64,000 bases of DNA. It comes from Streptomyces amritsarensis. Its GTDB lineage: Bacteria > Actinomycetota > Actinomycetes > Streptomycetales > Streptomycetaceae. The notes under the pieces are model-generated. The model made no database searches. It was not told where the DNA came from and saw only the letters and a program-made list of their open reading frames with translations. The stretch covers positions 27,935 through 91,934 of the forward strand of contig NZ_MQUR01000006.1 in NCBI RefSeq assembly GCF_001953875.1, written 5' to 3'. Below are positions 1 through 64,000 of the stretch, in pieces (the first letter of the stretch is position 1; the number at the start of each line of letters is the position of its first letter). A program made the position numbers and the translations under genes.

Positions 1-78
1 CCGGGCGGTGAAGAGCCGGAAGGCCTCTTCGGGCGGGAGCGGGACGGTGAGCGCGGCGCTCAGGACACGACGGTTCAT
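1..78 (-). CDS. SRPBCC-family protein, N-terminal fragment
   Basis: Only the first 26 codons lie in the window; the gene continues beyond position 1. The N-terminus reads MNRRVLSAALTVPLPPEEAF, which resembles the first beta strand and helix of START/SRPBCC (polyketide cyclase or Aha1-like) proteins, where a charged residue follows PPEE-type turns. Its ATG overlaps the TGA of the preceding small gene (ATGA), so the two are almost certainly translated from one mRNA. The family assignment rests on very little sequence; SRPBCC genes are often paired with a small regulator, which fits the context. Confidence 0.6.
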   Translation of the reverse strand, partial: MNRRVLSAALTVPLPPEEAFRLFTAR

Positions 79-317
79 CTCTCCTCCAGGGCGTGGGCGT
101 CGGCGGCGGTCAACTCCAGCCCGTAGACGTCCTTGAGCTGCTCGATGTTGGCCAGGGTCTCCGCCGAGAAGGGGGCTTTGCCGTCGAAGGCGTGCAGGAC
201 GATCCCCTCGACGAGCTCGCCGAGAGGCATGTCGAGGTACTCGGCCAGCGCCTTGAGCACTTTCAGCAGATTCCGTTCGATCCGCAGCCCGGTCTGAGTC
301 CGCTCAATCGTTACCAT
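75..317 (-). CDS. Small putative regulator (ribbon-helix-helix-like), 80 aa
   Basis: An 80-residue soluble protein with no signal peptide. It opens with a short strand-like stretch (MVTIERTQTGLRIERNLLKV) followed by two predicted helices and an acidic C-terminal helix, a layout compatible with a ribbon-helix-helix DNA-binding fold, but no family motif is certain. It is the first gene of a two-gene unit with the SRPBCC gene, joined by an ATGA overlap. An inverted repeat GTTACC-AA-GGTAAC sits immediately upstream of its start codon, and GGTAAC recurs across the start, which suggests autoregulation or a very short leader. The function is inferred from this arrangement only. Confidence 0.7.
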   Translation of the reverse strand: MVTIERTQTGLRIERNLLKVLKALAEYLDMPLGELVEGIVLHAFDGKAPFSAETLANIEQLKDVYGLELTAADAHALEER

Positions 318-331
318 GTTACCAAGGTAAC
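318..331. promoter_or_regulatory. Inverted repeat GTTACC-N2-GGTAAC at the start of the small regulator gene
   Basis: A perfect 6-bp inverted repeat directly abuts the ATG at 317-315 of the minus-strand gene, and a further GTAAC follows on the minus strand just inside the coding sequence. A repressor bound here would block initiation. It is a candidate operator for the adjacent small protein or for the divergent GlxA-type regulator; binding is inferred. Confidence 0.5.
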
Positions 332-397
332 TCGGTCGGTCCGGGTTGTCGAACCACCGCGCGGGGGCGACTCCGCGTGCCGGGGCGGCGGGCGCCC

Positions 398-425
398 GGG
401 AGCGCGTGTCCGGGAGCGCGTGTCC
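398..425. repeat. Perfect 14-bp tandem duplication
   Basis: The unit gggagcgcgtgtcc occurs twice back to back (398-411 and 412-425). It ends 4 bp before a TTGACA hexamer at 430-435 that could be the -35 element of the divergent GlxA-type regulator gene beginning at 482. No -10 element is obvious. Confidence 0.7.
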
Positions 426-481
426 GGATTTGACAGAACACGGTCATTGCGGACCTCGTTGCGGGGCGAAATGATCGGCAC

Positions 482-1459
482 ATGCAGTCACCGCACAGGG
501 TCGTGATCGCCGCCTTCCCGGGCGTCGAGCTCCTCAACGTCACCGGACCGGCCGAGGTGTTCTCGGTCGCCACCCGGGTCGCCGGCAGCGGCCGGTCCGG
601 TTACACCGTCCGCATCGCGACCGCCGGAGGGGAACCGGTGGCCACCGCCGGCGGGATCCGGCTGATGGCCGACATGACGCTGGAGGAGGTGCACGGCGCC
701 GTGGACACCCTGCTGGTCTCCGGGGCGGTCCGCGTGGACGGGCACGAGGTGCAGCCGGTCGTCGACGGCGCGATCGTCGCATGGCTGCGCGAGGCGGCAC
801 GCGGTCCCCACCGGGTGGCCTCCGTCTGCGCGGGGGCGCACCTGCTGGCAGCGGCGGGCCTGCTCGACGGGCTGTCCGCCACCACCCACTGGCGGACAGC
901 CGCACGGCTGGCCTGCGACCACCCGCAGGTCACCGTCGATCCGGACCCGATCTTCATCCGGCAAGGCCGCCTGTGGACCTGCGCGGGCATCGCCTCGGGG
1001 ATGGACATGGCGCTGGCCATGGTCACCGAGGACCACGGCCCCGGGCTCGCCCTGGCCACCGCCCGCACCATGGTCATGTACGTCAAACGCGCGGGCGGAC
1101 AGAGCCAGTTCAGCGTCCCGCTCACCGTGCCGGCCGACCCGGGTGACCGGATCGACGAGCTGCGCGTGTGGATCGGCGAACACCTCACCGAGGACCTGTC
1201 CGCCGAGGCCCTCGCCGCGCGGCTGCACCTGAGCGTGCGCCACTTCTCCCGGCTGTTCTCGCGGCGCACCGCCACCACCCCGGCCGCCTACGTCGAATCC
1301 GTGCGGCTGGAGGCCGCCCGCCGCCTGCTCCAGGACAGCAATCACGGCCTGCCCGAGGTCGCGGCTCTCAGCGGCCTCGGCTCCGTGGAGAGCCTGCACC
1401 GCTCCTTCCGGCGCCGTCTCGGTACCACCCCCGCCGAATACCGGCGCCGCTTCAGCTAA
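482..1459 (+). CDS. GlxA-family transcriptional regulator (DJ-1/PfpI domain plus AraC HTH)
   Basis: A 325-aa regulator. Residues 5-180 form a DJ-1/PfpI-like (class I glutamine amidotransferase fold) domain, recognisable from VVIAAFPGVELLNVTGPAEV at the start and the nucleophile-elbow region SVCAGAHLLAAAGLLDG near residue 118. Residues 225-325 carry two AraC helix-turn-helix motifs (LHLSVRHFSRLFSRR and the second ending in LGTTPAEYRRRF). Proteins of this architecture act as cytoplasmic transcription factors, often for amine, nitrile or glycine-betaine related genes; the ligand here is unknown. The start ATG is preceded by GGGGCG. The neighbouring SRPBCC unit is divergent and could be a target. 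Confidence 0.9.
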   Translation: MQSPHRVVIAAFPGVELLNVTGPAEVFSVATRVAGSGRSGYTVRIATAGGEPVATAGGIRLMADMTLEEVHGAVDTLLVSGAVRVDGHEVQPVVDGAIVAWLREAARGPHRVASVCAGAHLLAAAGLLDGLSATTHWRTAARLACDHPQVTVDPDPIFIRQGRLWTCAGIASGMDMALAMVTEDHGPGLALATARTMVMYVKRAGGQSQFSVPLTVPADPGDRIDELRVWIGEHLTEDLSAEALAARLHLSVRHFSRLFSRRTATTPAAYVESVRLEAARRLLQDSNHGLPEVAALSGLGSVESLHRSFRRRLGTTPAEYRRRFS

Positions 1460-1461
1460 GC

Positions 1462-1617
1462 GCTGTCCCGTAATCCCCGGTGGATCGGCGCACGGCGTCA
1501 GATGCGGTGCATCGCAAGGCGGAGGGGCGTCCTCGTACTGGGCGTATTCGGGTGTTCCGACAACGCAGCGAGGTGCCGTAGCTGTCGTCGTGCGCCCGCC
1601 GGGGATTAGGGGACGGC
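1462..1617. repeat. 156-bp element with imperfect terminal inverted repeats
   Basis: The left end GCTGTCCCGTAATCCCCGG (1462-1480) matches the complement of the right end (1599-1617) at 17 of 19 positions, and both arms continue inward to a shared GCGCACG. No open reading frame of note lies inside. It fills most of the gap between two plus-strand genes. The structure fits a short non-autonomous repeat (MITE- or REP-like) or a large structured RNA or terminator. No second copy was noticed in this window. Confidence 0.65.
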
Positions 1618-1696
1618 CCTTAGGCCGTGTGTCAGCCCGCTCGACCGTCCGCGAACGACCGTGCGACGGAATTCCGTCATGCCCGAGGAGAGAACA

Positions 1697-2458
1697 GTGT
1701 CCCGAACCAAGGTCGTCCCGATCCCCGTGATGGGCCGGCACAACATCAACGCGTATCTGCTGCTGGGCCGCCGGCCCGTCATCGTCGACGCGGGCACACC
1801 GGGCAGCGGCCGGAGGATCGCCGCCCAGGTCGCCGCGCACGGTGTGGACCCTTCCGACGTCTCGTTGATCGTCGTCACGCACGGCCACATCGACCACTTC
1901 GGCTCCGCCGCCGAACTGCACCGCCTGACGGGGGCACCGGTGGCGGGGCACGCCGCCGACCTCGGCCCGTTCCGCACGGGCCGCGCCCGCGAGCCCTACC
2001 TGCCCACGGGGCGGATGGGCCGTGTCATGGCCCGGAACAAGAACCTGCACCTCCGCGTCGAACCCTTCGAACCCGGCGTGCTCATCACCCGGGAGACGGA
2101 CTTGGACGACTTCGGGGTCGCGGCACGCATCATGCCCACCCCCGGGCACACCCCCGGATCGGTCTCCGTCCTCACCGGTCAAGGAGACCTCGTGGCCGGC
2201 GACCTGATCGCCAACTCCTTCTTCGGTCTCATACCCGGTCGGCCGGCCAACCCTCCCTTCCACGACGACCCGCTGCTCAACCTCGCCAGCCTGCGCCGGA
2301 TGCTCGCCCTGAACCCCACCCGACTCCACGTCGGACACGGCACCCCCCTCGAACCCGACCGCGTCCGCCGCTGGGCCGCCCGGGAACACCGGCGGCTTAC
2401 CCGCCTCGCAGCAGCCGGCCGGCTCCGCGCCCGGACGGACGAGGCCGACACGCCCTGA
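1697..2458 (+). CDS. MBL-fold metallo-hydrolase
   Basis: About 253 aa. The metallo-beta-lactamase signature THGHIDHFGS (HxHxDH) near residue 62 provides most metal ligands; later ligands appear in PTPGHTPGSV and in VGHGTPLEP near the C-terminus. The N-terminus NINAYLLLGRRPVIVDAGTP is the typical first sheet of glyoxalase-II-like hydrolases. It is cytoplasmic, with no signal peptide. GTG at 1697 is chosen because GAGGAGA lies at proper distance; ATG codons at 1661 and 1679 are in frame but lack a good Shine-Dalgarno site. The substrate cannot be told: glyoxalase-, lactonase- and quorum-quenching-type members share these motifs. Confidence 0.88.
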   Translation: MSRTKVVPIPVMGRHNINAYLLLGRRPVIVDAGTPGSGRRIAAQVAAHGVDPSDVSLIVVTHGHIDHFGSAAELHRLTGAPVAGHAADLGPFRTGRAREPYLPTGRMGRVMARNKNLHLRVEPFEPGVLITRETDLDDFGVAARIMPTPGHTPGSVSVLTGQGDLVAGDLIANSFFGLIPGRPANPPFHDDPLLNLASLRRMLALNPTRLHVGHGTPLEPDRVRRWAAREHRRLTRLAAAGRLRARTDEADTP

Positions 2459-2477
2459 CGAGCCGCGGACCGGGGCC

Positions 2478-2516
2478 GGAGCGGGGGTCGGGAGCGGGCG
2501 TCGGGAGCGGGGGCAG
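2478..2516. repeat. Three imperfect 13-bp tandem repeats
   Basis: Units of the form ggagcggg(g/c)gtcg occur at 2478-2490, 2491-2503 and 2504-2516, just downstream of the MBL gene and before the convergent oxidoreductase gene. The third copy is degenerate. A related C/G-rich hexamer repeat continues in the 3' end of the oxidoreductase gene and encodes its Ala-Gly-rich tail. Confidence 0.6.
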
Positions 2517-2583
2517 GGGTCGCCGCAAGGCCGAAGGCGCGGGCGGCTCTCCCGGCAGTCCGAGCGCCGTCAGCGGTGAGCGG

Positions 2584-3744
2584 TCAGCTCGCAGCCCCAG
2601 CCGCAGCCCCAGCCCCAGCCGGGCGCAGCGGCTTGGCCCACCGGTAGGTGCCGGGGCGCCGGCGTTCCGCGTGCAGGGATGCGATCGTGTATCGGTTGAT
2701 CCACTCGTTGATCCGGGCCGCCGGCCGCCCGGTGATCACCAGGCGGTGGGCCGAGTCGTCGGTGCGTACCGGTTGAATGACGCCGTCGTGGCGACCGAGA
2801 CTGAGGGACTGTGCCAGGTAACGGAACCTGAGCGGCTTGGGCTCGCGCCCGTGGGCGAGTGCGTCGATGGCCTCGGCGGCATGCGCTCCGGTGGGCATCG
2901 CCGTCGCGCATGCCATGCGGAGTTCGCCCGTGCCGGGCACGGTGACGCGTGCCGCGTCGCCGACGACGAACACGTCGGGGTGGGAGAGCGAGCGCATGGC
3001 GGTGTCGACCAGGGCCCGACCGCGCTCGTCCACGCGGAGCCCGGCTTCGGCGGCCAGCGAGGGAACGGCGAAAGCGGCGGCCCAGACGACCACGTCCCCG
3101 GTCAGCTCACCGCGATCGGTGGACAGGCCGCTGCTGTGGACGGCTTGGACCCGGGTGTGTGAGTGAAGGCGGACACCCAGGCGTTCCAGGGCGGTGCGCA
3201 CATGGGTCCGGCCGGCTGTCGAAAGCCCGTTGCCGGGCTCGCTGCCGGTGACCAGGCGTACCTGCCACGGGCCGGCCGACTCGGCCAGTTCTGCGGCCAG
3301 TTCGATGCCGGTCGCTCCGCCGCCGACGACGGTGACGGTGCCGGATCCACGAGACAGTCGATCACTGAGCTCGCGAGCCTGCTCCAGTGTGTAGGCGTGC
3401 TCGCCGATGCCGGGAACGCCGGTGGTGTCGGTGCTGCTGCCGAGGGCGTAGACGAGCCGGTCGTAGGTCAGCGTCGTTCCGCTGTCCAGAAGGACCGTGC
3501 GGGCATCGGGATCGATGGACGTGGCCGTGGCCTTGACCGTGTCGATCTCCCTGCCGGCGACAAGGTCGCGCAGGGCGACGGGGGCGCCGACGCGGCCGGC
3601 AGCCAGTTCGTGCAGCCGGATCCGCTCGGTGAAGCATTCCTTGGGGTCGACGAGAGTCACCCGGTGGCGTCGGCTGACGCGGAGGGCCGCGGTCACTCCG
3701 GCATACCCGGCGCCCACCACCACGACGTGCTGCTTCTGTCCCAT
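2584..3744 (-). CDS. FAD-dependent pyridine nucleotide-disulphide oxidoreductase (NDH-2-like)
   Basis: A 386-aa flavoprotein. The FAD-binding Rossmann motif VVVGAGYAGVTAALR is at residues 8-22; a second, NAD(P)H-binding motif VTVVGGGATGIELAAELAE is near residue 137; the C-terminal FAD motif VFVVGDAARV lies near residue 273. Redox CxxC cysteines are absent, so it resembles type II NADH dehydrogenases and AIF-like oxidoreductases rather than thioredoxin reductases. It is probably a peripheral membrane or soluble NAD(P)H:quinone or ferredoxin-type oxidoreductase. The last 11 residues (AGAGAAAGAAS) come from a short DNA repeat and are probably dispensable. Confidence 0.88.
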   Translation of the reverse strand: MGQKQHVVVVGAGYAGVTAALRVSRRHRVTLVDPKECFTERIRLHELAAGRVGAPVALRDLVAGREIDTVKATATSIDPDARTVLLDSGTTLTYDRLVYALGSSTDTTGVPGIGEHAYTLEQARELSDRLSRGSGTVTVVGGGATGIELAAELAESAGPWQVRLVTGSEPGNGLSTAGRTHVRTALERLGVRLHSHTRVQAVHSSGLSTDRGELTGDVVVWAAAFAVPSLAAEAGLRVDERGRALVDTAMRSLSHPDVFVVGDAARVTVPGTGELRMACATAMPTGAHAAEAIDALAHGREPKPLRFRYLAQSLSLGRHDGVIQPVRTDDSAHRLVITGRPAARINEWINRYTIASLHAERRRPGTYRWAKPLRPAGAGAAAGAAS

Positions 3745-3933
3745 GTCGATGCTCCCGTTCCACTCTCACGCGGCCCTGTGTGCCCTTTCGGTAGGGGGAC
3801 CAGCCGGCGGGCCCGGTTCGTGACAACCTCCCCCCGCCGTGTCGTGTGAAGTGGATCTCATGCCGGCTCGCGGCAGGCCCGACGTGACGCCGGCGGCCCG
3901 TCAGTCGACGTGGGACGGCCGGCGTTCGTCTCC

Positions 3934-5154
3934 TCACCACTCGTCCTCCCAGTCGTGCCCGGGGAACGGCAACGGATCTGTGACCCAGCCCGCCGTCAGC
4001 ACGAGTCGTGTGTGGCGATGCAGAGCGAGGAAGCCGAAGGGGCGGTCGAAGGCGGCGCTGATCCTGGTGGTCATGTAGCGGAGGTCGGATATGCCCGCGC
4101 CGACCTCACCGAACGCCGTCACCGCGGCGGCCTCGAAGCCCAACGCGCCGAACTTCGCCATGGTGTTCTGCTCGGCCGATCCGATGGCCAGCGGGAAGTC
4201 GCTGATGCCCGGGAAGTGGCCGCGCGAGGTGTCCCGCGCGGTCGTGAGCCCGAACAACCGGTGCAGCCTGAGCAGATCGTGGCTCGCGTGCACGTCGTAC
4301 GCCGCGGTCGTCACCTCCAGCGACGGCGGCTCGGGCCGCGTGCGGCGCACCTTCTCCACCTGCAGGCCGGGGCCCGGGTTCCCGAAGGGCAGCCGCGGCC
4401 CCGGCAGCACCGCACACCTGCCGGCGAGAAGGTCGACCCCGGCCCCCAGCACCTGCCCCGGCCTCATGCCCTCCTCGCCGAGCAGCAGGTGTACATCCAG
4501 GGCGTTGGTCCCCAGCACCTTCAGCTCGGTGACGTGACCGCCGGGTGTCTCGGCCACCCCCACCCGGTCCAGCACGGCGCTTTCGCGCGACAGTCCCAGC
4601 CGCGGCCCGGTCGCCCAGGGCGCGTACTCCGTCTCCAATTCCACCTCGTGGAAGGGGCTCAGCCAGCGCGTGCGCATGCTCAGCGCACTCGCCAGCACCA
4701 TCTGCGTATCCTCGGTCAGCGTGAGCGGCATACGGTCGATCAGCCCGCCGGTCCGCTTCATCGTCCAGGCGTCCAACGCCCGGTGGTCGGCCACAGGATC
4801 CCCCGTGAGCACCCCGTGGACGTCGGGCGGCAGGGCCGCTTCCCACTCCTGCCCCAGCTCCAGCGTGCGCTTCGTCCACAGTCCCAGACCCGTTCGCAGT
4901 CCCCGCATGGCGTCCATCGCGGCGAGCAGCTCATGTGCGGCGTGCGCCGCTCGTCCGGCGGGAAGGCCGAGCGCCTCCGCCAGGTCGGCCCGAGCCGTGC
5001 CCTCGGCGCCATCGGCCAGGTAGGCGAGCAGCGGCCACACCCCCGCCGCCGAGAACACCGCGGCGCCGGCGCCGTCCTCCCCGGCATCCGAGGCGGCCGC
5101 CCACCGCGCGGTCAACCCGTTCACCGCGCGGACCGTCGTCGTCGAGACTCCCAT
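3934..5154 (-). CDS. Serpin-family protein
   Basis: A 406-aa bacterial serpin. Recognisable elements are the internal FDPxxT-like region replaced here by ALSMRTRWLSPF (breach/strand 3 area, near residue 190), the hinge of the reactive-centre loop GFEAAAVTAF near residue 345 with the conserved hinge Glu and small residues, and the C-terminal strands FDRPFGFLALHRHTRLVL and GWVTDP. A functional hinge implies an inhibitory serpin; the exact P1 residue cannot be fixed by eye. No signal peptide is visible, so it is probably cytoplasmic. ATG at 5154 is chosen because GGGGGTGG precedes it. The beta-propeller gene lies 23 bp upstream, suggesting one operon. Confidence 0.88.
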   Translation of the reverse strand: MGVSTTTVRAVNGLTARWAAASDAGEDGAGAAVFSAAGVWPLLAYLADGAEGTARADLAEALGLPAGRAAHAAHELLAAMDAMRGLRTGLGLWTKRTLELGQEWEAALPPDVHGVLTGDPVADHRALDAWTMKRTGGLIDRMPLTLTEDTQMVLASALSMRTRWLSPFHEVELETEYAPWATGPRLGLSRESAVLDRVGVAETPGGHVTELKVLGTNALDVHLLLGEEGMRPGQVLGAGVDLLAGRCAVLPGPRLPFGNPGPGLQVEKVRRTRPEPPSLEVTTAAYDVHASHDLLRLHRLFGLTTARDTSRGHFPGISDFPLAIGSAEQNTMAKFGALGFEAAAVTAFGEVGAGISDLRYMTTRISAAFDRPFGFLALHRHTRLVLTAGWVTDPLPFPGHDWEDEW

Positions 5155-5177
5155 TCCACCCCCATCGTCAGCGCACC

Positions 5178-6497
5178 TCAGATCCGGTGCAGCGGCCCGT
5201 CGTGCGTCCAGTGCCAGTTGACCGGGCTCCACTGCTTTTTCAGGGCCGTACGCCGTCGACCGTACTCCCGCAGTGCTTCCTCGACCGTGGCGGCGAGGGC
5301 GGTCAGGTCGTCGGGGGCGGGGACGCGCAGGATCAGGTGCTGCTTGGTGTGGGCCAGCAGAAGGTCGCCGTTGGGGGCGCAGGATCCGAGGGTGAAGTGG
5401 GTCAGCGGCTTGAACGCCTTGGTGGCGGTGTCCAGCTTGGCGCGGAGCACTCCTGCCTTGTTCCAGGCGTAGAGGCCGTAGCGGTTGAGGTGGAAGGCGT
5501 GGCCCCTGTGCGGGTCGGCGGCGACGTTGCGGCAGAGGCCGGTGAAGGGCGAGTCGTGCCACTCGTGGAGGCCGTGGAGCCGTCCGGTCATCTCGCCCCG
5601 GTCGTCGACGAGGGCGAAGACGAAGGGCTGGCCGCGGCTGCCGCCCCGGAACGTCCTGGCGTAGAAGGGGACGACGAAGAGGTTCTCGGAGAGCGGGACC
5701 GGGCGGCCGAGACGGGACCGGTCCCAGCCGGAGAGGCTGTCCTCGGCGGCGACGAGCTCGGTCAGTGCCGGGCGGGGACGGTTCGCCAGGCCGACGGGGG
5801 CATCCCGGTACGTGGCGTGCGGGCGGAGGTCGACGGCGCTCTGGTGGGCCGGTTCGGGGTCGAGCGAGGCGAGCGTGCGGATGGCCGGCTTGGAGTCGGC
5901 GGTCAAGGCTCCGTCGGCGATGCCCACCAGGTTGGTGATGACGCTGCCGTACCTCCACACGCCGTACTCGGCGAGGGTGCACAGCAGTCGGCCGGCGGGG
6001 GTGACGGTGATGGAGCCGGCGAAGGGGTTGCCTTCGCCGGGCGTGAACTCCCGGTAGGGGCGATCGTCCTTCGAGTCGTAGACGGCCAGGACCCGGCTCA
6101 GGTCCGGTGCGACGAGGGTGGTCCGGTCGGGTGTGCCGGTGACGGCGAGAACGCCGTCGGGCAGGACGCACAGGCTGAGGTCGCCGCCGTCGGCGACCTC
6201 CGAGCCTCCCTCTCGCGCGCCGCCCGTACGGAACTGTGCGCTCGCCAGGATCTCGCCCGCCGCGGAGTAGCGGGTGATGAGCCGGTACCCGAAGTTCGCG
6301 ATCTGCGGGTCCTGTTCATCGCGGGCGACCCCGTAGGTGTGGCGGGAGACGCCGTACAAGGCGTACACCTCTCCGTTCGGTGCGCCGACGACGTCGAAGA
6401 GGTGCACGCCCCAGCCCTTGGAGTAGAGCGCGGTCAGGTCGAGGCGGTGGTGGTCCACCAGCGTGCCCGGCAGGGCCAGGGGAAGGGTCTGGATCAT
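5178..6497 (-). CDS. Predicted beta-propeller protein of unknown function
   Basis: About 439 aa with repeated strand-turn patterns such as GEVYALYGVS, GVLAVTGTP, GRLLCTLAEYG and GDLLLAHTKQH, typical of a WD40/PQQ-like beta-propeller. No catalytic motif and no signal peptide were seen. The start at 6497 (MIQTLPLALPGTL) is chosen because AGGATGGGG precedes it; the frame stays open upstream, but that part is low-complexity, Arg/Pro-rich and looks non-coding. The serpin gene follows after 23 bp, so co-expression is likely. A scaffold or regulatory partner role is only a guess; the protein was not recognised as a named family. Confidence 0.75.
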   Translation of the reverse strand: MIQTLPLALPGTLVDHHRLDLTALYSKGWGVHLFDVVGAPNGEVYALYGVSRHTYGVARDEQDPQIANFGYRLITRYSAAGEILASAQFRTGGAREGGSEVADGGDLSLCVLPDGVLAVTGTPDRTTLVAPDLSRVLAVYDSKDDRPYREFTPGEGNPFAGSITVTPAGRLLCTLAEYGVWRYGSVITNLVGIADGALTADSKPAIRTLASLDPEPAHQSAVDLRPHATYRDAPVGLANRPRPALTELVAAEDSLSGWDRSRLGRPVPLSENLFVVPFYARTFRGGSRGQPFVFALVDDRGEMTGRLHGLHEWHDSPFTGLCRNVAADPHRGHAFHLNRYGLYAWNKAGVLRAKLDTATKAFKPLTHFTLGSCAPNGDLLLAHTKQHLILRVPAPDDLTALAATVEEALREYGRRRTALKKQWSPVNWHWTHDGPLHRI

Positions 6498-6829
6498 GCA
6501 CCCCATCCTGCGCCACGTCGCTGACAGTCGGCCCGGGGCACCGACCCGCCGCCGCCCCGCCGGTCCCGACACCGTCCTCGGCCCGGCCTTCCTCGGCCCC
6601 GGGCCCGGGCCGGCGACTCGGTCGACCCGGCTTGATCCAAGCGGCCGCGACCTCCCGCCGACGGCTGTTTCGGCGCCCGGGCCGGCCGTGGCGCTCACCG
6701 TCCGCCGTATCGGCCTCTCAAGTGGGCTAACGTCGCACGACAAGGCCCGAGCACGGCTCGCTCGACCGAGTCGGCCGCCTGTACGGCATGGGCCGGCAAC
6801 CTGACACCGACCACCACCTGGGGGGAGCA
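6498..6829. other. Intergenic region between divergent genes
   Basis: Some 330 bp separate the beta-propeller gene (minus) from the DUF418 gene (plus). It must carry both promoters. GC-rich runs such as GGCCCCGGGCCCGGGCC were seen near 6595-6611, but no gene, clear promoter hexamer or large repeat was recognised. Confidence 0.5.
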
Positions 6830-8047
6830 GTGCCTTCAGCGGCAGTGCGCACGCGACAAGACCGACCGGCGCGAATACCGGAGGTCGACGCCCTGCGCGG
6901 CTTCGCGCTCATGGGCATCCTCCTGGTCAACGCGCTGATGATGGCCGGTCCGTACGGCCTGGGAACCATCCCGGATCCGGGTGCCTCCGCGTTCGACCGG
7001 GGCGTCGAGGGCGTCGTCCAGACCCTGGCGGTCGGCAAGTTCTACCTGATGTTCTCGTTCCTCTTCGGTTACAGCTTCACCCTGCAGCTGACCTCCGCGG
7101 AGCGCGCCGGCACGAGCGCCGTGCCCCGCCTGCTGCGCCGCTCGCTCGGCCTGCTCGTCCTGGGAGTCCTGCACGCCGTACTCCTGTACACCGGCGACAT
7201 CCTGATGACGTACGCGGTGCTCGGCCTGGTCCTCATCGCCGTACGCAACTGCACGCCCGGCGCGGCCCTGCGCGCCGCCCGGATCCTGTACGGAGGCCTC
7301 GGCGCCGCCCTGCTCCTTGTGGGCTCGGCGACCCTGCTCATGTCGGACGCCGAGACAGCCGAAGCGGACGCCGAACTCGCGGAAGACCTGCCCGTACTGG
7401 TCGCCCGCTACCGCGGTGACGCCTCGTCCGTCGTGCGGGCCAACATCAGCCTGCTGCCCGACCAGTTCCTCGCCGCGCTGCTGATGAGCGGCTTCGTCCT
7501 GGCGGCCTTCCTGGTCGGGCTGCACTGCGGCAAGCTGCGTCTGCTCGCCGACACGGGAAACCACCGCGCACGGATGCGCCGCATCCTCGTGATCGGTGCC
7601 GCCGTGGGCCTGCCCGGCAGCCTATTCATGGCCCTGGCCCTCAGCGGCCCGCTCGGTCCCCGATGGGCACTCTTCGCGACGATGGTGGGCATGGTCACGG
7701 CCCCCGCCCTGACCGCCGCATACGTCTGCGGGATGCTGCTGCTCATGAATACCTCCCGCGGCGCGCGCATCGCAGCGCTCTTCGCCCCCGCCGGCCGAAT
7801 GGCCCTGACGAACTACCTGAGCCAGTCCCTGGTCATGGCCCTCGTCTTCACCGCCTACGGCCTGGCCCTGTACGACCGCCTCAGCCCCGCCGTCGTCGTA
7901 CTGGGCGCACTCGTGCTGTACGCCATCCAACTCGCCCTGAGTTCGCGCCTGATGGCACGACACCGCTACGGTCCCGTGGAATGGCTGCTGCGCACGGTCA
8001 CCCTCGCACGGCTCCCGAAGGACCGTGACCGGTCGGCCGCCATATGA
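6830..8047 (+). CDS. DUF418 (YeiB-like) polytopic membrane protein
   Basis: About 405 aa with eight or more hydrophobic segments. The N-terminal RIPEVDALRGFALMGILLVN is the hallmark of DUF418/YeiB proteins, and the C-terminal half (GRMALTNYLSQSL near residue 330) matches the DUF418 domain proper. The fold resembles acyltransferase-3-type membrane proteins; activity is unknown. GTG at 6830 is preceded by GGGGGGAG and is preferred over ATG at 6788, which lacks a ribosome binding site and would add 14 residues. The stop codon overlaps the ATG of the next small membrane gene, so the two are translationally coupled. Confidence 0.88.
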   Translation: MPSAAVRTRQDRPARIPEVDALRGFALMGILLVNALMMAGPYGLGTIPDPGASAFDRGVEGVVQTLAVGKFYLMFSFLFGYSFTLQLTSAERAGTSAVPRLLRRSLGLLVLGVLHAVLLYTGDILMTYAVLGLVLIAVRNCTPGAALRAARILYGGLGAALLLVGSATLLMSDAETAEADAELAEDLPVLVARYRGDASSVVRANISLLPDQFLAALLMSGFVLAAFLVGLHCGKLRLLADTGNHRARMRRILVIGAAVGLPGSLFMALALSGPLGPRWALFATMVGMVTAPALTAAYVCGMLLLMNTSRGARIAALFAPAGRMALTNYLSQSLVMALVFTAYGLALYDRLSPAVVVLGALVLYAIQLALSSRLMARHRYGPVEWLLRTVTLARLPKDRDRSAAI

Positions 8048-8349
8048 ACGTCTTATCCGCTCTGGCGTCGGCCGCTTTCGGCTCCACCGTGTACCTCGTG
8101 ACCTACTCGACCGCACGATGGCTCGCTCAGCTGCCCCGTCGAGTCGAGGTCGCGGGCTGGGTGGTCACCGGCATGGTCCTGTGCGCGCTCACCGGGACCG
8201 TCGCGGTCGCGAGCCGGAGCGTCGTGGTCGGGTTCGTCGTCGGCGCCGGCCTGACACCGTCCGTTCACCGGTGGATCCTGCAACGCCGCAGGTATACCGC
8301 CGGCTGTGCGGACGGGCCCCTCGCCCCACCTTCCGGTAAGCGGTCGTAA
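8044..8349 (+). CDS. Small membrane protein, 101 aa
   Basis: This protein starts inside the stop codon of the DUF418 gene (ATGA overlap), which strongly supports that it is real. It has two to three hydrophobic segments (residues 5-25, 38-58 and 60-75) and a basic, proline-containing C-terminal tail that should be cytoplasmic. No family was recognised. Coupling to DUF418 suggests the two act together in the membrane. Confidence 0.7.
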   Translation: MNVLSALASAAFGSTVYLVTYSTARWLAQLPRRVEVAGWVVTGMVLCALTGTVAVASRSVVVGFVVGAGLTPSVHRWILQRRRYTAGCADGPLAPPSGKRS

Positions 8350-8417
8350 AAGAGTGCGTACGGGGCGCGGACGGGTACCGCGGCGCTCCTCCCCCGCACG
8401 CGCCGAGCGGCCGGGCG

Positions 8418-9245
8418 TCAGAGGGCGGTGGAGAGCGCCACGTGGCGCCACTGGTCGAGTTCACGCCGTACCAGCTCCAGCTTCGCCTCGACGCGCTCGA
8501 CCGCGTCGGCGCCCAACTGCAGGCGCAGCGGCGGCCGTTCGACCTCGGTGACATCGACGACGGCTTTGGCCGCCTTCTTCGGGTCGCCCGGCTGGATGCC
8601 GTCGTTCCGGGCCAGTGCCTCGCGCACCGGGCCCGCGCCGACGGCGTAGTCGGCGATGGCGGCCGGTTCGACCCGGATGCTGGAGCGGCCCAGGAAGTCG
8701 GTGCGGAAACCGCCGGGTTCGATGATCGTGACGTGGACACCGAGCGGTGCCAGTTCGCCGTGCAGTGCTTCGGAGATGCCCTCGACGGCGAATTTCGAGG
8801 CGCCGTAGAGGCCGACCGCCGCAGCGGTGGCGAAACCGCCCACGGAACCGATGTTCACGACGTGTCCGGATCGCTGGGAACGCAGGGTCGGCAGGGTCGC
8901 CCGCAACGTGTGGAGCAGGCCGAAGACGTTGACGTCGAACAGGTCGCGGGCGGCTTCGTCGGAGGTCTCCTCGATCGCGCCGACGAGTCCGTAGCCGGCG
9001 TTGTTGACGACGACGTCGATCCGGCCGAACTCCGCGAGGCCGGCCTGCACAGCGGCCGTCAACTGCTCCGGTTCGGTCACGTCCGCGTTCACCGCGAGCA
9101 GTCCGTCCGGCTTCTCCGGGTACGCCTTGAGCACGGCCGACGCGTCCCTCGCCGTGGCGATCACGCTGTGCCCCCGCTCCAGAGCCTCACGGGTGATCTC
9201 CGCGCCGAGGCCGCGCGATGCACCGGTGACAAACCAAACGCCCAT
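8418..9245 (-). CDS. SDR-family oxidoreductase
   Basis: A 275-aa classical short-chain dehydrogenase/reductase. The cofactor motif is TGASRGLG (residues 7-14), NNAG is near residue 86, and the catalytic Ser-Tyr-Lys appear in NIGSVGGF and YGASKFAVEG. A basic residue after the glycine motif (Arg at TGASRG, and TARDAS after strand 2) suggests NADP(H). The ATG at 9245 is preceded by GGAG at 6 bp. It diverges from the MerR regulator, a common pairing in which the MerR protein controls the SDR. The substrate is unknown. Confidence 0.92.
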   Translation of the reverse strand: MGVWFVTGASRGLGAEITREALERGHSVIATARDASAVLKAYPEKPDGLLAVNADVTEPEQLTAAVQAGLAEFGRIDVVVNNAGYGLVGAIEETSDEAARDLFDVNVFGLLHTLRATLPTLRSQRSGHVVNIGSVGGFATAAAVGLYGASKFAVEGISEALHGELAPLGVHVTIIEPGGFRTDFLGRSSIRVEPAAIADYAVGAGPVREALARNDGIQPGDPKKAAKAVVDVTEVERPPLRLQLGADAVERVEAKLELVRRELDQWRHVALSTAL

Positions 9246-9287
9246 GTTCTTCTCCACTCCGATCGCCGATTGGCCGGGGGCTTCACG

Positions 9288-9310
9288 CTAGAAGCTAGAG
9301 TCCGGTCTAG
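9288..9310. promoter_or_regulatory. Candidate MerR operator
   Basis: The intergenic region between the SDR and MerR genes contains CTAGAAG followed by CTAGAGTCCGGTCTAG. The latter (9295-9310) is an inverted repeat CTAGA-N6-TCTAG. MerR regulators bind such dyads between -35 and -10 of divergent promoters. The assignment is by position and symmetry. Confidence 0.5.
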
Positions 9311-9338
9311 ATCAAGAGGTGCGTGAGGGGAGTTGCTC

Positions 9339-9770
9339 GTGGACCTGACCATCGGCGAAGTGGCGAAACGCAGTGGGTTGAGCGTTCACGCACTGCGGTT
9401 CTACGAACGGGAGGGCCTCTTCGCCAATCCTGTGCGCCGGCTGTCCAACGGCCGCCGGATCTACCACCAGGAGGACCTGGAGTGGCTGGCGATCTGCACC
9501 AAGCTGCGTTCGTCCGGCATGTCACTGGCGATGATCCGGCAGTACATCGAACTGGTCCGGCAGGGCCCGGGCAACGAACACGAGCGGCTGGAGTTGCTGC
9601 GCCGGCACGAAGGCCACGTGGAGGCGCGGATCCGTGAACTGCAGGGTGCCTTGGACGTGATGCGCCACAAGGTGCGCGTCTACGAGGATCACGTCGTCCG
9701 CGGTGAGGCCGACCGGCTGTGGAATCCGTCCCGCCCGGATGCGGCGGCCGGGGAAGGAGCGGTGCGATGA
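9339..9770 (+). CDS. MerR-family transcriptional regulator
   Basis: A 143-aa regulator. The N-terminal winged helix-turn-helix reads TIGEVAKRSGLSVHALRFYE, followed by the wing (RRLSNGRRIYHQEDLEWL) and a long coiled-coil dimerisation helix (residues 75-120). No metal-binding cysteines appear at the C-terminus, so it belongs with the organic-ligand or redox-sensing members that control adjacent SDR genes. GTG at 9339 follows GGGGAG at 6 bp. It diverges from the SDR gene and is translationally coupled to the next small gene by an ATGA overlap. Confidence 0.92.
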   Translation: MDLTIGEVAKRSGLSVHALRFYEREGLFANPVRRLSNGRRIYHQEDLEWLAICTKLRSSGMSLAMIRQYIELVRQGPGNEHERLELLRRHEGHVEARIRELQGALDVMRHKVRVYEDHVVRGEADRLWNPSRPDAAAGEGAVR

Positions 9771-10102
9771 GGAGACGACGCCTCAGGCTCGGCCTGTACG
9801 CGGACGAGGAGGGGCTGGCCTGGGTCGAGGGCCTGATCGAGGCCGCAGTCGGTTCCCGCAGCGCCCGGATCGTCGGCGGGACCGTCGCCCGCACGGACGA
9901 CGACGGGCTGGATTTCCTGGCGGAGCAGTGGAGCGTGGAACATCCCGGCGGGAGCGGCGGAGCCCGGCAGCCGGTGGAGCTGGACGTCCACCTGGTGTGT
10001 TCCCTGCGGACCTGGCGGGCGATCCGCAAGGCCGTACTGGCCGCCCTGTGTCCGGAGGGATCGGCTCCGCACACCTGCCGGGTTCCCTGGACGGTGGGCT
10101 GA
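9767..10102 (+). CDS. Hypothetical protein, 111 aa
   Basis: This gene begins within the stop codon of the MerR gene (ATGA). The product is a small soluble alpha/beta protein (RRRRLRLGLYADEEGLAWVE at the start) with no recognised family. The two cysteines near the C-terminus could be functional. Tight coupling to MerR is the main support for its reality and suggests a role in the same response. Confidence 0.65.
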   Translation: MRRRRLRLGLYADEEGLAWVEGLIEAAVGSRSARIVGGTVARTDDDGLDFLAEQWSVEHPGGSGGARQPVELDVHLVCSLRTWRAIRKAVLAALCPEGSAPHTCRVPWTVG

Positions 10103-10240
10103 AGCACGGCCGCCGGCCTGCCGTGAGGACGAGGTGCCAGGCCGCTTCGACCTGCTGGGTCAGGTTGCGCGCAGGGGGGCGCGGCCGGTGCGCAGGGGTC
10201 CTCGGCGGTCGAGCCCCACGAGGCGGCTGTCGGGGGAGGC

Positions 10241-10489
10241 TCAGGGGAGGTCTTCGGTCGGCGGGTCGGCCTCGTAGACGTGGGGGGTGTCCGACTCCCA
10301 CTCCACCAGTTCGGTGCCGCCGAGGACGACGTCGTCGGGGTCCGGCATGCCCGCCCGCCGCAGGAACTCGATGAGGTCCTCGTCCGAGCGGGCCAGCCCG
10401 AGGGGCTCCTCCCGGTTGGCGGTCCGCAGGGTGACCTGTCGGCCTCCCGACGGGAAGATCCGGTGTACGACGACGGGCGCGTGATGCAT
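10241..10489 (-). CDS. Hypothetical protein, 82 aa
   Basis: A short acidic protein beginning MHHAPVVVHRIFPSGGRQVT and containing DEDLIEFLRRAGMPDPDDVV. The sequence pattern recalls small conserved streptomycete proteins of unknown function; no catalytic or binding motif can be assigned. It stands alone between convergent and co-directional neighbours, with GGGGGTATGCATC upstream of its ATG. Confidence 0.6.
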   Translation of the reverse strand: MHHAPVVVHRIFPSGGRQVTLRTANREEPLGLARSDEDLIEFLRRAGMPDPDDVVLGGTELVEWESDTPHVYEADPPTEDLP

Positions 10490-10532
10490 ACCCCCAGCCT
10501 CGCCGGGCCGGGCCGGTCCGGCATCCCGGGAG

Positions 10533-11048
10533 TCAGCGCGTTCGGCCGACGGAGGCGGCGGCGTCGGCGGCCGACGCGCGGATGCGGAACGTGGCGGGGT
10601 CGGGGTAGGTCGCCTTCTCGGCCCGGACGACCTCCTCTATCTCCGCCTTGAAGGCGGGCTCGAAGAAGTCGACGCCGAGCAGCAGGCGCAGCCCCCGCAG
10701 CGTCGGGTCCAGCAGCGGGCGCGCCATCCGGGCGCCGCCGCCGCTGATGCCGGTGAAACCGGCCCGGGCGACCGCCGGCCGGGCGGCGACACGGTCCTCG
10801 ATGCCCGCTGTCGCGTAGCCGAGGATCAGTGCGAGTTCGGCGAGGAACTTCCGAGTGCCCATCGCCATCTCCTCGGCGCCCTGGAGCGTCTGCACGGAGC
10901 CTCCCGCCACCTTGAAGTCGTCGCTGGTGCGCTTCAGGCCGCGCGACTCGTACGTCGCGAGCGCCTCCTCGAAGAGCCGCCCCGCCTCGTCGACCGCCTG
11001 CATCGCCGTCACCAGCTGGTCGATGTCGATGTCGATGTCGCGCTTCAC
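10533..11048 (-). CDS. Hypothetical protein, 171 aa
   Basis: The protein begins with an unusual DIDIDIDQLV repeat, then forms mostly helices up to residue 150 (EAGRLFEEALATYESRG, RKFLAELALILGYATAG). No transmembrane segment or signal peptide is seen. GTG at 11048 is chosen because GGAGGCAGC lies directly upstream; an in-frame extension to 11078 lacks support. No family was recognised; the N-terminal helical hairpin is loosely reminiscent of WXG100-like proteins, but the WXG motif is missing. Confidence 0.65.
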   Translation of the reverse strand: MKRDIDIDIDQLVTAMQAVDEAGRLFEEALATYESRGLKRTSDDFKVAGGSVQTLQGAEEMAMGTRKFLAELALILGYATAGIEDRVAARPAVARAGFTGISGGGARMARPLLDPTLRGLRLLLGVDFFEPAFKAEIEEVVRAEKATYPDPATFRIRASAADAAASVGRTR

Positions 11049-11383
11049 GCTGCCTCCTGGTCCAGAACTGTGCTGCACAGACCGTAGGAGGCAAAGTCCC
11101 GCGGCGGAACACCTCTGCGCGGTCGGATCTCGCGGACAGCGGTCCGGTACGGGAGGAACACCTGTCGACGCAGGTGGCGGGTGTCCGCTGCGAAGCGGTG
11201 CAGGCGAGCCGGGTGAGGCGGGCGGGGCGGCGGAACCTCAGGCGCGACCGCCACCGCCCACCGCCCAGCCCACTGCCCGCTGCCCGCCGATCGCCGCCCG
11301 CCGAACGGGGGCGATGCGCCCTGCGGCCGCCGCCCGGACCGAAAAGCCCCACGGGCGGGCCCGGGGCGGGGATACTCGGACGC

Positions 11384-11758
11384 GTGGAACTGCACATCGA
11401 TCACCGCTGGCTGCTGGAGCGGCAGGAGGCGCTGTTCAAGGACGTGGAGGTGGCCGACCACTCCGCCCTGGTCGCCGCCGTGGCCCGGCACCGGGTCAAC
11501 ACGCCCAGCCTGGAAGTGGACGACCCCGATGCCTTCTGGCGTGCGGCCGCCCTGCTCGATGCGATCGTGCTGCTCCGGCCGCTGCCCGCCTCGAACGAGT
11601 ACTTCGCCTACGGGGTGGCCGTCGCCTACATCGAGGCCTCCGGGAAGGCGGTGGAGGCCTCCTACGAGCAGTGGCGCGACCTCATCACCGATATCCGCAT
11701 GCTGCGGGTCGGTGTCTTCGACGTCGCCGCCCGGCTGCGCTCGTGGCAGCCGTCCTGA
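11384..11758 (+). CDS. Fic/Doc-like toxin-family protein lacking the Fic active site
   Basis: A 124-aa protein. The helical core, with NEYFAYGVAVAYIEASGKAV near residue 70, resembles the central helix of Doc-type Fic proteins, where the canonical motif would be HxFxxGNKR followed by an ALAAALVFLEL-like helix. Here the histidine and GN(K/G)R residues are missing, so AMPylation or phosphorylation activity is not expected from the sequence. No antitoxin-like gene lies immediately upstream. GTG at 11384 is the only good local start. The family call is moderate; a plain helical hypothetical protein is the alternative. Confidence 0.5.
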   Translation: MELHIDHRWLLERQEALFKDVEVADHSALVAAVARHRVNTPSLEVDDPDAFWRAAALLDAIVLLRPLPASNEYFAYGVAVAYIEASGKAVEASYEQWRDLITDIRMLRVGVFDVAARLRSWQPS

Positions 11759-11780
11759 GGGCTGCCCCGCCAGGCCGCCG

Positions 11781-12167
11781 TCAGCGCCGGCGCTGGGCGG
11801 GGGTGCCCACCAGGAGCGCGTCCGAGACCAGCCGCGCACCGCGGGCGAGGCGTCCCAGCTGCTCGAGCTCCAGGGCGTACATCCTGATCGAGTTCTCGAT
11901 GACCGACTCGGCGATGCCCATCGTGGGCAGCTCGGCGCGGCTGGTCTGCAGGGCCGCCCGCACCGCACGCATCTCGTGCTGGAGCTGGAGCTGGACGTGC
12001 CGGGCGAGGAGCGCGTGGTGGCGGGTCAGCGTCAGGTAGCCGCCGTAGCGAGCCGGGAGGAGGTCCCGCAGCCAGCGCGTGGCCGTGCGCTCCCAGTCGT
12101 GCGTGCCGGGCGCCTTGACCTGCAGGGGCCAGTCCGGGCTGAGCGTAAACGTGGCCGTCTGGGGCAT
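11781..12167 (-). CDS. Hypothetical protein, 128 aa
   Basis: A largely helical protein beginning MPQTATFTLSPDWPLQ, with TRHHALLARHVQLQLQHEMR and SRAELPTMGIAESVIENS in the middle. No enzymatic motif, signal peptide or membrane segment is visible. ATG at 12167 is chosen; the frame remains open upstream, but that sequence is Arg/Ser-rich and unlikely to be coding. The unusually AT-rich 12.4-kb region upstream probably carries its promoter, giving a leader of about 200 nt. Confidence 0.6.
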   Translation of the reverse strand: MPQTATFTLSPDWPLQVKAPGTHDWERTATRWLRDLLPARYGGYLTLTRHHALLARHVQLQLQHEMRAVRAALQTSRAELPTMGIAESVIENSIRMYALELEQLGRLARGARLVSDALLVGTPAQRRR

Positions 12168-12494
12168 TCTCGTCACTTCCGAGTGGTGTCGAAGCTCTGA
12201 TCGAGACGTTCTGAGGGGCGGCCTCGGCCCAGGGGTTGACCGAGGCCGCCATGGGCGCTCTGCGGGATCCGAAAGCCTGGACTCGACCCGCGGTCGCGAC
12301 GTGAGGAGGAGGTTCGTCGTACCGCGGCGCGTTCGAGAGGACGTGGGGTCGTCCTCCTTGGCATCTGGTGGATCAGGAGCGCCGTCGTCAGTAAACATAT
12401 ATACCGTCGAGTAAGCAAGCGTATGAAAAATTTCATGCACCTCGAAGGCTGAATATCGCCTGGTGGAGTCGGCGTGGAGGTGCTTGAAGAAGGC
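12168..12494. other. Long intergenic region with an AT-rich island
   Basis: About 330 bp without a convincing gene. The stretch 12391-12450 is strikingly AT-rich for this genome and includes TATATAT (a possible -10 for the minus-strand gene) and the inverted repeat ATGAAA-AA-TTTCAT at 12423-12436. A short minus-strand reading frame here (12173-12436) is Arg-rich and judged spurious. Confidence 0.5.
12423..12436. promoter_or_regulatory. Palindrome ATGAAA-N2-TTTCAT
   Basis: A perfect 6-bp inverted repeat with a 2-bp spacer in the AT-rich island, upstream of the minus-strand hypothetical gene and just past the 3' end of the RpiR gene. Its symmetry and setting suggest an operator; no regulator can be named. 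Confidence 0.4.
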
Positions 12495-13412
12495 CTACAG
12501 GAAGAAGCCGTGCTGGTCGGCCACGTGCTCGTAGTCCTCGAGCCGGGCCTGCGTCCGCTCGGGATCCGCGTCCGCCATCGCCTGCAGCAGGGCCGCCGAA
12601 AGCATCCCGGGCGCCGCGTAGGAGTCGAACACCAGGCGGGAACCGGTCGCCGCCGTCAGGGCCACGTCGGCCTCGTCCACCAGGGGTCCGAGGGTGGGAT
12701 CCGTGATCAGGACCACGCGCAGCCCCGTACTGCGGGCAGCCCGGACGGCCAGCAGGGTCTCCTTGGCGTGCCGCGGCATCGCGAACGCCAGGACCCAGGT
12801 CCCGCCGGCCGCCCTGGACTGCAGCAGCGCGTCGAAGGCGACGCTGCCGCCGCGCGTCACGAGGCGTACGTCGGGGTGGATGCGCCGGGCGGCATACGCG
12901 AAGTACTCGGCGAGGGAGACCGAGATGCGCAGTCCGAGGATGGTCAGCGGCACCGACGCGGCCAGCTCGCGGCCGATGTCCAGCACCTGGTTGGTGTCGG
13001 CGAGCAGCCGGCGTACGTTCTCCAGGTTCTCGATCTCCGCGTCGACGGCAGCCTGGAGTTCGTTGCGGCGGATCTGCTCGCGGGTGTCGGGGGCGCCGGC
13101 CACCGCGCTCAGGGCGATCGGCTGGAGCACGTCGCGCAGGGCCGGGTAGCCGCTGAAGCCGAGGGAGGCCGCGAACCGGGTCACGGAGGGCTGGCTGACG
13201 CCCACCCGTTCGGCGAGCTCGGTGATCGACAGGAACGCTGCCTCGGTGAGGTGGTCGATCAGGTACTGGGCGATGCGCCGCTGGCCCGGGGACAGGCGGC
13301 GGCCGTCGAAGAGCGCGAGGAGCCGGTCGGCCGGAGGACGGACCTCAGTGGCCGGCTGACCGCTCGGCGTGATCGCAGCCGCTTGTGCGCGTGCCTGCTG
13401 CCCCGATGACAC
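12495..13412 (-). CDS. MurR/RpiR-family transcriptional regulator
   Basis: A 305-aa regulator. Residues 27-105 form the RpiR-type HTH (LSPGQRRIAQYLIDH, then SITELAERVGVSQPSVTRFA), and residues 130-285 form a SIS (sugar isomerase) domain with LGLRISVSLAEYFAYAA and VLITDPTLGPL. Such proteins sense phosphosugars or related metabolites and act on sugar or amino-acid catabolic genes. No sugar operon is adjacent, so the target is unknown. The GTG start at 13412 is preceded by AGGAGG at slightly long spacing. Confidence 0.9.
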   Translation of the reverse strand: MSSGQQARAQAAAITPSGQPATEVRPPADRLLALFDGRRLSPGQRRIAQYLIDHLTEAAFLSITELAERVGVSQPSVTRFAASLGFSGYPALRDVLQPIALSAVAGAPDTREQIRRNELQAAVDAEIENLENVRRLLADTNQVLDIGRELAASVPLTILGLRISVSLAEYFAYAARRIHPDVRLVTRGGSVAFDALLQSRAAGGTWVLAFAMPRHAKETLLAVRAARSTGLRVVLITDPTLGPLVDEADVALTAATGSRLVFDSYAAPGMLSAALLQAMADADPERTQARLEDYEHVADQHGFFL

Positions 13413-13475
13413 CGGAGGGCCTCCTTCTCACGTCACTCGCGCCAAACATAGCTCACCCCCAGTGGCCGATGATGA

Positions 13476-14183
13476 TCAGTCCTGGGCGCGGGAGGTCACC
13501 GGGGCGTCGGTGCGGTCGCCCAGGAACTCGTACCAGCGGCGCTGGAGGCAGAGGTAGCGGGTGTCGGCCTCGACGAGGTCGAGGAAGGAGCCGATCGTCT
13601 CGCCGAGCCGCTTGCCGAGGTCCGGGTCGGTCAGGGTGCCGTCCTCGGTGAAGGCGTGGTGGGCGCCCGCCAGGCTGAACATGTCGGGGTAGACGCGGGC
13701 GCCGAGGTGTTCGAGGGGGACGCGCAGGGCCCACAGGCCGCGGTTGCCGCCGACCATCGAGGGCGAGGCGGAGACCAGCAGGGTCTGCTTGTCCTTGAAG
13801 GGCTGCGGGCGGTAGCGGGAGACCCAGTCGACGGCGTTCTTCAGGACGCCCGGCACGGAGGCGTTGTACTCGGGCGAGGCGATGATCAGCGCCTGCGCGG
13901 CCTCGATCCGCTCGCACAGGGCCAGGGCGCCCTCCGGCAGTCCCTCGCCCGCCTCGGCGTCGCCGTCGTACGGCGGCATGGGGAAGTCGCGGAGGGTGGC
14001 GGGTTCCGCCACGGCCCCCGCCTCGCGCACCATCGCGGCGACGAGGGCCGCGAGCCGGACGTTGACCGAGCCGGTACGGGAGGACCCGGACAGGACGAGC
14101 GTGCGCAGCGAGGTCCGCGGGTGCTCGCCGTCGTGCGGGCGGCCCGGGTCCCTCGGGAAGTGGTCGGTGTCTGTCGGGTTCAT
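13476..14183 (-). CDS. NADPH-dependent FMN reductase
   Basis: A 235-aa flavodoxin-fold reductase. The FMN phosphate loop GSSRTGSVNVRLA is near residue 33 and the SPEYNASVPGVLKNAVDW motif near residue 102, both diagnostic for NADPH-dependent FMN reductases and azoreductases (PF03358). It may supply reduced flavin or reduce quinones. It lies downstream of the pigment genes on the same strand, but a strong hairpin at 14303-14334 separates them, so it is probably transcribed separately; a functional link to the pigment is possible but unproven. AGGAGACGGC precedes the ATG. Confidence 0.92.
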   Translation of the reverse strand: MNPTDTDHFPRDPGRPHDGEHPRTSLRTLVLSGSSRTGSVNVRLAALVAAMVREAGAVAEPATLRDFPMPPYDGDAEAGEGLPEGALALCERIEAAQALIIASPEYNASVPGVLKNAVDWVSRYRPQPFKDKQTLLVSASPSMVGGNRGLWALRVPLEHLGARVYPDMFSLAGAHHAFTEDGTLTDPDLGKRLGETIGSFLDLVEADTRYLCLQRRWYEFLGDRTDAPVTSRAQD

Positions 14184-14302
14184 GCCGTCTCCTGCTTCTC
14201 GCTCTGTGCTGCTGTGCCCTTTGCCGATCTGCTGCCCTGCTGCCCTGCTGCCCCGCCCGCTGCGCTGTCCTCTCCCGTCGCCGGGGGACGGTCCATACGC
14301 GG

Positions 14303-14334
14303 CGGGACCCGCACACGCCGGTGTGCGGGTCCCG
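14303..14334 (-). terminator. Strong hairpin ending the pigment operon
   Basis: A perfect 14-bp stem (CGGGACCCGCACAC at 14303-14316, complement at 14321-14334) with a GCCG tetraloop, 14 bp past the cyclase stop codon at 14349. It separates the polyketide genes from the FMN reductase gene. Confidence 0.8.
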
Positions 14335-14348
14335 TCCGGGCCGCCGGG

Positions 14349-14690
14349 TCACTTCGCGCGGGGGTTCTCCCAGCGGTAGAACTCGTGGGCCATCGCGTCC
14401 TTCGGGCTGCGCCAGGTCTCCGGGTCGTGCGGGCTGACGTACGCCGTGAGCCGTTCGCTGAGGCTGCGGAACTCCGGGTGGTCGGTGACCTTGGCGATGG
14501 CCGGTCCGGGTGGCCGGTCCGCCTCGATGAAGTGCAGGTAGACGTCGCCGAACTGGAAGAGGCTCCGGCGTGTGACCCCGACCAGGTGCGGCAGTTCACC
14601 CGCGTCCGAGTCCGCGAAGAGCTCGGCGATGTCGGGGCCCGATCCCGGCGCCATGCGGGCGACGATCAGAGCGCGGTGCGTGTCGTTCAT
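14349..14690 (-). CDS. TcmI-family polyketide cyclase (spore pigment)
   Basis: A 113-aa protein of the TcmI/WhiE-ORFVII type: a dimeric alpha/beta barrel with ALIVARMAPGSGPDIAELFA at the start, then LFQFGDVYLHFIEAD and the C-terminal YRWENP. Family members catalyse late ring closure of aromatic polyketide chains. It is the last gene of the minus-strand pigment operon, after ACP and aromatase/cyclase, and is followed by the hairpin at 14303. ATG at 14690 has AAGGCAAG upstream. Length and order match streptomycete spore-pigment cyclases. Confidence 0.92.
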   Translation of the reverse strand: MNDTHRALIVARMAPGSGPDIAELFADSDAGELPHLVGVTRRSLFQFGDVYLHFIEADRPPGPAIAKVTDHPEFRSLSERLTAYVSPHDPETWRSPKDAMAHEFYRWENPRAK

Positions 14691-14710
14691 CCGACTGCTT
14701 GCCTTTCGTC

Positions 14711-15446
<736 letters not shown>

Positions 15447-15490
15447 ACGGGTGCTCCCTTCCTGTGCGGGGCCGCCGGGGCCCCGGCGGA

Positions 15491-16729
15491 CTACGAGGCC
15501 GCCGCGGAGCCCTTGCGGACGACGAGCGCGGAGTTCGAACCCATCCGGCCGCGGCTGAGCACGAGCGCGGTGCGCAGTTCCGCCGGCCGGGCGCTGCCCG
15601 TCACCACGTCGAGGTCGTGGCACACGTCGTAGACGTTCGGGGTCGGCGGGACGACTCCGTGCTCCAGGGCCAGGACGGCGGCCGCGGTGTCGAGCGCGGG
15701 AGCGGCGCAGTACGCCCTTCCGGTACCGGTCTTGGGCGCCGTGACCGGCACCTTGTGTCCGTGGTCGCCCAGGGCGTGGAGGATCGCGGCCGCTTCGGCC
15801 GCGTCGGCCTCCGGGGTACCGAGGGCGTCGGCGAAGACGACGTCGATGTCCTCGGGGGCGCAGCCGGCTTCCCGCAGGGCGCCGCGGACGGCGTGGGCCA
15901 GTCCCTCGCCTGCCTCGTCCCGGCGGCGGGTGCCGCTGAAGGTCGCGGCGTGGCCGGCCAGTACGGCGCGTACGGTGGCGCCGCGGCGGCGTGCTTCGTC
16001 CTCGTCCTCGACGACGAACATCGCGCCGCCCTCGGCGGGGACGTAGCCGCAGGCCTGGTCGGTGAACGGCCGGTAGGCGCGCTCCGGTTCATCCAGCGTG
16101 CTCAGTCCCTCGTACTCCAGCTGGCAGACGATGGAGTACGGGGCGAGGGGCGCCTCCGTCGCTCCGACCAGCATGGCCCGGCTGCCCTGGCGGATGGCCC
16201 GGTCGGCGTGCGCGAAGGCGTCGAGCCCACCCGCCTCGTCGCTGCAGACGACCCCGCAAGGCCCCTTCAGCCCGCGGCGGATGGAGATCTGGCCGGTGCT
16301 CGCGGCGTAGAACCAGGCGATCGACTGGTAGGGGCCGACGAAGCGCGGCCCCTGCTCCCACAGGTGCTGGAGTTCGCGCTGGCCGAACTCGCCGCCGCCG
16401 GAGCCGGCGGCGGTGACGACGCCGAAGGAGAAGGGGTCGTCCTCGTAGTCGGCCCGGCCGAGCCGGGCGTCCTCCAGGGCGAGGTCGGCGGCGGCGAGGG
16501 CGTGGTGGGTGAACCGGTCGGTCTGGACGAGGAACCGGTCCTCGACCAGGGCGCCGGGGTCGAAGCCCCTGACCTCGCCGGCGACGCGCAGCGGCAGGTG
16601 CTCGCAGCCCGACCGGGTGACGCGGTCCAGGACGCTGATGCCGGACTGGGTCGCCTTCCAGAAGGCGTCGGCGCCGACGCCGTTGGGCGCGACGACCCCG
16701 ATGCCCGTGATGACCGTACGGCTGGTCAC
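15491..16729 (-). CDS. Ketosynthase chain-length factor (KS-beta), spore pigment
   Basis: A 412-aa KS-beta/CLF subunit. It has the thiolase fold but lacks the active-site cysteine: the aligned segment reads [14 protein letters not shown], where KS-alpha has TGCTSGLDA. In most CLFs this position is Gln (EQAGGLDA-type); here it appears to be Glu, which is worth noting. The partner KS-alpha gene overlaps it: the KS-alpha TGA and this GTG share bases at 16726-16729, typical of the obligate heterodimer. It sets chain length and generates the starter by decarboxylation. It corresponds to WhiE-ORFIV. Confidence 0.93.
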
Positions 16730-17997
16730 GAGACCTCCTCCTTCGGCCGGGTCATGACCACGGCGGACTGGAACCCGCCGAAGCCGCTGCCCACGGAGAG
16801 CACGCTGCGCAGTTTCCGCTCCCGGGCGACCTTGGGCACGTAGTCCAGGTCGCATTCGGGGTCGGGCGTCTCGTAGTTGGCGGTCGGGGGCACCACCTGG
16901 TGGACCATGGCGAGGACGCAGGCTGCGAGTTCGATGGCCCCGATGGCGCCGAGGGAGTGCCCCACCATGGACTTGATGGAGGTCATCGGCGTCTTGTAGG
17001 CGTGGTCGCCCAGGACCTTCTTGACCGCCGCGGTCTCGTGGCGGTCGTTCTGCTTGGTGCCCGAGCCGTGCGCGTTGACGTAGTCGATCTCGTGGGCGGC
17101 GATCCCGGCCTGGGCGAGGGCGGTTTCGATGGCCCGGGCCATCTCCAGTCCCTCGGTGGTCAGCCCGGTCATGTGGTGGGCGTTGCCGAAGGTGGCGTAG
17201 CCGCCGATCTCGCAGTAGACGGTCGCACCGCGGGCGCGGGCGTGTTCGAGCTCTTCGAGGACGAGGACGGCGCCGCCCTCGCCGAGGACGAACCCGTCCC
17301 GGTCGGCGTCGAACGGCCGGGAGGCGTGGGCCGGGTCGTCGTTGTTCGGCGAGGTGGCCTTGATGGCGTCGAAGCAGGCCACGGTGATCGGCGATATCGG
17401 CGAGTCCGAGGCGCCGGCGATGCACACGTCCATGCGGCCCTCCGCGATGGCGTGCACGGCGTACCCGATGGCGTCGAGTCCCGAGGTGCAGCCGGTGGAG
17501 ACGGTCTGGACGGGGCCGCGTGCTCCCGTCTGCTCCGCGACGGCGGAGGCGAGGGTGGCCGGCGTGAACGCCCGGTGCAGGTGCCGGCCGGCCAGCTTGT
17601 GGTCCACGTCCCACCAGGAGCCGGACTGGCTGACGGCGACGTAGTCGTGCTCCAGACGGGTGGTGCCGCCGACGGCGGTGCCGAGGGAGACACCGGTCCG
17701 CCAGGCCCCGTCCGAGGTGAGGTCGAGTCCGGCGTCGCGCACCGCCTCGCGGGCGGCGACCAGGGCGAACTGGATGTACCGGTCCGCGCGGGCCGTCTCC
17801 TCGTCGTCGAGGCCGTGCGCGGCGGGGTCGAAGTCGACCTCCGCGGCTATCCGGGAGCGGAATCCCTTCGGGTCGAAGAGGCTGATGGCCCGCGTCGCCG
17901 TACGCCCGTTGGCCAGCAGGTCCCAGAAGTCGCGGACGCCGATGCCGCCGGGCGCGACGACGCCCACTCCGGTGACGGCCACCCGCCGGCGGGTCAC
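16726..17997 (-). CDS. Ketosynthase alpha subunit, spore pigment
   Basis: A 423-aa type II PKS KS-alpha. The active-site Cys is in [18 protein letters not shown] (near residue 173), and the catalytic histidines are in [11 protein letters not shown] and [12 protein letters not shown]. It catalyses decarboxylative condensation of malonyl units on the ACP. GTG at 17997 overlaps the cupin TGA by 4 bases, and its own stop overlaps the CLF start, so cupin, KS-alpha and CLF form one coupled block. Gene order and the neighbouring cupin and SchA/CurD genes identify the spore-pigment (whiE-type) rather than an antibiotic cluster. Confidence 0.95.
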
Positions 17998-18437
17998 GAG
18001 ATCGCTCCTGTACGGTCCGGCGGCTGCTCCCATGCGGTTCCCTCCGGGTTCGGGGCCTGCTCGGTGTCCACGTGTCCCAGCTCGGGGCGCGGGGCGAGGG
18101 GGCCGAGGTGGAAGACCATGCGTGCTTCGGTGTCCCCGACGTTGCGGAAGCGGTGGCGGGTGTTCAGGGGGACGAGGAGTCCCTGGTCGGTGCGCAGCGG
18201 GTGGGGTTCCCCGTCGAGGTCGACCTCCAGCCGGCCGCTGACGACGTACACGAACTCCTCGGAGTACGGGTGGTAGTGCTCGGCGATCGACTCTCCGGGG
18301 GCCATGATGGCCAGCCCCATGAAGCCGCTGGTCGAGCCCACCGAGGTCGGGGTGAGTACGGCCCTCAGGTCGCCACCGCGCCGGCGGTTGGGCGGCGTCT
18401 CGCTCAGGTCCACGATGCGTGGGCGCTGTTGGGTCAT
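17994..18437 (-). CDS. Cupin-domain protein (WhiE-ORFII-like)
   Basis: A 147-aa single cupin. Metal-ligand motif 1 reads [20 protein letters not shown] near residue 53 and motif 2 includes [15 protein letters not shown]. Such proteins occur in spore-pigment clusters between the SchA/CurD gene and KS-alpha; they may assist cyclisation or oxygenation, but the reaction is not defined. ATG at 18437 is preceded by GGAGGCACCCACC. It is coupled to KS-alpha by a GTGA overlap. Confidence 0.92.
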
Positions 18438-18524
18438 GGTGGGTGCCTCCTGGCGTGTGGGGAGAGCCTCGACGGAGATCGGGAAGGTGGGGGTCGGGGA
18501 GGTGGGGCCGGCGGCCCCGGGGGA

Positions 18525-19622
18525 TCAGGACTGCGCGGGTGCCCGGCGGTCGGTGATGAGGTTCATGGTGTGGTGCGCGGCGCGACCCCGCCCGCCGGAC
18601 GCGACCGTCAGCCGGTCGAGCACCGCGGCCTTGCGGGGGCCCGAGACGCCGTAGACGGTCTCGGGGTCGGCCTTCAGCGGGCCGCGCACGTCGATCAGCC
18701 GGACGACGATGTCGTCGCGCTGGAAGATGCTGCTGCTCCGAACGGGGCTCGTGGGCCGGCGTGCGGCCGCCTCGTCCTGCCGGGCGAGGAACCTGGCGAG
18801 CGCCTGGCCGCAGCCGGGCTTCGCGGGGTAGTAGATCGCGTGCCGCTGCACCTCGTCGGACTCGGGTTCGGGCGCGGCGATGTGGTGGACGGCCGGGACG
18901 GCGGCGCGCATGAAGAACATGCGGGCCGATTCCGGGTCGCCGAGGTCGCGGTCCTGTTCGAGGTAGGGGTTGATGGCCTCTTCCACGGCGCGTACCTCGG
19001 GCTGTTCCGAGACGTGCCGCAGGGCCGCCATCAGGTCGCCCTGGACCTCGACCGTCCGCACCACCCGGTTGCCGTGCATGAACAGCGAGGTGCGGCACAG
19101 GCGGGTGTGGTCGTCGACGCGGGCCGCCGGGGAGGCGTAGCTGGAGAGGATGGCCGCGACGTCCTTCTCGCTGCCCGGCTTGACGGTGAAGGTGAGGGCG
19201 TGGCGCACGATGCCGGCGCCCAGGCGGGGCGTGGCCTGCAGGCGCGCCGTGGCCGGGCGGGACGCCTGGTCGTAGCCGCGGCCGGTCTCGCGCAGGACGG
19301 TGAACTTCAGCGGGCGCATGGAGCGGGCGCACGCGCCGAGCGGCCGTACCTGTTCGGCGTGGTGCTCGCTGTTGACCCAGGCGAGGTACTGCGGGGCGCT
19401 CTCCCACTCGCTCGTGATGAGCCACTGCGAGGGGTTCTCGAAGGACTGGCACAGCTGGTCGCTGATGTGGCCCGGGACCGACGCGATGTCGTTGCGGAGC
19501 TTTTCGTACGCCTCGAAGAACCGCTGCTGGGTCCCCTCGTGGAGATCCATCAGAAGGACGACCCGGAGCATGGAGCCGTCGAAGGCTGACTGCGACACCC
19601 GTTCGGACAGGGTGGTTGTCAT
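18525..19622 (-). CDS. SchA/CurD-domain protein (WhiE-ORFI-like), first gene of pigment operon
   Basis: A 365-aa protein. The N-terminal 110 residues look like a dimeric alpha/beta barrel monooxygenase-type (ABM) domain ([20 protein letters not shown], then [17 protein letters not shown]). The remainder matches the SchA/CurD type found only in spore-pigment clusters, with [20 protein letters not shown] and repeated half-domains. Its exact role is unknown. It is the promoter-proximal gene of the minus-strand operon and diverges from the FAD hydroxylase. AAGGAG lies 7 bp before the ATG. Confidence 0.9.
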
Positions 19623-19897
19623 CTACTCACTCCTTCATGAGGGGGTGGAGATCCATCGCGTACGGACCCCTCGTCCGTCACCGGTGGCCTCTGCCCGGGC
19701 CGGCGGCCGCCTCGCCGGGGAAGGACAGGCCGGCGCGTCCCGGGGGGAGCCGCTGTCGCTCATCGTCATCCGGGGAGGGGCGTACCGCTACATGTCGGGA
19801 TCAAGCGGGTGACAACCGGCGAATCAACTGGGCCTCATCCCGGATCGGGGGCATAAAGAGTCCACTCCCCCACACAGAAAACAGGAGCCCGCAGCTG
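19623..19897. promoter_or_regulatory. Divergent promoter region of the pigment cluster
   Basis: This 275-bp gap drives the pigment operon leftward and the FAD hydroxylase rightward. In the known whiE cluster these two promoters are developmentally regulated, the hydroxylase one by a late sigma factor. No convincing consensus could be fixed by eye; GGTGAC near 19808 and GCATAAAGAG near 19850 are noted only as candidate elements. Confidence 0.5.
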
Positions 19898-21532
19898 ATG
19901 GAAGACAACGCCGATGTTCGCGTACCGGTTCTCGTCGTGGGCGGCTCCCTCGTGGGCCTGTCCACCTCGCTTTTCCTGAGCCGCCACGGAGTGAGGCACC
20001 TGCTGGTCGAGAAGCACTCGGGTACCTCCCCGCACCCGCGCGGCCGTGGCATCAACGCCCGGACGATGGAGCTGTACCGCACAGCAGGGGCGGAGCACGC
20101 GATCCGCCGGGCGGCGTCCGTACTGGAGGGAATTCAGGGCATTCTGCAGGCGCGGTCGCTGACCGACGCCGCCGACCACAACTGGCTCATCAAGTCCATC
20201 GACCCGTCCGGCGCGCTGGCACGTTTCAGCCCGACCGAGTGGTGCCTGTGCAGCCAGAACAACATCGAGCCGGTGCTGGCCGAGCAGAGCCGGGCGCAGG
20301 GCGCCGACATCCGCTTCGGCAACGAGCTGATGAGCTTCGACCAGGACTCCACCGGGGTGAACGCCGTGGTGAAGGACCGCACGACGGGCGAGCACATCAC
20401 GGTGCGCGCGGACTTCCTCATCGCGGCGGACGGCCCGCGCAGCCCCGTCCGCGAGCAGCTGCGGATCCCCCAGACGGGTAACGGCGAGCTGTTCCACAAC
20501 GTGAGCGTCACCTTCCGCTCGGAGCGGCTGGTGCAGGTGCTGGGCGACCTGCGCTTCATCGTCTGCTACCTGATGCGCCCGGGTGCCGACGGGGCGCTGC
20601 TGCCGGTGGACAACGACACGCAGTGGGTCTTCCACGCCCCCTGGCACCCGGACCAGGGCGAAACCCTGGAGGACTTCACCGACGAGCGGTGCGTGGACCA
20701 GATCCGCGAGGCGGTCGGCGTACCCGACCTGGACGTGGAGATCGGCGGGAAGGCACCGTGGCACGCGGCCGAACGGGTGGCCGAGCGGTATGCGTCCGGA
20801 CGGGTGTTCCTCGCCGGGGACGCCGCCCACGAGATGTCGCCCACGGGGGCATTCGGCTCCAACACGGGCATCCAGGACGCGCACAACCTGGCGTGGAAGA
20901 TCGCCGCGGTGCTGAACGGGTCGGCGGGCATCGGGCTGCTCGACACCTACCAGGCCGAGCGGCTGCCGGTGGCCAGGGCCACGAGCGAGCGGGCGTCGGC
21001 CCGCTCGGCCGAACACAGCCACCCGGGGTACGTGCCTCCGCCCACCATGGGCGGCGGCCCGGGCAGCGGTGTCCTCACGACGGCGATGGCCTACTGCTAC
21101 ACGCAGGGCGCGCTCGTCGGCGGCGACCCTGATCGGCCCGTCATCCCCGAGACGCTGCAGTCGATGGGCGACACCGGGACCCGGGCCCCGCACATGTGGC
21201 TGACCAGGGCCGGTGAGCGGATCTCCACCCTGGACCTGTACGAGCGTTCCTTCGTGCTGCTCAGCGGTGCGGGTACGCCGTGGCAGGCGGCCGCGGAGCA
21301 GGTGGCCCGGGAGCTGAAGGTGCGCATGGACGCGTACACGATCGGCTCCGGGCCGGGTGCGGACCTGGTCCCGGCGGGCGGTGCCCCCTGGACCGAGGTC
21401 CACCGGCTGGGCGCCGACGGCGCCGTGCTCGTGCGCCCCGACGGTTTCGTCGCCTGGCGCTCGGAGGGCGCCGCGGCCGATCCGGCGGCGGCGTTGCGCG
21501 AGGTCCTCTCGACGGTGCTGCGCCGGGCGTGA
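19898..21532 (+). CDS. FAD-dependent aromatic polyketide hydroxylase (WhiE-ORFVIII-like)
   Basis: A 544-aa class A flavoprotein monooxygenase. The dinucleotide motif VLVVGGSLVGLSTSLFLSRH starts at residue 11, the DG motif is in IAADGPRSPVREQL near residue 175, and the GD motif GDAAHEMSPTGAFG is near residue 306. A C-terminal thioredoxin-like domain (residues 430-544) is present, as in other polyketide hydroxylases. It probably tailors the spore pigment. It is divergent from the operon, as in S. coelicolor whiE. ATG at 19898 has GGAG somewhat far upstream (about 12 bp). Confidence 0.93.
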   Translation: MEDNADVRVPVLVVGGSLVGLSTSLFLSRHGVRHLLVEKHSGTSPHPRGRGINARTMELYRTAGAEHAIRRAASVLEGIQGILQARSLTDAADHNWLIKSIDPSGALARFSPTEWCLCSQNNIEPVLAEQSRAQGADIRFGNELMSFDQDSTGVNAVVKDRTTGEHITVRADFLIAADGPRSPVREQLRIPQTGNGELFHNVSVTFRSERLVQVLGDLRFIVCYLMRPGADGALLPVDNDTQWVFHAPWHPDQGETLEDFTDERCVDQIREAVGVPDLDVEIGGKAPWHAAERVAERYASGRVFLAGDAAHEMSPTGAFGSNTGIQDAHNLAWKIAAVLNGSAGIGLLDTYQAERLPVARATSERASARSAEHSHPGYVPPPTMGGGPGSGVLTTAMAYCYTQGALVGGDPDRPVIPETLQSMGDTGTRAPHMWLTRAGERISTLDLYERSFVLLSGAGTPWQAAAEQVARELKVRMDAYTIGSGPGADLVPAGGAPWTEVHRLGADGAVLVRPDGFVAWRSEGAAADPAAALREVLSTVLRRA

Positions 21533-21547
21533 CCACCCACGCCCCTC

Positions 21548-21577
21548 GTCCGCCGGCCGTGCGCGCGGCCGGCGGAC
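21548..21577. terminator. Bidirectional hairpin
   Basis: A 12-bp perfect stem (GTCCGCCGGCCG at 21548-21559, complement at 21566-21577) with a 6-base loop lies between the stop codons of the convergent FAD hydroxylase and carboxylase epsilon-like genes. It can serve both. Confidence 0.7.
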
Positions 21578-21582
21578 GGGGT

Positions 21583-21822
21583 TCAGCGGCAGGTCCAGCA
21601 GCCTGCCCAGCAGCCGGCGTAGGGGTGGACGGTACGGCGGCGGCCCGAGCCGCTGCCGACCCCCTTCCCGGCGCCGCCCGTCGCGCCGCGGTCACGGGCG
21701 CGATCGAGGGACGTCCGGTTCGCGTAGCAGGCGACGACGACCGCGATCGCGGCCAGTTCCTCCGGGGCGGCGACGCCCTTCTCCACACGCAGCAGGCTCG
21801 TTATCGGAACATCGTTCGACAT
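21583..21822 (-). CDS. Acyl-CoA carboxylase epsilon subunit-like protein
   Basis: A 79-aa protein. LLRVEKGVAAPEELAAIAVV at residues 10-29 closely matches the N-terminal signature of actinobacterial acyl-CoA carboxylase epsilon subunits (PF13822), which stabilise AccA/AccB complexes that make malonyl- or methylmalonyl-CoA. The typical tail ends in W-R; here it is Gly-rich and ends in AGCWAGCWTCR, with unusual Trp/Cys repeats. Epsilon genes also occur in aromatic polyketide clusters, so a malonyl-CoA supply role for the pigment is a reasonable inference. GAGG precedes the ATG. Confidence 0.7.
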   Translation of the reverse strand: MSNDVPITSLLRVEKGVAAPEELAAIAVVVACYANRTSLDRARDRGATGGAGKGVGSGSGRRRTVHPYAGCWAGCWTCR

Positions 21823-22058
21823 CGGCACGGCCTCTCTCACGGGGGCTGCGCGTGCGCCCTTTTGCGTCGCGAGGGGCTGACCGGCTCGGCATCGACGCGG
21901 GCGGCACACGGGTGGCTCGGCGCGCTGACGGGACGTGTTCCGCGTGCGCGAACCGGCCTGTGGGGTCCTGTCGGATCTCAAGGACTCCTGTCGCGACCGA
22001 CGGTACAAGCGCCCGGCGGACGCGGCATGCCGAGTCCGCCGCGGCCGGCGGGACGGCC

Positions 22059-22277
22059 GTGAGCGGCCACCAGCCCCTGCTCTGCCGGGGGTGCGCCGGC
22101 CACCTGTACGCCGTCTGCACGACGGACCACACGGGTGGGAACAAGGTCGGGCAGTGGGAGGTCGACCACGAGATGCCCGTGTCGTGCCCGCTAGCGGGGC
22201 TGCTGCCGCTGACCGGGCGCGGTGTCTGCGTCCACGACCTGCCCGGAGCCGAGGAGGTGTTGGGGCCGCGCCGCTGA
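22059..22277 (+). CDS. Small Cys-rich hypothetical protein, 72 aa
   Basis: A possible gene starting at GTG 22059. The product has CRGCAGHLYAVC near the N-terminus and two more cysteines (VSCPLAG and GVCVHD), a spacing that could bind zinc. No signal peptide or helix-turn-helix is visible, and the ribosome binding site is weak (GGGA). It is followed by a strong bidirectional hairpin, which supports transcription in this direction. No family was recognised and the reality of the gene is moderate. Confidence 0.45.
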   Translation: MSGHQPLLCRGCAGHLYAVCTTDHTGGNKVGQWEVDHEMPVSCPLAGLLPLTGRGVCVHDLPGAEEVLGPRR

Positions 22278-22305
22278 AGTCCGGCGGATTGGGCCACACG
22301 GGTGA

Positions 22306-22343
22306 GTTCCGTCCGCCGCGGCGATCGCCGCGGCGGACGGAAC
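22306..22343. terminator. Long perfect palindrome, bidirectional terminator
   Basis: Two 17-bp arms flank a GATC centre (22323-22326), a perfect palindrome over 38 bp lying between the convergent small Cys-rich gene and sbcC. The stem would be extremely stable and most likely ends transcription from both sides. Confidence 0.75.
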
Positions 22344-22378
22344 GTGTCAGGGGCCGGTACCCGCAGGGCGAGAGGGTG

Positions 22379-25300
22379 TCACTGCTCCGCGCCGGTCAGC
22401 TGGGCGAGGGTCGAGCCGGTGGTCGTCTTGCGGATGTGGAGGCGGTGGGTGATGCGCCGGCGGAGTTCGGGGACGTGGCTGATGACCCCGACCGTCCGGT
22501 CGTGCGCGCGCAGGGAGTCCAGGACGTCGAGGACCTTGTGGAGGGTGTCCTCGTCGAGGGTGCCGAAGCCTTCGTCGATGAAGAGGGTGTCGAGGGCCTG
22601 GCCGCCCGATTCGGCCGTGACGACGTCGGCCAGTCCGAGGGCGAGGGAGAGGGAGGCGAAGAACGACTCGCCGCCGGAGAGGGTGTCGGTGTCGCGCTCC
22701 TTGCCCGTCCAGGAGTCGGTGATCTTCAGGCCGAGGCCGGAGCGGGCTCCGTGCGAGGCCCGGCCGTCGGAGTGCACGAGGGTGTAGCGGTGGTCCGACA
22801 TGCGGGTGAGGCGGGTGTTGGCGGCGGTGACGACCTCTTCGAGGCGGGCGGCCAGGACGTAGGCCTCCAACTGCATGCGCAGTGAGTTCCCGGGCGAGGT
22901 GCCGTTGACCAGGCCGTGCAGGTGGTCGACGGTGCGGTGGGCGTCTTCGGCGGGTTCGAGGTCCCCGACGCGGGTGGTGAGCCGGGCCAGCAGGTCGGCG
23001 AGGGCACGGGCGCGTGTGGCGGCGTGTGCGGCTCGGGCGGCCGCGCCGGTGTGGCGGGCGGTGGCGGCGTCGAGTCGCCCGGTGGCTTCGCCGGGGTCGG
23101 CGGGCGGCAGGGCCGCGGCCGCGGCGATGTCGGGTTCCTGCAGGCGTGCGGCGGCCACGGCGCGCTGTTCGCGCCACTGGTCGATCTCCGCTTCAAGGGT
23201 GCGGATCTCCTCGTCGGAGCGCTGGGCCCGTGCGGCGGCCTCCAGGGAGTCGAAGCCGGCCGAGTGGGCGGCCTGCTCCGCCGCTCGCCTCGACTCCTCG
23301 TGTTCGGCGGCCGTCCGCGCCGTGTCGCCGCAGTGTTCGGCCGCGGTGGTGAGGTGGTCGGCCGTCCGGGTGAGCCGCGTGATGCGCCGGGCGAGGGTGG
23401 GGTCGTCGGCGCGGGCGCCGGTGATCTTCCGGTCGAGGTCCTCGATCCGGTGCGCGAGTGCCTCGTGGGCGGCGTCGGCGGCGGCGAGCCGGGTGGCCGC
23501 CGCGGTCCTGGCCTCGTCGGTCTGGGCGTGCCGGTGTTCCAGCGCGACGAGTTCCTCGGCCGCCGGCCCGCTGTCGGCCGCGGCTTCGAGGGCTGCTGCC
23601 AGGAGGTCCCGCAGCGTGGCGCGTTCGGCGGTGAGGACGGCCAGGGCGGTGTCCCCGCCCGCCTCGCCGCGGGCCGCCGCCGCCAGCTGGAGGAGGTCCT
23701 GCAGGCCGTCCCGGAGAGCGCGCTCGGTGTCCTGGGCCTGCGCGTGGCGGGTCTCGGCCTGCTTCTCGTCGGCGGCCGTGGGCTGGTCGGGGTGCGGGGC
23801 CGCCGGGTTCGGGTGGACGGGTGAACCGCAGACCGCGCAGGGCTCGCCGTCTTCGAGCCCGAGGGCGAGTTCGGCGGCCATGCCGTCCGTGCGCCGGCGC
23901 CGGATGTCGATGTGTTCCCGCGCGGCTTCGCTCGTCGTGTTCCGGGCCGCCGCGAAGGCCTGCTCGGCCGCGCCGATCTGCTCGACGTGCGCGTCCCGGC
24001 GTTTCGCCGCGTCGACGCGGGCGTCGAGGAGATCCAGGGCGGTGGCGTGCCGGCGGCCGGCCTCCTCCGCGGTGCGTGCGGCGTCGAGGCGGGCGCGCAG
24101 CTCCGTACGGCGCTGCGGCGCCTCGGCCAGCCAGGCTTCGGCGTCGTCGAGGTCCTGGGCGAGTTCCTGGCGTTCGTCGTCCAGTTTCCGCAGGTCCGTC
24201 GTGTGCTGCTGGAGGGAGGCCTCGTCGGGCAGGAGTGCCTGCAGTGCGCCGATGTCGGCGCGCAGGCGCTGCCCGGCCCGGGTGAGGTCGGCGGCGGCGA
24301 GCACCGCGTGCTCGGGGCTCAGGGCGGCACGGGCCCGGCGCTCGTCCTCCAGCGCCCGGGCGTGCTGTTCGGCGGCGGTGGTCGCGGCTTCCAGGAGGGG
24401 GGCGAGCTTCTGCCCCTGCTGGGCCTCCTGGCGTTGCCGGCCGAGGTCGGCCTGCCGGTCCGTCTGCTCGTCGAGGGCCTTGAGCCGGTCGTGGGCCTGG
24501 CGGTGGGCTTCCTGCCGGGAGGCGAGGTCGTGCACGGCGCGTTCGGCGTCTCGGAATGCGGCCAGCTCCTCCTGCGCCTGTCCGGCGGCGGCGGCCGCGT
24601 CGCGTTCGCGGGTGACGGCCTCGGCGTGCAGGGCGGTCGCCCAGGCGAGGGCGGGGCCGGTGAGGGTGGCGGGGTCGGCGGCGACCGGGGCGCCCTCGTG
24701 CGGCTCGAGCTCCTCCCCCGCTTCCTGCTGGATGCGCTCGGTCAGGTGCACGACGGACGTACGGGCCTCGTCGCGCTGCTGGGCGAGGGCGTTCTTCCGT
24801 GCGGCCAGCCAGTTCTCGACGGACCCGAACCGGTGGGTGTGGAAGAGCTTGCCGAGCAGGTCCTTGCGGTCGGAGGCGCTGGCGCGCAGGAATTTGGTGA
24901 ATTCGTTCTGCGGCAGGAGCACGACCTGGCAGAACTGCTGCCGGCTCATCCCGAGCAGCGTCTTGATCTCGTCCGCGGCTTCCCTGTGGGACCTGCTCAG
25001 GGCCTCCCAGTGGCCCTGTCCCGAGGGGCCCGGGGACCATTGGCTGAGGTGGGTCTCGGCCGGCTGCTGGGTGGTTCCCCCTCCGCGGACCTTGGGCTTC
25101 TGCTGGGCGGGAACCCGTCGGATCCGCAACCGTTTGCCGGCGAGGGTGACTTCGAGCGTCACCTCGGTGAGGAGGCCGGCGGGGGCGTGGTCGCTGCGCA
25201 GCTGGAGTTTGCGGTCGGTGGGGGGCTCTCCGTAGAGGGCGACGCAGATGGCGGCGAATAGGGTGCTCTTGCCGGCTCCGGTGTCTCCGTGCAGGAGGAA

Positions 25301-25390
25301 CAGTCCGTCGCGGGTCAGGGCGTCGAAGTCGACGGTGTGGGTGCCGGCGAAGGGGCCGAACGCCTGTAGGCGCAGGGTGTGCAGGCGCAT
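22379..25390 (-). CDS. sbcC: SbcC, exonuclease subunit (Rad50-like ATPase)
   Basis: About 1003 aa, typical SbcC length. Walker A GDTGAGKST is at residues 35-43 after MRLHTLRLQAFGPFAGTHTV; two long Ala/Glu/Arg-rich coiled coils flank the zinc hook CAVCGSPVHPN near residue 495; the ABC signature LSGGESFFASLSLALG and Walker B DTLFIDEGFGTLD are near the C-terminus. With SbcD it forms an ATP-dependent nuclease that opens hairpins and processes double-strand ends. The ATG overlaps the SbcD stop (TGATG), so the pair is translationally coupled. The frame is open far upstream, but the true start is the M of MRLHTL at 25390. Confidence 0.95.
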   Translation of the reverse strand: MRLHTLRLQAFGPFAGTHTVDFDALTRDGLFLLHGDTGAGKSTLFAAICVALYGEPPTDRKLQLRSDHAPAGLLTEVTLEVTLAGKRLRIRRVPAQQKPKVRGGGTTQQPAETHLSQWSPGPSGQGHWEALSRSHREAADEIKTLLGMSRQQFCQVVLLPQNEFTKFLRASASDRKDLLGKLFHTHRFGSVENWLAARKNALAQQRDEARTSVVHLTERIQQEAGEELEPHEGAPVAADPATLTGPALAWATALHAEAVTRERDAAAAAGQAQEELAAFRDAERAVHDLASRQEAHRQAHDRLKALDEQTDRQADLGRQRQEAQQGQKLAPLLEAATTAAEQHARALEDERRARAALSPEHAVLAAADLTRAGQRLRADIGALQALLPDEASLQQHTTDLRKLDDERQELAQDLDDAEAWLAEAPQRRTELRARLDAARTAEEAGRRHATALDLLDARVDAAKRRDAHVEQIGAAEQAFAAARNTTSEAAREHIDIRRRRTDGMAAELALGLEDGEPCAVCGSPVHPNPAAPHPDQPTAADEKQAETRHAQAQDTERALRDGLQDLLQLAAAARGEAGGDTALAVLTAERATLRDLLAAALEAAADSGPAAEELVALEHRHAQTDEARTAAATRLAAADAAHEALAHRIEDLDRKITGARADDPTLARRITRLTRTADHLTTAAEHCGDTARTAAEHEESRRAAEQAAHSAGFDSLEAAARAQRSDEEIRTLEAEIDQWREQRAVAAARLQEPDIAAAAALPPADPGEATGRLDAATARHTGAAARAAHAATRARALADLLARLTTRVGDLEPAEDAHRTVDHLHGLVNGTSPGNSLRMQLEAYVLAARLEEVVTAANTRLTRMSDHRYTLVHSDGRASHGARSGLGLKITDSWTGKERDTDTLSGGESFFASLSLALGLADVVTAESGGQALDTLFIDEGFGTLDEDTLHKVLDVLDSLRAHDRTVGVISHVPELRRRITHRLHIRKTTTGSTLAQLTGAEQ

Positions 25391-26568
25391 CAGACGGCCT
25401 CCTTCTCCTGGGCGTTGATGCGGGACCCGTCGACCGCTTCCCGCAGGAGCGCGCTCTCCTCGTCGGTGGGCCCGGTGCCGCGCACGGCGGTGATGAAGTC
25501 GTGGGTGATGTCGAGGTCGCCCCGGCCCCGCATGCGTTCGCCGTAGGAGGTGGTGGCCTGGGCGGGAAGGGAGGCGGGCGTGTGCTCGATGTGCAGGGTG
25601 TGGGGGAAGCGCTGCTTGAGCCGGGCCATCGGCTCGTAGGGGTGCGCGGTGTCGGTGAGGGTGACGTGCAGCCAGGCCTCGGCCATGGCCTCCTGGGCCG
25701 GGTCGGTCAGCAGGTCCTCCAGGCGGCCCGTCAGGCGGGCCAGGGGAAGCCGCAGGTCCGGCGGTAACGCCGTGCGGGTCACGGTGGGCTCGGCGCTCCC
25801 CGGCAGGTCGACGAGCGTCAGCGACTTGTCGTGTCCGGCTTCGGAGAAGGAGTAGGCCAGCGGGGAGCCGCTGTAGTGGACGCGGTCGGTGACCCGTTGG
25901 GCGCGGTGCAGGTGGCCGAGGGCGGTGTAGTCGATGCCGTCGAAGACGCGGGCTGCGGCGTCGGCAACGCCGCCGACACTGATGTCGCGTTCGCTGCCGG
26001 TGACGTCGGCCGGGCTGCCGCCGGCGGTGATGAAGGCGTGGGCGAGGACGACGGAGCGGGTGCCTGCGGGTCGTGTGGCGAGGTCGGCGCGGATGCGGTC
26101 CAGGGCGGAGGTGAGCACGGCCTGGTGGGAGGCCGTCTCGGCGCCCAGTTGGGTGTGTACGAGAGTGGGCTCGAGGTAGGGCACCGCGTAGACGGCGACG
26201 GGTCCGTCGGCGTCCTCGAGGAGGATCGGGGTGTCGAGGTCGGCCGGATCGGTCCGCAGGTGCACCCGGGCCCGGGCCAGCAGCCGCGCTCCCACGCCCA
26301 GCCGGTGGGCGGAGTCGTGGTTCCCGCTGATCATGACGGTGGGTATGTCCAGGTCCGCCAGCTGGTGCAGGGCGTCGCTGAACAGGCGCACGGCGTCGAG
26401 GCCGGGAATCGCCCGGTCGTAGACGTCGCCCGCGACGAGCAGCGCGTCCACCTGCTCGGTCCGGACGGTTGCGCAGATGTGGTCGAGGACTTTGCGTTGG
26501 GCGTCGATCAGGTCTACTCCGTGGAACCGGCGGCCCAGGTGCCAGTCCGAAGTGTGCAGGAACCTCAT
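25390..26568 (-). CDS. sbcD: SbcD, exonuclease subunit (Mre11-like)
   Basis: A 392-aa metallophosphoesterase. Metal-binding motifs are HTSDWHLGRRFHG (residue 4), VAGDVYDRAIP, SGNHDSAHRLG and VLAHAFI, followed by GLGHLHRAQ-type GH..H ligands (YTALGHLHRAQ). It partners SbcC in end processing and recombination repair. ATG at 26568 (MRFLHTSDWHL) is the family start; the frame extends upstream to 26718 with low-complexity residues and is rejected. Its TGA overlaps the sbcC start. Confidence 0.95.
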   Translation of the reverse strand: MRFLHTSDWHLGRRFHGVDLIDAQRKVLDHICATVRTEQVDALLVAGDVYDRAIPGLDAVRLFSDALHQLADLDIPTVMISGNHDSAHRLGVGARLLARARVHLRTDPADLDTPILLEDADGPVAVYAVPYLEPTLVHTQLGAETASHQAVLTSALDRIRADLATRPAGTRSVVLAHAFITAGGSPADVTGSERDISVGGVADAAARVFDGIDYTALGHLHRAQRVTDRVHYSGSPLAYSFSEAGHDKSLTLVDLPGSAEPTVTRTALPPDLRLPLARLTGRLEDLLTDPAQEAMAEAWLHVTLTDTAHPYEPMARLKQRFPHTLHIEHTPASLPAQATTSYGERMRGRGDLDITHDFITAVRGTGPTDEESALLREAVDGSRINAQEKEAV

Positions 26569-26910
26569 GGGCCCAGACCGTAACCGCACGCGCGGGGTCC
26601 CCGGACGGTTTTGCCGATAGGCGGAACGGCACACACCGCTCCGGCGGCGGGTGCGGGAAGGTTTCCCCCCTTGGGGCCGCGGGCCACCGTCGCTGCGGAA
26701 AGAAGTGCGGGGCCGCACCGGTACGTCGGGGGCCGATCGGATCGCCTGCCGGCAGCCGCCCCCGATCCGGGGTGCGACCGGGACGGACCCGGGAACCGCC
26801 CGGGCTGCGGCCGGGGGCGTGCCTGACGCGGCCCGGGCGTCGCCGCCGCGGCCCGGCCGGTTCGCGGGCCGGTGCCGGTCGGCCCGGCCGCCGGGCGGCT
26901 CGCCCGGCAG
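26569..26910. other. Intergenic region upstream of sbcDC
   Basis: About 340 bp between the sbcD start and the 3' end of the GNAT gene. It is extremely GC-rich and holds the sbcDC promoter, which was not identified, plus a small hairpin next to the GNAT stop. No gene is apparent. Confidence 0.5.
26890..26908 (-). terminator. Hairpin after the GNAT gene
   Basis: An 8-bp perfect stem (GCCGGGCG/CGCCCGGC) with a 3-base loop, two bases past the stop codon of the acetyltransferase gene. Confidence 0.5.
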
Positions 26911-27498
26911 TCAGCTCGCCGGGCGGGCGGCGGCGCTCTGCGCGGTCCGCGTCCTCCACTGGTCTGCCGTCATCCGCCAGATGACGTCGATCCCCGATTC
27001 GCCTGGCGTGAGCGGCCCTTCAGGAGCCGGTACACGCTCGATCTCGGTGAATCCCGCCCGTCGCGCGACGGCCCCGCTGGCATGGTTCGCGGCGTCGTGG
27101 TGGATCTCGATGCGGTCGGTGCCGTCCAGCCGGAAGCCCGCGCCGACGAGGGTCTCCACGGCCATGGTGACCAGGCCCCGCCCGGTCCGGGCGGGGTGGA
27201 GCCAGTAGCCGATTTCGAGGCCGCCCGCTCCGATGCGGCGCATGAGGCTGCAACTGCCGATCACTTCGGCGTCCGCGGTGATCGCGTAGCCGAATTCCCG
27301 CCCGGTCTCCCACTTCTGCTGGGCCTCGGTGAGGAATGCGGCGGTCTGCCGCCTGCCGGGGTCGGCAGCCCACGGCATCCACGGCACCAGGTGGTCGAGC
27401 GACTCGCGGATCGCGCGCTCCAGGGCGTCGAGGTCGCTCATGCGCCAGCGGCGCAGGTCGGCCTGGGGGGAACGGAGGCTTTCGGGGGGCTCATCCAT
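26911..27498 (-). CDS. GNAT-family N-acetyltransferase (RimJ/RimL type)
   Basis: About 195 aa. The pattern LRRWRMSDLDALERAI at the start, EIGYWLHPARTGRGLVTMAV (acetyl-CoA pyrophosphate loop R/Q-x-x-G-x-G/A variant) near residue 100, and the ANHASGAVARRAGFTEI motif near residue 145 mark a RimJ/RimL-like GNAT. The substrate may be a protein N-terminus or a small amine; it cannot be told here. ATG at 27498 is preferred on domain length; an in-frame start at 27540 would add 14 residues. Neighbours do not suggest an operon. Confidence 0.85.
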   Translation of the reverse strand: MDEPPESLRSPQADLRRWRMSDLDALERAIRESLDHLVPWMPWAADPGRRQTAAFLTEAQQKWETGREFGYAITADAEVIGSCSLMRRIGAGGLEIGYWLHPARTGRGLVTMAVETLVGAGFRLDGTDRIEIHHDAANHASGAVARRAGFTEIERVPAPEGPLTPGESGIDVIWRMTADQWRTRTAQSAAARPAS

Positions 27499-27539
27499 GC
27501 AAGGGATGTTCGCCCGCAACGGCCGGCCGCCACAACGCA

Positions 27540-28112
27540 TTAACGGCCGAGTGCTCCTCCGGGGTGGTAGAGCGCGTGTGCGCGGGACATGTCGACCGGC
27601 TCCCCCTCGCGGAGCCGGAGGAAGTGTTCCACCTGCCAGGCCTGGGTACGGCCGGCCTGCCGGCCGGTGGTCGTCACCCAGGGCGGATAGACGCGGAAGG
27701 CCCGTTTGCCGCCGGCGCCGTTCGTCGACACGATGTCCCGCTCGCGCAGCACCTCCCGCGGGAACACGAACTGCCCGAACCGATCGCCCTCACGGCTGCT
27801 GACGACGAACAGGTCGACGGGATCCGCCGCGTCGTAGGGCTGGATCGGCCCGCTCGCGGACCTCTTCCACACCGTCACGAACTGGCCGGCCTTGGTCGGG
27901 GTCGTCCTGGCCACCCGGAACCGGACCGAGAGCCCGTCCAGGGTGAATCCGCACGCCCCGTAGTCGGCGCTCTCCGCCTCGGGCACCGCCGGCGAGCACG
28001 TGAAGCCGCCCGGGTCGTACACCAGAGCCCTCGCCCGCAGCAGGTCGTCCGGAATCCGCGGCGAGGCCCCGCCCCGTCCGACCGTTCCGCGTGCTTCGCC
28101 GTCCGTCGCCAT
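27540..28112 (-). CDS. MepB-like protein
   Basis: A 190-aa soluble protein. The order of motifs (GGFTCSPAVPEAESADYGAC, RVARTTPTKAGQFVTVWKR, DLFVVSSREGDRFGQFVFPR, then QAWQVEHFLRL) matches the MepB family, named after a Staphylococcus gene next to a multidrug pump but without a known activity. The shared core suggests a nucleic acid or ligand-binding fold. ATG at 28112 (MATDGEA) has AGGATGGGG upstream and is preferred over 28139. It diverges from the GH16 gene. Confidence 0.8.
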   Translation of the reverse strand: MATDGEARGTVGRGGASPRIPDDLLRARALVYDPGGFTCSPAVPEAESADYGACGFTLDGLSVRFRVARTTPTKAGQFVTVWKRSASGPIQPYDAADPVDLFVVSSREGDRFGQFVFPREVLRERDIVSTNGAGGKRAFRVYPPWVTTTGRQAGRTQAWQVEHFLRLREGEPVDMSRAHALYHPGGALGR

Positions 28113-28230
28113 GTCCCCATCCTGCCAGACATCGAACACGTGGACGAATTCGCACGCCTCGCCGGGCCGCTACAGGGAGGCGCTTGCCGCGGCCCTTGAC
28201 GGCCGCAGGGGCGCAGAGCACAGTAGCCAG

Positions 28231-28254
28231 CGTTCTGAGAGCGCTCTCAGAACG
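28231..28254. promoter_or_regulatory. Perfect 24-bp palindrome upstream of the GH16 gene (LacI-type operator)
   Basis: The half-site CGTTCTGAGAGC is followed directly by its complement, with central TGAGAGCGCTCTCA. This strongly resembles LacI-family operators of streptomycete polysaccharide genes (for example the CebR box TGGGAGCGCTCCCA). It lies 63 bp before the GH16 start codon, so it likely controls that gene. A LacI-family gene lies 14 kb away in this window, but no link is shown. Confidence 0.75.
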
Positions 28255-28316
28255 GTGGACCCGGCTCTACATCCCCCCGCATCCGCGCCTCCGCGCGCGC
28301 TTCAGAGAGGGCACCC

Positions 28317-29756
28317 ATGCGCGAGACATCCGACCGGAAACGAGCAGAACGGCCAGAACGAGCGACCTTACGGCGGGCCGTCATGGCCGCGATCGGTACG
28401 GCCGCCCTGGTCGCCACCGCCGCCGCGGGCATCGTGCTGCCCGCGAGCGCCGCGGCTCCCCCCGCACCGGCGGGCTGGTCCCAGGTGTTCCTGGACGAGT
28501 TCGACGGTCCCGCGGGCTCCGGCGTGGACACCGCCGACTGGCAGTACACCACCGGCACCAGCTACCCCGGCGGTCCCGCCAACTTCGGTACCGGCGAGAT
28601 CGAGACGATGACCGCCGACCCCGCCAACGTCTCCCTCGACGGAGCGGGCCACCTCCGCATCACCCCCCGCCGGGACGCGGCGGGCCGGTGGACGTCCGGT
28701 CGCGTCGAGACCCGGCGGGGCGATTTCCAGCCCCCCGCGGGCGGTACCCTCCGCGCCGAGGCCCGCATCCAGATGCCGAACGTCACGGGGCCGGCCGCCA
28801 AGGGCTACTGGCCCGCCTTCTGGATGCTCGGCACCCCGTACCGCGGGAACTGGTGGAACTGGCCGGGCATCGGCGAGATCGACATCATGGAGAACGTCCA
28901 GGGCCTCAACACCGTCTGGGCGACCGTGCACTGCGGCACGACCCCGGGCGGCCCCTGCAACGAGACGTCCGGAATCGGCGGCCAGCGCGTCTGCCCCGGG
29001 GCCACCTGCCAGGCCGGTTTCCACACCTACGCCGTCGAGTGGGACCGCTCGACGGCGGTCGAGCAGATGCGCTTCTACGTCGACGGCCTCAACTACCACA
29101 CCGTGCGCGCCGATCAGGTGGACGCGAAGACCTGGGCCGACGCCACGAACCACGGCTACTTCATCATCCTGAACGTCGCCATGGGCGGCGGCTTCCCCGA
29201 CGCGTTCGGGGGCGGGCCCGACGCCGGCACCGAGCCCGGCCACGCCATGGTCGTCGACTACGTGTCCGTCCTGCGGTCGACGGGTGGTACGACACCGCCC
29301 ACCACTCCCCCGACCACCCCGCCCACGACCCCGCCGTCCGGCAACCGCGACGCGTACGCCGCGATCCAGGCCGAGTCGTACGACGGACAGTCGGGCACGG
29401 CCCGGGAGGCGTCCGCGGACACGGGCGGCGGCCAGAACCTCGCGGCCATCGGCAACGGCGACTGGGCCCTGTTCCGTGGCGTCGACTTCGGCTCCGCCGC
29501 GGCGCTGCAGTTCCGCGGCCGGGTGGCGAGCGGCGCCGCCGGCGGGGTCAGCGGGCTCGTCGAGGTACGGCTCGACAGCCGGACCTCGCCCCCGATCGGC
29601 AGCTTCTCCGTGGCGAACACCGGCGGGTGGCAGAGCTGGCGCACGATCCCGGCGAACATCACCGCGGTCACGGGCACGCACGACGTCTATCTGACCTTCA
29701 CCAGCGGCCAGCCGGCCGACTTCGTGAACGTCAACTGGTTCGAATTCGGCCACTGA
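28317..29756 (+). CDS. Secreted GH16 endo-beta-1,3-glucanase with CBM6-type module
   Basis: A 479-aa secreted protein. An extended signal peptide covers residues 1-46 and ends with LPASAAA. The GH16 domain (about 52-320) has the catalytic signature GIGEIDIMENVQG with both glutamates and is preceded by YWPAFWML, typical of laminarinase-like enzymes. A (PTTP)n linker near residue 325 leads to a C-terminal carbohydrate-binding module of CBM6 type (residues 340-479, AYAAIQAESYDGQSG start). It probably cleaves extracellular beta-1,3-glucan. The upstream 24-bp palindrome suggests substrate-induced control by a LacI-type repressor. Confidence 0.93.
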   Translation: MRETSDRKRAERPERATLRRAVMAAIGTAALVATAAAGIVLPASAAAPPAPAGWSQVFLDEFDGPAGSGVDTADWQYTTGTSYPGGPANFGTGEIETMTADPANVSLDGAGHLRITPRRDAAGRWTSGRVETRRGDFQPPAGGTLRAEARIQMPNVTGPAAKGYWPAFWMLGTPYRGNWWNWPGIGEIDIMENVQGLNTVWATVHCGTTPGGPCNETSGIGGQRVCPGATCQAGFHTYAVEWDRSTAVEQMRFYVDGLNYHTVRADQVDAKTWADATNHGYFIILNVAMGGGFPDAFGGGPDAGTEPGHAMVVDYVSVLRSTGGTTPPTTPPTTPPTTPPSGNRDAYAAIQAESYDGQSGTAREASADTGGGQNLAAIGNGDWALFRGVDFGSAAALQFRGRVASGAAGGVSGLVEVRLDSRTSPPIGSFSVANTGGWQSWRTIPANITAVTGTHDVYLTFTSGQPADFVNVNWFEFGH

Positions 29757-29770
29757 CACGGCCTGCCCGC

Positions 29771-29801
29771 GGGCGCGGCCGGTGCGCCACCGGCCGCGCC
29801 C
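29771..29801 (+). terminator. Hairpin after GH16 gene
   Basis: A perfect 14-bp stem (GGGCGCGGCCGGTG at 29771-29784, complement at 29788-29801) with a 3-base loop, 15 bp after the GH16 stop codon. Confidence 0.8.
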
Positions 29802-29851
29802 GCCGCGACGACCGTGCGTGCGTGCGAGCGGGCTCCGGGCCCCTCTCGGCG

Positions 29852-31576
29852 CTACGCCTTCTTGTCGAGGAAGCGGCGCAGCCTCGTCAGCGGCCAGGCG
29901 TTGATGACGTCGTCCGCGGTCAGCCAGCCGCGCTGCGCCGTCCCCACCCCGTAGCGCATGTAGGGCAGATGTGTGGTGGCGTGGGCGTCCGAGTTCACCG
30001 CGAACTTCACCCCGTACCGCTTCGCCCGCAGGATGTCCTCGTCGCACAGGTCGAGCCGCTCGGGGTGGGCGTTGATCTCCAGGGCGGTGCCCGCCCGCGC
30101 GCAGGCCTCGAAGACGGCGTCGAAGTCGGCGTCGATGCCCGGGCGTTTGCCGATCCGGCGGGTCGTGGGATGGCCGATGACGGCAACGTGCGGGTTCTGG
30201 CAGGCGCGGATGAGACGGTGCGTCAGTTCCCGCCTGCTCTGGTGGAAGTGCGAGTGCACCGAGGCCACGCAGAGGTCGAAGCCCGCGAGGAATTCGTCGG
30301 GCCAGTCCAGTGAGCCGTCGGGGCCGATGTTGAGTTCCGTCCCGTGCAGCAGCCGCATCCGGCGGTGCCTGCCGTCCAGTTCGCGCACCCGCTCGCGCTG
30401 GGCGAGGATCTTCTCGCCGGTCATGCGCTGCATGGCGAGGTTCGGGGCGTGGTCGGTGACCGCGTAGTACGCGTATCCCCGGGCGGCAGCGGCGGCGACC
30501 ATGTCCTCCAGCGGGGCGAGTCCGTCCGTGAGGTCGGTGTGGGTGTGCAGGTCGCCGCGGATGTCCTTGTCGTCGAGGAGGTCGGGGAGTTCGCCGCGCA
30601 GCCCGGCCGCGATCTCGCCGCGGTCCTCGCGCAGCGTCGGGGGGATCCAGGGCAGTCCGAGCCGGCCGTAGACGGATTCCTCGGTCTCGGAGGTGATGCT
30701 GTCGCCGCTCTCGGCGTCGAAGAGCCCGTACTCGGAGAGTTTGAGGCCCTGGCGTACGGCGAGTGCGCGGGTGCGGATGTTGTGGGCCTTGGAACCGGTG
30801 AAGTACTGCAAGCCGGCGCCCCAGGAGGCGGGCGGGAGGACCCGCAGGTCCACCTGGAGGCCCGTGGCGGTCCGTACGGAGGTCTTCTTCTCGCCGCGTG
30901 CGATGACCTCGGCGATGTACGGGAGGGAGGTCAGGGTGTCCATGAACGGCGCGGACCTGCGCGCCGCCACCAGGATGTCGACGTCGCCGATGGTCTCCCG
31001 CATGCGGCGCAGGGATCCCGCGTACGTGCAGCGGACGCAGCCCCGGACGGCGGACAGCTCGGCGACGAGCTGTTCGGCGACGTCCATGGCGGCGCCGACG
31101 AGGATCCGCCCCTCACCCGCCTTCTGCAGCAGCGCGATGCCGTGCAGGATGTTGTCCTCGGTGCGCTCGCCGAAGCCCTTGAGGTCGCGCAGCCGTTCCT
31201 GGTGGACGGCTTCGAGGAGCTGCTCGACGGAGGTGATGCCCAGCTCCTCGTACAGGGTCATGGCCTTGCGCGGTCCGAGCCCGGGGATCGCGATCAGTTC
31301 GCGCACGCCGGAGGGCACGGAGGCCCTCGCCTCGTCCACGACGGACATGCGGCCGGTCCGCAGGTATTCGAGGATCTTGTCCGCGACCGACCGGCCGACG
31401 CCGGGGATCTCGCGCAGGCCCTTGGCGTCGAGGGCGGCGACGTCCTGGGGGTGGCCGCCGACGGCGCGGGCCGCCTTCTCGTAGGCGCGCGCCTTGAACG
31501 CCTCCCCGCCCCGGATCGCGATGAGGTCCGCGTACTCCTGGAGCATCGCCTCGACCTGGTCGTTGGCTCGGGCCAT
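29852..31576 (-). CDS. polX: DNA polymerase X / PHP-domain protein
   Basis: A 574-aa protein. Residues 1-150 hold helix-hairpin-helix motifs (REIPGVGRSVADKILEYL, IPGLGPRKAMTLYEELGI); residues 150-310 form the nucleotidyltransferase (Pol beta) region with GSLRRMRETIGDVDILVA carrying the GS and DxD motifs; residues 335-570 form the PHP domain with HTHTDLTDG, VTDHAPN, HGTELNIG and VNSDAHAT. Bacterial PolX proteins act in base-excision or gap repair, with the PHP domain giving 3'-5' exonuclease or endonuclease activity. The ATG at 31576 directly follows GGAGGC; a GTG at 31600 is the alternative start. Confidence 0.92.
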   Translation of the reverse strand: MARANDQVEAMLQEYADLIAIRGGEAFKARAYEKAARAVGGHPQDVAALDAKGLREIPGVGRSVADKILEYLRTGRMSVVDEARASVPSGVRELIAIPGLGPRKAMTLYEELGITSVEQLLEAVHQERLRDLKGFGERTEDNILHGIALLQKAGEGRILVGAAMDVAEQLVAELSAVRGCVRCTYAGSLRRMRETIGDVDILVAARRSAPFMDTLTSLPYIAEVIARGEKKTSVRTATGLQVDLRVLPPASWGAGLQYFTGSKAHNIRTRALAVRQGLKLSEYGLFDAESGDSITSETEESVYGRLGLPWIPPTLREDRGEIAAGLRGELPDLLDDKDIRGDLHTHTDLTDGLAPLEDMVAAAAARGYAYYAVTDHAPNLAMQRMTGEKILAQRERVRELDGRHRRMRLLHGTELNIGPDGSLDWPDEFLAGFDLCVASVHSHFHQSRRELTHRLIRACQNPHVAVIGHPTTRRIGKRPGIDADFDAVFEACARAGTALEINAHPERLDLCDEDILRAKRYGVKFAVNSDAHATTHLPYMRYGVGTAQRGWLTADDVINAWPLTRLRRFLDKKA

Positions 31577-31658
31577 GCCTCCAGGGTGCCCCGCCGGCAC
31601 CGGGCGGGCACGCCGGACGGGCCGGCCGCGCCGGGGCGCGTACGCCTACGCTGAAGGG

Positions 31659-32774
31659 GTGGACGGTGCACAGGTGACGCTGTTCCTCGCCGGTGACGTG
31701 ATGCTCGGCCGCGGCGTCGACCAGATCCTCCCGCACCCCGGTGACCCGGCCCTGCCGGAGGCGTACGTCCGCGATGCGCGCACCTATGTCGAGCTGGCGG
31801 AGGCCGTGAACGGCGCCGTCCCGCGGCGGGTGCCGTACGCGTGGCCCTGGGGCGAGGCCCTGGCGGTCCTCGACGCGGCCGCGCCGGATGCCCGGATCGT
31901 CAATCTGGAGATGTCCGTCACCGTCAGCGACGACCTCGCGCCCGGCAAGGCGGTCCACTACCGGATGCACCCGGCCAACCTTCCGGCTCTGGCCGTCGCC
32001 CGTCCCGACGTCAGCGTCCTCGCCAACAACCACGTCATGGACTACGGGCGGCGCGGGCTGGCCGAGACCCTCGACGTGCTCGCCGCCGCCGGGCTGCGGA
32101 CGGCGGGTGCCGGCCGGGACCTGGACGAGGCGCGGCGGCCCGCGGTGCTGCCCCTGGCCGGCGGCGGGCGCCTGCTGGTCTTCTCGCTGGGATCGGCGTC
32201 GAGCGGCATCCCCCACGGCTGGGCGGCCGCGGCGCGGCGCAGCGGCGTCGACCTCGTCGACGAGTCCTCGCAGGCGGACGCGGCCGAGGTGGCCGGCCGC
32301 ATCCGGCGGGCGAAGCGGTCCGGCGACCTGGCGGTCGTCTCGATCCACTGGGGTTCCAACTGGGGGTACGCCGTCCCCCGCGAACAGGTCCGCTTCGCGC
32401 ACGCGCTCGTCGACGGCGGCGCGGACGTCGTCCACGGGCACTCCTCGCACCATCCGCGCCCGATCGAGGTCTACCGGGGCCACGCGGTCCTCTACGGCTG
32501 CGGCGACCTGATCGACGACTACGAGGGCATCGGCGGCCACGAGCGGTACCGGGACGATCTCCGGCTGCTGTACCTGCTCCGGCTGGAGGCGGACACCGGC
32601 CGTCTCGCCGACGCGCTGCTGGTCCCGCTGCAGGTCCACCGGATGCGGCTGCGCCGGGCCTCCGGTGCCGACACCGACCTGCTGGGCGAGGTCCTCACCC
32701 GGGCCAGCCGCGCCTTCGCCACCGCGGTGTCCCGTACGCCGGAGGGTGCGCTCCGCGTCCACGCGGACGGGTGA
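31659..32774 (+). CDS. CapA-family (poly-gamma-glutamate type) metallophosphatase-like protein
   Basis: About 371 aa. The CapA signature FLAGDVMLGRGVDQIL is at residues 10-25, NLEMSVTVSDD near residue 85, VLANNHVMDYGRRGL near residue 120, and the C-terminal VVHGHSSHHPRPIEVYRGH carries further metal ligands. Family members are calcineurin-like proteins linked to capsule or poly-gamma-glutamate and also to primary metabolism. No Cap operon genes are adjacent, so the function remains open. No signal peptide is evident. GTG at 31659 is used; GTG at 31674 is a possible alternative. Confidence 0.88.
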   Translation: MDGAQVTLFLAGDVMLGRGVDQILPHPGDPALPEAYVRDARTYVELAEAVNGAVPRRVPYAWPWGEALAVLDAAAPDARIVNLEMSVTVSDDLAPGKAVHYRMHPANLPALAVARPDVSVLANNHVMDYGRRGLAETLDVLAAAGLRTAGAGRDLDEARRPAVLPLAGGGRLLVFSLGSASSGIPHGWAAAARRSGVDLVDESSQADAAEVAGRIRRAKRSGDLAVVSIHWGSNWGYAVPREQVRFAHALVDGGADVVHGHSSHHPRPIEVYRGHAVLYGCGDLIDDYEGIGGHERYRDDLRLLYLLRLEADTGRLADALLVPLQVHRMRLRRASGADTDLLGEVLTRASRAFATAVSRTPEGALRVHADG

Positions 32775-32876
32775 GCGCCCGCGCTGGGTGCGTGCCGGTT
32801 TGCTCCACCGCAGCGGGGGCAGCCGCGTGGCACACAGACAAAGGCCCCGAAGCGGACCCCGGAATGGAGTGCGGAC

Positions 32877-33419
32877 ATGTCTACCACCACACTCGTAGTG
32901 GCGATCGTCATCGCGGCAGTCGTGGTGCTCGCGCTCATCGCGACGCTGTGGCTGTCGGCTCGCCGGCGCCGCCTGCGCGACCGGTTCGGCCCGGAGTACG
33001 AGCGGACCGTGCAGGAGGAGGGCGGCGCGAGGGCTGCCGAGCGCGACCTGCGCGCCCGGGAACAGCGGCACGAGCAGCTCGACATCAAGGAGCTTCCGGC
33101 CGAGCGGCGCCGCGAGTACGCCGAGGCCTGGAGCGACGTCCAGGAACACTTCGTGGACCGTCCGGAGACCTCCGTGGCGGAAGCGGACGACCTGGTCTCC
33201 AGGCTGATGGACGAGCGCGGCTACCCCACCGCGGAGTACGAGGGCCGGCTGCGCGACCTGTCCGTCGAGCACGGCCGCACCCTCGACCATTACCGGGCCG
33301 CGCACGACGTCAAGGTGCGCAGCGGCGGGGGCCGGGCGACGACGGAGGAACTGCGGGGGGCGATGGTGCACTACCGCGCCCTGTTCGAGGAGCTTCTGAC
33401 GGATCGAAGGAGTCGTTGA
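32877..33419 (+). CDS. Membrane-anchored protein with WSxVQxxFVD domain
   Basis: A 180-aa protein with one N-terminal transmembrane helix (residues 5-27, TLVVAIVIAAVVVLALIATL) followed by a basic RRRR stretch and a cytoplasmic helical tail rich in Arg and Glu. The C-terminal half (YAEAWSDVQEHFVDRPETSV through MVHYRALFEELL) is clearly related to the protein encoded next door. No family name was recognised. GGAATGGAG precedes the ATG; the next gene starts one base after the TGA, so both form one unit. Confidence 0.82.
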   Translation: MSTTTLVVAIVIAAVVVLALIATLWLSARRRRLRDRFGPEYERTVQEEGGARAAERDLRAREQRHEQLDIKELPAERRREYAEAWSDVQEHFVDRPETSVAEADDLVSRLMDERGYPTAEYEGRLRDLSVEHGRTLDHYRAAHDVKVRSGGGRATTEELRGAMVHYRALFEELLTDRRSR

Positions 33420-33420
33420 C

Positions 33421-33927
33421 ATGCGGATACGCGGAGATCAGCAGGCCCGGGACGGGGACACCGGATCCGGCCCGACCACCGAGGACATCATGAACTCGGC
33501 TGCGGGCGGCGAACGGCAGGCGCCCCTCTACCCGGGGGAGTCCACGTCCGGCGGGCCGGACGGCGTACGGGCCGACGAGCCGGCCGGGACCACCGGGACG
33601 GACGAGGCGGAGGCGGCCGATCGGGCCGGTGCCCGCGAAGGGGTGGACGCCGACACGGAGGAACCGCTGCTCGGCGCGACGGACACCGAGGAGTACCGCA
33701 GGAGGTGGAGTGAGGTCCAGGGCCGCTTCGTCGACGACCCGCAGGACGCCGTGAGGTCGGCGGACACCCTGGTGGCGGAGGTCATGCAGGCCCTGGCCGG
33801 GAGCTTCTCCACGCGCAAGCAGGGCCTGGAGGGGCAGTGGGACCGCGGCGAGCAGGTCGCGACGGAGGACCTGCGGGTGGCGTTGCAGCACTACCGCTCG
33901 TTCTTCAACCGCCTCCTCAAGACCTGA
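33421..33927 (+). CDS. Cytoplasmic paralogue of the preceding WSxVQxxFVD protein
   Basis: A 168-aa hydrophilic protein. The first 85 residues are acidic, Gly/Asp/Glu-rich and probably disordered. The C-terminal domain (YRRRWSEVQGRFVDDPQDAV, then LRVALQHYRSFFNRLLKT) aligns with the C-terminal half of the preceding protein over its full length, including W-S-x-V-Q, F-V-D and the final HYRxxFxxLL. The pair thus carries one domain in membrane-anchored and soluble forms. The start is one base after the preceding stop, giving tight co-translation. The function is unknown. Confidence 0.82.
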   Translation: MRIRGDQQARDGDTGSGPTTEDIMNSAAGGERQAPLYPGESTSGGPDGVRADEPAGTTGTDEAEAADRAGAREGVDADTEEPLLGATDTEEYRRRWSEVQGRFVDDPQDAVRSADTLVAEVMQALAGSFSTRKQGLEGQWDRGEQVATEDLRVALQHYRSFFNRLLKT

Positions 33928-33956
33928 ACGGGCCGACCGGGGCGGGCGGCCCGACG

Positions 33957-33992
33957 CACGTCCCGGACGAGTCATGCCTCGTCCGGGACGTG
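33957..33992. terminator. Hairpin between convergent genes
   Basis: A 15-bp perfect stem (CACGTCCCGGACGAG at 33957-33971, complement at 33978-33992) with a 6-base loop. The right arm lies within the 3' end of the phosphatase gene, and the loop includes its stop codon. It probably terminates the plus-strand pair. Confidence 0.7.
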
Positions 33993-36413
33993 GATGTCCA
34001 GAACGCAGATGTCGTCCCGGTTGGCCAGGCGCCGCCCCGCCAGCGTGCGGGCGAGCTCCGTGTCGGTGCCGTCCCGCAGGAGCGCGAGGGCGTCCCGTGC
34101 GAGCCGGTCGAGTCCGAGGTCGATGTCCTCGCCCGGTTCCTCCACGAGCCCGTCGGTGTAGAGCAGCAGCCGGTCGCCGGGCCGGAGGTCGATGACGGCC
34201 TGTCCGTAGACGGAGTCGCGGACTGCGCCCAGGAGGCAGCCGTCGGGCTGCGGGAGGAATCGCGCGCGGCCGCCGCGGAGCAGCAGCGGCGGCAGGTGCC
34301 CGGCCCGCGCCCAGGTCAGGCGCCGGCCCTCGGGCTGGTAGCGGCCGATGACCATCGTCGCGGTGGCGGAGGGTTCGGTGTCGGTGTGGAGCAGGAGGTT
34401 GTTGAGGCGGCGCAGGACGTCGATGAGGGCGGAGCCGGTGATGGCCATGCCTTTGGCGGTGAACCTCAGCTGGGCCATGGTGCCGACGGCCGCGAGGCCG
34501 TGGCCGGCCACGTCCCCGACGACGAAGAGCGCGCTCCTGTCGGGGAGTTCGATGGCGCTGTACCAGTCGCCGCCGACGTTGACCCCGCTGTCCGCGGGCA
34601 TGCAGGCCACGCCGACGCACAGACCGGCGAGTTCCAGGGACTGCTCGGGGATGGGCAGCAGGGTCGACTGGAGCCGTGCGGCGAGTGCGCGTTCTGCTTG
34701 CAGCATGCCGCGCTGGAGGAGGACGGCCCGCTCGCTCTCGTGCAACGCCTGTTCGGCGTCGCGCAGGGCGGTGACGTCCTGGAAGAATCCGTGGACCTCG
34801 ACCGGGGTGCCGTGGGCGTCGGTCTGCGCCTCCACGACGATGCGCAGGTGTCGTACACCGCCCGCAGCACTGATCCGGAAGGGCCGGTCCACGGGGTGTC
34901 CGAGCCTGAGCAGCCGTTGGACGGCCGCGCCGAGGCCCGCCTGGTCCTCCGCCAGCACGTGGCGGGGCAGTTCCTCGAGGCCGATCGGGCCCAGGGCGGG
35001 CTCGCGGTCGAAGATGGCGTAGACCTGGTCGGACCAGACGATCCGGTCCGTCGTGAGGTTCCAGCCCGCCCAGCCGAGGTTGCCCAGGCGCTGCATGTCG
35101 GCCAGCCGGCGGATCTCACGCTCGCTGGTGTCGTGCCGGATCCAGGAGACGACCAGGCGCTCCCCGAGTCGGGTCGCCCGGACGGAGTACACGGATTCCT
35201 GCGGGAATCCGGCGTCGACCTCCTGGTACAGGAAGGGCTCGCTCTCGTACACCGCTCCGGTGGCGAGCGTGTCCCGGTAGCCCTCCCACAGGGCGGTGCC
35301 CGCCACGGTGGGGTAGGTCTCCAGCACCCTCCGCCCGATGAGCTCCTTGCCGCGGCGCCCGGCCACGTCGACCGCTTCCGGGGTCGCAGCGTCGATCCGG
35401 TAGTCCTCGACCTCGCCCGTCGGCGAACGCAGCGGGGTGAGCAGGACCGCGGGCCCGGACAGCACCTCCAGGATCCGCTGGGCCTGGTCCACGGCGTCGG
35501 GGGCCGCGGGGCGCTCGGCCCTGCGGTCGTCGGGGCCGCCGAAGGCGCGCAGCAGCGCGCCGCAGAGCCGCACGGACCGGCGCAGCAGTGTGCGCGTGTC
35601 GGGGTCGAAGGGGCCGGGCCGCGTGCACAGGAACCCCACGGCGGCCCTCGCGACGGCGTCCGGCGGTACGGGTATCCAGGCCCGCGAGGGCCACCGCTCG
35701 GGCGGGTTGCCGATCAACAGGTAGCGGCGTGCGTCCTGCACCGGGTCCTCGAGCCACACGGGGTGCCGCGAGGCGATGGCCTCGAGGGCGGCGACGCCGC
35801 CGAGCGGGGGCACGCGGCTCCACTGGTCGGCCAGCTCCCGGTCGATGCCGGCGTGCCCGGTCAGTTCCAGGCTGCCCGCGGCCGTCACCGCGTAGATCAT
35901 CACGGCGTCCACGCCGACCGCCTCCGCGAGTACGGACCGCAGCAGCTCCGCGATGTCCCCCTCGTCGCCCGCCTCGGTCAGGCCCTCGGCGATCTGCGGC
36001 AGCAGCGGGCGCGACCCGGCCGCGTGCGGCGGCGGGCCGGCGCGGAAGGCTGTGGTGCCGGCGGCCGGACGGGGCGGCGGACGGCTCTCGGCGGCGTGGG
36101 CGGGGGCGGGGGCGGGCGGGGGAAACGGGACGAGTGGGGTTGCCCCGGGCCGGACCTGGCCCAGGGCGAGCCAGCACTCCTCCATCAGGGTGCTGCCCCG
36201 CCGGCCCGCGGTGGCGAGCAGCTTCTCGTAGGCCTCGTCGGCGGTGATGCCCATCTGGGCCATCAGGACGCCTTTGGCGCGTTCCAGCACGGCCGTGGCC
36301 GCGGCGACGCCCTCCAGGTCCGCGATCTCCGATCGCAGCCTGGCCACCACCTTGGCCAACGCGAGGACCTCGGGGGAGGCGCCTTCGCCGGGAGGCACGC
36401 CGTCGGGCGTCAT
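33972..36413 (-). CDS. ANTAR-GAF-PAS-PP2C (SpoIIE-type) serine phosphatase
   Basis: An 813-aa multidomain protein. Residues 20-78 match an ANTAR RNA-binding domain (LAKVVARLRSEIADLEG, RAKGVLMAQMGITADEAYEKL); a Pro-rich linker follows; residues 140-290 look like a GAF domain; residues 310-410 and 425-545 form two PAS/PAC-like units; residues 575-810 are a SpoIIE/RsbU-type PP2C with GGDWYSAIELPDRSALFVVGD, LLLYTDGLVEE and NRDDICVLDI. It should dephosphorylate an anti-sigma-factor antagonist in response to a signal. The fusion to ANTAR links RNA binding with partner-switching control. Confidence 0.9.
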   Translation of the reverse strand: MTPDGVPPGEGASPEVLALAKVVARLRSEIADLEGVAAATAVLERAKGVLMAQMGITADEAYEKLLATAGRRGSTLMEECWLALGQVRPGATPLVPFPPPAPAPAHAAESRPPPRPAAGTTAFRAGPPPHAAGSRPLLPQIAEGLTEAGDEGDIAELLRSVLAEAVGVDAVMIYAVTAAGSLELTGHAGIDRELADQWSRVPPLGGVAALEAIASRHPVWLEDPVQDARRYLLIGNPPERWPSRAWIPVPPDAVARAAVGFLCTRPGPFDPDTRTLLRRSVRLCGALLRAFGGPDDRRAERPAAPDAVDQAQRILEVLSGPAVLLTPLRSPTGEVEDYRIDAATPEAVDVAGRRGKELIGRRVLETYPTVAGTALWEGYRDTLATGAVYESEPFLYQEVDAGFPQESVYSVRATRLGERLVVSWIRHDTSEREIRRLADMQRLGNLGWAGWNLTTDRIVWSDQVYAIFDREPALGPIGLEELPRHVLAEDQAGLGAAVQRLLRLGHPVDRPFRISAAGGVRHLRIVVEAQTDAHGTPVEVHGFFQDVTALRDAEQALHESERAVLLQRGMLQAERALAARLQSTLLPIPEQSLELAGLCVGVACMPADSGVNVGGDWYSAIELPDRSALFVVGDVAGHGLAAVGTMAQLRFTAKGMAITGSALIDVLRRLNNLLLHTDTEPSATATMVIGRYQPEGRRLTWARAGHLPPLLLRGGRARFLPQPDGCLLGAVRDSVYGQAVIDLRPGDRLLLYTDGLVEEPGEDIDLGLDRLARDALALLRDGTDTELARTLAGRRLANRDDICVLDIHVPDEA

Positions 36414-36554
36414 ACCTTGAGGATGGCACGGCGGCGCCGGTGTCCGCGTCCGGCTGCCGGCGGCCCTGCGGGCGCCCGGCGCGCCCGCCGCCCCGCGGGA
36501 AGGGCGCCGCCCGCGGAGTTACCCTCGGAGCAAGCCGCGAAAGGGATGGTGCGC

Positions 36555-37391
36555 ATGTGTCGGTGGCTCGCCTACTCGGGTACGCCCGTGCTGCTCGACA
36601 CCGTGCTCTACCGCCCCGAGCACTCGCTGATCAACCAGAGCCTGCGGTCCCGGCTGGGTGTGGAGTCGACGAACGGGGACGGCTTCGGGCTCGGCTGGTA
36701 CAGCGCGGACGGCAACGGCACGCCCGCGGTCTTCCGTGACATCGGACCCGCCTGGAACAACCGCAACCTCCAGGAGCTCGCCGCGCACGTCCGCTCGCCG
36801 CTGTTCTTCGCGCACGTCCGGGCCTCGACCGGCTCGGCGATCCAGCAGACGAACTGCCATCCGTTCCGGCACGGCCGCTGGCTGTGGATGCACAACGGGG
36901 CGATCGGGGACTTCCAGCGGCTCCAGCGGGACCTGTGCATGGCGGTCGACCCGGCGCTGTTCTCGTGCATCGAGGGGTCCACGGACTCGGAGGTGATGTT
37001 CTACCTCGCGGTGACCTACGGGCTCGACCAGGACCCGCCGGGCGCGGTGGCGAGGATGGCCGGACTCGTGGAGCGCCTCGGCAAGGAGCACGGTGTGGCG
37101 GAGCCGCTGCAGATGACGGTGGCGGTGAGCGACGGCGAGCGCGTGTGGGCGTTCCGGTACTCCAGCGAGGGGAAGTCGCGCTCCCTGTACTACAGCAGCA
37201 GGGCGGACACGGTCCGGCACCTCTACCCGGAGATCGACTACCTCAGGGAGGTGTCCGACGACACGCGCATCGTGGTGTCCGAGCCGCTGGGAGACCTCCC
37301 GGGGGTGTGGAACGAACTCCCGGAGAGCAGTTACGCGGTCGTCCCGTCCGGTCCGGACGTGGACTACCTCCCCTTCATCCCGGAACTCTAG
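36555..37391 (+). CDS. Class II glutamine amidotransferase (YafJ/EgtC-like)
   Basis: A 278-aa Ntn-type amidohydrolase. The sequence starts MCRWLAYSG; after Met removal Cys is the N-terminal nucleophile, so ATG at 36555 must be the start rather than the in-frame ATG at 36546. Further motifs are GDGFGLGWY, FFAHVRASTGSAIQQTNCHP and WLWMHNGAIG. Relatives include YafJ and EgtC, which hydrolyse gamma-glutamyl amides. It is followed by a YbdK-type carboxylate-amine ligase, suggesting gamma-glutamyl chemistry, though none of the other ergothioneine genes is near. Confidence 0.9.
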   Translation: MCRWLAYSGTPVLLDTVLYRPEHSLINQSLRSRLGVESTNGDGFGLGWYSADGNGTPAVFRDIGPAWNNRNLQELAAHVRSPLFFAHVRASTGSAIQQTNCHPFRHGRWLWMHNGAIGDFQRLQRDLCMAVDPALFSCIEGSTDSEVMFYLAVTYGLDQDPPGAVARMAGLVERLGKEHGVAEPLQMTVAVSDGERVWAFRYSSEGKSRSLYYSSRADTVRHLYPEIDYLREVSDDTRIVVSEPLGDLPGVWNELPESSYAVVPSGPDVDYLPFIPEL

Positions 37392-37537
37392 CCGCGTCCG
37401 CACCTCCCCGAGTGGGGGGTGGTCCGGCGGGTAGGCGCAGCACAGAAGGAGAGCCCGGAAGGACGGCACCACCGCCTCGGCCGCGCCGGTAGCGCACCGG
37501 TTGCCGGCGGCGCCCACTCTCACCGAGAGGACCCCCG

Positions 37538-38728
37538 ATGTCACTGGCCGTGTCCACCTCGGCGCCCCGCCACGGGAGCCGGACCCCCGCGCCTTCCGGA
37601 GCGGGAGGCAGCCGATCCGCCTCGGCCACCGTGCCGACCATGGGCGTGGAGGAGGAGTTCCTGCTCGTCGACCGTCGCAGCAGGGCCCCGGTGGGCCGCG
37701 CGGCCGGTGTCATCGAGGCGGCCTCGGGCAGGCTCGGGCCGCTGGTCCAGCCGGAGTTCTTCACCGCGCAGGTCGAGTCGTGCACGAGCCCCACGTCGAG
37801 CACGGCGGTCCTGCGGGCCGAGCTGGCGTGGCTGCGGGCCGAGCTGGTCCGGGCGGCGGAGGCGCAGGACTGCCTGCTCGTCGCCACCGGCACGCCCGTG
37901 ATCCCGCCCGAGCGTCCGCTGGCCATCACACCGGACGAACGCTACGGGCGGATGGCGGTCCGCTTCGCCTCGGCCGTGGCCGGCTACGACCAGCCGGTGT
38001 GCGGCTGCCATGTCCACATCGGCGTGTCGTCCCGGGCTCAGGCCCTGGACCTGGCCAACCGGCTTCGGCCCTGGCTGCCCACGCTGCAGGCCCTGAGCGC
38101 GAACTCCCCCTTCGACCGCGGCAGGGACACCGGCCATGCCAGCTGGCGGGCGGTCGAACACGCCCGCTGGCCCACGGTGGGGCCCGCTCCCTTCCTGGAC
38201 GAGGCCTCGTACGAGCGCATCGCCAACGACCTGGTGAGTTGCGGGGCGCTGCTGGACCGGCGGATGATCTACTGGTACGCCCGTCCGTCCGAGCACGTGC
38301 CGACGCTGGAGATCCGCGTCGCCGACGTCAACGCCCGCCTCGACACCGTCGTCCTGCTGGCGGCGCTCGTGCGGGGGCTCGCCGGCGTGCTGCTGCCGGA
38401 GCGCGACGAGGGCCGGCCGCCGCCGTTTCTGGAGTGCGGGCGGCTGCGGGAGGCCCACCGGCTCGCGGCCCTGCACGGGCTGTGCGGCGGGGAAGGGCTC
38501 GATCCGGTCGGCGGGGCCCACGTGCCGGTGTGGCACATGCTGGACCGGCTGCGCGAGCGGGCCGCTCCCGGGCTCGACGCGGCCGGCGACCTGCCCCTGG
38601 TGGACACCCTGCTCGACCGGCTGCGTGCGGAGGGCGGCGGGGCGGCCCGTCAGCGTGCCGCCCACGGCCGGCGCGGAAGGCTGGCCGACGTGGTCGACGG
38701 CCTGGCGGCGACGACGGCCGCGGGGTGA
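37538..38728 (+). CDS. Carboxylate-amine ligase, YbdK/GCS2 type
   Basis: A 396-aa ligase of the glutamate-cysteine ligase type 2 superfamily. The diagnostic TMGVEEEFLLVD is near residue 34, GCHVHIGVSS near residue 155, LSANSPFDRGRDTGHASWR near residue 186 and EIRVADVN near residue 262. YbdK-like enzymes join a carboxylate to an amine with ATP; weak gamma-Glu-Cys activity is known for some. The first 33 residues are disordered (Ser/Pro-rich). ACCGAGAGGACCCCCG precedes the ATG. Adjacency to the glutamine amidotransferase suggests one pathway. Confidence 0.9.
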   Translation: MSLAVSTSAPRHGSRTPAPSGAGGSRSASATVPTMGVEEEFLLVDRRSRAPVGRAAGVIEAASGRLGPLVQPEFFTAQVESCTSPTSSTAVLRAELAWLRAELVRAAEAQDCLLVATGTPVIPPERPLAITPDERYGRMAVRFASAVAGYDQPVCGCHVHIGVSSRAQALDLANRLRPWLPTLQALSANSPFDRGRDTGHASWRAVEHARWPTVGPAPFLDEASYERIANDLVSCGALLDRRMIYWYARPSEHVPTLEIRVADVNARLDTVVLLAALVRGLAGVLLPERDEGRPPPFLECGRLREAHRLAALHGLCGGEGLDPVGGAHVPVWHMLDRLRERAAPGLDAAGDLPLVDTLLDRLRAEGGGAARQRAAHGRRGRLADVVDGLAATTAAG

Positions 38729-38815
38729 GCGCAGGGCCGTACGAGAAGAGGGTTTCCCGTCCTCCCGGCCGGGCACGCGCCGGAAGGGGGCTCCGGGGAC
38801 ACGAGAGGAGCAGTC

Positions 38816-39046
38816 ATGGACGACCAGGGCGGCGCAGGCGGAGTACCGCTGCACCACGGCGACGAAGACCGGCACCGGGCACCGAGCGCCGGGAAGCTGG
38901 GCAAGGGCGACGGGACCACGCGGGCCGCGGACACGGACGAGGCCAGCCGCCTCGACCGGCCGGTGGAATCGGGCGGGTCCGGCCGGGGAACGCGCTGGAT
39001 CGGGCCGGACGACGAACGGCCCGCCAAGCCCCGGCGCCCTCACTGA
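38816..39046 (+). CDS. Small hydrophilic hypothetical protein, 76 aa
   Basis: A Gly/Asp/Arg-rich, apparently disordered protein with no hydrophobic segment. A good ribosome binding site (GAGGAG at 7 bp) supports translation. It lies between the ligase gene and the next helical protein gene, with only 10 bp to the latter, suggesting a short operon. No family was recognised. Confidence 0.55.
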   Translation: MDDQGGAGGVPLHHGDEDRHRAPSAGKLGKGDGTTRAADTDEASRLDRPVESGGSGRGTRWIGPDDERPAKPRRPH

Positions 39047-39056
39047 GGAGGCCGGA

Positions 39057-39665
39057 GTGAACCGGAGCCACAGACCCCCCACGGGGCGCGCCCCCACCTT
39101 CCTGGCCATCTACCTCAACGACCACCTCGCCGCAGCGAACGGCGGCGTCGAGCTGCTCCGCCGGGCCGCCGCGGCCCAGCGGGGCGGCACGCTAGGCACC
39201 TCCCTGGAGTCGCTGGCCGAGCAGGTGGCCGCGGACCGGGAGAGCCTGCGCACCCTGATGGCCGATCTCGATGTTCCCGTGATGCGGGCCAGGGCCGCCC
39301 TCGGCCGGCTCGCGGAGAAGGTGGGCAGGCTCAAACTCAACGGACGGGTCCTGTCCCGCTCCCCGCTCAGCGACGTCCTGGAACTGGAGGCGATGCGCCT
39401 CGGCGTGGAGGGCAAGGCGGCCTGCTGGCGTTCGCTGCGCAGCCTGGCCCGCACCGACCCGCGGATCGACACCGCCCTGATCGAGGAACTCCTCCGGCGA
39501 GCGGAACAGCAGATCCGCACCCTGGAGGCCCTGCGCAGCGCCTGCGCGTCGCAGCTCTTCGCCCAAGAGGACCGCGGCCGGGCCGCGACACCGCACGCCG
39601 CGGACGCCGTACGGCGCCGAGGTCTGCACGGCCTGCCCCGCCTGCACGGGCCGAGCGGGGCCTGA
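39057..39665 (+). CDS. Helical hypothetical protein (ferritin-like arrangement), 202 aa
   Basis: The protein is predicted to be almost entirely helical: residues 15-70 (FLAIYLNDHLAAANGGVELL, then SLEQ-type heptads), 75-115, 120-145 and 150-175. Four helices of about 25 residues suggest a four-helix bundle like ferritin- or DUF892-type stress proteins, but iron-binding E-x-x-H motifs are not evident. GTG at 39057 follows GAGGAGGCCG. The neighbours (small hydrophilic protein, epimerase) do not fix the role. Confidence 0.65.
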   Translation: MNRSHRPPTGRAPTFLAIYLNDHLAAANGGVELLRRAAAAQRGGTLGTSLESLAEQVAADRESLRTLMADLDVPVMRARAALGRLAEKVGRLKLNGRVLSRSPLSDVLELEAMRLGVEGKAACWRSLRSLARTDPRIDTALIEELLRRAEQQIRTLEALRSACASQLFAQEDRGRAATPHAADAVRRRGLHGLPRLHGPSGA

Positions 39666-39735
39666 CCGGCACCGACACACCGACGGGCGGCGGCACCGGC
39701 ACCGGCGGACCGGGCGAAGCCGAAGCAACCCGGCT

Positions 39736-40848
39736 TCAGACGCTCTGCCCACGGGACTTCGCGAAGCGCCGGGCGGGCTTGGCGTCCGGGGCGAGGGGGG
39801 CGGTGTCCATGCCCGCTCCCGAACGGAGGCCCTCCAGGAAGTCCTCGACGGCCTCCACCGAGGTGTGCCGGGGCTCGAAGGACAGTTCGGCGCGCGCCCG
39901 CGAGGAATCCATCAGCGGCAGCCGCAGCACGGCGTCGAACAGGTCCGGGGAGGCCGGCACCAGGTGCAGCCGCCACGCCGCTGCCAGGGCGGCCCGTACG
40001 GGCGCCGTCGGCACCGGCAGGCTCCGGGCGTCGAGGATCCGGGCGAGAGCCTCCGCGTCCAGGGGCGGGTCGGCCGCCAGGTTGAAGGGCCCGCGGACGG
40101 GCCGGACGACCGCGGCCCGATAGGCGGCGGCCGCGTCGTCGGTGTGCAGGGCCTGGAACCGCAGCCCGGCGAGGTCGGGGACGGCGGGCAGGAGCTCGGG
40201 GCGCAGGAACCGGCTCGGGAGCAGCCGGCCCGCGAAGATGCGGCGCTGTTCGGAGGCGGACTGCCGTTTGAACAGGAAGCCCGGCCGCATCCGCACGACC
40301 CGGATGTCGGGGTGGGCGCGTTCGTAGGTGTCGAGGACCCGTTCGAGGTAGGCCTTCTCCCGGGTGTAGGCGGCCTGCGGCCAGCCGTGGGTGGGCCAGG
40401 ACTCGTCGACGGCGCGGTCCTTCGGTCCCGGTGAGTACGCGCCGACCGACGACGCGTGCACGAGGGCGGGTACGCCGGCGGCTGCCACGGCGTCGAAGAC
40501 GCGGATGCTGCCCAGGACGTTGGTGCGCCAGGTCTCCGCGGGGTGGTGGGTGGGCTGGAACTTCCATGCGAGGTGGACGACGGCGTCGGCGCCGGTGAAG
40601 AGCGGGGCCAGGTCCACCCCGCCCGGTTCCACGTCCACGGCCTGCCAGCGGGTCTTCGGCGGTGTCCAGCGGGGAAGCCTGCGGGCCAGGCCGAGGACGG
40701 AGCGGACCGAGGGGTCTTCGGCGAGGGCGAGCACGACGCTGGTCCCGACGTTCCCCGTGGCCCCCACGACCACGACGTGGATGCCCTCGCCGCGCCGCCC
40801 GGCCGTGCGTTCGGTGTCGTCCTTCTCCGCCGGTGCGTGCCGCGTCAT
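39736..40848 (-). CDS. NAD-dependent epimerase/dehydratase family protein
   Basis: A 370-aa extended SDR. The dinucleotide motif VVVGATGNVGTSVVLAL is near residue 26; the catalytic region shows VHASSVGAYSPG and YTREKAYLERVL (YxxxK) near residues 130-165; LRFQALHTDDAAAAY sits in the substrate domain. It probably acts on a sugar-nucleotide-like or ketone substrate; atypical epimerases of this sort are often of unknown specificity. ATG at 40848 has GGAGCCGACACC upstream; the frame extends to 40914 without a good start. Confidence 0.88.
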   Translation of the reverse strand: MTRHAPAEKDDTERTAGRRGEGIHVVVVGATGNVGTSVVLALAEDPSVRSVLGLARRLPRWTPPKTRWQAVDVEPGGVDLAPLFTGADAVVHLAWKFQPTHHPAETWRTNVLGSIRVFDAVAAAGVPALVHASSVGAYSPGPKDRAVDESWPTHGWPQAAYTREKAYLERVLDTYERAHPDIRVVRMRPGFLFKRQSASEQRRIFAGRLLPSRFLRPELLPAVPDLAGLRFQALHTDDAAAAYRAAVVRPVRGPFNLAADPPLDAEALARILDARSLPVPTAPVRAALAAAWRLHLVPASPDLFDAVLRLPLMDSSRARAELSFEPRHTSVEAVEDFLEGLRSGAGMDTAPLAPDAKPARRFAKSRGQSV

Positions 40849-41089
40849 GGTGTCGGCTCCTCTCCGGGAGGGCGCTGGGGGTGTGGGGCGCCTACCCGTG
40901 CTGCCACGCCGCATGCGCGGGTCCCGGCGCCCCGCGCGGTGGCGGGCGGACGCGCGCGGGAGCGTGATCGCTCCGGCATCCTGGGCGTGAGCCGGTCATA
41001 TGTGGGGAGGCGCCTGGGTGCGCCCCCTGCCGGCTTCCGGGGCGGGCGCGGCCACTGGCACACGTACGGGCGACAGAGAGGCGAGAGCG

Positions 41090-41443
41090 GTGAGCGAGAA
41101 GGACATCTGGGGATACCACGAGGACGCCGGCCACGACAGCGGCACCGACCTCGTCGGCTACAAGGTCGAGGCGACCGACGGCCCCATCGGGAAGGTCGAC
41201 AGGCATTCCGCCGACTTCCAGGCCTCCCACCTCGTCGTCGACACCGGGGTCTGGATCTTCGGCAAGCACGTCCTGCTGCCCGCCGGCGTCGTCGAGCGCA
41301 TCGACACGGCCGAGCAGAAGGTCTACCTCAACCTGACCAAGGAGCAGATCAAGAACGCACCGGACTACGACGAGGCCAAGTACGCGGGGGAGCCGAACTT
41401 CATGGACCGGTTCGGGCACTACTACGGCCAGTCCCACATGTAG
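41090..41443 (+). CDS. PRC-barrel domain protein
   Basis: A 117-aa protein. Residues 15-80 match a PRC-barrel (DLVGYKVEATDGPIGKVDRH, then DTGVWIFGKHVLLPAGVVER), a small beta-barrel used in RNA processing factors and in stress-induced actinobacterial proteins. The C-terminal tail (APDYDEAKY, DRFGHYYGQ) is typical of streptomycete stress-type members. GTG at 41090 has GAGAGGCGAGAG upstream. The GST-like gene starts 9 bp downstream, so they form an operon. Confidence 0.85.
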   Translation: MSEKDIWGYHEDAGHDSGTDLVGYKVEATDGPIGKVDRHSADFQASHLVVDTGVWIFGKHVLLPAGVVERIDTAEQKVYLNLTKEQIKNAPDYDEAKYAGEPNFMDRFGHYYGQSHM

Positions 41444-41451
41444 GGGCGCGC

Positions 41452-42462
41452 ATGCGGTACGTGAACCCCGGCAGCGAGTACGCGCGGGACAGCCGGTACC
41501 TCACCACGCGGATCACGGCCGACGGACGCGACGGCTTCCCGGTGGAGCCCGGCCGCTACCGGCTGGTGGTGGCCCGCGCCTGCCCGTGGGCGAGCCGGGC
41601 CGTCATCGTACGGCGGCTCCTCGGGCTGGAGGAGGCGCTGCCGATGGCCGTCGCGGGCCCGACCCACGACGACCGCAGCTGGACGTTCGACCTGGACCCG
41701 GGCGGCCGCGACCCCGTGCTCGGCATCGAACGGCTCCAGGAGGCCTACCTCGCCCGCGACCCCGGCTACGACCGGGGCATCACGGTGCCGGCCGTCGTCG
41801 ACGTGCCGACCGGCCGGGTGGTCACCAACGACTTCGCGCAGATCACGCTCGACCTGTCCCTGGAGTGGTCGGCGTACCACCGCGAGGGAGCCCCGGACCT
41901 CTACCCGCGGGAGCTCCGCCCGGAGATCGACGCCGTGAACGCGGTGGTCTACGAGGAGGTGAACAACGGTGTCTACCGGGCCGGTTTCGCCGGCTCCCAG
42001 GAGGCCTACGCGTCCGCGTACGAGCAGTTGTTCGCCCGCCTGGACCTGCTCGCCGAACGCCTCCGGGAGTCCCGGTACCTGGTGGGCGACACCCTCACCG
42101 AGGCGGACGTCCGGCTGTTCACCACCCTGGTGCGCTTCGACGCCGTCTACCACGGCCACTTCAAGTGCAACCGGCGGAAGTTGTCCGAGACGCCGGTCCT
42201 GTGGGCCTACGCGCGGGACCTGTTCCAGACCCCCGGGTTCGGCGACACCGTCGACTTTGAACACATCAAGCGGCACTACTACCTGGTCCACGACGACATC
42301 AACCCGACCGGGATCGTACCGGCCGGCCCGGACCTGTCCGGCTGGCTCGCTCCCCACGGCCGGGAGTCGCTCGGCGGCCGTCCGTTCGGCGACGGCACCC
42401 CGCCCGCGCCGGTCGGCGCCGGGGAGGCGGTACCGCCCGAACACACTCCGCTCCCCTCCTGA
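41452..42462 (+). CDS. Xi-class glutathione S-transferase-like reductase
   Basis: A 336-aa protein. The thioredoxin-like domain has the Xi-class catalytic motif VVARACPWASRAVIVRRLLG (Cys in CPWA) near residue 43, then the C-terminal all-helical domain with YEEVNNGVYRAGFA and DVRLFTTLVRFDAVYHGHFK. Xi-class enzymes reduce S-glutathionyl- or other thiol adducts of hydroquinones. Since actinobacteria normally use mycothiol instead of glutathione, the thiol partner here is uncertain. It is 9 bp downstream of the PRC-barrel gene. Confidence 0.9.
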   Translation: MRYVNPGSEYARDSRYLTTRITADGRDGFPVEPGRYRLVVARACPWASRAVIVRRLLGLEEALPMAVAGPTHDDRSWTFDLDPGGRDPVLGIERLQEAYLARDPGYDRGITVPAVVDVPTGRVVTNDFAQITLDLSLEWSAYHREGAPDLYPRELRPEIDAVNAVVYEEVNNGVYRAGFAGSQEAYASAYEQLFARLDLLAERLRESRYLVGDTLTEADVRLFTTLVRFDAVYHGHFKCNRRKLSETPVLWAYARDLFQTPGFGDTVDFEHIKRHYYLVHDDINPTGIVPAGPDLSGWLAPHGRESLGGRPFGDGTPPAPVGAGEAVPPEHTPLPS

Positions 42463-42476
42463 CCTCACACCCTGCG

Positions 42477-42525
42477 TTGATCACCCGTTACCCTTCTGTT
42501 CGGCGAGGCCACCGCCTGTTGATCA
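42477..42525. promoter_or_regulatory. Two TTGATCA repeats upstream of LacI gene
   Basis: The 7-mer TTGATCA with palindromic TGATCA core occurs at 42477-42483 and 42519-42525, 42 bp apart, in the leader of the LacI-family regulator gene. Four helical turns of spacing would place both on one DNA face, as expected for an autorepressor. The function is inferred. Confidence 0.4.
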
Positions 42526-42538
42526 TGGAGGAAATCAC

Positions 42539-43585
42539 GTGCCCGAACCGCGTTCCGGCAGCCGTCCCACCCTGGAGGCCGTCGCGGCGCTCGCGGGCGT
42601 GTCGAGGGCCACGGTCTCCCGTGTGGTCAACGGCGGCGACGGGGTCCGCCCGCATCTCGCGGACCGGGTGCAGACGGCGATCCAGGAGCTGGGCTACATC
42701 CCGAACCACGCGGCGCGCACGCTGGTCACCCGGCGCACCGGCGCCGTCGCCGTGATCATCCCGGAGCCCGAGGCGCGGATCTTCTCGGATCCCTTCTTCT
42801 CCCGTCAGATACGCGGCATCAGCAAGGAGCTGACCGCGCACGACACCCAGCTCGTGCTGCTGCTGGTGGAGGACCTCTGCGACTACGACCGCATCGAGCG
42901 CTACCTGGCCGGCGGCCATGTCGACGGGGCGCTCGCCTTCTCCCTGCACACCGACGATCCGCTGCCCGCCATCGCCGACCGCATCGGCATGCCCATGGTC
43001 TACGGCGGCCGCCCCGGCTGGACCGCCGGGCCCGGTGAGGACGACAGGGTGACCTACGTCGACGCCGACAACCGCGGGGGCGCCCGGGATGCCGTCCGGC
43101 ACCTGCTGGCGCAGGGACGGCGGCGGATCGCGCACATCTGCGGCCCGCTCGACCAGACCTCGGCGGCCGACCGGCTGAGCGGCTACCGGGACGTGCTCCC
43201 GGACGCGGGGTGCGAACTGGTCGCGTCGGGGGACTTCACCGCGGCGGGCGGGGCCCGCGCGATGGCCGAACTGCTGGACCGGGCCCCCTCGATCGACGCG
43301 GTGTTCGCCGGCAACGACCTGATGGCGACGGGTGCGCTGCGCGTGCTGCGGGAGCGGGGCCGGGCGGTTCCCGCGGAGGTCGCGGTGGTGGGCTTCGACG
43401 ACGCCGAGCCGGTGGCGGAGAGCGCCGACCCGCCGCTGACGACCGTGCGTCAGGACATCGAGGGCATGGGCCGGATGATGGCGCGGCTGCTGATGGAGCG
43501 GCTGGGCGACGGCCGCGGGGGCGGCCGGAGTGTCCCGGGCCCGGTGATAACGCAGACGGCTCTGGTGCAGCGCGCGTCGGGCTGA
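42539..43585 (+). CDS. LacI-family transcriptional regulator
   Basis: A 348-aa regulator. The HTH and hinge read PTLEAVAALAGVSRATVSRV with NHAARTLVTRRT; the periplasmic-binding-protein-like ligand domain spans residues 65-340 with DPFFSRQIRGI and VFAGNDLMATGALRVLRERG. It probably controls a sugar-utilisation gene set, but none is adjacent. GTG at 42539 follows GGAGGAAATCAC. A convergent DUF4360 gene and a shared hairpin lie downstream. Confidence 0.93.
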   Translation: MPEPRSGSRPTLEAVAALAGVSRATVSRVVNGGDGVRPHLADRVQTAIQELGYIPNHAARTLVTRRTGAVAVIIPEPEARIFSDPFFSRQIRGISKELTAHDTQLVLLLVEDLCDYDRIERYLAGGHVDGALAFSLHTDDPLPAIADRIGMPMVYGGRPGWTAGPGEDDRVTYVDADNRGGARDAVRHLLAQGRRRIAHICGPLDQTSAADRLSGYRDVLPDAGCELVASGDFTAAGGARAMAELLDRAPSIDAVFAGNDLMATGALRVLRERGRAVPAEVAVVGFDDAEPVAESADPPLTTVRQDIEGMGRMMARLLMERLGDGRGGGRSVPGPVITQTALVQRASG

Positions 43586-43588
43586 CGC

Positions 43589-43612
43589 GGGGCCCGTACG
43601 ACGACGGGCCCC
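43589..43612. terminator. Bidirectional hairpin
   Basis: A 9-bp perfect stem (GGGGCCCGT/ACGGGCCCC) with loop ACGACG lies between the stop codons of the LacI gene and the convergent DUF4360 gene. Confidence 0.75.
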
Positions 43613-43625
43613 GGGTCCTGCCGGG

Positions 43626-44276
43626 TCAGCGCCGGGCGCACTGCTTCCAGGAGAAGTGGTACACGCTGTTGATGCTGCCGTCCGTCGAGTCGAGGGCCAT
43701 GAAGCTGGTCTTCGACGGGTCGGAGGTGCCCACTTCCGCCCGCAGTTCGGTGTTGATGTTGAAGTTGCGCTGCTCGCCGCAGGGCGACCAGACCAGGGCC
43801 TCGATTCCGGTGGTGTCGGTGGCCTGCCAGTTGTCGTCGAGCGCGCCGTCGAACCGGTGGGTGCGGTAGGCGGTCTGGCTCATGCCCTGGAAGTAGTAGC
43901 TGGCCTTCTGCGTGCCGATCGCACCCGGCTGGAGGCTGCCGAAGCCCCGGTAGTCGACCTTGGCGATGGCGTAGGTGTAGCCCTGGGGGACGTGCACGAC
44001 GAGGGACAGGAGGCAGTTCTTGCGGCCCTCGACGGCGGGGGCGCCGCCGCCGGCCTGGGCCACGTACTCGCTGTAGGTGACGGTGAAGGCCGAGTTGTCG
44101 GGTGACACGGCGACGGCGGCGCTGCCGGGACGGCAGCCCGATCCGTTGACCGTGGCGACGTCCACGGTCACCTGGTCGAGGGGGGCCGAGGCGGTGGCCC
44201 CCGCGGAGGGGCTGAGCGTGACGAGCGTGGCGGTCACGGCTGCTGCGGTGAATCCGGTACGGAGCGACTTGATCAC
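43626..44276 (-). CDS. Secreted DUF4360 protein
   Basis: A 216-aa secreted protein. The signal peptide covers residues 1-28 (MIKSLRTGFTAAAVTATLVT, cleavage near GATA-SAP). The DUF4360 pattern follows: VNGSGCRPGSAAVAVSPDNS, FTVTYSEYVAQ, KNCLLSLVVHVPQGYTYAIA and the final FSWKQC. Four cysteines probably form two disulphides. The family is widespread in fungi and streptomycetes, of unknown function and possibly adhesin-like. It diverges from the radical copper oxidase gene. Confidence 0.9.
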   Translation of the reverse strand: MIKSLRTGFTAAAVTATLVTLSPSAGATASAPLDQVTVDVATVNGSGCRPGSAAVAVSPDNSAFTVTYSEYVAQAGGGAPAVEGRKNCLLSLVVHVPQGYTYAIAKVDYRGFGSLQPGAIGTQKASYYFQGMSQTAYRTHRFDGALDDNWQATDTTGIEALVWSPCGEQRNFNINTELRAEVGTSDPSKTSFMALDSTDGSINSVYHFSWKQCARR

Positions 44277-44544
44277 ACCGACATGGATAGCGGTCCGCGA
44301 CGGGCGGGGCCGGTCGGCGGGTACGCGGTCTCACCTTGACGGCCGAAACGATTCACCGCAGAAACGATAAACCGCTCCCTGTCGACCCGCCGAACGGCCC
44401 CAAGAAGCCTTCGGGGAGCGCCGATCGCGCCGGGTCGCAGCCATCCGGGCATACGCTTTGTCCTAATATCGCCGGGATCTTTCAGGCCATCAGCGGGCTC
44501 CGGAGCCGTCCTCGGCCCCGCGCCCTCCTGCGGTGAGGAGTCCC
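44277..44544. promoter_or_regulatory. Divergent promoter region with direct repeats
   Basis: About 270 bp between the DUF4360 and copper oxidase genes. The octamer GAAACGAT occurs at 44345-44352 and 44361-44368, 16 bp apart, and TAATAT at 44464-44469 is a possible -10 for the oxidase. The region is less GC-rich than its surroundings. Confidence 0.45.
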
Positions 44545-46350
44545 ATGTCCCGCACACCACGGTCCGCCGTCCTGTCGGTGCTGGCCCTCGCCGCCGCCCT
44601 GGCCGTCCCCACGGCCGGGCCGCCCGCACCGGCCCGGGCCGCGGTCCACCACACCGGCGACGAGGCCGCCGTCCTCGGCGAGGACCATGCCCGCGCCCAC
44701 GCGAGGCTGCGCCGGGCCGCCCAGGGCACCCAGCGGTATCCGCAGGCCAGGCGGACCGCGAGCCTGGCCTCGCTGGAGGAGTCCCAGCGCAGGACCAACG
44801 CCCGTTTCGACGCGGCCCGGTTCGGCCGCTTCACGCAGTTCTTCCCCTCCCCCGACTTCGGCGTGCACGTGGCCCTGCTGCCCACGGGCAAAGTGCTGCT
44901 GTTCTCCTTCGAACGCGTGGAGGCCGACCCCACGAAGGAGACCGGGCCGACGAACACCGTCGGCCGCGCCAACGCGGGCCGCGCCTGGCTCTGGGACCCC
45001 GCCGAGGGGACCGGGGCCCGGGCCTTCCGCAACGTGCCGCCGCCGGTGGTGCTGATGCCCGACGGCACCTATTCCCCCCGCCCGGCGCCGTTCTTCTGCG
45101 CCGGACACTCCTACCTGCCCAACGGGATGGTCGGGGTCTTCGGCGGCAACGTCGGGGGCAAGGGCGGCAGCGGCGCCAAGCTGTCCTTCGTCTTCGACCC
45201 GTGGACCGAGAAGTGGTTCCGCAACCGCGACATGGCCGTCGGCCGCTGGTACCCCTCGGTCGTGACCGGGGCGGACGGCCGGCAGATCATCATGTCGGGC
45301 CAGTCCGAGCGCGGTACGGGCACCCCCACCCCGGTGGTGGAGCGCTTCCCCGCGCTGGGGCACCGCGTGCCCTGGCGGCCGTACGACATCCCGGCCGGCG
45401 TCCCCGCCGAGCGGCTCCGCTCGCAGGCCCCCTTCCGCAACGACTACCCGCACCTCTTCTCGCTGCGCGACGGGATGGTCTACGGCCTGGGCCGCGACGC
45501 CGACCAGCAGTGGATCTTCGACCCGGCCAAGGACGTACGCGCCGAGCTGCCGCGGCGGCCCGCCGACTTCCGGGGCTACGGATCGGCCGTGCCGCTGCCG
45601 GCCGGCTTCCGGGGCCCGGACTCCGTCCTGGTGCTCGGCGGCGACCCCCGCGACCCGCACACCTACCGGCTGTCCGGCGGACGCTGGACGACCGAGGAGC
45701 CCAGGGCCTTCGGCCGCACCCAGGACGGCACCCTGATCCTCCCGGACGGCACACTGCTCACCGTGAACGGGGCCCTGGACACCCGGGACTACGGCCACGG
45801 CCCGTTCAACCCGACGGCCGATCTGAAGTACCGGCAGATCGAGGTGCGCGACGCACGTGGCAGGTGGAAGCTGGGACCGGCCCAGCGGCTGCCCCGCGGC
45901 TACCACTCCAACGCCCTGGTCCTGCCGGACGGCCGGATGATGGTCACCGGCGACGAACTCCAGCAGATCGCCAACGATCCCGACATCGACGACGGGATGG
46001 ACGGGAGCATCGAGCTCTACGAGCCCGCCTACCTGCACCGGGGCGCCCGCCCGGCCCTCGACCGGGTCCCGGCGGGAGACCTCCGCCACGACAGCGGCTT
46101 CGAGGTGACCAGCTCGACGGCGAAGGACGTGAAACGCGCGGTCCTGCTGGCCCCGACGACGGTCACGCACTCGGTGAACACCAGCCAGCGCCACCTCGAC
46201 CTGCGACTGACCGGGGTCCAGGGCGACCGGATCGGGCTGCGGACCCCGCCGGGCGCGGCCGACGCCCCGCCCGGCTACTACATGCTCTTCCTGCTCGACG
46301 CGAAGGGCGTCCCCAGCACCGCGAAATGGATCAAGCTCGGCGCCCGCTGA
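44545..46350 (+). CDS. Galactose-oxidase-like radical copper oxidase (secreted)
   Basis: A 601-aa protein of the kelch/galactose oxidase family. A signal peptide spans residues 1-33. The Cys-Tyr cofactor pair is represented by PAPFFCAGHSYLPNG (Cys) and MAVGRWYPSVVTGADGR (Tyr); copper ligands appear in PRGYHSNALVLPDGR (Tyr-His) and TVTHSVNTSQRH (His). A C-terminal E-set domain ends the protein. Related streptomycete GlxA oxidises glycans at hyphal tips and is encoded next to cslA; no cslA is seen here. ATG at 44545 has GAGGAG at 4 bp. Confidence 0.9.
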   Translation: MSRTPRSAVLSVLALAAALAVPTAGPPAPARAAVHHTGDEAAVLGEDHARAHARLRRAAQGTQRYPQARRTASLASLEESQRRTNARFDAARFGRFTQFFPSPDFGVHVALLPTGKVLLFSFERVEADPTKETGPTNTVGRANAGRAWLWDPAEGTGARAFRNVPPPVVLMPDGTYSPRPAPFFCAGHSYLPNGMVGVFGGNVGGKGGSGAKLSFVFDPWTEKWFRNRDMAVGRWYPSVVTGADGRQIIMSGQSERGTGTPTPVVERFPALGHRVPWRPYDIPAGVPAERLRSQAPFRNDYPHLFSLRDGMVYGLGRDADQQWIFDPAKDVRAELPRRPADFRGYGSAVPLPAGFRGPDSVLVLGGDPRDPHTYRLSGGRWTTEEPRAFGRTQDGTLILPDGTLLTVNGALDTRDYGHGPFNPTADLKYRQIEVRDARGRWKLGPAQRLPRGYHSNALVLPDGRMMVTGDELQQIANDPDIDDGMDGSIELYEPAYLHRGARPALDRVPAGDLRHDSGFEVTSSTAKDVKRAVLLAPTTVTHSVNTSQRHLDLRLTGVQGDRIGLRTPPGAADAPPGYYMLFLLDAKGVPSTAKWIKLGAR

Positions 46351-46437
46351 CCCCGCCTAGTAGGGCTTGGTCAGGTTGGTGTTGTTGGTGCGTGTCCTGT
46401 GGGTGCCGGGCCGAAGGCCCCGTCGCAGGCGGCTGCC

Positions 46438-49400
46438 TCAGCGCCCCGGGGGCGTCCCCGGTTCCGGGCCTTCCAGCGCTTCGCGGGTCCCGAGCCGGCG
46501 GAAGACCTCCTGCGCCTCCTGTTCGCACTCGCGTGCCGTTCCGGTCCGGCCCAGGGCCCGCGCGGCGCGGGCCAGGTCCCGCAGGGTGCGGGCACGCCAC
46601 AGCGGCAGTTGCAGCTTGTCCCACAGCCCGAGGGCCTGGCGCAGGGTCTCGGTCGCCGTCTCCCAGTCGGACGCGGCGAGATGCCATTCGCCGATGGTGC
46701 GCAGGACGAGGGCCTCGCCGAACATGTCCTGACGCTGGCGGGTGATGTCCAGACACCGCCGGAGCCGCTGCCAGGGTTCGGTCGACCGGCCCTGCCGGAA
46801 CTCGACCTTGGCCAGCGACACACTCGCGTACATGATGCCGTAGGCGTCGTCCGTCTCCTCGAAGATGCCGAGGGACTGCCGCAGCAGGGCCTCCGCACCC
46901 GCCAGATCACCCCGCGCCCGGTGGCACAGGCCCAGTGAGCGCAGCGCGAGTGCCTCGCCGTGCCGGTCCCGGGCGGTGACGTACAGGCCGTGGGCGCGGG
47001 AGAGTGCCTCCCACGCCTCGTCGTCGCGGCCCTGTTCCCGGTGGACGAACCCGATCCCGTACAGCACATGGGCCATGGACGAGATGTCCTCCGGCTCCCG
47101 GTACTGTTCGAGCGCCGAGGTCAGCAGGGGCAGCGCCTCGTCGAAACGGCCCTGCTCGCGGCGGGCGGCGCCCATGCCGGCCCGCGCGCCCGCGCAGCCG
47201 GTGCGTACGGACCGCTCCTCGAACAGCGGAAGCGCCAGGGCGAAGTACGCGTACGCCTCGTCGAAGCGGTCCTGCTCCAGGCGGAGTTGCCCCAGACCGT
47301 TCAGCAGCCAGGCCTCACCCTCGACGTCCCCGCCCCGCCGCACCGCCGCCAGGGCCGCGTCGTGGGAGCGGGACCATGCGTCGAACTGGTTGTACAGGGC
47401 CACGGAGGCGGCCATGAGGGTGGCGGCGAGTTCGCGGGCGGCGTCGAACATGCCGTGGTCCGCGCAGTGGATGACGGCGGCCAGCAGACACGGCTGCTCG
47501 GCGGCGAACCACGCGGCCGGCTCGTCCGTCAGGTGGGCCGGCGCCTGCGTCGGCGGGACCGGCTCGACCGGTGCCCGGGGCGGCCCGCCCGAGACCGCCG
47601 CCGATCCGTCCGCGCCGCCGTCCGATCCGTCCGCGCCCCCGTGCGACCCGTCCGTGCCCCTCCACGGCCCGCCCGCGGCGGCGACGGGGAGGAGCCGTGA
47701 CGCGCCGCCCGGGCCGTGGGCCGCCGCGATGCGGGCCATGTCCAGCCAGCGGTCGACCAGTCTGCGAACCGCCGTCTCCCGTTCCTGCCGCGTCTCGTCG
47801 GCCACGCAGCGCTCCCGGGCGTACTCGCGCGCCAGGTCATGGATCCGGTAGCGCGTCCTGCCCGTCTCGTCGGTGCCCACGACCTCCACGAAGTGGCAGT
47901 CCACGAGTTGTTCGACCGCGTCCTCGGCATCGTCCTCCCCCACGTCCAGGAGCGGTCCGGCGACCCATGCGGCGAAGTCGGGCAGATCCATCAGGGCCAG
48001 GCGGCGCAGGGCGCGCCGCTCCTGCTCGTCCAGGTCCGCGTAGCCCATGTGGAGGCTCGCGCGCACTTCCAGGTCACCGGCCTGCAGTTCGTCCAGCCGG
48101 CGGCGCTCGTCCCTCAGGCGCGCCACGAGGCGCGCCGGTGTCCAGTGGGGGCGGGCGGCGAGGCGGGCACCGGCGATGCGGACGGCGAGCGGCAGCCGGC
48201 CGCACAGTGCGACGATCTCGGCGGCCCGGTCGGGATCCAGCACGGGCCGGGTCGGACCGGCAACGCGGGCCAGCAGGTCCAGCGCCTCCGTTTCGGACGG
48301 CACCCCCAGATCGAGGTGGGCGGCGCCCTCCAGCGCGACGAGCCGGCGGCGGGCGGTGACCAGCACGGCCGAGCCGCCGCCCGGCGGGACCAGCGGGCGC
48401 AGCAGGGCCTCGCTGACAGCGTTGTCGAGGACGAGCAGGACCCGGCGGTGCGCGATGTGCGTGCGGTACAGCCCGAGGAGGTCCCCCTCGTCGCGTGCCG
48501 GGGTCTCCGTCTCCACCCCGAGGGCGCGCAGCAGTCTGGCCAGGGCGTCCGCGGTCCGTACCGGCTCGGAGTCCGAGGCGCGCAGGTCCAAGAAGAGTTG
48601 TCCGTCGGGGAAGAGCGCTGCGGTGCGGTGGCCCACGTGGACGGCCAGGGCGGTCTTGCCGGTGCCCGACCGGCCGGAGATCACCCCGATGGGCGGCGCG
48701 GTGCGCCTCGGGTCGCGTACCTCCTCCAGCAGGGCGGTCGCCCAGGCCGTCTGTTCGCTGCGGCCCACGAAGTCGGCTGCGTCGGGCGGGAGTTGGGTGG
48801 GCGCCGGCTGTGCGGCGCCTGCGTGGGACCGCTCGGCACGGCGGGCTGCCGGTGCGTCCTGGCCCGCGCGCGTGGGAGCCGCCGCCGGCGCGGGCGCGGT
48901 TCCCTTCCCGGCGGGCGCCCTTCGGGCAGCCGGCGCTCCCAGCACCGTCGTGTCCGCCCGGAGCAGGGCCTGGTGCAGCGCGCGCAGTTCCGGGCCGGGA
49001 TCCGTACCCAGTTCCGTACGGAGCAGCCGGCGGCCCTCCTCGTAGCAGCGCAGCGCGTCGGGCATCCGGCCGGTGCGGAACAGTGCGGTCATCAGCTGGC
49101 CGCGCGGGCGCTCCCGGAGGGGATGGGCGGCGACATGGGCGACGAGTTCGGATACGAGATCCGTGCGACGGTCCAGGTCCAGTTCGGCTGCGAAGCGGAA
49201 CTCCTGTGCCTCCAGCCGGAGTTCCCTCAGGCGCATGGCCTCCACCCGGGCGAAGGACTGCCCGAGCCCCTCCAGTGCGTCCCGGCCGCGCCACAGGCGC
49301 GACGCCCCTTGCAGGATCTCGACGGCTTCCTCGGCGCGCCCGCCGACGGCCGCCTTCCGGCCGGCCGCGCACGCCTTCTCGAAGCACCGGGCGTCCACGG

Positions 49401-49716
49401 CGGAGGGCGGGAACTCGGCGACATAGCCCGGGGTGCGGGTGCGGATGGCCTCCGCGCCCTCCGTACCGGCCAGGGCCCGGCGCAGTCCGGAGACGTGTGA
49501 CGCGACGACCCCCCGCGCGGTGGCGGGCGGCTCCTCCTCCCAGACCAGATCGACCAGCCGCTCGACGGACAGCACCTCACCGAGATGCACGACGAGCGCC
49601 GCGAGGATCGCGGTGGGTTTGGCGCCCTTCAGCGCGATCCGGTGCCCCCCGCTCCACACCTCGACCGGACCCAGAAGGCAAACGTCCACCGCGTCCCCCG
49701 ATTTCACGTTCCGCAT
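46438..49716 (-). CDS. AfsR-like regulator (SARP/BTAD, NB-ARC, TPR)
   Basis: About 1092 aa. Residues 8-95 are an OmpR-like winged helix (VDVCLLGPVEVWSGGHRIAL, then VVASHVSGLRRAL), followed by the bacterial transcriptional activator domain to about residue 240, a Pro/Ala-rich linker, an NB-ARC ATPase with P-loop GVISGRSGTGKTALA near residue 350 and LLVLDNAVSEALL, then winged-helix and TPR repeats (DRFDEAYAYFALALPLF, GRFDEALPLLTSAL). Such STAND regulators activate cell-wall or secondary-metabolism genes on sensing a ligand or kinase. It diverges from the D,D-dipeptidase gene. The start at 49716 is not firmly fixed. Confidence 0.9.
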   Translation of the reverse strand: MRNVKSGDAVDVCLLGPVEVWSGGHRIALKGAKPTAILAALVVHLGEVLSVERLVDLVWEEEPPATARGVVASHVSGLRRALAGTEGAEAIRTRTPGYVAEFPPSAVDARCFEKACAAGRKAAVGGRAEEAVEILQGASRLWRGRDALEGLGQSFARVEAMRLRELRLEAQEFRFAAELDLDRRTDLVSELVAHVAAHPLRERPRGQLMTALFRTGRMPDALRCYEEGRRLLRTELGTDPGPELRALHQALLRADTTVLGAPAARRAPAGKGTAPAPAAAPTRAGQDAPAARRAERSHAGAAQPAPTQLPPDAADFVGRSEQTAWATALLEEVRDPRRTAPPIGVISGRSGTGKTALAVHVGHRTAALFPDGQLFLDLRASDSEPVRTADALARLLRALGVETETPARDEGDLLGLYRTHIAHRRVLLVLDNAVSEALLRPLVPPGGGSAVLVTARRRLVALEGAAHLDLGVPSETEALDLLARVAGPTRPVLDPDRAAEIVALCGRLPLAVRIAGARLAARPHWTPARLVARLRDERRRLDELQAGDLEVRASLHMGYADLDEQERRALRRLALMDLPDFAAWVAGPLLDVGEDDAEDAVEQLVDCHFVEVVGTDETGRTRYRIHDLAREYARERCVADETRQERETAVRRLVDRWLDMARIAAAHGPGGASRLLPVAAAGGPWRGTDGSHGGADGSDGGADGSAAVSGGPPRAPVEPVPPTQAPAHLTDEPAAWFAAEQPCLLAAVIHCADHGMFDAARELAATLMAASVALYNQFDAWSRSHDAALAAVRRGGDVEGEAWLLNGLGQLRLEQDRFDEAYAYFALALPLFEERSVRTGCAGARAGMGAARREQGRFDEALPLLTSALEQYREPEDISSMAHVLYGIGFVHREQGRDDEAWEALSRAHGLYVTARDRHGEALALRSLGLCHRARGDLAGAEALLRQSLGIFEETDDAYGIMYASVSLAKVEFRQGRSTEPWQRLRRCLDITRQRQDMFGEALVLRTIGEWHLAASDWETATETLRQALGLWDKLQLPLWRARTLRDLARAARALGRTGTARECEQEAQEVFRRLGTREALEGPEPGTPPGR

Positions 49717-49843
49717 CCGGGGACAACGTGTCGGCCCCCACTGTGCTTTACGTCCGCCACCGGACTCCGGTTTCACGGACGGCCGATGTGGCGCACGGGT
49801 GACCGAAACCCATCAGGTCCGACGATGCGGGTGGCCCGTTCCC

Positions 49844-49890
49844 GGCGTTGCAAGGGTCTTGCAGAGGATCTGCATCGATCCTGCAACGCC
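49844..49890. promoter_or_regulatory. Nested TTGCA inverted repeats between AfsR-like and VanX-like genes
   Basis: GGCGTTGCAAGG (49844-49855) is the near-complement of CCTGCAACGCC (49880-49890). Between them lie further elements: CTTGCAGAGG, TGCAGA-N3-TCTGCA and GGATC-N6-GATCC. The TTGC(A/G)-type motif recurs four times in 47 bp. The block ends 12 bp before the dipeptidase start and faces the divergent regulator, so it is a likely operator for that regulator. Assigned by pattern and position only. Confidence 0.55.
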
Positions 49891-49902
49891 CGCCTCGACG
49901 CT

Positions 49903-50574
49903 GTGAGCGTGACGGACATCATCCTCCTCTCGGACCCCCGGGTCGCGGCCACGCGTGTCACCGACAACGGTGAACCGCTGGTCGACGCCCGGGAGGTCGC
50001 CGCACTGCGGGTCGACCCGCGCAAGACCGACCACGACGGCTCGTACGCGCATCTGCGGGCCGACGTGCTGCGCCGGCTCCTGCTCGCACAGGAGGCGCTG
50101 CCGCGGGGCATCCGCCTGCTGATGGTGGAGGGCTTCCGGCCGCCCGCCCTGCAGCGCCGCTACTTCGACGAGTACGCGGCGACGCTGCGCGCGGCGCATC
50201 CGGACGCCGGACCGGACCGGATCCGCGAGCTGGCCAGCGCGTACATCTCGCCCCCGGAGGTCGCCCCGCACGTCAGCGGCGGTGCGGTGGACCTGACGCT
50301 GTGCACCGACGACGGCGCCGAACTGCCTCTCGGTACGGAGGTCAACGCCACTCCCGAGGAGAGCGGGGGCGGCTGCCGCACCGCCGCGCCCCACGTCGAC
50401 GCCGGCGCCCGTGCCCACCGGGCGGCGATGGGCCGCGCCATGACGGCCGCCGGGTTCGTCAACTACCCGACGGAGTGGTGGCACTGGTCGTACGGGGACC
50501 GGTACTGGGCGCTCCTGACCGACGCTCCGACGGCCAAGTACGGGCCCGCCTCCCTGAGCCCGACCACAGACTGA
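49903..50574 (+). CDS. VanX-like D-alanyl-D-alanine dipeptidase (M15D)
   Basis: About 223 aa. Zinc and catalytic motifs are VEGFRPPALQRRYF (GYRP-like), HVSGGAVDLTLC (H-x6-D zinc ligands) and TEWWHWSYGDRYW (EWWH), the full VanX-type set. It cleaves D-Ala-D-Ala, relevant to peptidoglycan precursor turnover and vancomycin-type resistance. No VanH/VanA partners are nearby, so a recycling role is more likely. GTG at 49903 or 49909 is possible, and an upstream ATG at 49825 is less likely. It opens the rightward cell-wall gene set. Confidence 0.88.
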   Translation: MSVTDIILLSDPRVAATRVTDNGEPLVDAREVAALRVDPRKTDHDGSYAHLRADVLRRLLLAQEALPRGIRLLMVEGFRPPALQRRYFDEYAATLRAAHPDAGPDRIRELASAYISPPEVAPHVSGGAVDLTLCTDDGAELPLGTEVNATPEESGGGCRTAAPHVDAGARAHRAAMGRAMTAAGFVNYPTEWWHWSYGDRYWALLTDAPTAKYGPASLSPTTD

Positions 50575-50599
50575 GACAGCCGGACCCCGGGGGAACACC

Positions 50600-51178
50600 G
50601 TGGAGATCACCCGCATCGCGACGCCGACCACGTCGCCCGAGACCTCCGAGACCACGACGGAGCACGCCGCGAGCACGACGGCAGCCGACGACCGCATGAC
50701 CACCGCCGAGTTCGACGAGGCGTTCACCGCCGTGATGCCGAGACTGCGGCGCCGGCTGGTGGCCCTGACCGGCAATCCGCACGACGCCGACGACCTGCTG
50801 CAGGAGACGTACCTGAAGCTCTCCCGCCGGGCACGCGCCCACACCCTGACGCGTCAGCAGCAGCCCTACGCCTACACCTGCGCGGCGGCGCTCAACCTGC
50901 TGCGCGATCTGTGGCGGCACCCCTCGCGCCGGGAGCGCTGCACCGACCGGCTGCCGGAACGCGGCTGGGACGGCGGCTTCGCCGGCAGGGAGGCCGAGGC
51001 GGTGACGGCCGCGCTGCTGCGCGGCCTGTCCCCCAAGGAGGCGGCGGCCGTGATCCTGGTCGACATCGAGGGCCTGACCCACGACATGGCGGGGGAACGG
51101 CTCGGCGCACACCGCGGCACGGTGCAGCGCAACCGGATGCGCGGCCACGCCAAGATCCGCGCGGCGCTCGCCCCATAG
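50600..51178 (+). CDS. ECF-type RNA polymerase sigma factor
   Basis: A 192-aa sigma factor. Region 2 has FDEAFTAVMPRLRRRLVALT and DADDLLQETYLKL; region 4 has LSPKEAAAVILVDIEGLTHD but ends with RGTVQRNRMRGHAKIRAAL, where canonical ECFs show GTVKSRLxRAR. The first 30 residues are Thr/Ala-rich and variable. GTG at 50600 follows GGGGGAACACC. It sits between the D,D-dipeptidase and the four SH3-module proteins, 24 bp after the former, and probably governs some of them. No anti-sigma gene was found. Confidence 0.82.
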   Translation: MEITRIATPTTSPETSETTTEHAASTTAADDRMTTAEFDEAFTAVMPRLRRRLVALTGNPHDADDLLQETYLKLSRRARAHTLTRQQQPYAYTCAAALNLLRDLWRHPSRRERCTDRLPERGWDGGFAGREAEAVTAALLRGLSPKEAAAVILVDIEGLTHDMAGERLGAHRGTVQRNRMRGHAKIRAALAP

Positions 51179-51200
51179 GCGCCGGCAGCCGCCGACCCGC

Positions 51201-51244
51201 ACTGCACTGCACAGCACAGCACAGCACAGCACAGCACCTGTGCA
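51201..51244. repeat. Pentanucleotide tandem repeat (ACWGC)7 within an inverted repeat
   Basis: Seven consecutive 5-bp units (actgc twice, then acagc five times, 51201-51235) lie between the sigma factor stop and the NlpC/P60 start. The flanks TGCACAG (51208-51214) and CTGTGCA (51238-51244) are complementary. Repeat number could vary and change promoter or leader spacing. Confidence 0.8.
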
Positions 51245-51272
51245 CATCGCACCGACCACCCGAGGGGGAACC

Positions 51273-52148
51273 ATGCACCGCGCCAACCGCACACTCGCGA
51301 CGGCGGGAGGACTGCTGCTCGCCACCGCGCTGGCCTGTACCGGTACGGCGGTGGCCGCCTCGTCGCCGCTGTCCTCGGCGGCGGCGGCCGCGGCCGCCTG
51401 CCGGCCCCTGGCGGACGCGCCCGCCCAGGCGCAGGCGATCGTCAACGCCGCGTGCTCACAGATCGGGGTGCCGTACTCATGGGGCGGTGGTTCCCTCCAC
51501 GGGCCGACATACGGCCAGGACTATCCCGGCGGCGGCCCCGGCGCCCACGACAGCCAGGTGAAGGGCTTCGACTGCTCGCACCTGGTGCAGTACGCGGCCT
51601 GGCAGGGGGCGGGCATCGCCCTGCCCGAGGGGACGTGGAACCAGGCCCGGTGGAGCGGGGCCACCGCCCGGTTCACCCGCGCGCAGGGCACCGCCCCGTT
51701 GCAGCCGGGCGATCTGCTGCTGTGGGGGTCGGACCCGGCCAACCTCGGCAGCGTGCACCACATCGCCGTGTATCTCGGCAACGGCAGGATGGTCGAGGCA
51801 CGGGAGTCGGGGACGCTCGTGATGGTCAGCGACGTACGGCTGAACTCCCAGTACGCGGGCGCCCTGCGGATCGCCGGCACGGGGCAGCCGCCCGCGGACA
51901 CCAAGCGGTTCATGACCTGGGGCACCGATGTGAGCCTGCGTCCCGAGCCCGGCACCCGGCGGCCTCCCGTGGGCCGGTTGCCCGGCCCCACGGCCGTGGA
52001 CGTGCTGTGCCAGGTACGCGGGGAGATGGTCACCGCCGAGGGCTACTCCAACGACGCCTGGTCGTACCTGCCCCAGTACAAGGCCTGGATCTCGAACATC
52101 TACATCGACGACCCGGCGGCCTGGCTGCCCGGCGTGCCCACCTGCTGA
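51273..52148 (+). CDS. Secreted NlpC/P60 endopeptidase with C-terminal SH3-like module
   Basis: A 291-aa secreted protein. A signal peptide covers residues 1-29. The NlpC/P60 domain (about 45-205) has the catalytic Cys in VKGFDCSHLVQYAAW and His in SVHHIAVYLGNGRMVEA; it should cleave peptidoglycan stem peptides. Residues 210-291 form an SH3-like module: FMTWGTDVSLRPEP, VDVLCQVRGEMVTAEGYSND and a tail SNIYIDDPAAWLPGVPTC with terminal Cys. The same module recurs in the next three proteins. ATG at 51273 has GAGGGGGAACC upstream, and the pentamer repeat lies in its leader. Confidence 0.93.
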   Translation: MHRANRTLATAGGLLLATALACTGTAVAASSPLSSAAAAAAACRPLADAPAQAQAIVNAACSQIGVPYSWGGGSLHGPTYGQDYPGGGPGAHDSQVKGFDCSHLVQYAAWQGAGIALPEGTWNQARWSGATARFTRAQGTAPLQPGDLLLWGSDPANLGSVHHIAVYLGNGRMVEARESGTLVMVSDVRLNSQYAGALRIAGTGQPPADTKRFMTWGTDVSLRPEPGTRRPPVGRLPGPTAVDVLCQVRGEMVTAEGYSNDAWSYLPQYKAWISNIYIDDPAAWLPGVPTC

Positions 52149-52206
52149 CCCCCCACCTCCCCCATCCGCCTTATCGCCCTATATCACCCACAGAGGAGAC
52201 TCCGCC

Positions 52207-52980
52207 ATGCGCGCACTCAAGCGCACCACGTCCATCGGCATGCTCGTCGCCACGGTCGCCGCGGCCGGGCTGGTCCCGCTCGCGGCCGGCCAGGCGTCCG
52301 CCGCCCCGCCCGCCAAGGCCGCCGGCTACGCCGGTTCCTGCCCGACGGCCGGCACGGTGACCCAGGGGTGGCACTCCGGCCACGACGGCGTCGACATCGC
52401 CAACAACCGCGGTACGCCGATCCACTCCACCGGACCCGGCACCGTCATCGTCTCCGGCACCGCCAGCGGCTACGGCCAGTGGATCCGCATCAAGCACGAC
52501 GACGGCACCGTCACCGAGTACGGCCACATGTACGAGCGTCTCGTCTCCGTGAACCAGCGGGTGAGCAGCGGTCAGCTGATCGCGCGCATGGGGTCCGAGG
52601 GCCAGTCCACAGGGCCGCACCTGCACTTCGAGGCGCACGCCTCCACGGCCAGCACCCGAGGCATGGACCCCGTCGCCTATCTGGCCCAGCGCGGTGTGAG
52701 CCTGCCGTGCACCCCGGGCAGCGGAACGCCCGGTACGAACTTCACCACCTGGGGCACCTCGGTCCGGGTGCGCGCCGACGCCCGCCTCAACGCGGCGGTC
52801 GTGCGCACGCTGACGGGGCCGACGCCGGTGTACGTGCAGTGCCAGAAGCGCGGGGACTCGGTCACCGCCGAGGGCCACACCAACGACGCCTGGTCCTACA
52901 TCCCGGCGCTCGGCGGCTACGTCTCCAACATCTACATCGACCACCCCGCCGCCTGGCTGCCGGGGGTGGGTACGTGCTGA
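52207..52980 (+). CDS. Secreted M23 endopeptidase with C-terminal SH3-like module
   Basis: A 257-aa secreted protein. The signal peptide ends near QASAAPP (residue 32). The M23 LytM domain has zinc ligands in GWHSGHDGVDIANN and TGPHLHFEAHAS. The C-terminal 80 residues are the shared module: FTTWGTSVRVRADARLN, VYVQCQKRGDSVTAEGHTND and SNIYIDHPAAWLPGVGTC, nearly identical in ends to the NlpC/P60 protein. It should cut peptidoglycan crosslinks. AGAGGAGACTCCGCC precedes the ATG. The stop overlaps the next gene start. Confidence 0.93.
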   Translation: MRALKRTTSIGMLVATVAAAGLVPLAAGQASAAPPAKAAGYAGSCPTAGTVTQGWHSGHDGVDIANNRGTPIHSTGPGTVIVSGTASGYGQWIRIKHDDGTVTEYGHMYERLVSVNQRVSSGQLIARMGSEGQSTGPHLHFEAHASTASTRGMDPVAYLAQRGVSLPCTPGSGTPGTNFTTWGTSVRVRADARLNAAVVRTLTGPTPVYVQCQKRGDSVTAEGHTNDAWSYIPALGGYVSNIYIDHPAAWLPGVGTC

Positions 52981-53381
52981 CCGCCGCCCGCACCGGTACG
53001 AAGGGCGCCGCGGCGGCGGTCCTGGCCGCCGGGCTGCTCCTCTCCCCCGGCTTCACCTCGTCCGCGCGGGCCGCGGACTCGGCGCCCTGCACCCCCGACC
53101 GGAACTATCCGGGCACGTTCCTCTGCCGGATCTGGGGCTCGAACGTCAATCTGCGGTCCGCCCCCGATCCGCACGCCCCGGTCTCCGCCACGTCGCCCGC
53201 CGGGGGCGTCCTCAGGGTGCAGTGCCAGGTCAGGGGCGGCCGCGCGACCTACGGCGACTACTGGCACACCTGGTGGGTCAAGACCCCGGCGGTGGGCATG
53301 GCCAAGTCCGCGTACATGAGCGAGATCTTCCTCGTCGGAGGCGGCAACGACGAGCCCGACTCGGGTCTGCCGAACTGCTGA
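52974..53381 (+). CDS. Secreted stand-alone SH3-like module protein, 135 aa
   Basis: A 135-aa protein that overlaps the M23 stop codon (GTGCTGA), so it is translationally coupled. A signal peptide is followed by only one module: RIWGSNVNLRSAPDPHAPVS, LRVQCQVRGGRATYGDYWHT and a final GLPNC. It has no catalytic domain and may act as a wall-binding, competitor or immunity-type partner of the enzymes. The terminal cysteine and CQ-x-RG motif are conserved with the neighbours. Confidence 0.88.
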   Translation: MLTAARTGTKGAAAAVLAAGLLLSPGFTSSARAADSAPCTPDRNYPGTFLCRIWGSNVNLRSAPDPHAPVSATSPAGGVLRVQCQVRGGRATYGDYWHTWWVKTPAVGMAKSAYMSEIFLVGGGNDEPDSGLPNC

Positions 53382-53400
53382 ACGACGCCCCGTACCGACC

Positions 53401-53437
53401 GGATGCCCCCGGGGCCGCGCCAGGCCCGGGGGCATCC
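53401..53437 (+). terminator. Hairpin after the SH3-module protein gene
   Basis: A 13-bp perfect stem (GGATGCCCCCGGG at 53401-53413, complement at 53425-53437) separates the first three module genes from the serine hydrolase gene, which therefore likely has its own promoter. Confidence 0.75.
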
Positions 53438-53524
53438 GGCGCTCCGGCTCCCGTTCCAGGGCTCTCGTATCCCTTACGGCGCCGCGCCACCTCCACATCC
53501 CTCTCCACCGATCCCGAGGACCCC

Positions 53525-54706
53525 ATGATGATCTCGAGCAGCGTGCGGAGCGCGGTGCGGGCGGGCGGGCTGACCGCCGCCCTCGCCGCGCTCCTGTGCA
53601 CCACCGCGACCACCGTCTCCGTCGCCGCCGCCGAGCCCCCGTCGGCGCGCACGGCGGCGGTCCGAGCCGACGTGCCTGCCGGGGTGACGGCGGGCGTCGC
53701 CGTCTTCGACCGCCGGACCGGCACCTTCACCGAACAGCTGAACACCGCCGCACAGTTCAGGTCCGCGTCGGTGGTGAAGCTGCTGATCGCCCTGGACGTG
53801 CTCTGGAACCGCAGCCCCGACGCCCTGTCGGCCGCCGACCGGGCCCGGATCGACACCATGCTGCGGGGCAGCGACGACGCGGCCGCCAGCACCTTCTGGT
53901 CGAACAACGGCTCGGGGGCGATCGTCGACCGGATGGTCGCCCGGCTCGGCCTGACGGACACCGCCCGGCCGCCGTCCACCCACCCCGGCTACTGGGGCTA
54001 CACGGCCCTCTCCGCCCGCGACACCGTGAAGATCTACCGCCATCTGCTGGACTCCGCCCCGGCCGCGACCCGCGACTACCTCCTCGGCGGCCTGCGGCAG
54101 TCCACCCGCTGCGCCACCGACGGCTACGACCAGCATTTCGGCATCGCCGGCTCCTTCAACCAGCCCTGGGCCGTCAAGCAGGGCTGGTCGGGCTTCAGTT
54201 CGGGCGGCTGCACGGCACCGACCACGAAGGCCGCCGAGGCCGCGGGGTCCGGGGAGGCCGGGGAGTCCTTGGGCACCGCCGGGGCCGTGGACCTCTCCCG
54301 TCCCGCACTGCACACCACGGGCGTGGTGGGCGCGGGCGACCGTTCCATCGTGGCGGTCTTCACCCTGCACCCCGGTGGAACGTCCTACGGCAAGGCCTAC
54401 ACCGACATCGGGCGGCTGACCCGTTCGCTGAACGTCCCCGGCGCCTCCCGCCCCGCCGGTACGTGGATCGGCACCTGGGGCAGCGGGGTCCGGGTCCGCA
54501 CCCAGGCCACGACCGCCTCCGGTGCGGTCACCACACTGCCGGCCGGGGTCGAGGTCCTGGTCGGCTGCCAGAAGCGCGGTCAGCAGGTCAGCCAACCGCC
54601 CTACGCGGGCGACTGGTGGGCGCACCTGCCGCAGTACGGCGGCTACATGACCAACATCTACCTCAGCGTGCCGGAGAACCAGGTGCCCGGAGTGCCGGTC
54701 TGCTGA
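53525..54706 (+). CDS. Secreted class A beta-lactamase-like serine hydrolase with C-terminal SH3-like module
   Basis: A 393-aa secreted protein. The penicillin-binding fold has the catalytic SxxK in FRSASVVKLLIALDVL near residue 80 and WSNNGSG in the SxN position; the KTG triad box appears as VKQGWSG, so the third residue deviates. It may be a D,D-peptidase or esterase rather than a true beta-lactamase. The final 85 residues are the shared module: GTWGSGVRVRTQATTASGAV, VLVGCQKRGQQV, MTNIYLSVPENQVPGVPVC. ATG at 53525 has GAGGACCCC upstream. Confidence 0.88.
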   Translation: MMISSSVRSAVRAGGLTAALAALLCTTATTVSVAAAEPPSARTAAVRADVPAGVTAGVAVFDRRTGTFTEQLNTAAQFRSASVVKLLIALDVLWNRSPDALSAADRARIDTMLRGSDDAAASTFWSNNGSGAIVDRMVARLGLTDTARPPSTHPGYWGYTALSARDTVKIYRHLLDSAPAATRDYLLGGLRQSTRCATDGYDQHFGIAGSFNQPWAVKQGWSGFSSGGCTAPTTKAAEAAGSGEAGESLGTAGAVDLSRPALHTTGVVGAGDRSIVAVFTLHPGGTSYGKAYTDIGRLTRSLNVPGASRPAGTWIGTWGSGVRVRTQATTASGAVTTLPAGVEVLVGCQKRGQQVSQPPYAGDWWAHLPQYGGYMTNIYLSVPENQVPGVPVC

Positions 54707-54755
54707 CCGGGCGTCGCAACGGCCCGGGGCACGAGGCGCGGGCGGCCGGCTCGGA

Positions 54756-55334
54756 CTACCGCAGGCGGACCACGGCCGCGCGGCCGTCGGTCCGCAGGCG
54801 GCCGGTGAACGCCCCCCGTGCGAGGGCCGCGTCGTACGGGCCCAGGGCGTGGCCGGCGCCCCAGGCGCCCTCGAGCGTCGCCGGGCCGTCCAGGGCGACC
54901 ACCAGCAGGGTCTCGCCGGGCTCGGCGGCGAGGGTGAGCCTGCCCCGTACGACGGCGGTCTCGGCCGTCGCCGCGCCGCGCCGGTACATCACGTTGAAGT
55001 TCACCACGGGGCCGGAGAGGAGCCGGCAGTCGGTCGGCTCGTCCCCCGCGAAGTCCTGCGGCGCGAAGCGTTCGGCCACGAGCCGGTGCACGCCTCCCAC
55101 CACGAGGTCCATGCCCGCGCCCTCGGCGAGGGTGAGGGTGCGGTCGATCCCGGGGAAGGCCGAGAAGGGGCCGTCCGCGGCCACCTCGGCCAGACTCGCC
55201 CGCCACCGGAACGACTCCATGTCGGCGTCCGCGGGCCAGGCGGCGATCTCCCGGGTGACTCCCCCGCCGTTCTTCCAGACCGTGGCGGGGCGGTCGGCCG
55301 CGCGCAGGATCCGGACGTCGCCGCCGCCCGTCAC
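54756..55334 (-). CDS. hutD: HutD-family protein
   Basis: A 192-aa double-stranded beta-helix (cupin-like) protein. HutD traits are RPATVWKNGGGVTREIAAWP near residue 12, FRWRASLAEVAADGPFSAFP and GIDRTLTLAEGAGM. HutD is encoded in histidine-utilisation clusters of several bacteria, with a poorly defined regulatory role. GTG at 55334 overlaps the stop of the upstream DUF4180 gene (GTGA), so the pair is co-translated. No other hut genes are in the window. Confidence 0.85.
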   Translation of the reverse strand: MTGGGDVRILRAADRPATVWKNGGGVTREIAAWPADADMESFRWRASLAEVAADGPFSAFPGIDRTLTLAEGAGMDLVVGGVHRLVAERFAPQDFAGDEPTDCRLLSGPVVNFNVMYRRGAATAETAVVRGRLTLAAEPGETLLVVALDGPATLEGAWGAGHALGPYDAALARGAFTGRLRTDGRAAVVRLR

Positions 55335-55702
55335 GCCCCGGCCCCGGTCAGCCGGTCGCGCAGCTCGTCGGCGTCGGCGACGAACCACGTCTGGCGGCCC
55401 CGGTTGCACTCGCGGACGAAGTCGCGCAGCGCCGTGCCGGCCTCCGTGTGGCGGGAGATGTCGCCGAGGACGACGACGCCCACCCGGTACTGGACGAACT
55501 TCTGGATGATCTCGCCCGCGACCCTGGTGCTCAGCCGGAAGAACGCCTCGTCGAAGCGTTCGACGGGGATGACCGCCCAGTCGGCGCCCTGGTAGGAGGC
55601 GTTGGCGATGCAGTCCAGGGCCTCGCGTTCACCCGCGATGGTCTCGCCCTCGGTGCCGCACATCAGGACGGGGACGCCGTTGATCTTCTGAAGAGTGTCC
55701 AC
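55331..55702 (-). CDS. DUF4180 protein
   Basis: About 123 aa. The core GVPVLMCGTEGETIAGEREA, then SYQGADWAVIPVERFDEAFF and the C-terminal TWFVADADELRDRL match the DUF4180 family (alpha/beta, Rossmann-like, unknown function). The start is uncertain: GTG at 55702 gives the family length, but no strong ribosome binding site is seen; the frame is open further upstream in low-complexity sequence. It is coupled to HutD by a 4-base overlap. Confidence 0.75.
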   Translation of the reverse strand: MDTLQKINGVPVLMCGTEGETIAGEREALDCIANASYQGADWAVIPVERFDEAFFRLSTRVAGEIIQKFVQYRVGVVVLGDISRHTEAGTALRDFVRECNRGRQTWFVADADELRDRLTGAGA

Positions 55703-55927
55703 GAGGGTCGAGACTAGCCCTTCGCCATCGACGGCCGCAGGCGGGCCACCCAGGGCGGGGAGCGTCGCGCTCTCGGTCGCGTCGAGGGTGTCGGGCGGTG
55801 CCGCCGCGGGCCGCCGAGCCCGCGGAGCCCGCGAAGGCCGACGCTGACCCCGTGACCGCAGGCCCGGCGGCCCGGCCCCGCGTGTCGTTCGCGCCGGGCG
55901 GGCCGCCGGGCCTTGCATGGTGGGTGC

Positions 55928-56446
55928 ATGAAGGCTACGGACGTCATCGCTGACGGGTTCGGTCGGATCCGGGAGGTCGTGTACGAGGCCGTGGACGGGG
56001 TGCCGGCGGAACTGCTGAACGCCCGCGTCGACCCGGCCGCCAACTCGATCACCTGGCTGGTCTGGCACCTGACCCGGATCCAGGACGACCACATCGCTGC
56101 CGCGGCGGGCCTGGAGCAGGCGTGGCAGGCCGACGGCTGGGCCGACCGGTTCGACCTGCCGCTGCCCGCCGCGTCCACCGGCTACGGCCATTCCGCGCGC
56201 CAGGCCGGCACGGTCCGGGTGGACTCGGGCGACCTGCTCCTGGGCTACTTCGACGCGGTGCACGAACGGACCCTGGCCTTCGTCCGGGGGCTCGCGGCCG
56301 CCGACCTGGACCGGGTGGTCGACGAGCGCTGGGACCCGCCGGTCACCCTCGGGGTGCGCCTGGTCAGCGTGCTCGCCGACGACCTCCAGCACGCCGGCCA
56401 GGCCGCCTTCGTACGCGGCGTGCTGGAGCGCGGCGCGGACGCCTGA
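55928..56446 (+). CDS. DinB/DUF664-family protein
   Basis: A 172-aa helical-bundle protein. SITWLVWHLTRIQDDHIAAA near residue 38 carries the His of the DinB-like metal site, and DDLQHAGQAAFVRGVLE near the C-terminus supplies another. DUF664 members are mycothiol-dependent transferase-like proteins of unknown substrate; mycothiol use fits this genome. ATG at 55928 is used, since 55913 adds five residues without support. It diverges from the DUF4180 gene. Confidence 0.88.
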   Translation: MKATDVIADGFGRIREVVYEAVDGVPAELLNARVDPAANSITWLVWHLTRIQDDHIAAAAGLEQAWQADGWADRFDLPLPAASTGYGHSARQAGTVRVDSGDLLLGYFDAVHERTLAFVRGLAAADLDRVVDERWDPPVTLGVRLVSVLADDLQHAGQAAFVRGVLERGADA

Positions 56447-56617
56447 GCCACCACGGGCCCCGGCCCGGCCCCCGCCCCTCGGAAGGGGTCGACCCGCCAT
56501 GCGGCCCGTCGGGCCGGCCCTCTTCCGATGGCCGTCCGGCCGTCTGCCGGCTGGGACGCGGCATCGCGGGCGGCCGTTCCCGCAGCCGGTACGAGATCGT
56601 CCCGTTGCCCGGACAGG

Positions 56618-57280
56618 TCAGCCCCGGAAGGCCTCCGGGCGGTCCGGGGAGGCCTCGGCGAGGGCCCGGGTGACTCCTTCGACGCCCTCCCGGAGTCCGT
56701 AGACGGGGGTGTCGGGCTGCTGCCGCCAGGAGTCGTCGAGGCCGCCCGCGTCGACCGTGTCGAAGCCGAGTTCCTCGATGAGGTCGCGTACGGCCTTCTT
56801 CGCCGCCTCGTCGTCGCCCGCCACGGGCAGCGCGATCCGGTCGGCGGCGCCGGCCGGGCGGTGCCGGTCGAGGAGGTCCTGGGCGTACGTGCCGTTGAAG
56901 GCCTTGATCACGGGGTGTCCGAGCTGCCGCTCGGTCCAGCGGCTCTCGGTGAGGCCCTCGTCCTCCACGCCGGCGATCCGGCCGTCGCGGCGGCGCGGGT
57001 AGTAGTTGCCGGTGTCGATGACGGCGAAGCCCGGGGCCGCCCCGTCGAAGAGGCCGGCGGGCAGGTCGGGCACGTTCTTGAACGGGATGCTGACGACGAC
57101 GATCTCGGCGCCGCGCGACGCCTCGGTCACGGTGACGGGGGTGGCGCCGGTCTCCTGGGCGAGGGCGGCCAGGGTCTCGGGCCCCCGCGAGTTGGCCACC
57201 GCGACCTCGTGTCCGAGGGCGGTGAGCCGGCGGGTGAGGTTGCCGCCGATGTTGCCCGCGCCGATGATGCCGATCTTCAT
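56618..57280 (-). CDS. NADPH-dependent F420 reductase-like oxidoreductase
   Basis: A 220-aa protein. The Rossmann motif IGIIGAGNIGGNLTRRLTAL is at residues 3-22, with basic Arg/Ser after strand 2 (VANSRGPET) typical for NADPH; VIDTGNYYPRR and IKAFNGTYAQDLL follow. The F420-dependent NADP oxidoreductase fold (PF03807 with F420 relatives) is clear, but whether the partner is F420 cannot be shown. GGAGAGCTC precedes the ATG. It stands alone downstream of the fprA terminator. Confidence 0.88.
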   Translation of the reverse strand: MKIGIIGAGNIGGNLTRRLTALGHEVAVANSRGPETLAALAQETGATPVTVTEASRGAEIVVVSIPFKNVPDLPAGLFDGAAPGFAVIDTGNYYPRRRDGRIAGVEDEGLTESRWTERQLGHPVIKAFNGTYAQDLLDRHRPAGAADRIALPVAGDDEAAKKAVRDLIEELGFDTVDAGGLDDSWRQQPDTPVYGLREGVEGVTRALAEASPDRPEAFRG

Positions 57281-57447
57281 GAGCTCTCCAGTGCCTGCGG
57301 GGTCGGTGTCGTGCTCGTGTCCAACTCCCTCGGGCGGCGCGGCATTCCGCTCCGGAGCGGCCACCCCCGTACGGCGGACGCGGGGCGAGCCCGCATCCGG
57401 ACCCGTCGCCCCCGGCCACCTCCGGCCGCGGGGGCGGCCCCACGCGC

Positions 57448-57478
57448 GGGGGCCGGGACCCGTCCGGTCCCGGCCCCC
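57448..57478 (-). terminator. Hairpin after fprA
   Basis: A 13-bp perfect stem (GGGGGCCGGGACC at 57448-57460, complement at 57466-57478) with a 5-base loop, 5 bp past the fprA stop codon. Confidence 0.8.
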
Positions 57479-57483
57479 GGTGC

Positions 57484-58845
57484 TCAGGCGCCGCTCGCGT
57501 CGAGCATCTCCTCGCGCTCCACGATCTTCACGCGCGCGCGGCCCTGGGGCTCACCGAGGGCCTTCTCGGCCGCGTCCAGCCGGTACCAGCCCTCCCACGT
57601 CGTGTAGCGCACGCTGCGCTCGGCGAGGAAGGTCTCGACCGCTTCCGGCTCCGGCGTGGCCGGCGTGCCCAGGCGGCCCTCGGCGTGGTCGGCGAGCAGG
57701 TTCGCGACGGTCTCGTTCGCGTCGCCCTTGGTGTGGCCGATCAGGCCGATCGGGCCGCGGCGGATCCAGCCGGTCACGTACGTCGACTGCATGGGGCCGC
57801 CGGCGTCGATCACGCGGCCGCCCGCGTCCGGGACCGTGCCGGACTTGACGTCCCAGGGCAGCTTGGGCAGTTCGTCGGAGAGGTAGCCGACCGCCCGGTA
57901 CACGGACTGCACGTCCCAGTCGGTGAACCGGCCGGTGCCCTTGACGTTGCCGGTGCCGTCCAGCTCGGTGCGCTCGGTCCGCAGGCCGACGACCTTGCCG
58001 TCCTCGCCGAGGATCTCCGAGGGAGACTCGAAGAAGTGCAGGAACAGCTTGTGCGGCCGCTCGCCGATGTCGCGGATCGCCCAGTTCTCCAGGGTCTTGG
58101 CGACCATGTCGGTCTGCTTGTTCCCCCGCCGCTCGGCGATCGAGCCGTCGTCGTAGTCGATGTCCTCGGGATTGACGATGACCTCGATGTTGGGCGAGTG
58201 GTCCAGCTCGCGCAGCTCCATGGGGCTGAACTTGGCCTGGGCCGGGCCGCGACGGCCGAAGACGTGCACCTCGAGGGCCTTGTTGGCCTTGAGGCCGTCG
58301 TAGACGTTGGCCGGGATCTCGGTGGGCAGCAGCTCGTCGGCCGTCTTGGCGAGGATGCGCGCGACATCGAGGGCGACGTTGCCGACGCCGAGCACGGCGA
58401 CCTTCTCGGCCTCGAGCGGCCAGGTGCGCGGCACGTCCGGGTGGCCGTCGTACCACGAGACGAAGTCGGCGGCACCGTAGGAGCCGTCGAGGTCGACGCC
58501 GGGGATGTCGAGCGCGCGGTCGGCCGTGGCGCCGGTGGAGAAGATCACGGCGTCGTAGAAGGAGTGCAGCTCGTCGAGGCTGATGTCGCTCGGGTAGTCG
58601 ACGTTGCCGAAGAGGCGGACCTGCGGCTTGTCCAGGACCTGGTGCAGGGCCGTGATGATGCCCTTGATGCGCGGGTGGTCCGGGGCGACGCCGTAGCGGA
58701 TCAGGCCGAAGGGCGCGGGCATGCGCTCGAAGAGGTCTATGGACACACCGGGATCAACGGCGGCCTCGGACTTCAGCAGCGCGTCGGCGGCATAGATGCC
58801 GGCCGGGCCGGCACCGACGATTGCTACCCGCAGAGGGCGAGGCAT
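57484..58845 (-). CDS. fprA: Ferredoxin--NADP+ reductase, FprA type
   Basis: A 453-aa adrenodoxin-reductase-like flavoprotein. The FAD motif VAIVGAGPAGIYAADALL is at residues 7-24, RYGVAPDHPRIKGI near residue 50, and the NADP motif VAVLGVGNVALDVARIL near residue 150. It passes electrons between NADPH and ferredoxin, for example for cytochromes P450. An iron-box-like sequence lies 65-79 bp upstream of the start. GAAGGGAACC precedes the ATG at modest spacing. Confidence 0.93.
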   Translation of the reverse strand: MPRPLRVAIVGAGPAGIYAADALLKSEAAVDPGVSIDLFERMPAPFGLIRYGVAPDHPRIKGIITALHQVLDKPQVRLFGNVDYPSDISLDELHSFYDAVIFSTGATADRALDIPGVDLDGSYGAADFVSWYDGHPDVPRTWPLEAEKVAVLGVGNVALDVARILAKTADELLPTEIPANVYDGLKANKALEVHVFGRRGPAQAKFSPMELRELDHSPNIEVIVNPEDIDYDDGSIAERRGNKQTDMVAKTLENWAIRDIGERPHKLFLHFFESPSEILGEDGKVVGLRTERTELDGTGNVKGTGRFTDWDVQSVYRAVGYLSDELPKLPWDVKSGTVPDAGGRVIDAGGPMQSTYVTGWIRRGPIGLIGHTKGDANETVANLLADHAEGRLGTPATPEPEAVETFLAERSVRYTTWEGWYRLDAAEKALGEPQGRARVKIVEREEMLDASGA

Positions 58846-58909
58846 GGCAGAGGTTCCCTTCGAGCGACGGCAAGGTGGATCAAGTCGGATCAAAGGGAAC
58901 CCTAAACGA

Positions 58910-58924
58910 AGGTATGCCTAACTC
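58910..58924. promoter_or_regulatory. Iron-box-like site upstream of fprA
   Basis: AGGTATGCCTAACTC matches 12 of 15 positions of the DmdR/IdeR core AGGTWAGSCTWACCT. A second AT-richer element with two ATAACCT repeats around AAGCTT (58951-58970) contains the half-site TAACCTAA. Iron-responsive control of fprA is plausible. Binding was not tested. Confidence 0.5.
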
Positions 58925-59062
58925 AGCACCCGGTGTCGGTTTATGCCCCCATAACCTAAGCTTATAACCTCCCCAAGCTACCCTTGGAGTATCCAGGAAC
59001 TCGCTGGTCAGCGCGTACGGCGACTGACACACTGGGGCCGCTTGATCACTCCAGGAGGACGA

Positions 59063-59254
59063 ATGGCTGACGAAGCAGGCACCCCGCAGGACGAGTCCCC
59101 GGCCGAAGCGGCCAAGCGCCGGTTCCGGGAAGCCCTTGAGCGCAACGCCGCGAAGGCCCACGCGCAGCAGTCCCACCAGAACCGGAACAAGGTCCAGGGC
59201 TCCAGCAGCGCGGCCAGCGGCAAGAACAAGAAGGTCCGCCGCAAGAGCGGCTGA
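59063..59254 (+). CDS. DUF5302 small basic protein
   Basis: A 63-aa hydrophilic protein. It begins MADEAGTPQDESPAEAAKRR, continues with a Lys/Arg/Gln-rich helix (FREALERNAAKAHAQQSHQN) and ends in KNKKVRRKSG. This pattern is the conserved actinobacterial DUF5302 protein, of unknown function, probably nucleic-acid associated. A strong AGGAGG is at 7 bp. It diverges from fprA. Confidence 0.85.
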   Translation: MADEAGTPQDESPAEAAKRRFREALERNAAKAHAQQSHQNRNKVQGSSSAASGKNKKVRRKSG

Positions 59255-59275
59255 CCCGCGGGATCCCGGGGGCCG

Positions 59276-59301
59276 GGCCCCGCCGCCACCGCGGCGGGGC
59301 C
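59276..59301 (+). terminator. Hairpin after DUF5302 gene
   Basis: An 11-bp perfect stem (GGCCCCGCCGC/GCGGCGGGGCC) with loop CACC, 22 bp after the stop codon. Confidence 0.75.
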
Positions 59302-59435
59302 GATCCGGCCCGGCCCGGCGCACCATTGGGCCACTCGGGTGACGGGGCATAACCCCGGGCACCGTCGGCAGTTGATCAGCGCGTCCCGCCGTGGGCAGCC
59401 ATCACATGCGACAGTGCGACCGAAGGATCCCCCAG

Positions 59436-59849
59436 ATGCTCAAGAAGTTCATGGCCACCGCCGCCGCCACCGCCGCCATGCTCGGCGCGGGCGCAGCCGC
59501 CGCCTCGCCCGCGATGGCGATCGGCAACGACAACGGCGTCAACACCGTGAACGGCAACGACTCGGCGCAGATCTACGGCAACGCGGAGACCCGCGGCAAC
59601 CAGAGCCCGCAGCTCGCCCCGATCCAGGGCTCCCTCAACAAGCTCTGCGTCGGCCTGCCCGCCAAGGTCAACGCCCAGTCCCTGCTGGCGGTCATCGCCA
59701 ACGTGGGCGTCCAGGACGTCAACGTCCTGTCCAACCCGCAGAACCAGCAGTGCGCCGAGAACTCCACCCAGGCCAAGGGTGACGAGGCCCTCTCGCACAT
59801 CGCCAGCAACATCCCGGTCCTCTCCGGCAACCTCTCCGCCGGCAGCTGA
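59436..59849 (+). CDS. rdlA: Rodlin (RdlA/RdlB-like spore surface protein)
   Basis: A 137-aa secreted protein. The signal peptide (MLKKFMATAAATAAMLGAGA, cleaved near AMA-IGN) is followed by the conserved rodlin core: NTVNGNDSAQIYGN, QLAPIQGSLNKLCVGLPAKV, NPQNQQCAENSTQAKGDEAL. Two cysteines can form the usual disulphide. Rodlins organise chaplin fibrils into the rodlet layer of aerial hyphae and spores. AAGGATCCCCCAG precedes the ATG. Only one rodlin gene is present here, whereas S. coelicolor has a divergent pair, rdlA and rdlB. Confidence 0.92.
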   Translation: MLKKFMATAAATAAMLGAGAAAASPAMAIGNDNGVNTVNGNDSAQIYGNAETRGNQSPQLAPIQGSLNKLCVGLPAKVNAQSLLAVIANVGVQDVNVLSNPQNQQCAENSTQAKGDEALSHIASNIPVLSGNLSAGS

Positions 59850-59861
59850 TCGCTCCTTCCG

Positions 59862-59894
59862 CGCCGGTGTCCCGCGTCACGTGGGACACCGGCG
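59862..59894 (+). terminator. Hairpin between rodlin and chitinase genes
   Basis: A 12-bp perfect stem (CGCCGGTGTCCC at 59862-59873, complement at 59883-59894) with a 9-base loop, 12 bp after the rodlin stop and followed by CTTTCCTTT. A good intrinsic terminator. Confidence 0.85.
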
Positions 59895-59902
59895 CTTTCC
59901 TT

Positions 59903-59930
59903 TGGTCTAGACCTTGACAGGTGCAGACCA
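59903..59930 (+). promoter_or_regulatory. Chitinase promoter repeats (DasR-type dre) with -35
   Basis: TGGTCTAGACCT (59903-59914) and AGGTGCAGACCA (59919-59930) form the pair of 12-bp repeats typical of Streptomyces chitinase promoters, around a TTGACA hexamer at 59914-59919. The first copy carries the DasR core GGTCTAGACC perfectly. DasR repression relieved by glucosamine phosphate is the established mechanism for such promoters. Confidence 0.85.
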
Positions 59931-59990
59931 TTCCGTTTCAGTGGGCGCTGTTGCCCCCACGGCAATTCCCCCCACTGAAGGAGCAGTTAC

Positions 59991-60902
59991 GTGATACGTG
60001 CGCTTCGCCGCCGCGCTCTCGGCCTCGTCGCCGCTGCGGCCGTCACGGCCGGCCTCGCCATCGCCCTTCCGTCCTCCCCCGCCTCGGCGGCGGCCCCCTG
60101 CGCCTCGCCCTGGGCCTCGTCCGCGGTCTACACGAACGGCATGAGCGCCTCGTACGGCGGTCGCAACTGGCAGGCCAAGTGGTGGACCCAGGGCGAGACC
60201 CCCGGCACCACCGGCCAGTGGGGCGTCTGGGCGGACCAGGGCGTCTGCGGCGGGGGCGGGCAGGATCCGGACCCCGATCCGTCCGGATTCGTCGTCTCCG
60301 AGGCCCAGTTCAACCAGATGTTCCCGAACCGCAATCCCTTCTACACCTACAACGGCCTGGTCGCCGCGCTGTCCGCCTACCCCGGCTTCGCCAGGACCGG
60401 CGACGACACGGTGAAGCGCCGCGAGGCCGCCGCCTTCCTCGCGAACGTCTCCCACGAGACCGGCGGTCTCGTGCACATCGTGGAGCAGAACACCGCCAAC
60501 TACCCCCACTACTGCGACGCGACCCAGCCGTACGGCTGTCCCGCAGGACAGGCCGCCTACTACGGCCGCGGGCCCATCCAGCTCAGCTGGAACTTCAACT
60601 ACAAGGCGGCCGGCGACGCGCTCGGCATCAACCTCCTGGCCAACCCCTACCTCGTGGAGCAGGATCCGGCCGTCGCCATGAAGACGGCACTGTGGTACTG
60701 GAACACCCAGAACGGTCCGGGCACCATGACCGCCCACGCCGCCATGGTGAACGGCGCCGGCTTCGGCGAGACCATCCGCTCCATCAACGGCGCCCTGGAG
60801 TGCAACGGCGGCAACCCCGCCCAGGTCCAGAGCCGGATCTCGAAGTACCAGAGCTTCACCCAGCTGCTGGGCGTCACGCCGGGCGGCAACCTGAGCTGCT
60901 GA
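59991..60902 (+). CDS. GH19 chitinase with N-terminal chitin-binding module
   Basis: A 303-aa secreted enzyme. A signal peptide covers residues 1-34 (cleavage near SASA-AAP); residues 36-86 are a CBM5/12-type chitin-binding module (ASYGGRNWQAKWWTQGETPG, WGVWADQG); a Gly/Asp-rich linker precedes the GH19 domain (about 98-303) with NVSHETGG and YYGRGPIQLSWNFNY carrying the catalytic glutamates. It degrades chitin and fungal walls. GTG at 59991 follows GAAGGAG at 7 bp. Promoter repeats of DasR type lie 60-90 bp upstream. Confidence 0.94.
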   Translation: MIRALRRRALGLVAAAAVTAGLAIALPSSPASAAAPCASPWASSAVYTNGMSASYGGRNWQAKWWTQGETPGTTGQWGVWADQGVCGGGGQDPDPDPSGFVVSEAQFNQMFPNRNPFYTYNGLVAALSAYPGFARTGDDTVKRREAAAFLANVSHETGGLVHIVEQNTANYPHYCDATQPYGCPAGQAAYYGRGPIQLSWNFNYKAAGDALGINLLANPYLVEQDPAVAMKTALWYWNTQNGPGTMTAHAAMVNGAGFGETIRSINGALECNGGNPAQVQSRISKYQSFTQLLGVTPGGNLSC

Positions 60903-60918
60903 CCGGCGTGCCGTACGG

Positions 60919-63687
60919 TCACCGCGTGCGCAGCGCGGTGGCCAGCTGGGCCCGTGACCGTACGTCGAGCTTCTGGTAGATGCGGGTCAGCCGGGCCTCG
61001 ACGGTCTTGACGCTGAGGAACAGCTTCGCCGCAGCCTCCTGGTTGCTGGCGCCCTGGCTGACGAGCAGCGCGAGGCGGGTCTCGGCCTCGGTCAGCGCCG
61101 CTGCCGCGGTGACCGGGGAGCCGGCCCCGTCGCCCGGGACCGGTTCCCTGGCGAGTTCGGTCCACGGTGCGGCTCCGGCCCGCTCGAACACCTCGGCGGC
61201 GGCCCGCAGCGCCGCGCGGGCCGGCGCCCGGCGCCGGCGGCGGCGCTCCACCCGGGCGAGGGCGAGCAGGGTGCGGCCCCGTTCCAGCGGCAGCCGGAGG
61301 GATTCGAAGCGCTGCGCCGTGTCCTCCAGCAGTCCCACCGCGGCGTCCGCGTCGCCCTGCGCGGACAGGCACAGCGCACGGGCCCGGTCGAGGGCGGCGA
61401 CGACGCCGGTACGGCCGAGGCCGTGGGCGACCGCGCGCACGGGGTCGATCAGTTCGGCCGCTTCGCCGGGCGCGTCGGCGGCGATCAGGGCCTCGGCGAG
61501 TTCGCCGTGCCAGCGCAGGATCGACGGGTCCACCACCTGCTGGGCCGCCTCCAGTTCGGCGACGCGGCGCAGGGTGGCGACCGCCTTCGCCGCCTCGCCG
61601 GTGGCCAGTTCGATGAGCCCGAGCGCGTGCAGGCTGCGGGAGAGGAAGACCTGGTCCTGTTCCTCCTGGGAGGCCTGGATGCCGCGGCGCGCGTAGCTCT
61701 CGGCGCGCGCGAAGCTGCCGCCCATGGTCTCGGCCATCGCCGCCACGTACCAGGCGGGGCCGGGCGAGAGGCCTGCCTCGATGGTCAGTTCCAGGGCCCG
61801 GCGGGCGTGGACGGAGGCGGCCTCGCACCGGCCGCTGCGCAGCTCCACCTCGGTGAGGCTGCGCAGGACCTCGAAGACGTCCTCGGCCGAACCGGTGCGC
61901 CGGACGGCCGGCAGCAGCACCATGAGCTGGCGGCGCGCGTCGGCGAGGCGGTCGTCGAAGAGGGCGTGCCGGACGGCCAGGTACTGCGGGGCGTTGCGCA
62001 TGCCGAGCGGCACCTCGGGCGCGGGCAGGGCGAGCGCCTCGGCGAGGATCTCCTCGGCTCCCGCGTCCCCGAGGATGCGGCCCATGCGGGCGCGTACGGT
62101 CAGGGCCATGGCCTCGGCGGTCTGGTCGCCGCCCTGCGCGGCGAGGGCGCCCGCCTCGGCCGCGGCGTCGCGGGAGCGGACGGGGTCGCCGTCGCTGAGG
62201 TTGTGCTTCCAGGCGATGCGCAGTTGCACGGCGGCCTGCAGGGCGGGGTCCCCGGCGGCCTCGTCCATGGCGTACGCGAAGGTCTCCTCGAGCGCTCCCA
62301 GGGCCTGGCCCGCGGCGTCGATCACGGCGAGCCGGGCGCGTACCCGGTCGGCGGGCGAGGCGTCGCGGGCCAGTACGGCCCGGGTGGCGCGCCGGGCGAG
62401 GTCGGCGCGGCCCGCCCAGCCGGCGTCTTCGGCGGCGGTGACGAGGCGGGCCAGTTCGTCGTCGGCCAGGCGGGACGGCGTGCGTTCCGCGGCGAGCAGT
62501 CCCAGTTCGGCGGCGAGGGCGCGCTGGCCGCGGCTGCGGCAGACCGCGGCGGCCTCGGTGATCTCGGCGGCGAGCCCCTGGTCGGGGGTGTCGACGGCCA
62601 GCGCCCGGTGGCGTACGGCCTGGACCGGGTCGTCGACCGCGGCGGCCAGTGCCGCGTGCCCGGCGGCGCGTTCGGGCCAGCCGGCGTCGGCGGCGAGCGC
62701 GGTGGGCAGGGCGCCGGCGGTGAACTCGACGGTGCCGTCCTCTCCGACCCTGACCAGCGCGGCCCGTTCCGCCTCGGCCAGCTCGGCCTCGGCGTCGGGG
62801 CGGCCGGCCCGCCGCAGCAGGGAGATGGTGGGGCGGGAGGCAAGGGCGGCGAGCAGCAGGGTGCGGCGGGCCTGGGCGGGGGCTCCGGCGAGGAGGCGGC
62901 GGGCGACCTCGCGCGCCTGTCCGGAGACGGGCAGGGGGTCGGCGTGGTGGGCGCTGCAGTCGCGGGCCTCGGCGGCCTCGGCGAGGGAATGGCCGAGGGC
63001 GAGGGCCAGGCGCGGGTTGCCGCCGCTGGCCTGGTGGATGCGGCCGGCGAGGCGGGCGGGCAGGCCGTGGCGCAGCAGCAGCTCGGCGACCTCGTCGGCG
63101 CCGAGCGGGGGCACCCGTACGGCGGGGACGCCGGGGCCGCAGAGGGGTTCGCCGACCGGGGCTCCGCCCTGGACGCGTTCGGCGGCGAGCACCCGCACGC
63201 GGGTCGGGGTGAGGCGCAGGGCGAAGCGGAGCAGGTCGGTGCTCTCGGCGTCGAGCCACTGGGCGTTGTCGATGACGAGGAGGACGGGCTGGCGGACGGC
63301 GAGGGTGCGGAGCACCTCGACGACGGCCAGGCGCAGTGCGACGTGGTCGCGGCCCGCGCGGGGGGCGTCGGCCTCCCGGCGCAGGAAGGCGATGGCGGTG
63401 CGCTGGGGGCCGGAGAGCTCTTCGAGGGCGGCCGCGGGCACGGAGGCGAGGAGGGCGGCGGCGGAGGCCTCGGGTATCCATTGGTCGGCGGCCTCGGGAG
63501 CGAGGCGGAGAACGATCTCGCGGCGCGCTTCGGCCGCGGCCGAGACGGCGCGGACGACCTCGGTCTTGCCCGCGCCGGCGGGTCCGGTCAGGAGCGCCCG
63601 GCCGTGCGTGGTCAGCGCGCGGTCGACCGCCTTGATCAGCTCTCCGTGTCCGACACTTGTGTCAGCGTGCCCCGTCGCCGCCACCAC
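60919..63687 (-). CDS. Large LuxR-family ATPase regulator (LAL/MalT-like)
   Basis: A 922-aa STAND-type regulator. The P-loop LLTGPAGAGKTEVVRAV is near residue 33, LVIDNAQWLDAESTDLLRF is the Walker B region near residue 140, a long TPR-like helical middle spans residues 340-800, and the C-terminal LuxR HTH is in ETRLALLVSQGASNQEAAAK and VKTVEARLTRIYQKL. LAL regulators activate antibiotic or sugar genes on ATP and inducer binding. Its start at 63687 is a GTG. The operator-like inverted repeat at 63773-63800 lies upstream. No target is obvious nearby. Confidence 0.92.
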   Translation of the reverse strand: MVAATGHADTSVGHGELIKAVDRALTTHGRALLTGPAGAGKTEVVRAVSAAAEARREIVLRLAPEAADQWIPEASAAALLASVPAAALEELSGPQRTAIAFLRREADAPRAGRDHVALRLAVVEVLRTLAVRQPVLLVIDNAQWLDAESTDLLRFALRLTPTRVRVLAAERVQGGAPVGEPLCGPGVPAVRVPPLGADEVAELLLRHGLPARLAGRIHQASGGNPRLALALGHSLAEAAEARDCSAHHADPLPVSGQAREVARRLLAGAPAQARRTLLLAALASRPTISLLRRAGRPDAEAELAEAERAALVRVGEDGTVEFTAGALPTALAADAGWPERAAGHAALAAAVDDPVQAVRHRALAVDTPDQGLAAEITEAAAVCRSRGQRALAAELGLLAAERTPSRLADDELARLVTAAEDAGWAGRADLARRATRAVLARDASPADRVRARLAVIDAAGQALGALEETFAYAMDEAAGDPALQAAVQLRIAWKHNLSDGDPVRSRDAAAEAGALAAQGGDQTAEAMALTVRARMGRILGDAGAEEILAEALALPAPEVPLGMRNAPQYLAVRHALFDDRLADARRQLMVLLPAVRRTGSAEDVFEVLRSLTEVELRSGRCEAASVHARRALELTIEAGLSPGPAWYVAAMAETMGGSFARAESYARRGIQASQEEQDQVFLSRSLHALGLIELATGEAAKAVATLRRVAELEAAQQVVDPSILRWHGELAEALIAADAPGEAAELIDPVRAVAHGLGRTGVVAALDRARALCLSAQGDADAAVGLLEDTAQRFESLRLPLERGRTLLALARVERRRRRRAPARAALRAAAEVFERAGAAPWTELAREPVPGDGAGSPVTAAAALTEAETRLALLVSQGASNQEAAAKLFLSVKTVEARLTRIYQKLDVRSRAQLATALRTR

Positions 63688-63772
63688 GCACAGCCACCAG
63701 CCTTCCGGTCCCCATCTCCTGTGCCCTTCCTGTGAGAGGCGAGAATACGAGGTCGGACGGCTGGTGGACCCG

Positions 63773-63800
63773 CATTGTGACGCAGAATTCAGTCACAGTG
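63773..63800. promoter_or_regulatory. Inverted repeat CATTGTGAC-N10-GTCACAGTG
   Basis: Two 9-bp arms with one mismatch, centred on GAATTC, located about 90 bp upstream of the LuxR-type regulator start. The TGTGA-N12-TCACA core resembles Crp-type sites. It is a candidate operator of the regulator promoter. Confidence 0.45.
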
Positions 63801-63818
63801 CAGGGAAAACCCGGCGGA

Positions 63819-63845
63819 CCTGCCGATACCCGTAGTATCGGCAGG
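63819..63845 (-). terminator. Hairpin after P-domain gene
   Basis: An 11-bp perfect stem (CCTGCCGATAC/GTATCGGCAGG) with a 5-base loop, followed on the minus strand by a T-rich stretch near 63808. It would end the transcript arriving from position 64000 before the LuxR-type gene. Confidence 0.7.
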
Positions 63846-63921
63846 CCCGGGGATTCTATTGGTCCGTACTATCGCTCCGTCAGGCGGAGTTGGTGGCGGA
63901 CCCGAGTGGGCGTGAGCCGTC

Positions 63922-64000
63922 TCAGAAGGTGAGATTCCAGGAGTCGATCTTGCCGGTGTCGCCGCCGGCGTTGTCGTTGACCCGGAGCTTCCAGGTGCCG
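63922..64000 (-). CDS. P-domain (proprotein convertase-type) protein, C-terminal fragment
   Basis: Only the last 25 codons are visible; the gene continues past position 64000. The terminal sequence GTWKLRVNDNAGGDTGKIDS, followed by WNLTF and stop, is the characteristic end of P/homoB domains found at the C-terminus of secreted subtilisin-like or metalloproteases in streptomycetes. The catalytic domain is outside the window, so the exact protease type is unknown. Confidence 0.75.
   Translation of the reverse strand, partial: GTWKLRVNDNAGGDTGKIDSWNLTF

Follow-up and report, generated by a model that had tools for sequence, protein, structure and literature searches.

A conserved Streptomyces cluster of predicted secreted SH3-module proteins beside an AfsR-like SARP and an ECF sigma factor, with a predicted regulatory loop

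SARPs are familiar chiefly for switching antibiotic clusters, and DdpX, like VanX, is a D-Ala-D-Ala dipeptidase. In two papers, SARP operators are described as repeats 11 or 22 bp apart, the last of them 8 bp from the -10 element (PMC10936776; PMC5930380). A report on the Penicillium virgatum SH3-like domain (8b2g) lists amidase, C40, M23, GH24 and GH73 partners among homologues of the fungal domain, and a second disulphide, Cys9-Cys53, in all fungal-type examples identified (PMC10394673). Here we compare these systems with a locus in a 64,000-nucleotide stretch (the window) of the Streptomyces amritsarensis genome (Table 1).

Table 1. Positions in the window of the genes, modules and predicted signals of the locus
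Feature	Position	Strand	Basis
AfsR-like large SARP regulator	46438..49776	-	Pfam: Trans_reg_C, BTAD, NB-ARC, TPR; match to AfsR structures
Predicted SARP operator: four TGCA-centred direct repeats, 11-bp period	49848..49887 (starts 49848, 49859, 49870, 49881)	+	
-10-like GACGCT, predicted leaderless vanX promoter	49897..49902	+	Read from sequence; predicted function
VanX-like (M15) dipeptidase	49909..50574	+	GTG start 49909 (or 49903); PF01427
ECF sigma factor	50600..51178	+	Sigma70_r2, r4_2; 24-member ortholog alignment
Predicted secreted NlpC/P60 endopeptidase, C-terminal module	51273..52148	+	PF00877
SH3-like module of NlpC/P60 protein	51912..52145	+	Module profile search
Predicted secreted M23 endopeptidase, C-terminal module	52207..52980	+	PF01551
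SH3-like module of M23 protein	52744..52977	+	Module profile search
Module-only predicted secreted protein, overlaps M23 stop	52974..53381	+	29 proteins found; AlphaFold model
SH3-like module of module-only protein	53127..53378	+	
GC-rich inverted repeat, possible terminator, between module-only and serine hydrolase genes	53401..53437	+	Read from sequence
Predicted secreted serine hydrolase (Beta-lactamase2-like), C-terminal module	53525..54706	+	PF13354
SH3-like module of serine hydrolase	54473..54703	+	Module profile search

An initial annotation had proposed four consecutive secreted proteins with a common C-terminal module, behind VanX-like and ECF sigma genes and opposite an AfsR-like regulator. 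The open reading frames and Pfam domains bear this out, except that the VanX-like frame, which it began near 49717, most likely starts at the GTG given in Table 1. NLPC_P60 (E 1.2e-14) and Peptidase_M23 (E 3.8e-30) are recognised in the first two secreted proteins, and Beta-lactamase2 in the serine hydrolase with a modest score just over the cut-off (22.4 against 22 bits). The module-only protein has no Pfam match over threshold, and all of its found proteins that carry an organism name are from Streptomyces; SH3_3 appears in the module proteins only below threshold. The sigma gene has regions 2 and 4 only, as ECF sigma factors do.

An alignment of the four modules, each of about 78 residues, spans 88 columns, 15 of them invariant; W, G, V, R and two cysteines, that of CQ and the terminal one, are among these. 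Identity to the first module is 58, 35 and 41% for the other three. When the 7.8-Mb genome is searched with a profile made from these four rows, five places exceed 90 bits. Four are the input rows, by construction; the fifth, an independent match, is in another NlpC/P60 gene, on contig C128 (92.9 bits). Among 205 unique modules from relatives (L074-L166), all 157 strong copies and 45 of the 48 weak ones have a cysteine in the CQ region and one in the tail; the count looked for cysteines within positional windows rather than in alignment columns. The nearest solved relatives, by sequence and fold similarity, are fungal SH3-like wall-binding domains. The AlphaFold model of the module-only protein gave no Foldseek match under E 0.001, and a second structural look (VIA) put fungal domains on top for this model (range 51..135 on 1..72). 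The module cysteines, both present in 202 of the 205, align with the positions of the fungal Cys33-Cys72 disulphide, and the Cys9-Cys53 positions are occupied by L/V and G/A in the alignment of the four window modules. Because this pair is missing, the module is a relative of the fungal-type SH3-like CWBD and not a member; compared with the P. virgatum domain (PMC10394673), it also differs in being bacterial and C-terminal. It was rightly noted at the outset that three catalytic folds share one wall-targeting domain, but the partner enzymes listed in PMC10394673 indicate that such sharing is not new in kind. All four proteins also match the sporangiospore wall hydrolase GsmA (NF038016) weakly over or near the SH3 part; with 25.1 bits at most, where the cut-off is 240, they are not placed in GsmA.

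The genes of the block form one unit, a cluster conserved in Streptomyces. A sigma ortholog is found in 24 of 392 Streptomyces genomes, all 24 with VanX-like and NlpC-module genes, and the ranking of best E-values breaks after these 24, from 4.2e-74 to 2.9e-32. In 23 loci (L074-L096, our own excluded), the VanX-like and NlpC-module genes are present in 23 each and the AfsR-like gene in 22, the missing one falling on a 3.6-kb contig. A further 53 loci (L114-L166) are all from Streptomyces, and after 16 of the same contig or strain were dropped by hand, 60 non-redundant loci remained, with AfsR in 56, VanX in 57 and NlpC in 56; near twins such as L081 and L133 are still among them, and the window is not. 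The neighbourhood check suggested earlier was thus run, and the order AfsR-like, VanX-like, sigma, NlpC-module is kept in relatives; an AfsR inversion fits a single event in the tree (14-row branch, 96/89), and the neighbourhood survives it. The module itself is ruled out as unique to this cluster. Of the 392 genomes, 190 carry it, and it is found in sigma-less clusters too; copy numbers are lower bounds in both surveys, since 14 (module) and 8 (sigma) first-look candidates were scored per genome. The initial annotation had held that its idea of a system would fail if the module were scattered over unrelated contexts or the gene order were not conserved; the first of these conditions holds in half, the module being common and also present in clusters that lack sigma, and the order is conserved.

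The VanX-like protein belongs to M15 (PF01427, E 2.4e-13), and its match to VanX 1r44 keeps the metal-ligand and catalytic positions, with GFRP, H-x6-D and EWWH aligned, which we take to be the Zn ligands and the catalytic Glu and Arg of VanX. This family match and these positions, which it has in common with VanX and DdpX, might mark a glycopeptide resistance or producer-immunity locus. However, it scores 32.7 bits in the curated VanX model NF033115 against a cut-off of 320, and only one of the six D-Ala-D-Ala ligase matches in our own genome is strong (226.8 bits, the other five reaching at most 43.9), with no VanA-type ligase apparent in the ligase profile search. A resistance locus is therefore disfavoured, and we regard it as very improbable. 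The protein also differs from VanX and DdpX in being coupled to a sigma gene, and no signal peptide is seen in it by eye.

The AfsR-like protein has an OmpR-type DNA-binding domain and BTAD followed by NOD and TPR parts, as in large SARPs. It resembles AfsR of Streptomyces coelicolor in domain order and sequence, and matches the AfsR structures 8k60, 8jke and 8hvr (best E 1.6e-108; SARP domain against 8hvr, E 2.9e-36, the match running beyond this domain too). Three TGCAG-type repeats with an 11-bp period near a -10-like box stand before 57 of 57 vanX-like genes in relatives as well as before the window's. In all 57 loci they lie at -32/-33 of the aligned frame with 13-15 of 15 bases matching, and the GACGCT box is largely conserved in the alignments of relatives. 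The window operator fits the SARP spacing rule, its last repeat being 8 or 9 bp from the -10 depending on the heptamer drawn. Its layout is like that given for SARPs and for afsS in PMC10936776, whereas the repeat here is TGCAG-type and the predicted target is vanX-sigma, not afsS. Three TGCA at 11-bp spacing with zero mismatch occur only here in our own genome. With one mismatch the pattern is no commoner there than its reversed control, and 10 Markov loci gave 7 chance matches with a 15-base repeat score of 12, so it is the fixed place and the conservation that argue for a SARP operator, at which the SARP is predicted to bind and activate. No second SARP target away from vanX was found in L074-L096, where there are just two 12-of-15 matches.

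A second promoter code, TCATACG-N15-CCGTC, was found de novo and has an ECF-type layout. The exact motif occurs at 71 sites in 49 of the 60 loci with a spacer of 15, compared with none at 11-14 and 17-19, one at 16, and none in reversed and complement controls; with one mismatch there are 119 sites at spacer 15 versus 2-21 at other spacers. Allowing at most one mismatch, and with gene starts taken from a simple script score and not mapped, it precedes the AfsR-like gene in 46 of 56 loci, NlpC in 12 of 16 loci with M23 and in none of the 40 without M23 (35 of type B, 4 of a third branch and L135), and the serine hydrolase in 6 of 14, being missing in 8. It also stands before many small secreted SH3 or module-only genes in relatives. 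The signal came from the module-only genes; when the dyad search was limited to promoters of strong modules, nothing rose over controls. Counted from the genome table and tally, an exact site is present in 24 of 24 sigma-bearing genomes versus 164 of 368 others, the latter well over the reversed control, and some of the sites in sigma-bearing genomes are on a contig other than that of sigma, as is the sole site in G247. Given these sigma-less genomes and off-locus sites, the motif is not exclusive. Motif and spacing are clear in relatives, and this sigma factor is the candidate reader by neighbourhood only. Relatives that have this code together with the SARP repeats include S. chryseus (L125) and S. 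noursei (L116).

An ordinary autolysin cluster beside a regulator pair by chance, with the motif belonging to another, more widespread sigma factor, would account for the sites in sigma-less genomes, where near-identical ones recur (L167-L170, L172), for the motif-free NlpC of all 40 loci without M23, and for the many genomes that have the module but not this sigma, as well as for clusters in which M23, serine hydrolase, amidase-like and other module proteins stand without it. However, a set of 17 module loci whose covered stretch has no sigma gene, four or more of them taken from sigma-bearing genomes, contains a single exact site (in our own genome) versus the 71 in the sigma loci, and sites lie beside the sigma locus in at least 11 sigma-bearing genomes. 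Moreover, the second exact site of our own genome reads as within the apparent rnpA coding sequence. We regard an ordinary autolysin cluster as unlikely.

The window's AfsR-like, NlpC and serine hydrolase genes lack the motif, the best matches having 4-5 of 12 positions wrong. Across four upstream stretches the best have 3-5 mismatches, the 3 being before sigma and inside vanX, and none of the seven 2-mismatch places in the window is just upstream of the genes discussed. The close relatives L114 and L123 also lack it before these three genes within the stretch covered, and one exact site remains in our own genome besides that in rnpA, at a module-only pair just outside the window. These suggest that the loop may have decayed or be wired differently in this strain, where its first half only, the operator, would be visible. 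Because no sigma promoter precedes these genes, NlpC, M23 and the module-only gene are likely read through from the vanX promoter.

Our main reading, to which we give a probability of roughly 60%, is that predicted secreted, likely wall-directed SH3-module proteins are run by a SARP-ECF sigma positive feedback loop. From the gene order and the conserved, positioned motifs we infer its binding, activation and enzymatic steps as follows. The SARP would sense a signal through its NB-ARC/TPR part, bind the 11-bp repeats and, by analogy with AfsR, work with the housekeeping sigma factor to start leaderless transcription of vanX and sigma. The ECF sigma factor would then likely transcribe both the SARP gene and the secreted SH3 protein genes from TCATACG-N15-CCGTC promoters, and because it drives the SARP gene in return, the switch would lock on and commit the cell to wall remodelling. 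The modules likely anchor the enzymes to peptidoglycan peptides outside the cell and the enzymes would cut old wall, perhaps the producer's own, while inside VanX would remove D-Ala-D-Ala and slow the supply of new cross-linkable wall. A dedicated system with its own control, as proposed initially, is supported as a prediction by the conserved gene order and by the two codes in relatives, and more strongly than was visible to the initial annotation. We hold only tentatively, as rather improbable, the stronger version of a bistable wall-demolition switch, in which SARP and sigma hold each other in the on state, D-Ala-D-Ala is destroyed by VanX to the point that cross-linking of new wall fails, module enzymes dismantle the old wall, and swarms of module-only SH3 proteins coat and shield chosen parts of it. 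Alternatively, as the initial annotation had suggested, this could be an attack system: the predicted secreted enzymes would lyse neighbours, and the module-only proteins predicted to share their control, of which 17 of 60 loci hold 46 weak copies, would make the producer immune by covering its wall. Lysostaphin-type SH3b enzymes serve as weapons against competing staphylococci (PMC10394673). VanX has no evident part in an attack, however, and there is no sign of a foreign target here; we think an attack system quite unlikely.

What is new is the pair of promoter codes, by which the two regulators are predicted to be linked with one another and with the secreted proteins. Promoter sequence conserved over tens of loci predicts that a SARP governs a sigma factor encoded next to wall-enzyme genes and that this sigma factor governs the SARP in return; as both codes are short and exact, the circuit is directly testable. 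The same ECF code marks many small SH3-like proteins and provides a first common context for them, and a VanX-type enzyme would, if the reading is true, gain a role apart from resistance. Searches of the open-licence literature for GsmA terms, for ECF with VanX and hydrolase, and for SARP with ECF and hydrolases returned no paper on these, and the cluster was not noticed in the available portions of that literature. A strong hairpin follows sigma in most NlpC loci without M23, where 36 of 38 stretches (63 nt) fold at -26.6 kcal/mol or below and 28 of the 38 have the apex pattern; the post-sigma stretch in the 16 loci with M23 ranges from -3.3 to -28.3 kcal/mol.

The genes around the window's sigma factor form a unit. 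The gene set described in the initial annotation was borne out: a VanX-like gene, an ECF sigma factor gene and four genes for predicted secreted proteins lie on the plus strand with an AfsR-like (SARP) gene opposite, and the C-terminal module that all four secreted proteins were said to share was confirmed by alignment (~78 residues, 15 invariant columns). A sigma ortholog was found in 24 of 392 genomes; all 23 sigma loci fetched carry both a VanX-like and an NlpC-module gene, and 22 carry the AfsR-like gene, the sole AfsR-less locus being a 3.6 kb contig. The VanX-like gene looks split in L082; in L096 it looks short. The named scan gave 53 sigma loci, every one from Streptomyces. Among the 60 non-redundant loci, AfsR occurs in 56, VanX in 57 (not seen in L135, at a contig end, L140 and L158), NlpC in 56 (not seen in L122, L123, L140 and L164, the last at a contig end), M23 in 16 and the serine hydrolase in 14; a close module-only ortholog is found in 7, and 46 weaker module-only copies are spread over 17. 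There are two main forms, type A, which is that of the window, and type B, which bears two modules on NlpC and lacks M23 and the serine hydrolase. They occupy separate, supported branches of the sigma tree (21 rows, 99/89, and 35 rows, 97/83, respectively), and a third branch has 5 rows. All 13 divergent-AfsR loci, window included, fall in one 14-row branch (96/89), whose remaining row is L135, where no AfsR gene is visible.

The module profile matches 190 of 392 genus genomes at E 1e-8, and in sigma-less clusters the module is combined with M23, serine hydrolase, amidase-like and other secreted domains (the latter names read from sequence); the module is therefore a part shared across Streptomyces. 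In the window's own genome five copies score above 90 bits: the four from which the profile was made, and a fifth within an NlpC/P60 gene of contig C128. Two weaker module-only genes lie ~1.6-2.4 kb ahead of the window's start. No additional copy turned up within the window with a broader profile made from both weak and strong copies.

Three TGCAG-type units with an 11-bp period lie upstream of vanX in 57/57 loci and in the window, always at the same place, -32 or -33 in the aligned frame. Over 15 bases the match is 15 in 38 loci, 14 in 12 and 13 in 7; the window matches 13/15 and has a fourth unit. A -10-like box and then a conserved GTG follow 3' of the repeats, with no room for a leader. 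In the window's genome, three mismatch-free TGCA at 11-bp spacing occur solely upstream of vanX; with one mismatch allowed there are two more places, and a reversed control gives no fewer. Because this layout is that of SARP promoters in published accounts (PMC10936776, PMC5930380) and the neighbouring gene encodes a SARP, a SARP-type promoter would drive a leaderless vanX-sigma transcript.

In a de novo dyad search, CATA-18-CGTC came up in 31 of 148 de-duplicated upstream regions, compared with 15-17 for the best of any dyad in three Markov controls, and in 22 of 43 module-only genes (≤7 in controls). The exact motif TCATACG-N15-CCGTC, through which the sigma factor would act on the SARP and secreted SH3 genes, has 71 sites in 49 of the 60 loci (1.09 Mb), where its reversed and complement controls have 0; at altered spacers from 11 to 19 there is one site at 16 and zero at the rest. 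With one mismatch allowed, 119 sites were found at spacer 15 versus 2-21 at other spacers, positioned before AfsR (46), module ORFs (23), NlpC (12), the serine hydrolase (6) or no assigned gene (32). Several of these 32 sit upstream of more small SH3-like secreted proteins, of a lipoprotein that diverges from AfsR in type B, and of one I36-like protein; others are likely due to chance.

Three kinds of ORF preceded by the motif or a near-match of it are listed in the table. The lipoprotein-like ORF (~300 residues) has no match in Pfam and carries a near-match of the motif with GGCGTC at -10. The FYVSLQ...GGNVNIG family (~127 residues, predicted secreted) had no Pfam match in the one member scanned. 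The I36-inhibitor-like protein has a sub-threshold Pfam match.

Genome-wide, the exact motif occurs in 24/24 sigma-bearing versus 164/368 sigma-less genomes (counted from table plus tally). Some exact sites in sigma-bearing genomes are away from the sigma locus, and the background in sigma-less genomes exceeds the reversed control. Six sites, from sigma-less genomes or the window's own, were opened, and the latter genome's second site reads as rnpA sequence. Near-identical sites recur in sigma-less genomes (L167-L170) and may be coding sequence or another promoter.

This predicted loop has better examples than the window. In the upstream stretches checked, the motif precedes none of the window's genes for AfsR, NlpC and the serine hydrolase, and near relatives L114 and L123 likewise lack it within the stretch covered; L074 retains it at both the serine hydrolase gene and the module-only genes. 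The window's genome still has one clear site, which precedes the two module-only genes lying beyond the window. Since the window's genes lack the motif, NlpC, M23 and the M23-overlapping module-only gene may be read from the vanX promoter. Short CAGCA repeats lie between sigma and NlpC and by eye are not kept in relatives.

The window's three enzymes retain, by eye, what we take to be the usual catalytic motifs. In the VanX-like protein, the metal-binding and catalytic residues of VanX are retained at a low overall score, and a resistance role for it is unlikely. A self-directed wall switch is judged the most likely reading; the proteins may also serve in attack or shielding. The open-licence literature searched yielded no publication on this cluster.

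Coordinates of features in the window, its genome and related loci
Feature	Position	Remark
CAGCA short repeats	window 51199-51243	
ORF, presumably rodlin-like	window 59391-59849	name assumed from sequence
ORF, presumably GH19 chitinase-like	window 59991-60902	name assumed from sequence
Sigma motif site	C170:25335	contig carrying the window
Two weaker module-only genes	C170:25572-26340	
Type B lipoprotein-like ORF	L133:4461-5447, L124:2424-3314, L153:4602-5534	minus strand, divergent from AfsR
FYVSLQ...GGNVNIG family	L118:12538-12918; near L078 5680, L079 4757, L075 7371	sigma motif upstream
I36-inhibitor-like protein	L119:14314-14694	exact sigma motif upstream

Among NlpC loci without M23 (L080-L096, L124, L133, L138-L166), a strong GC hairpin directly 3' of the sigma stop codon parts sigma from NlpC in 36 of the 38 folded loci. 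It could be a terminator, an attenuator or a binding site. Its apex is like CCCACGGGGGTG in 28/38.
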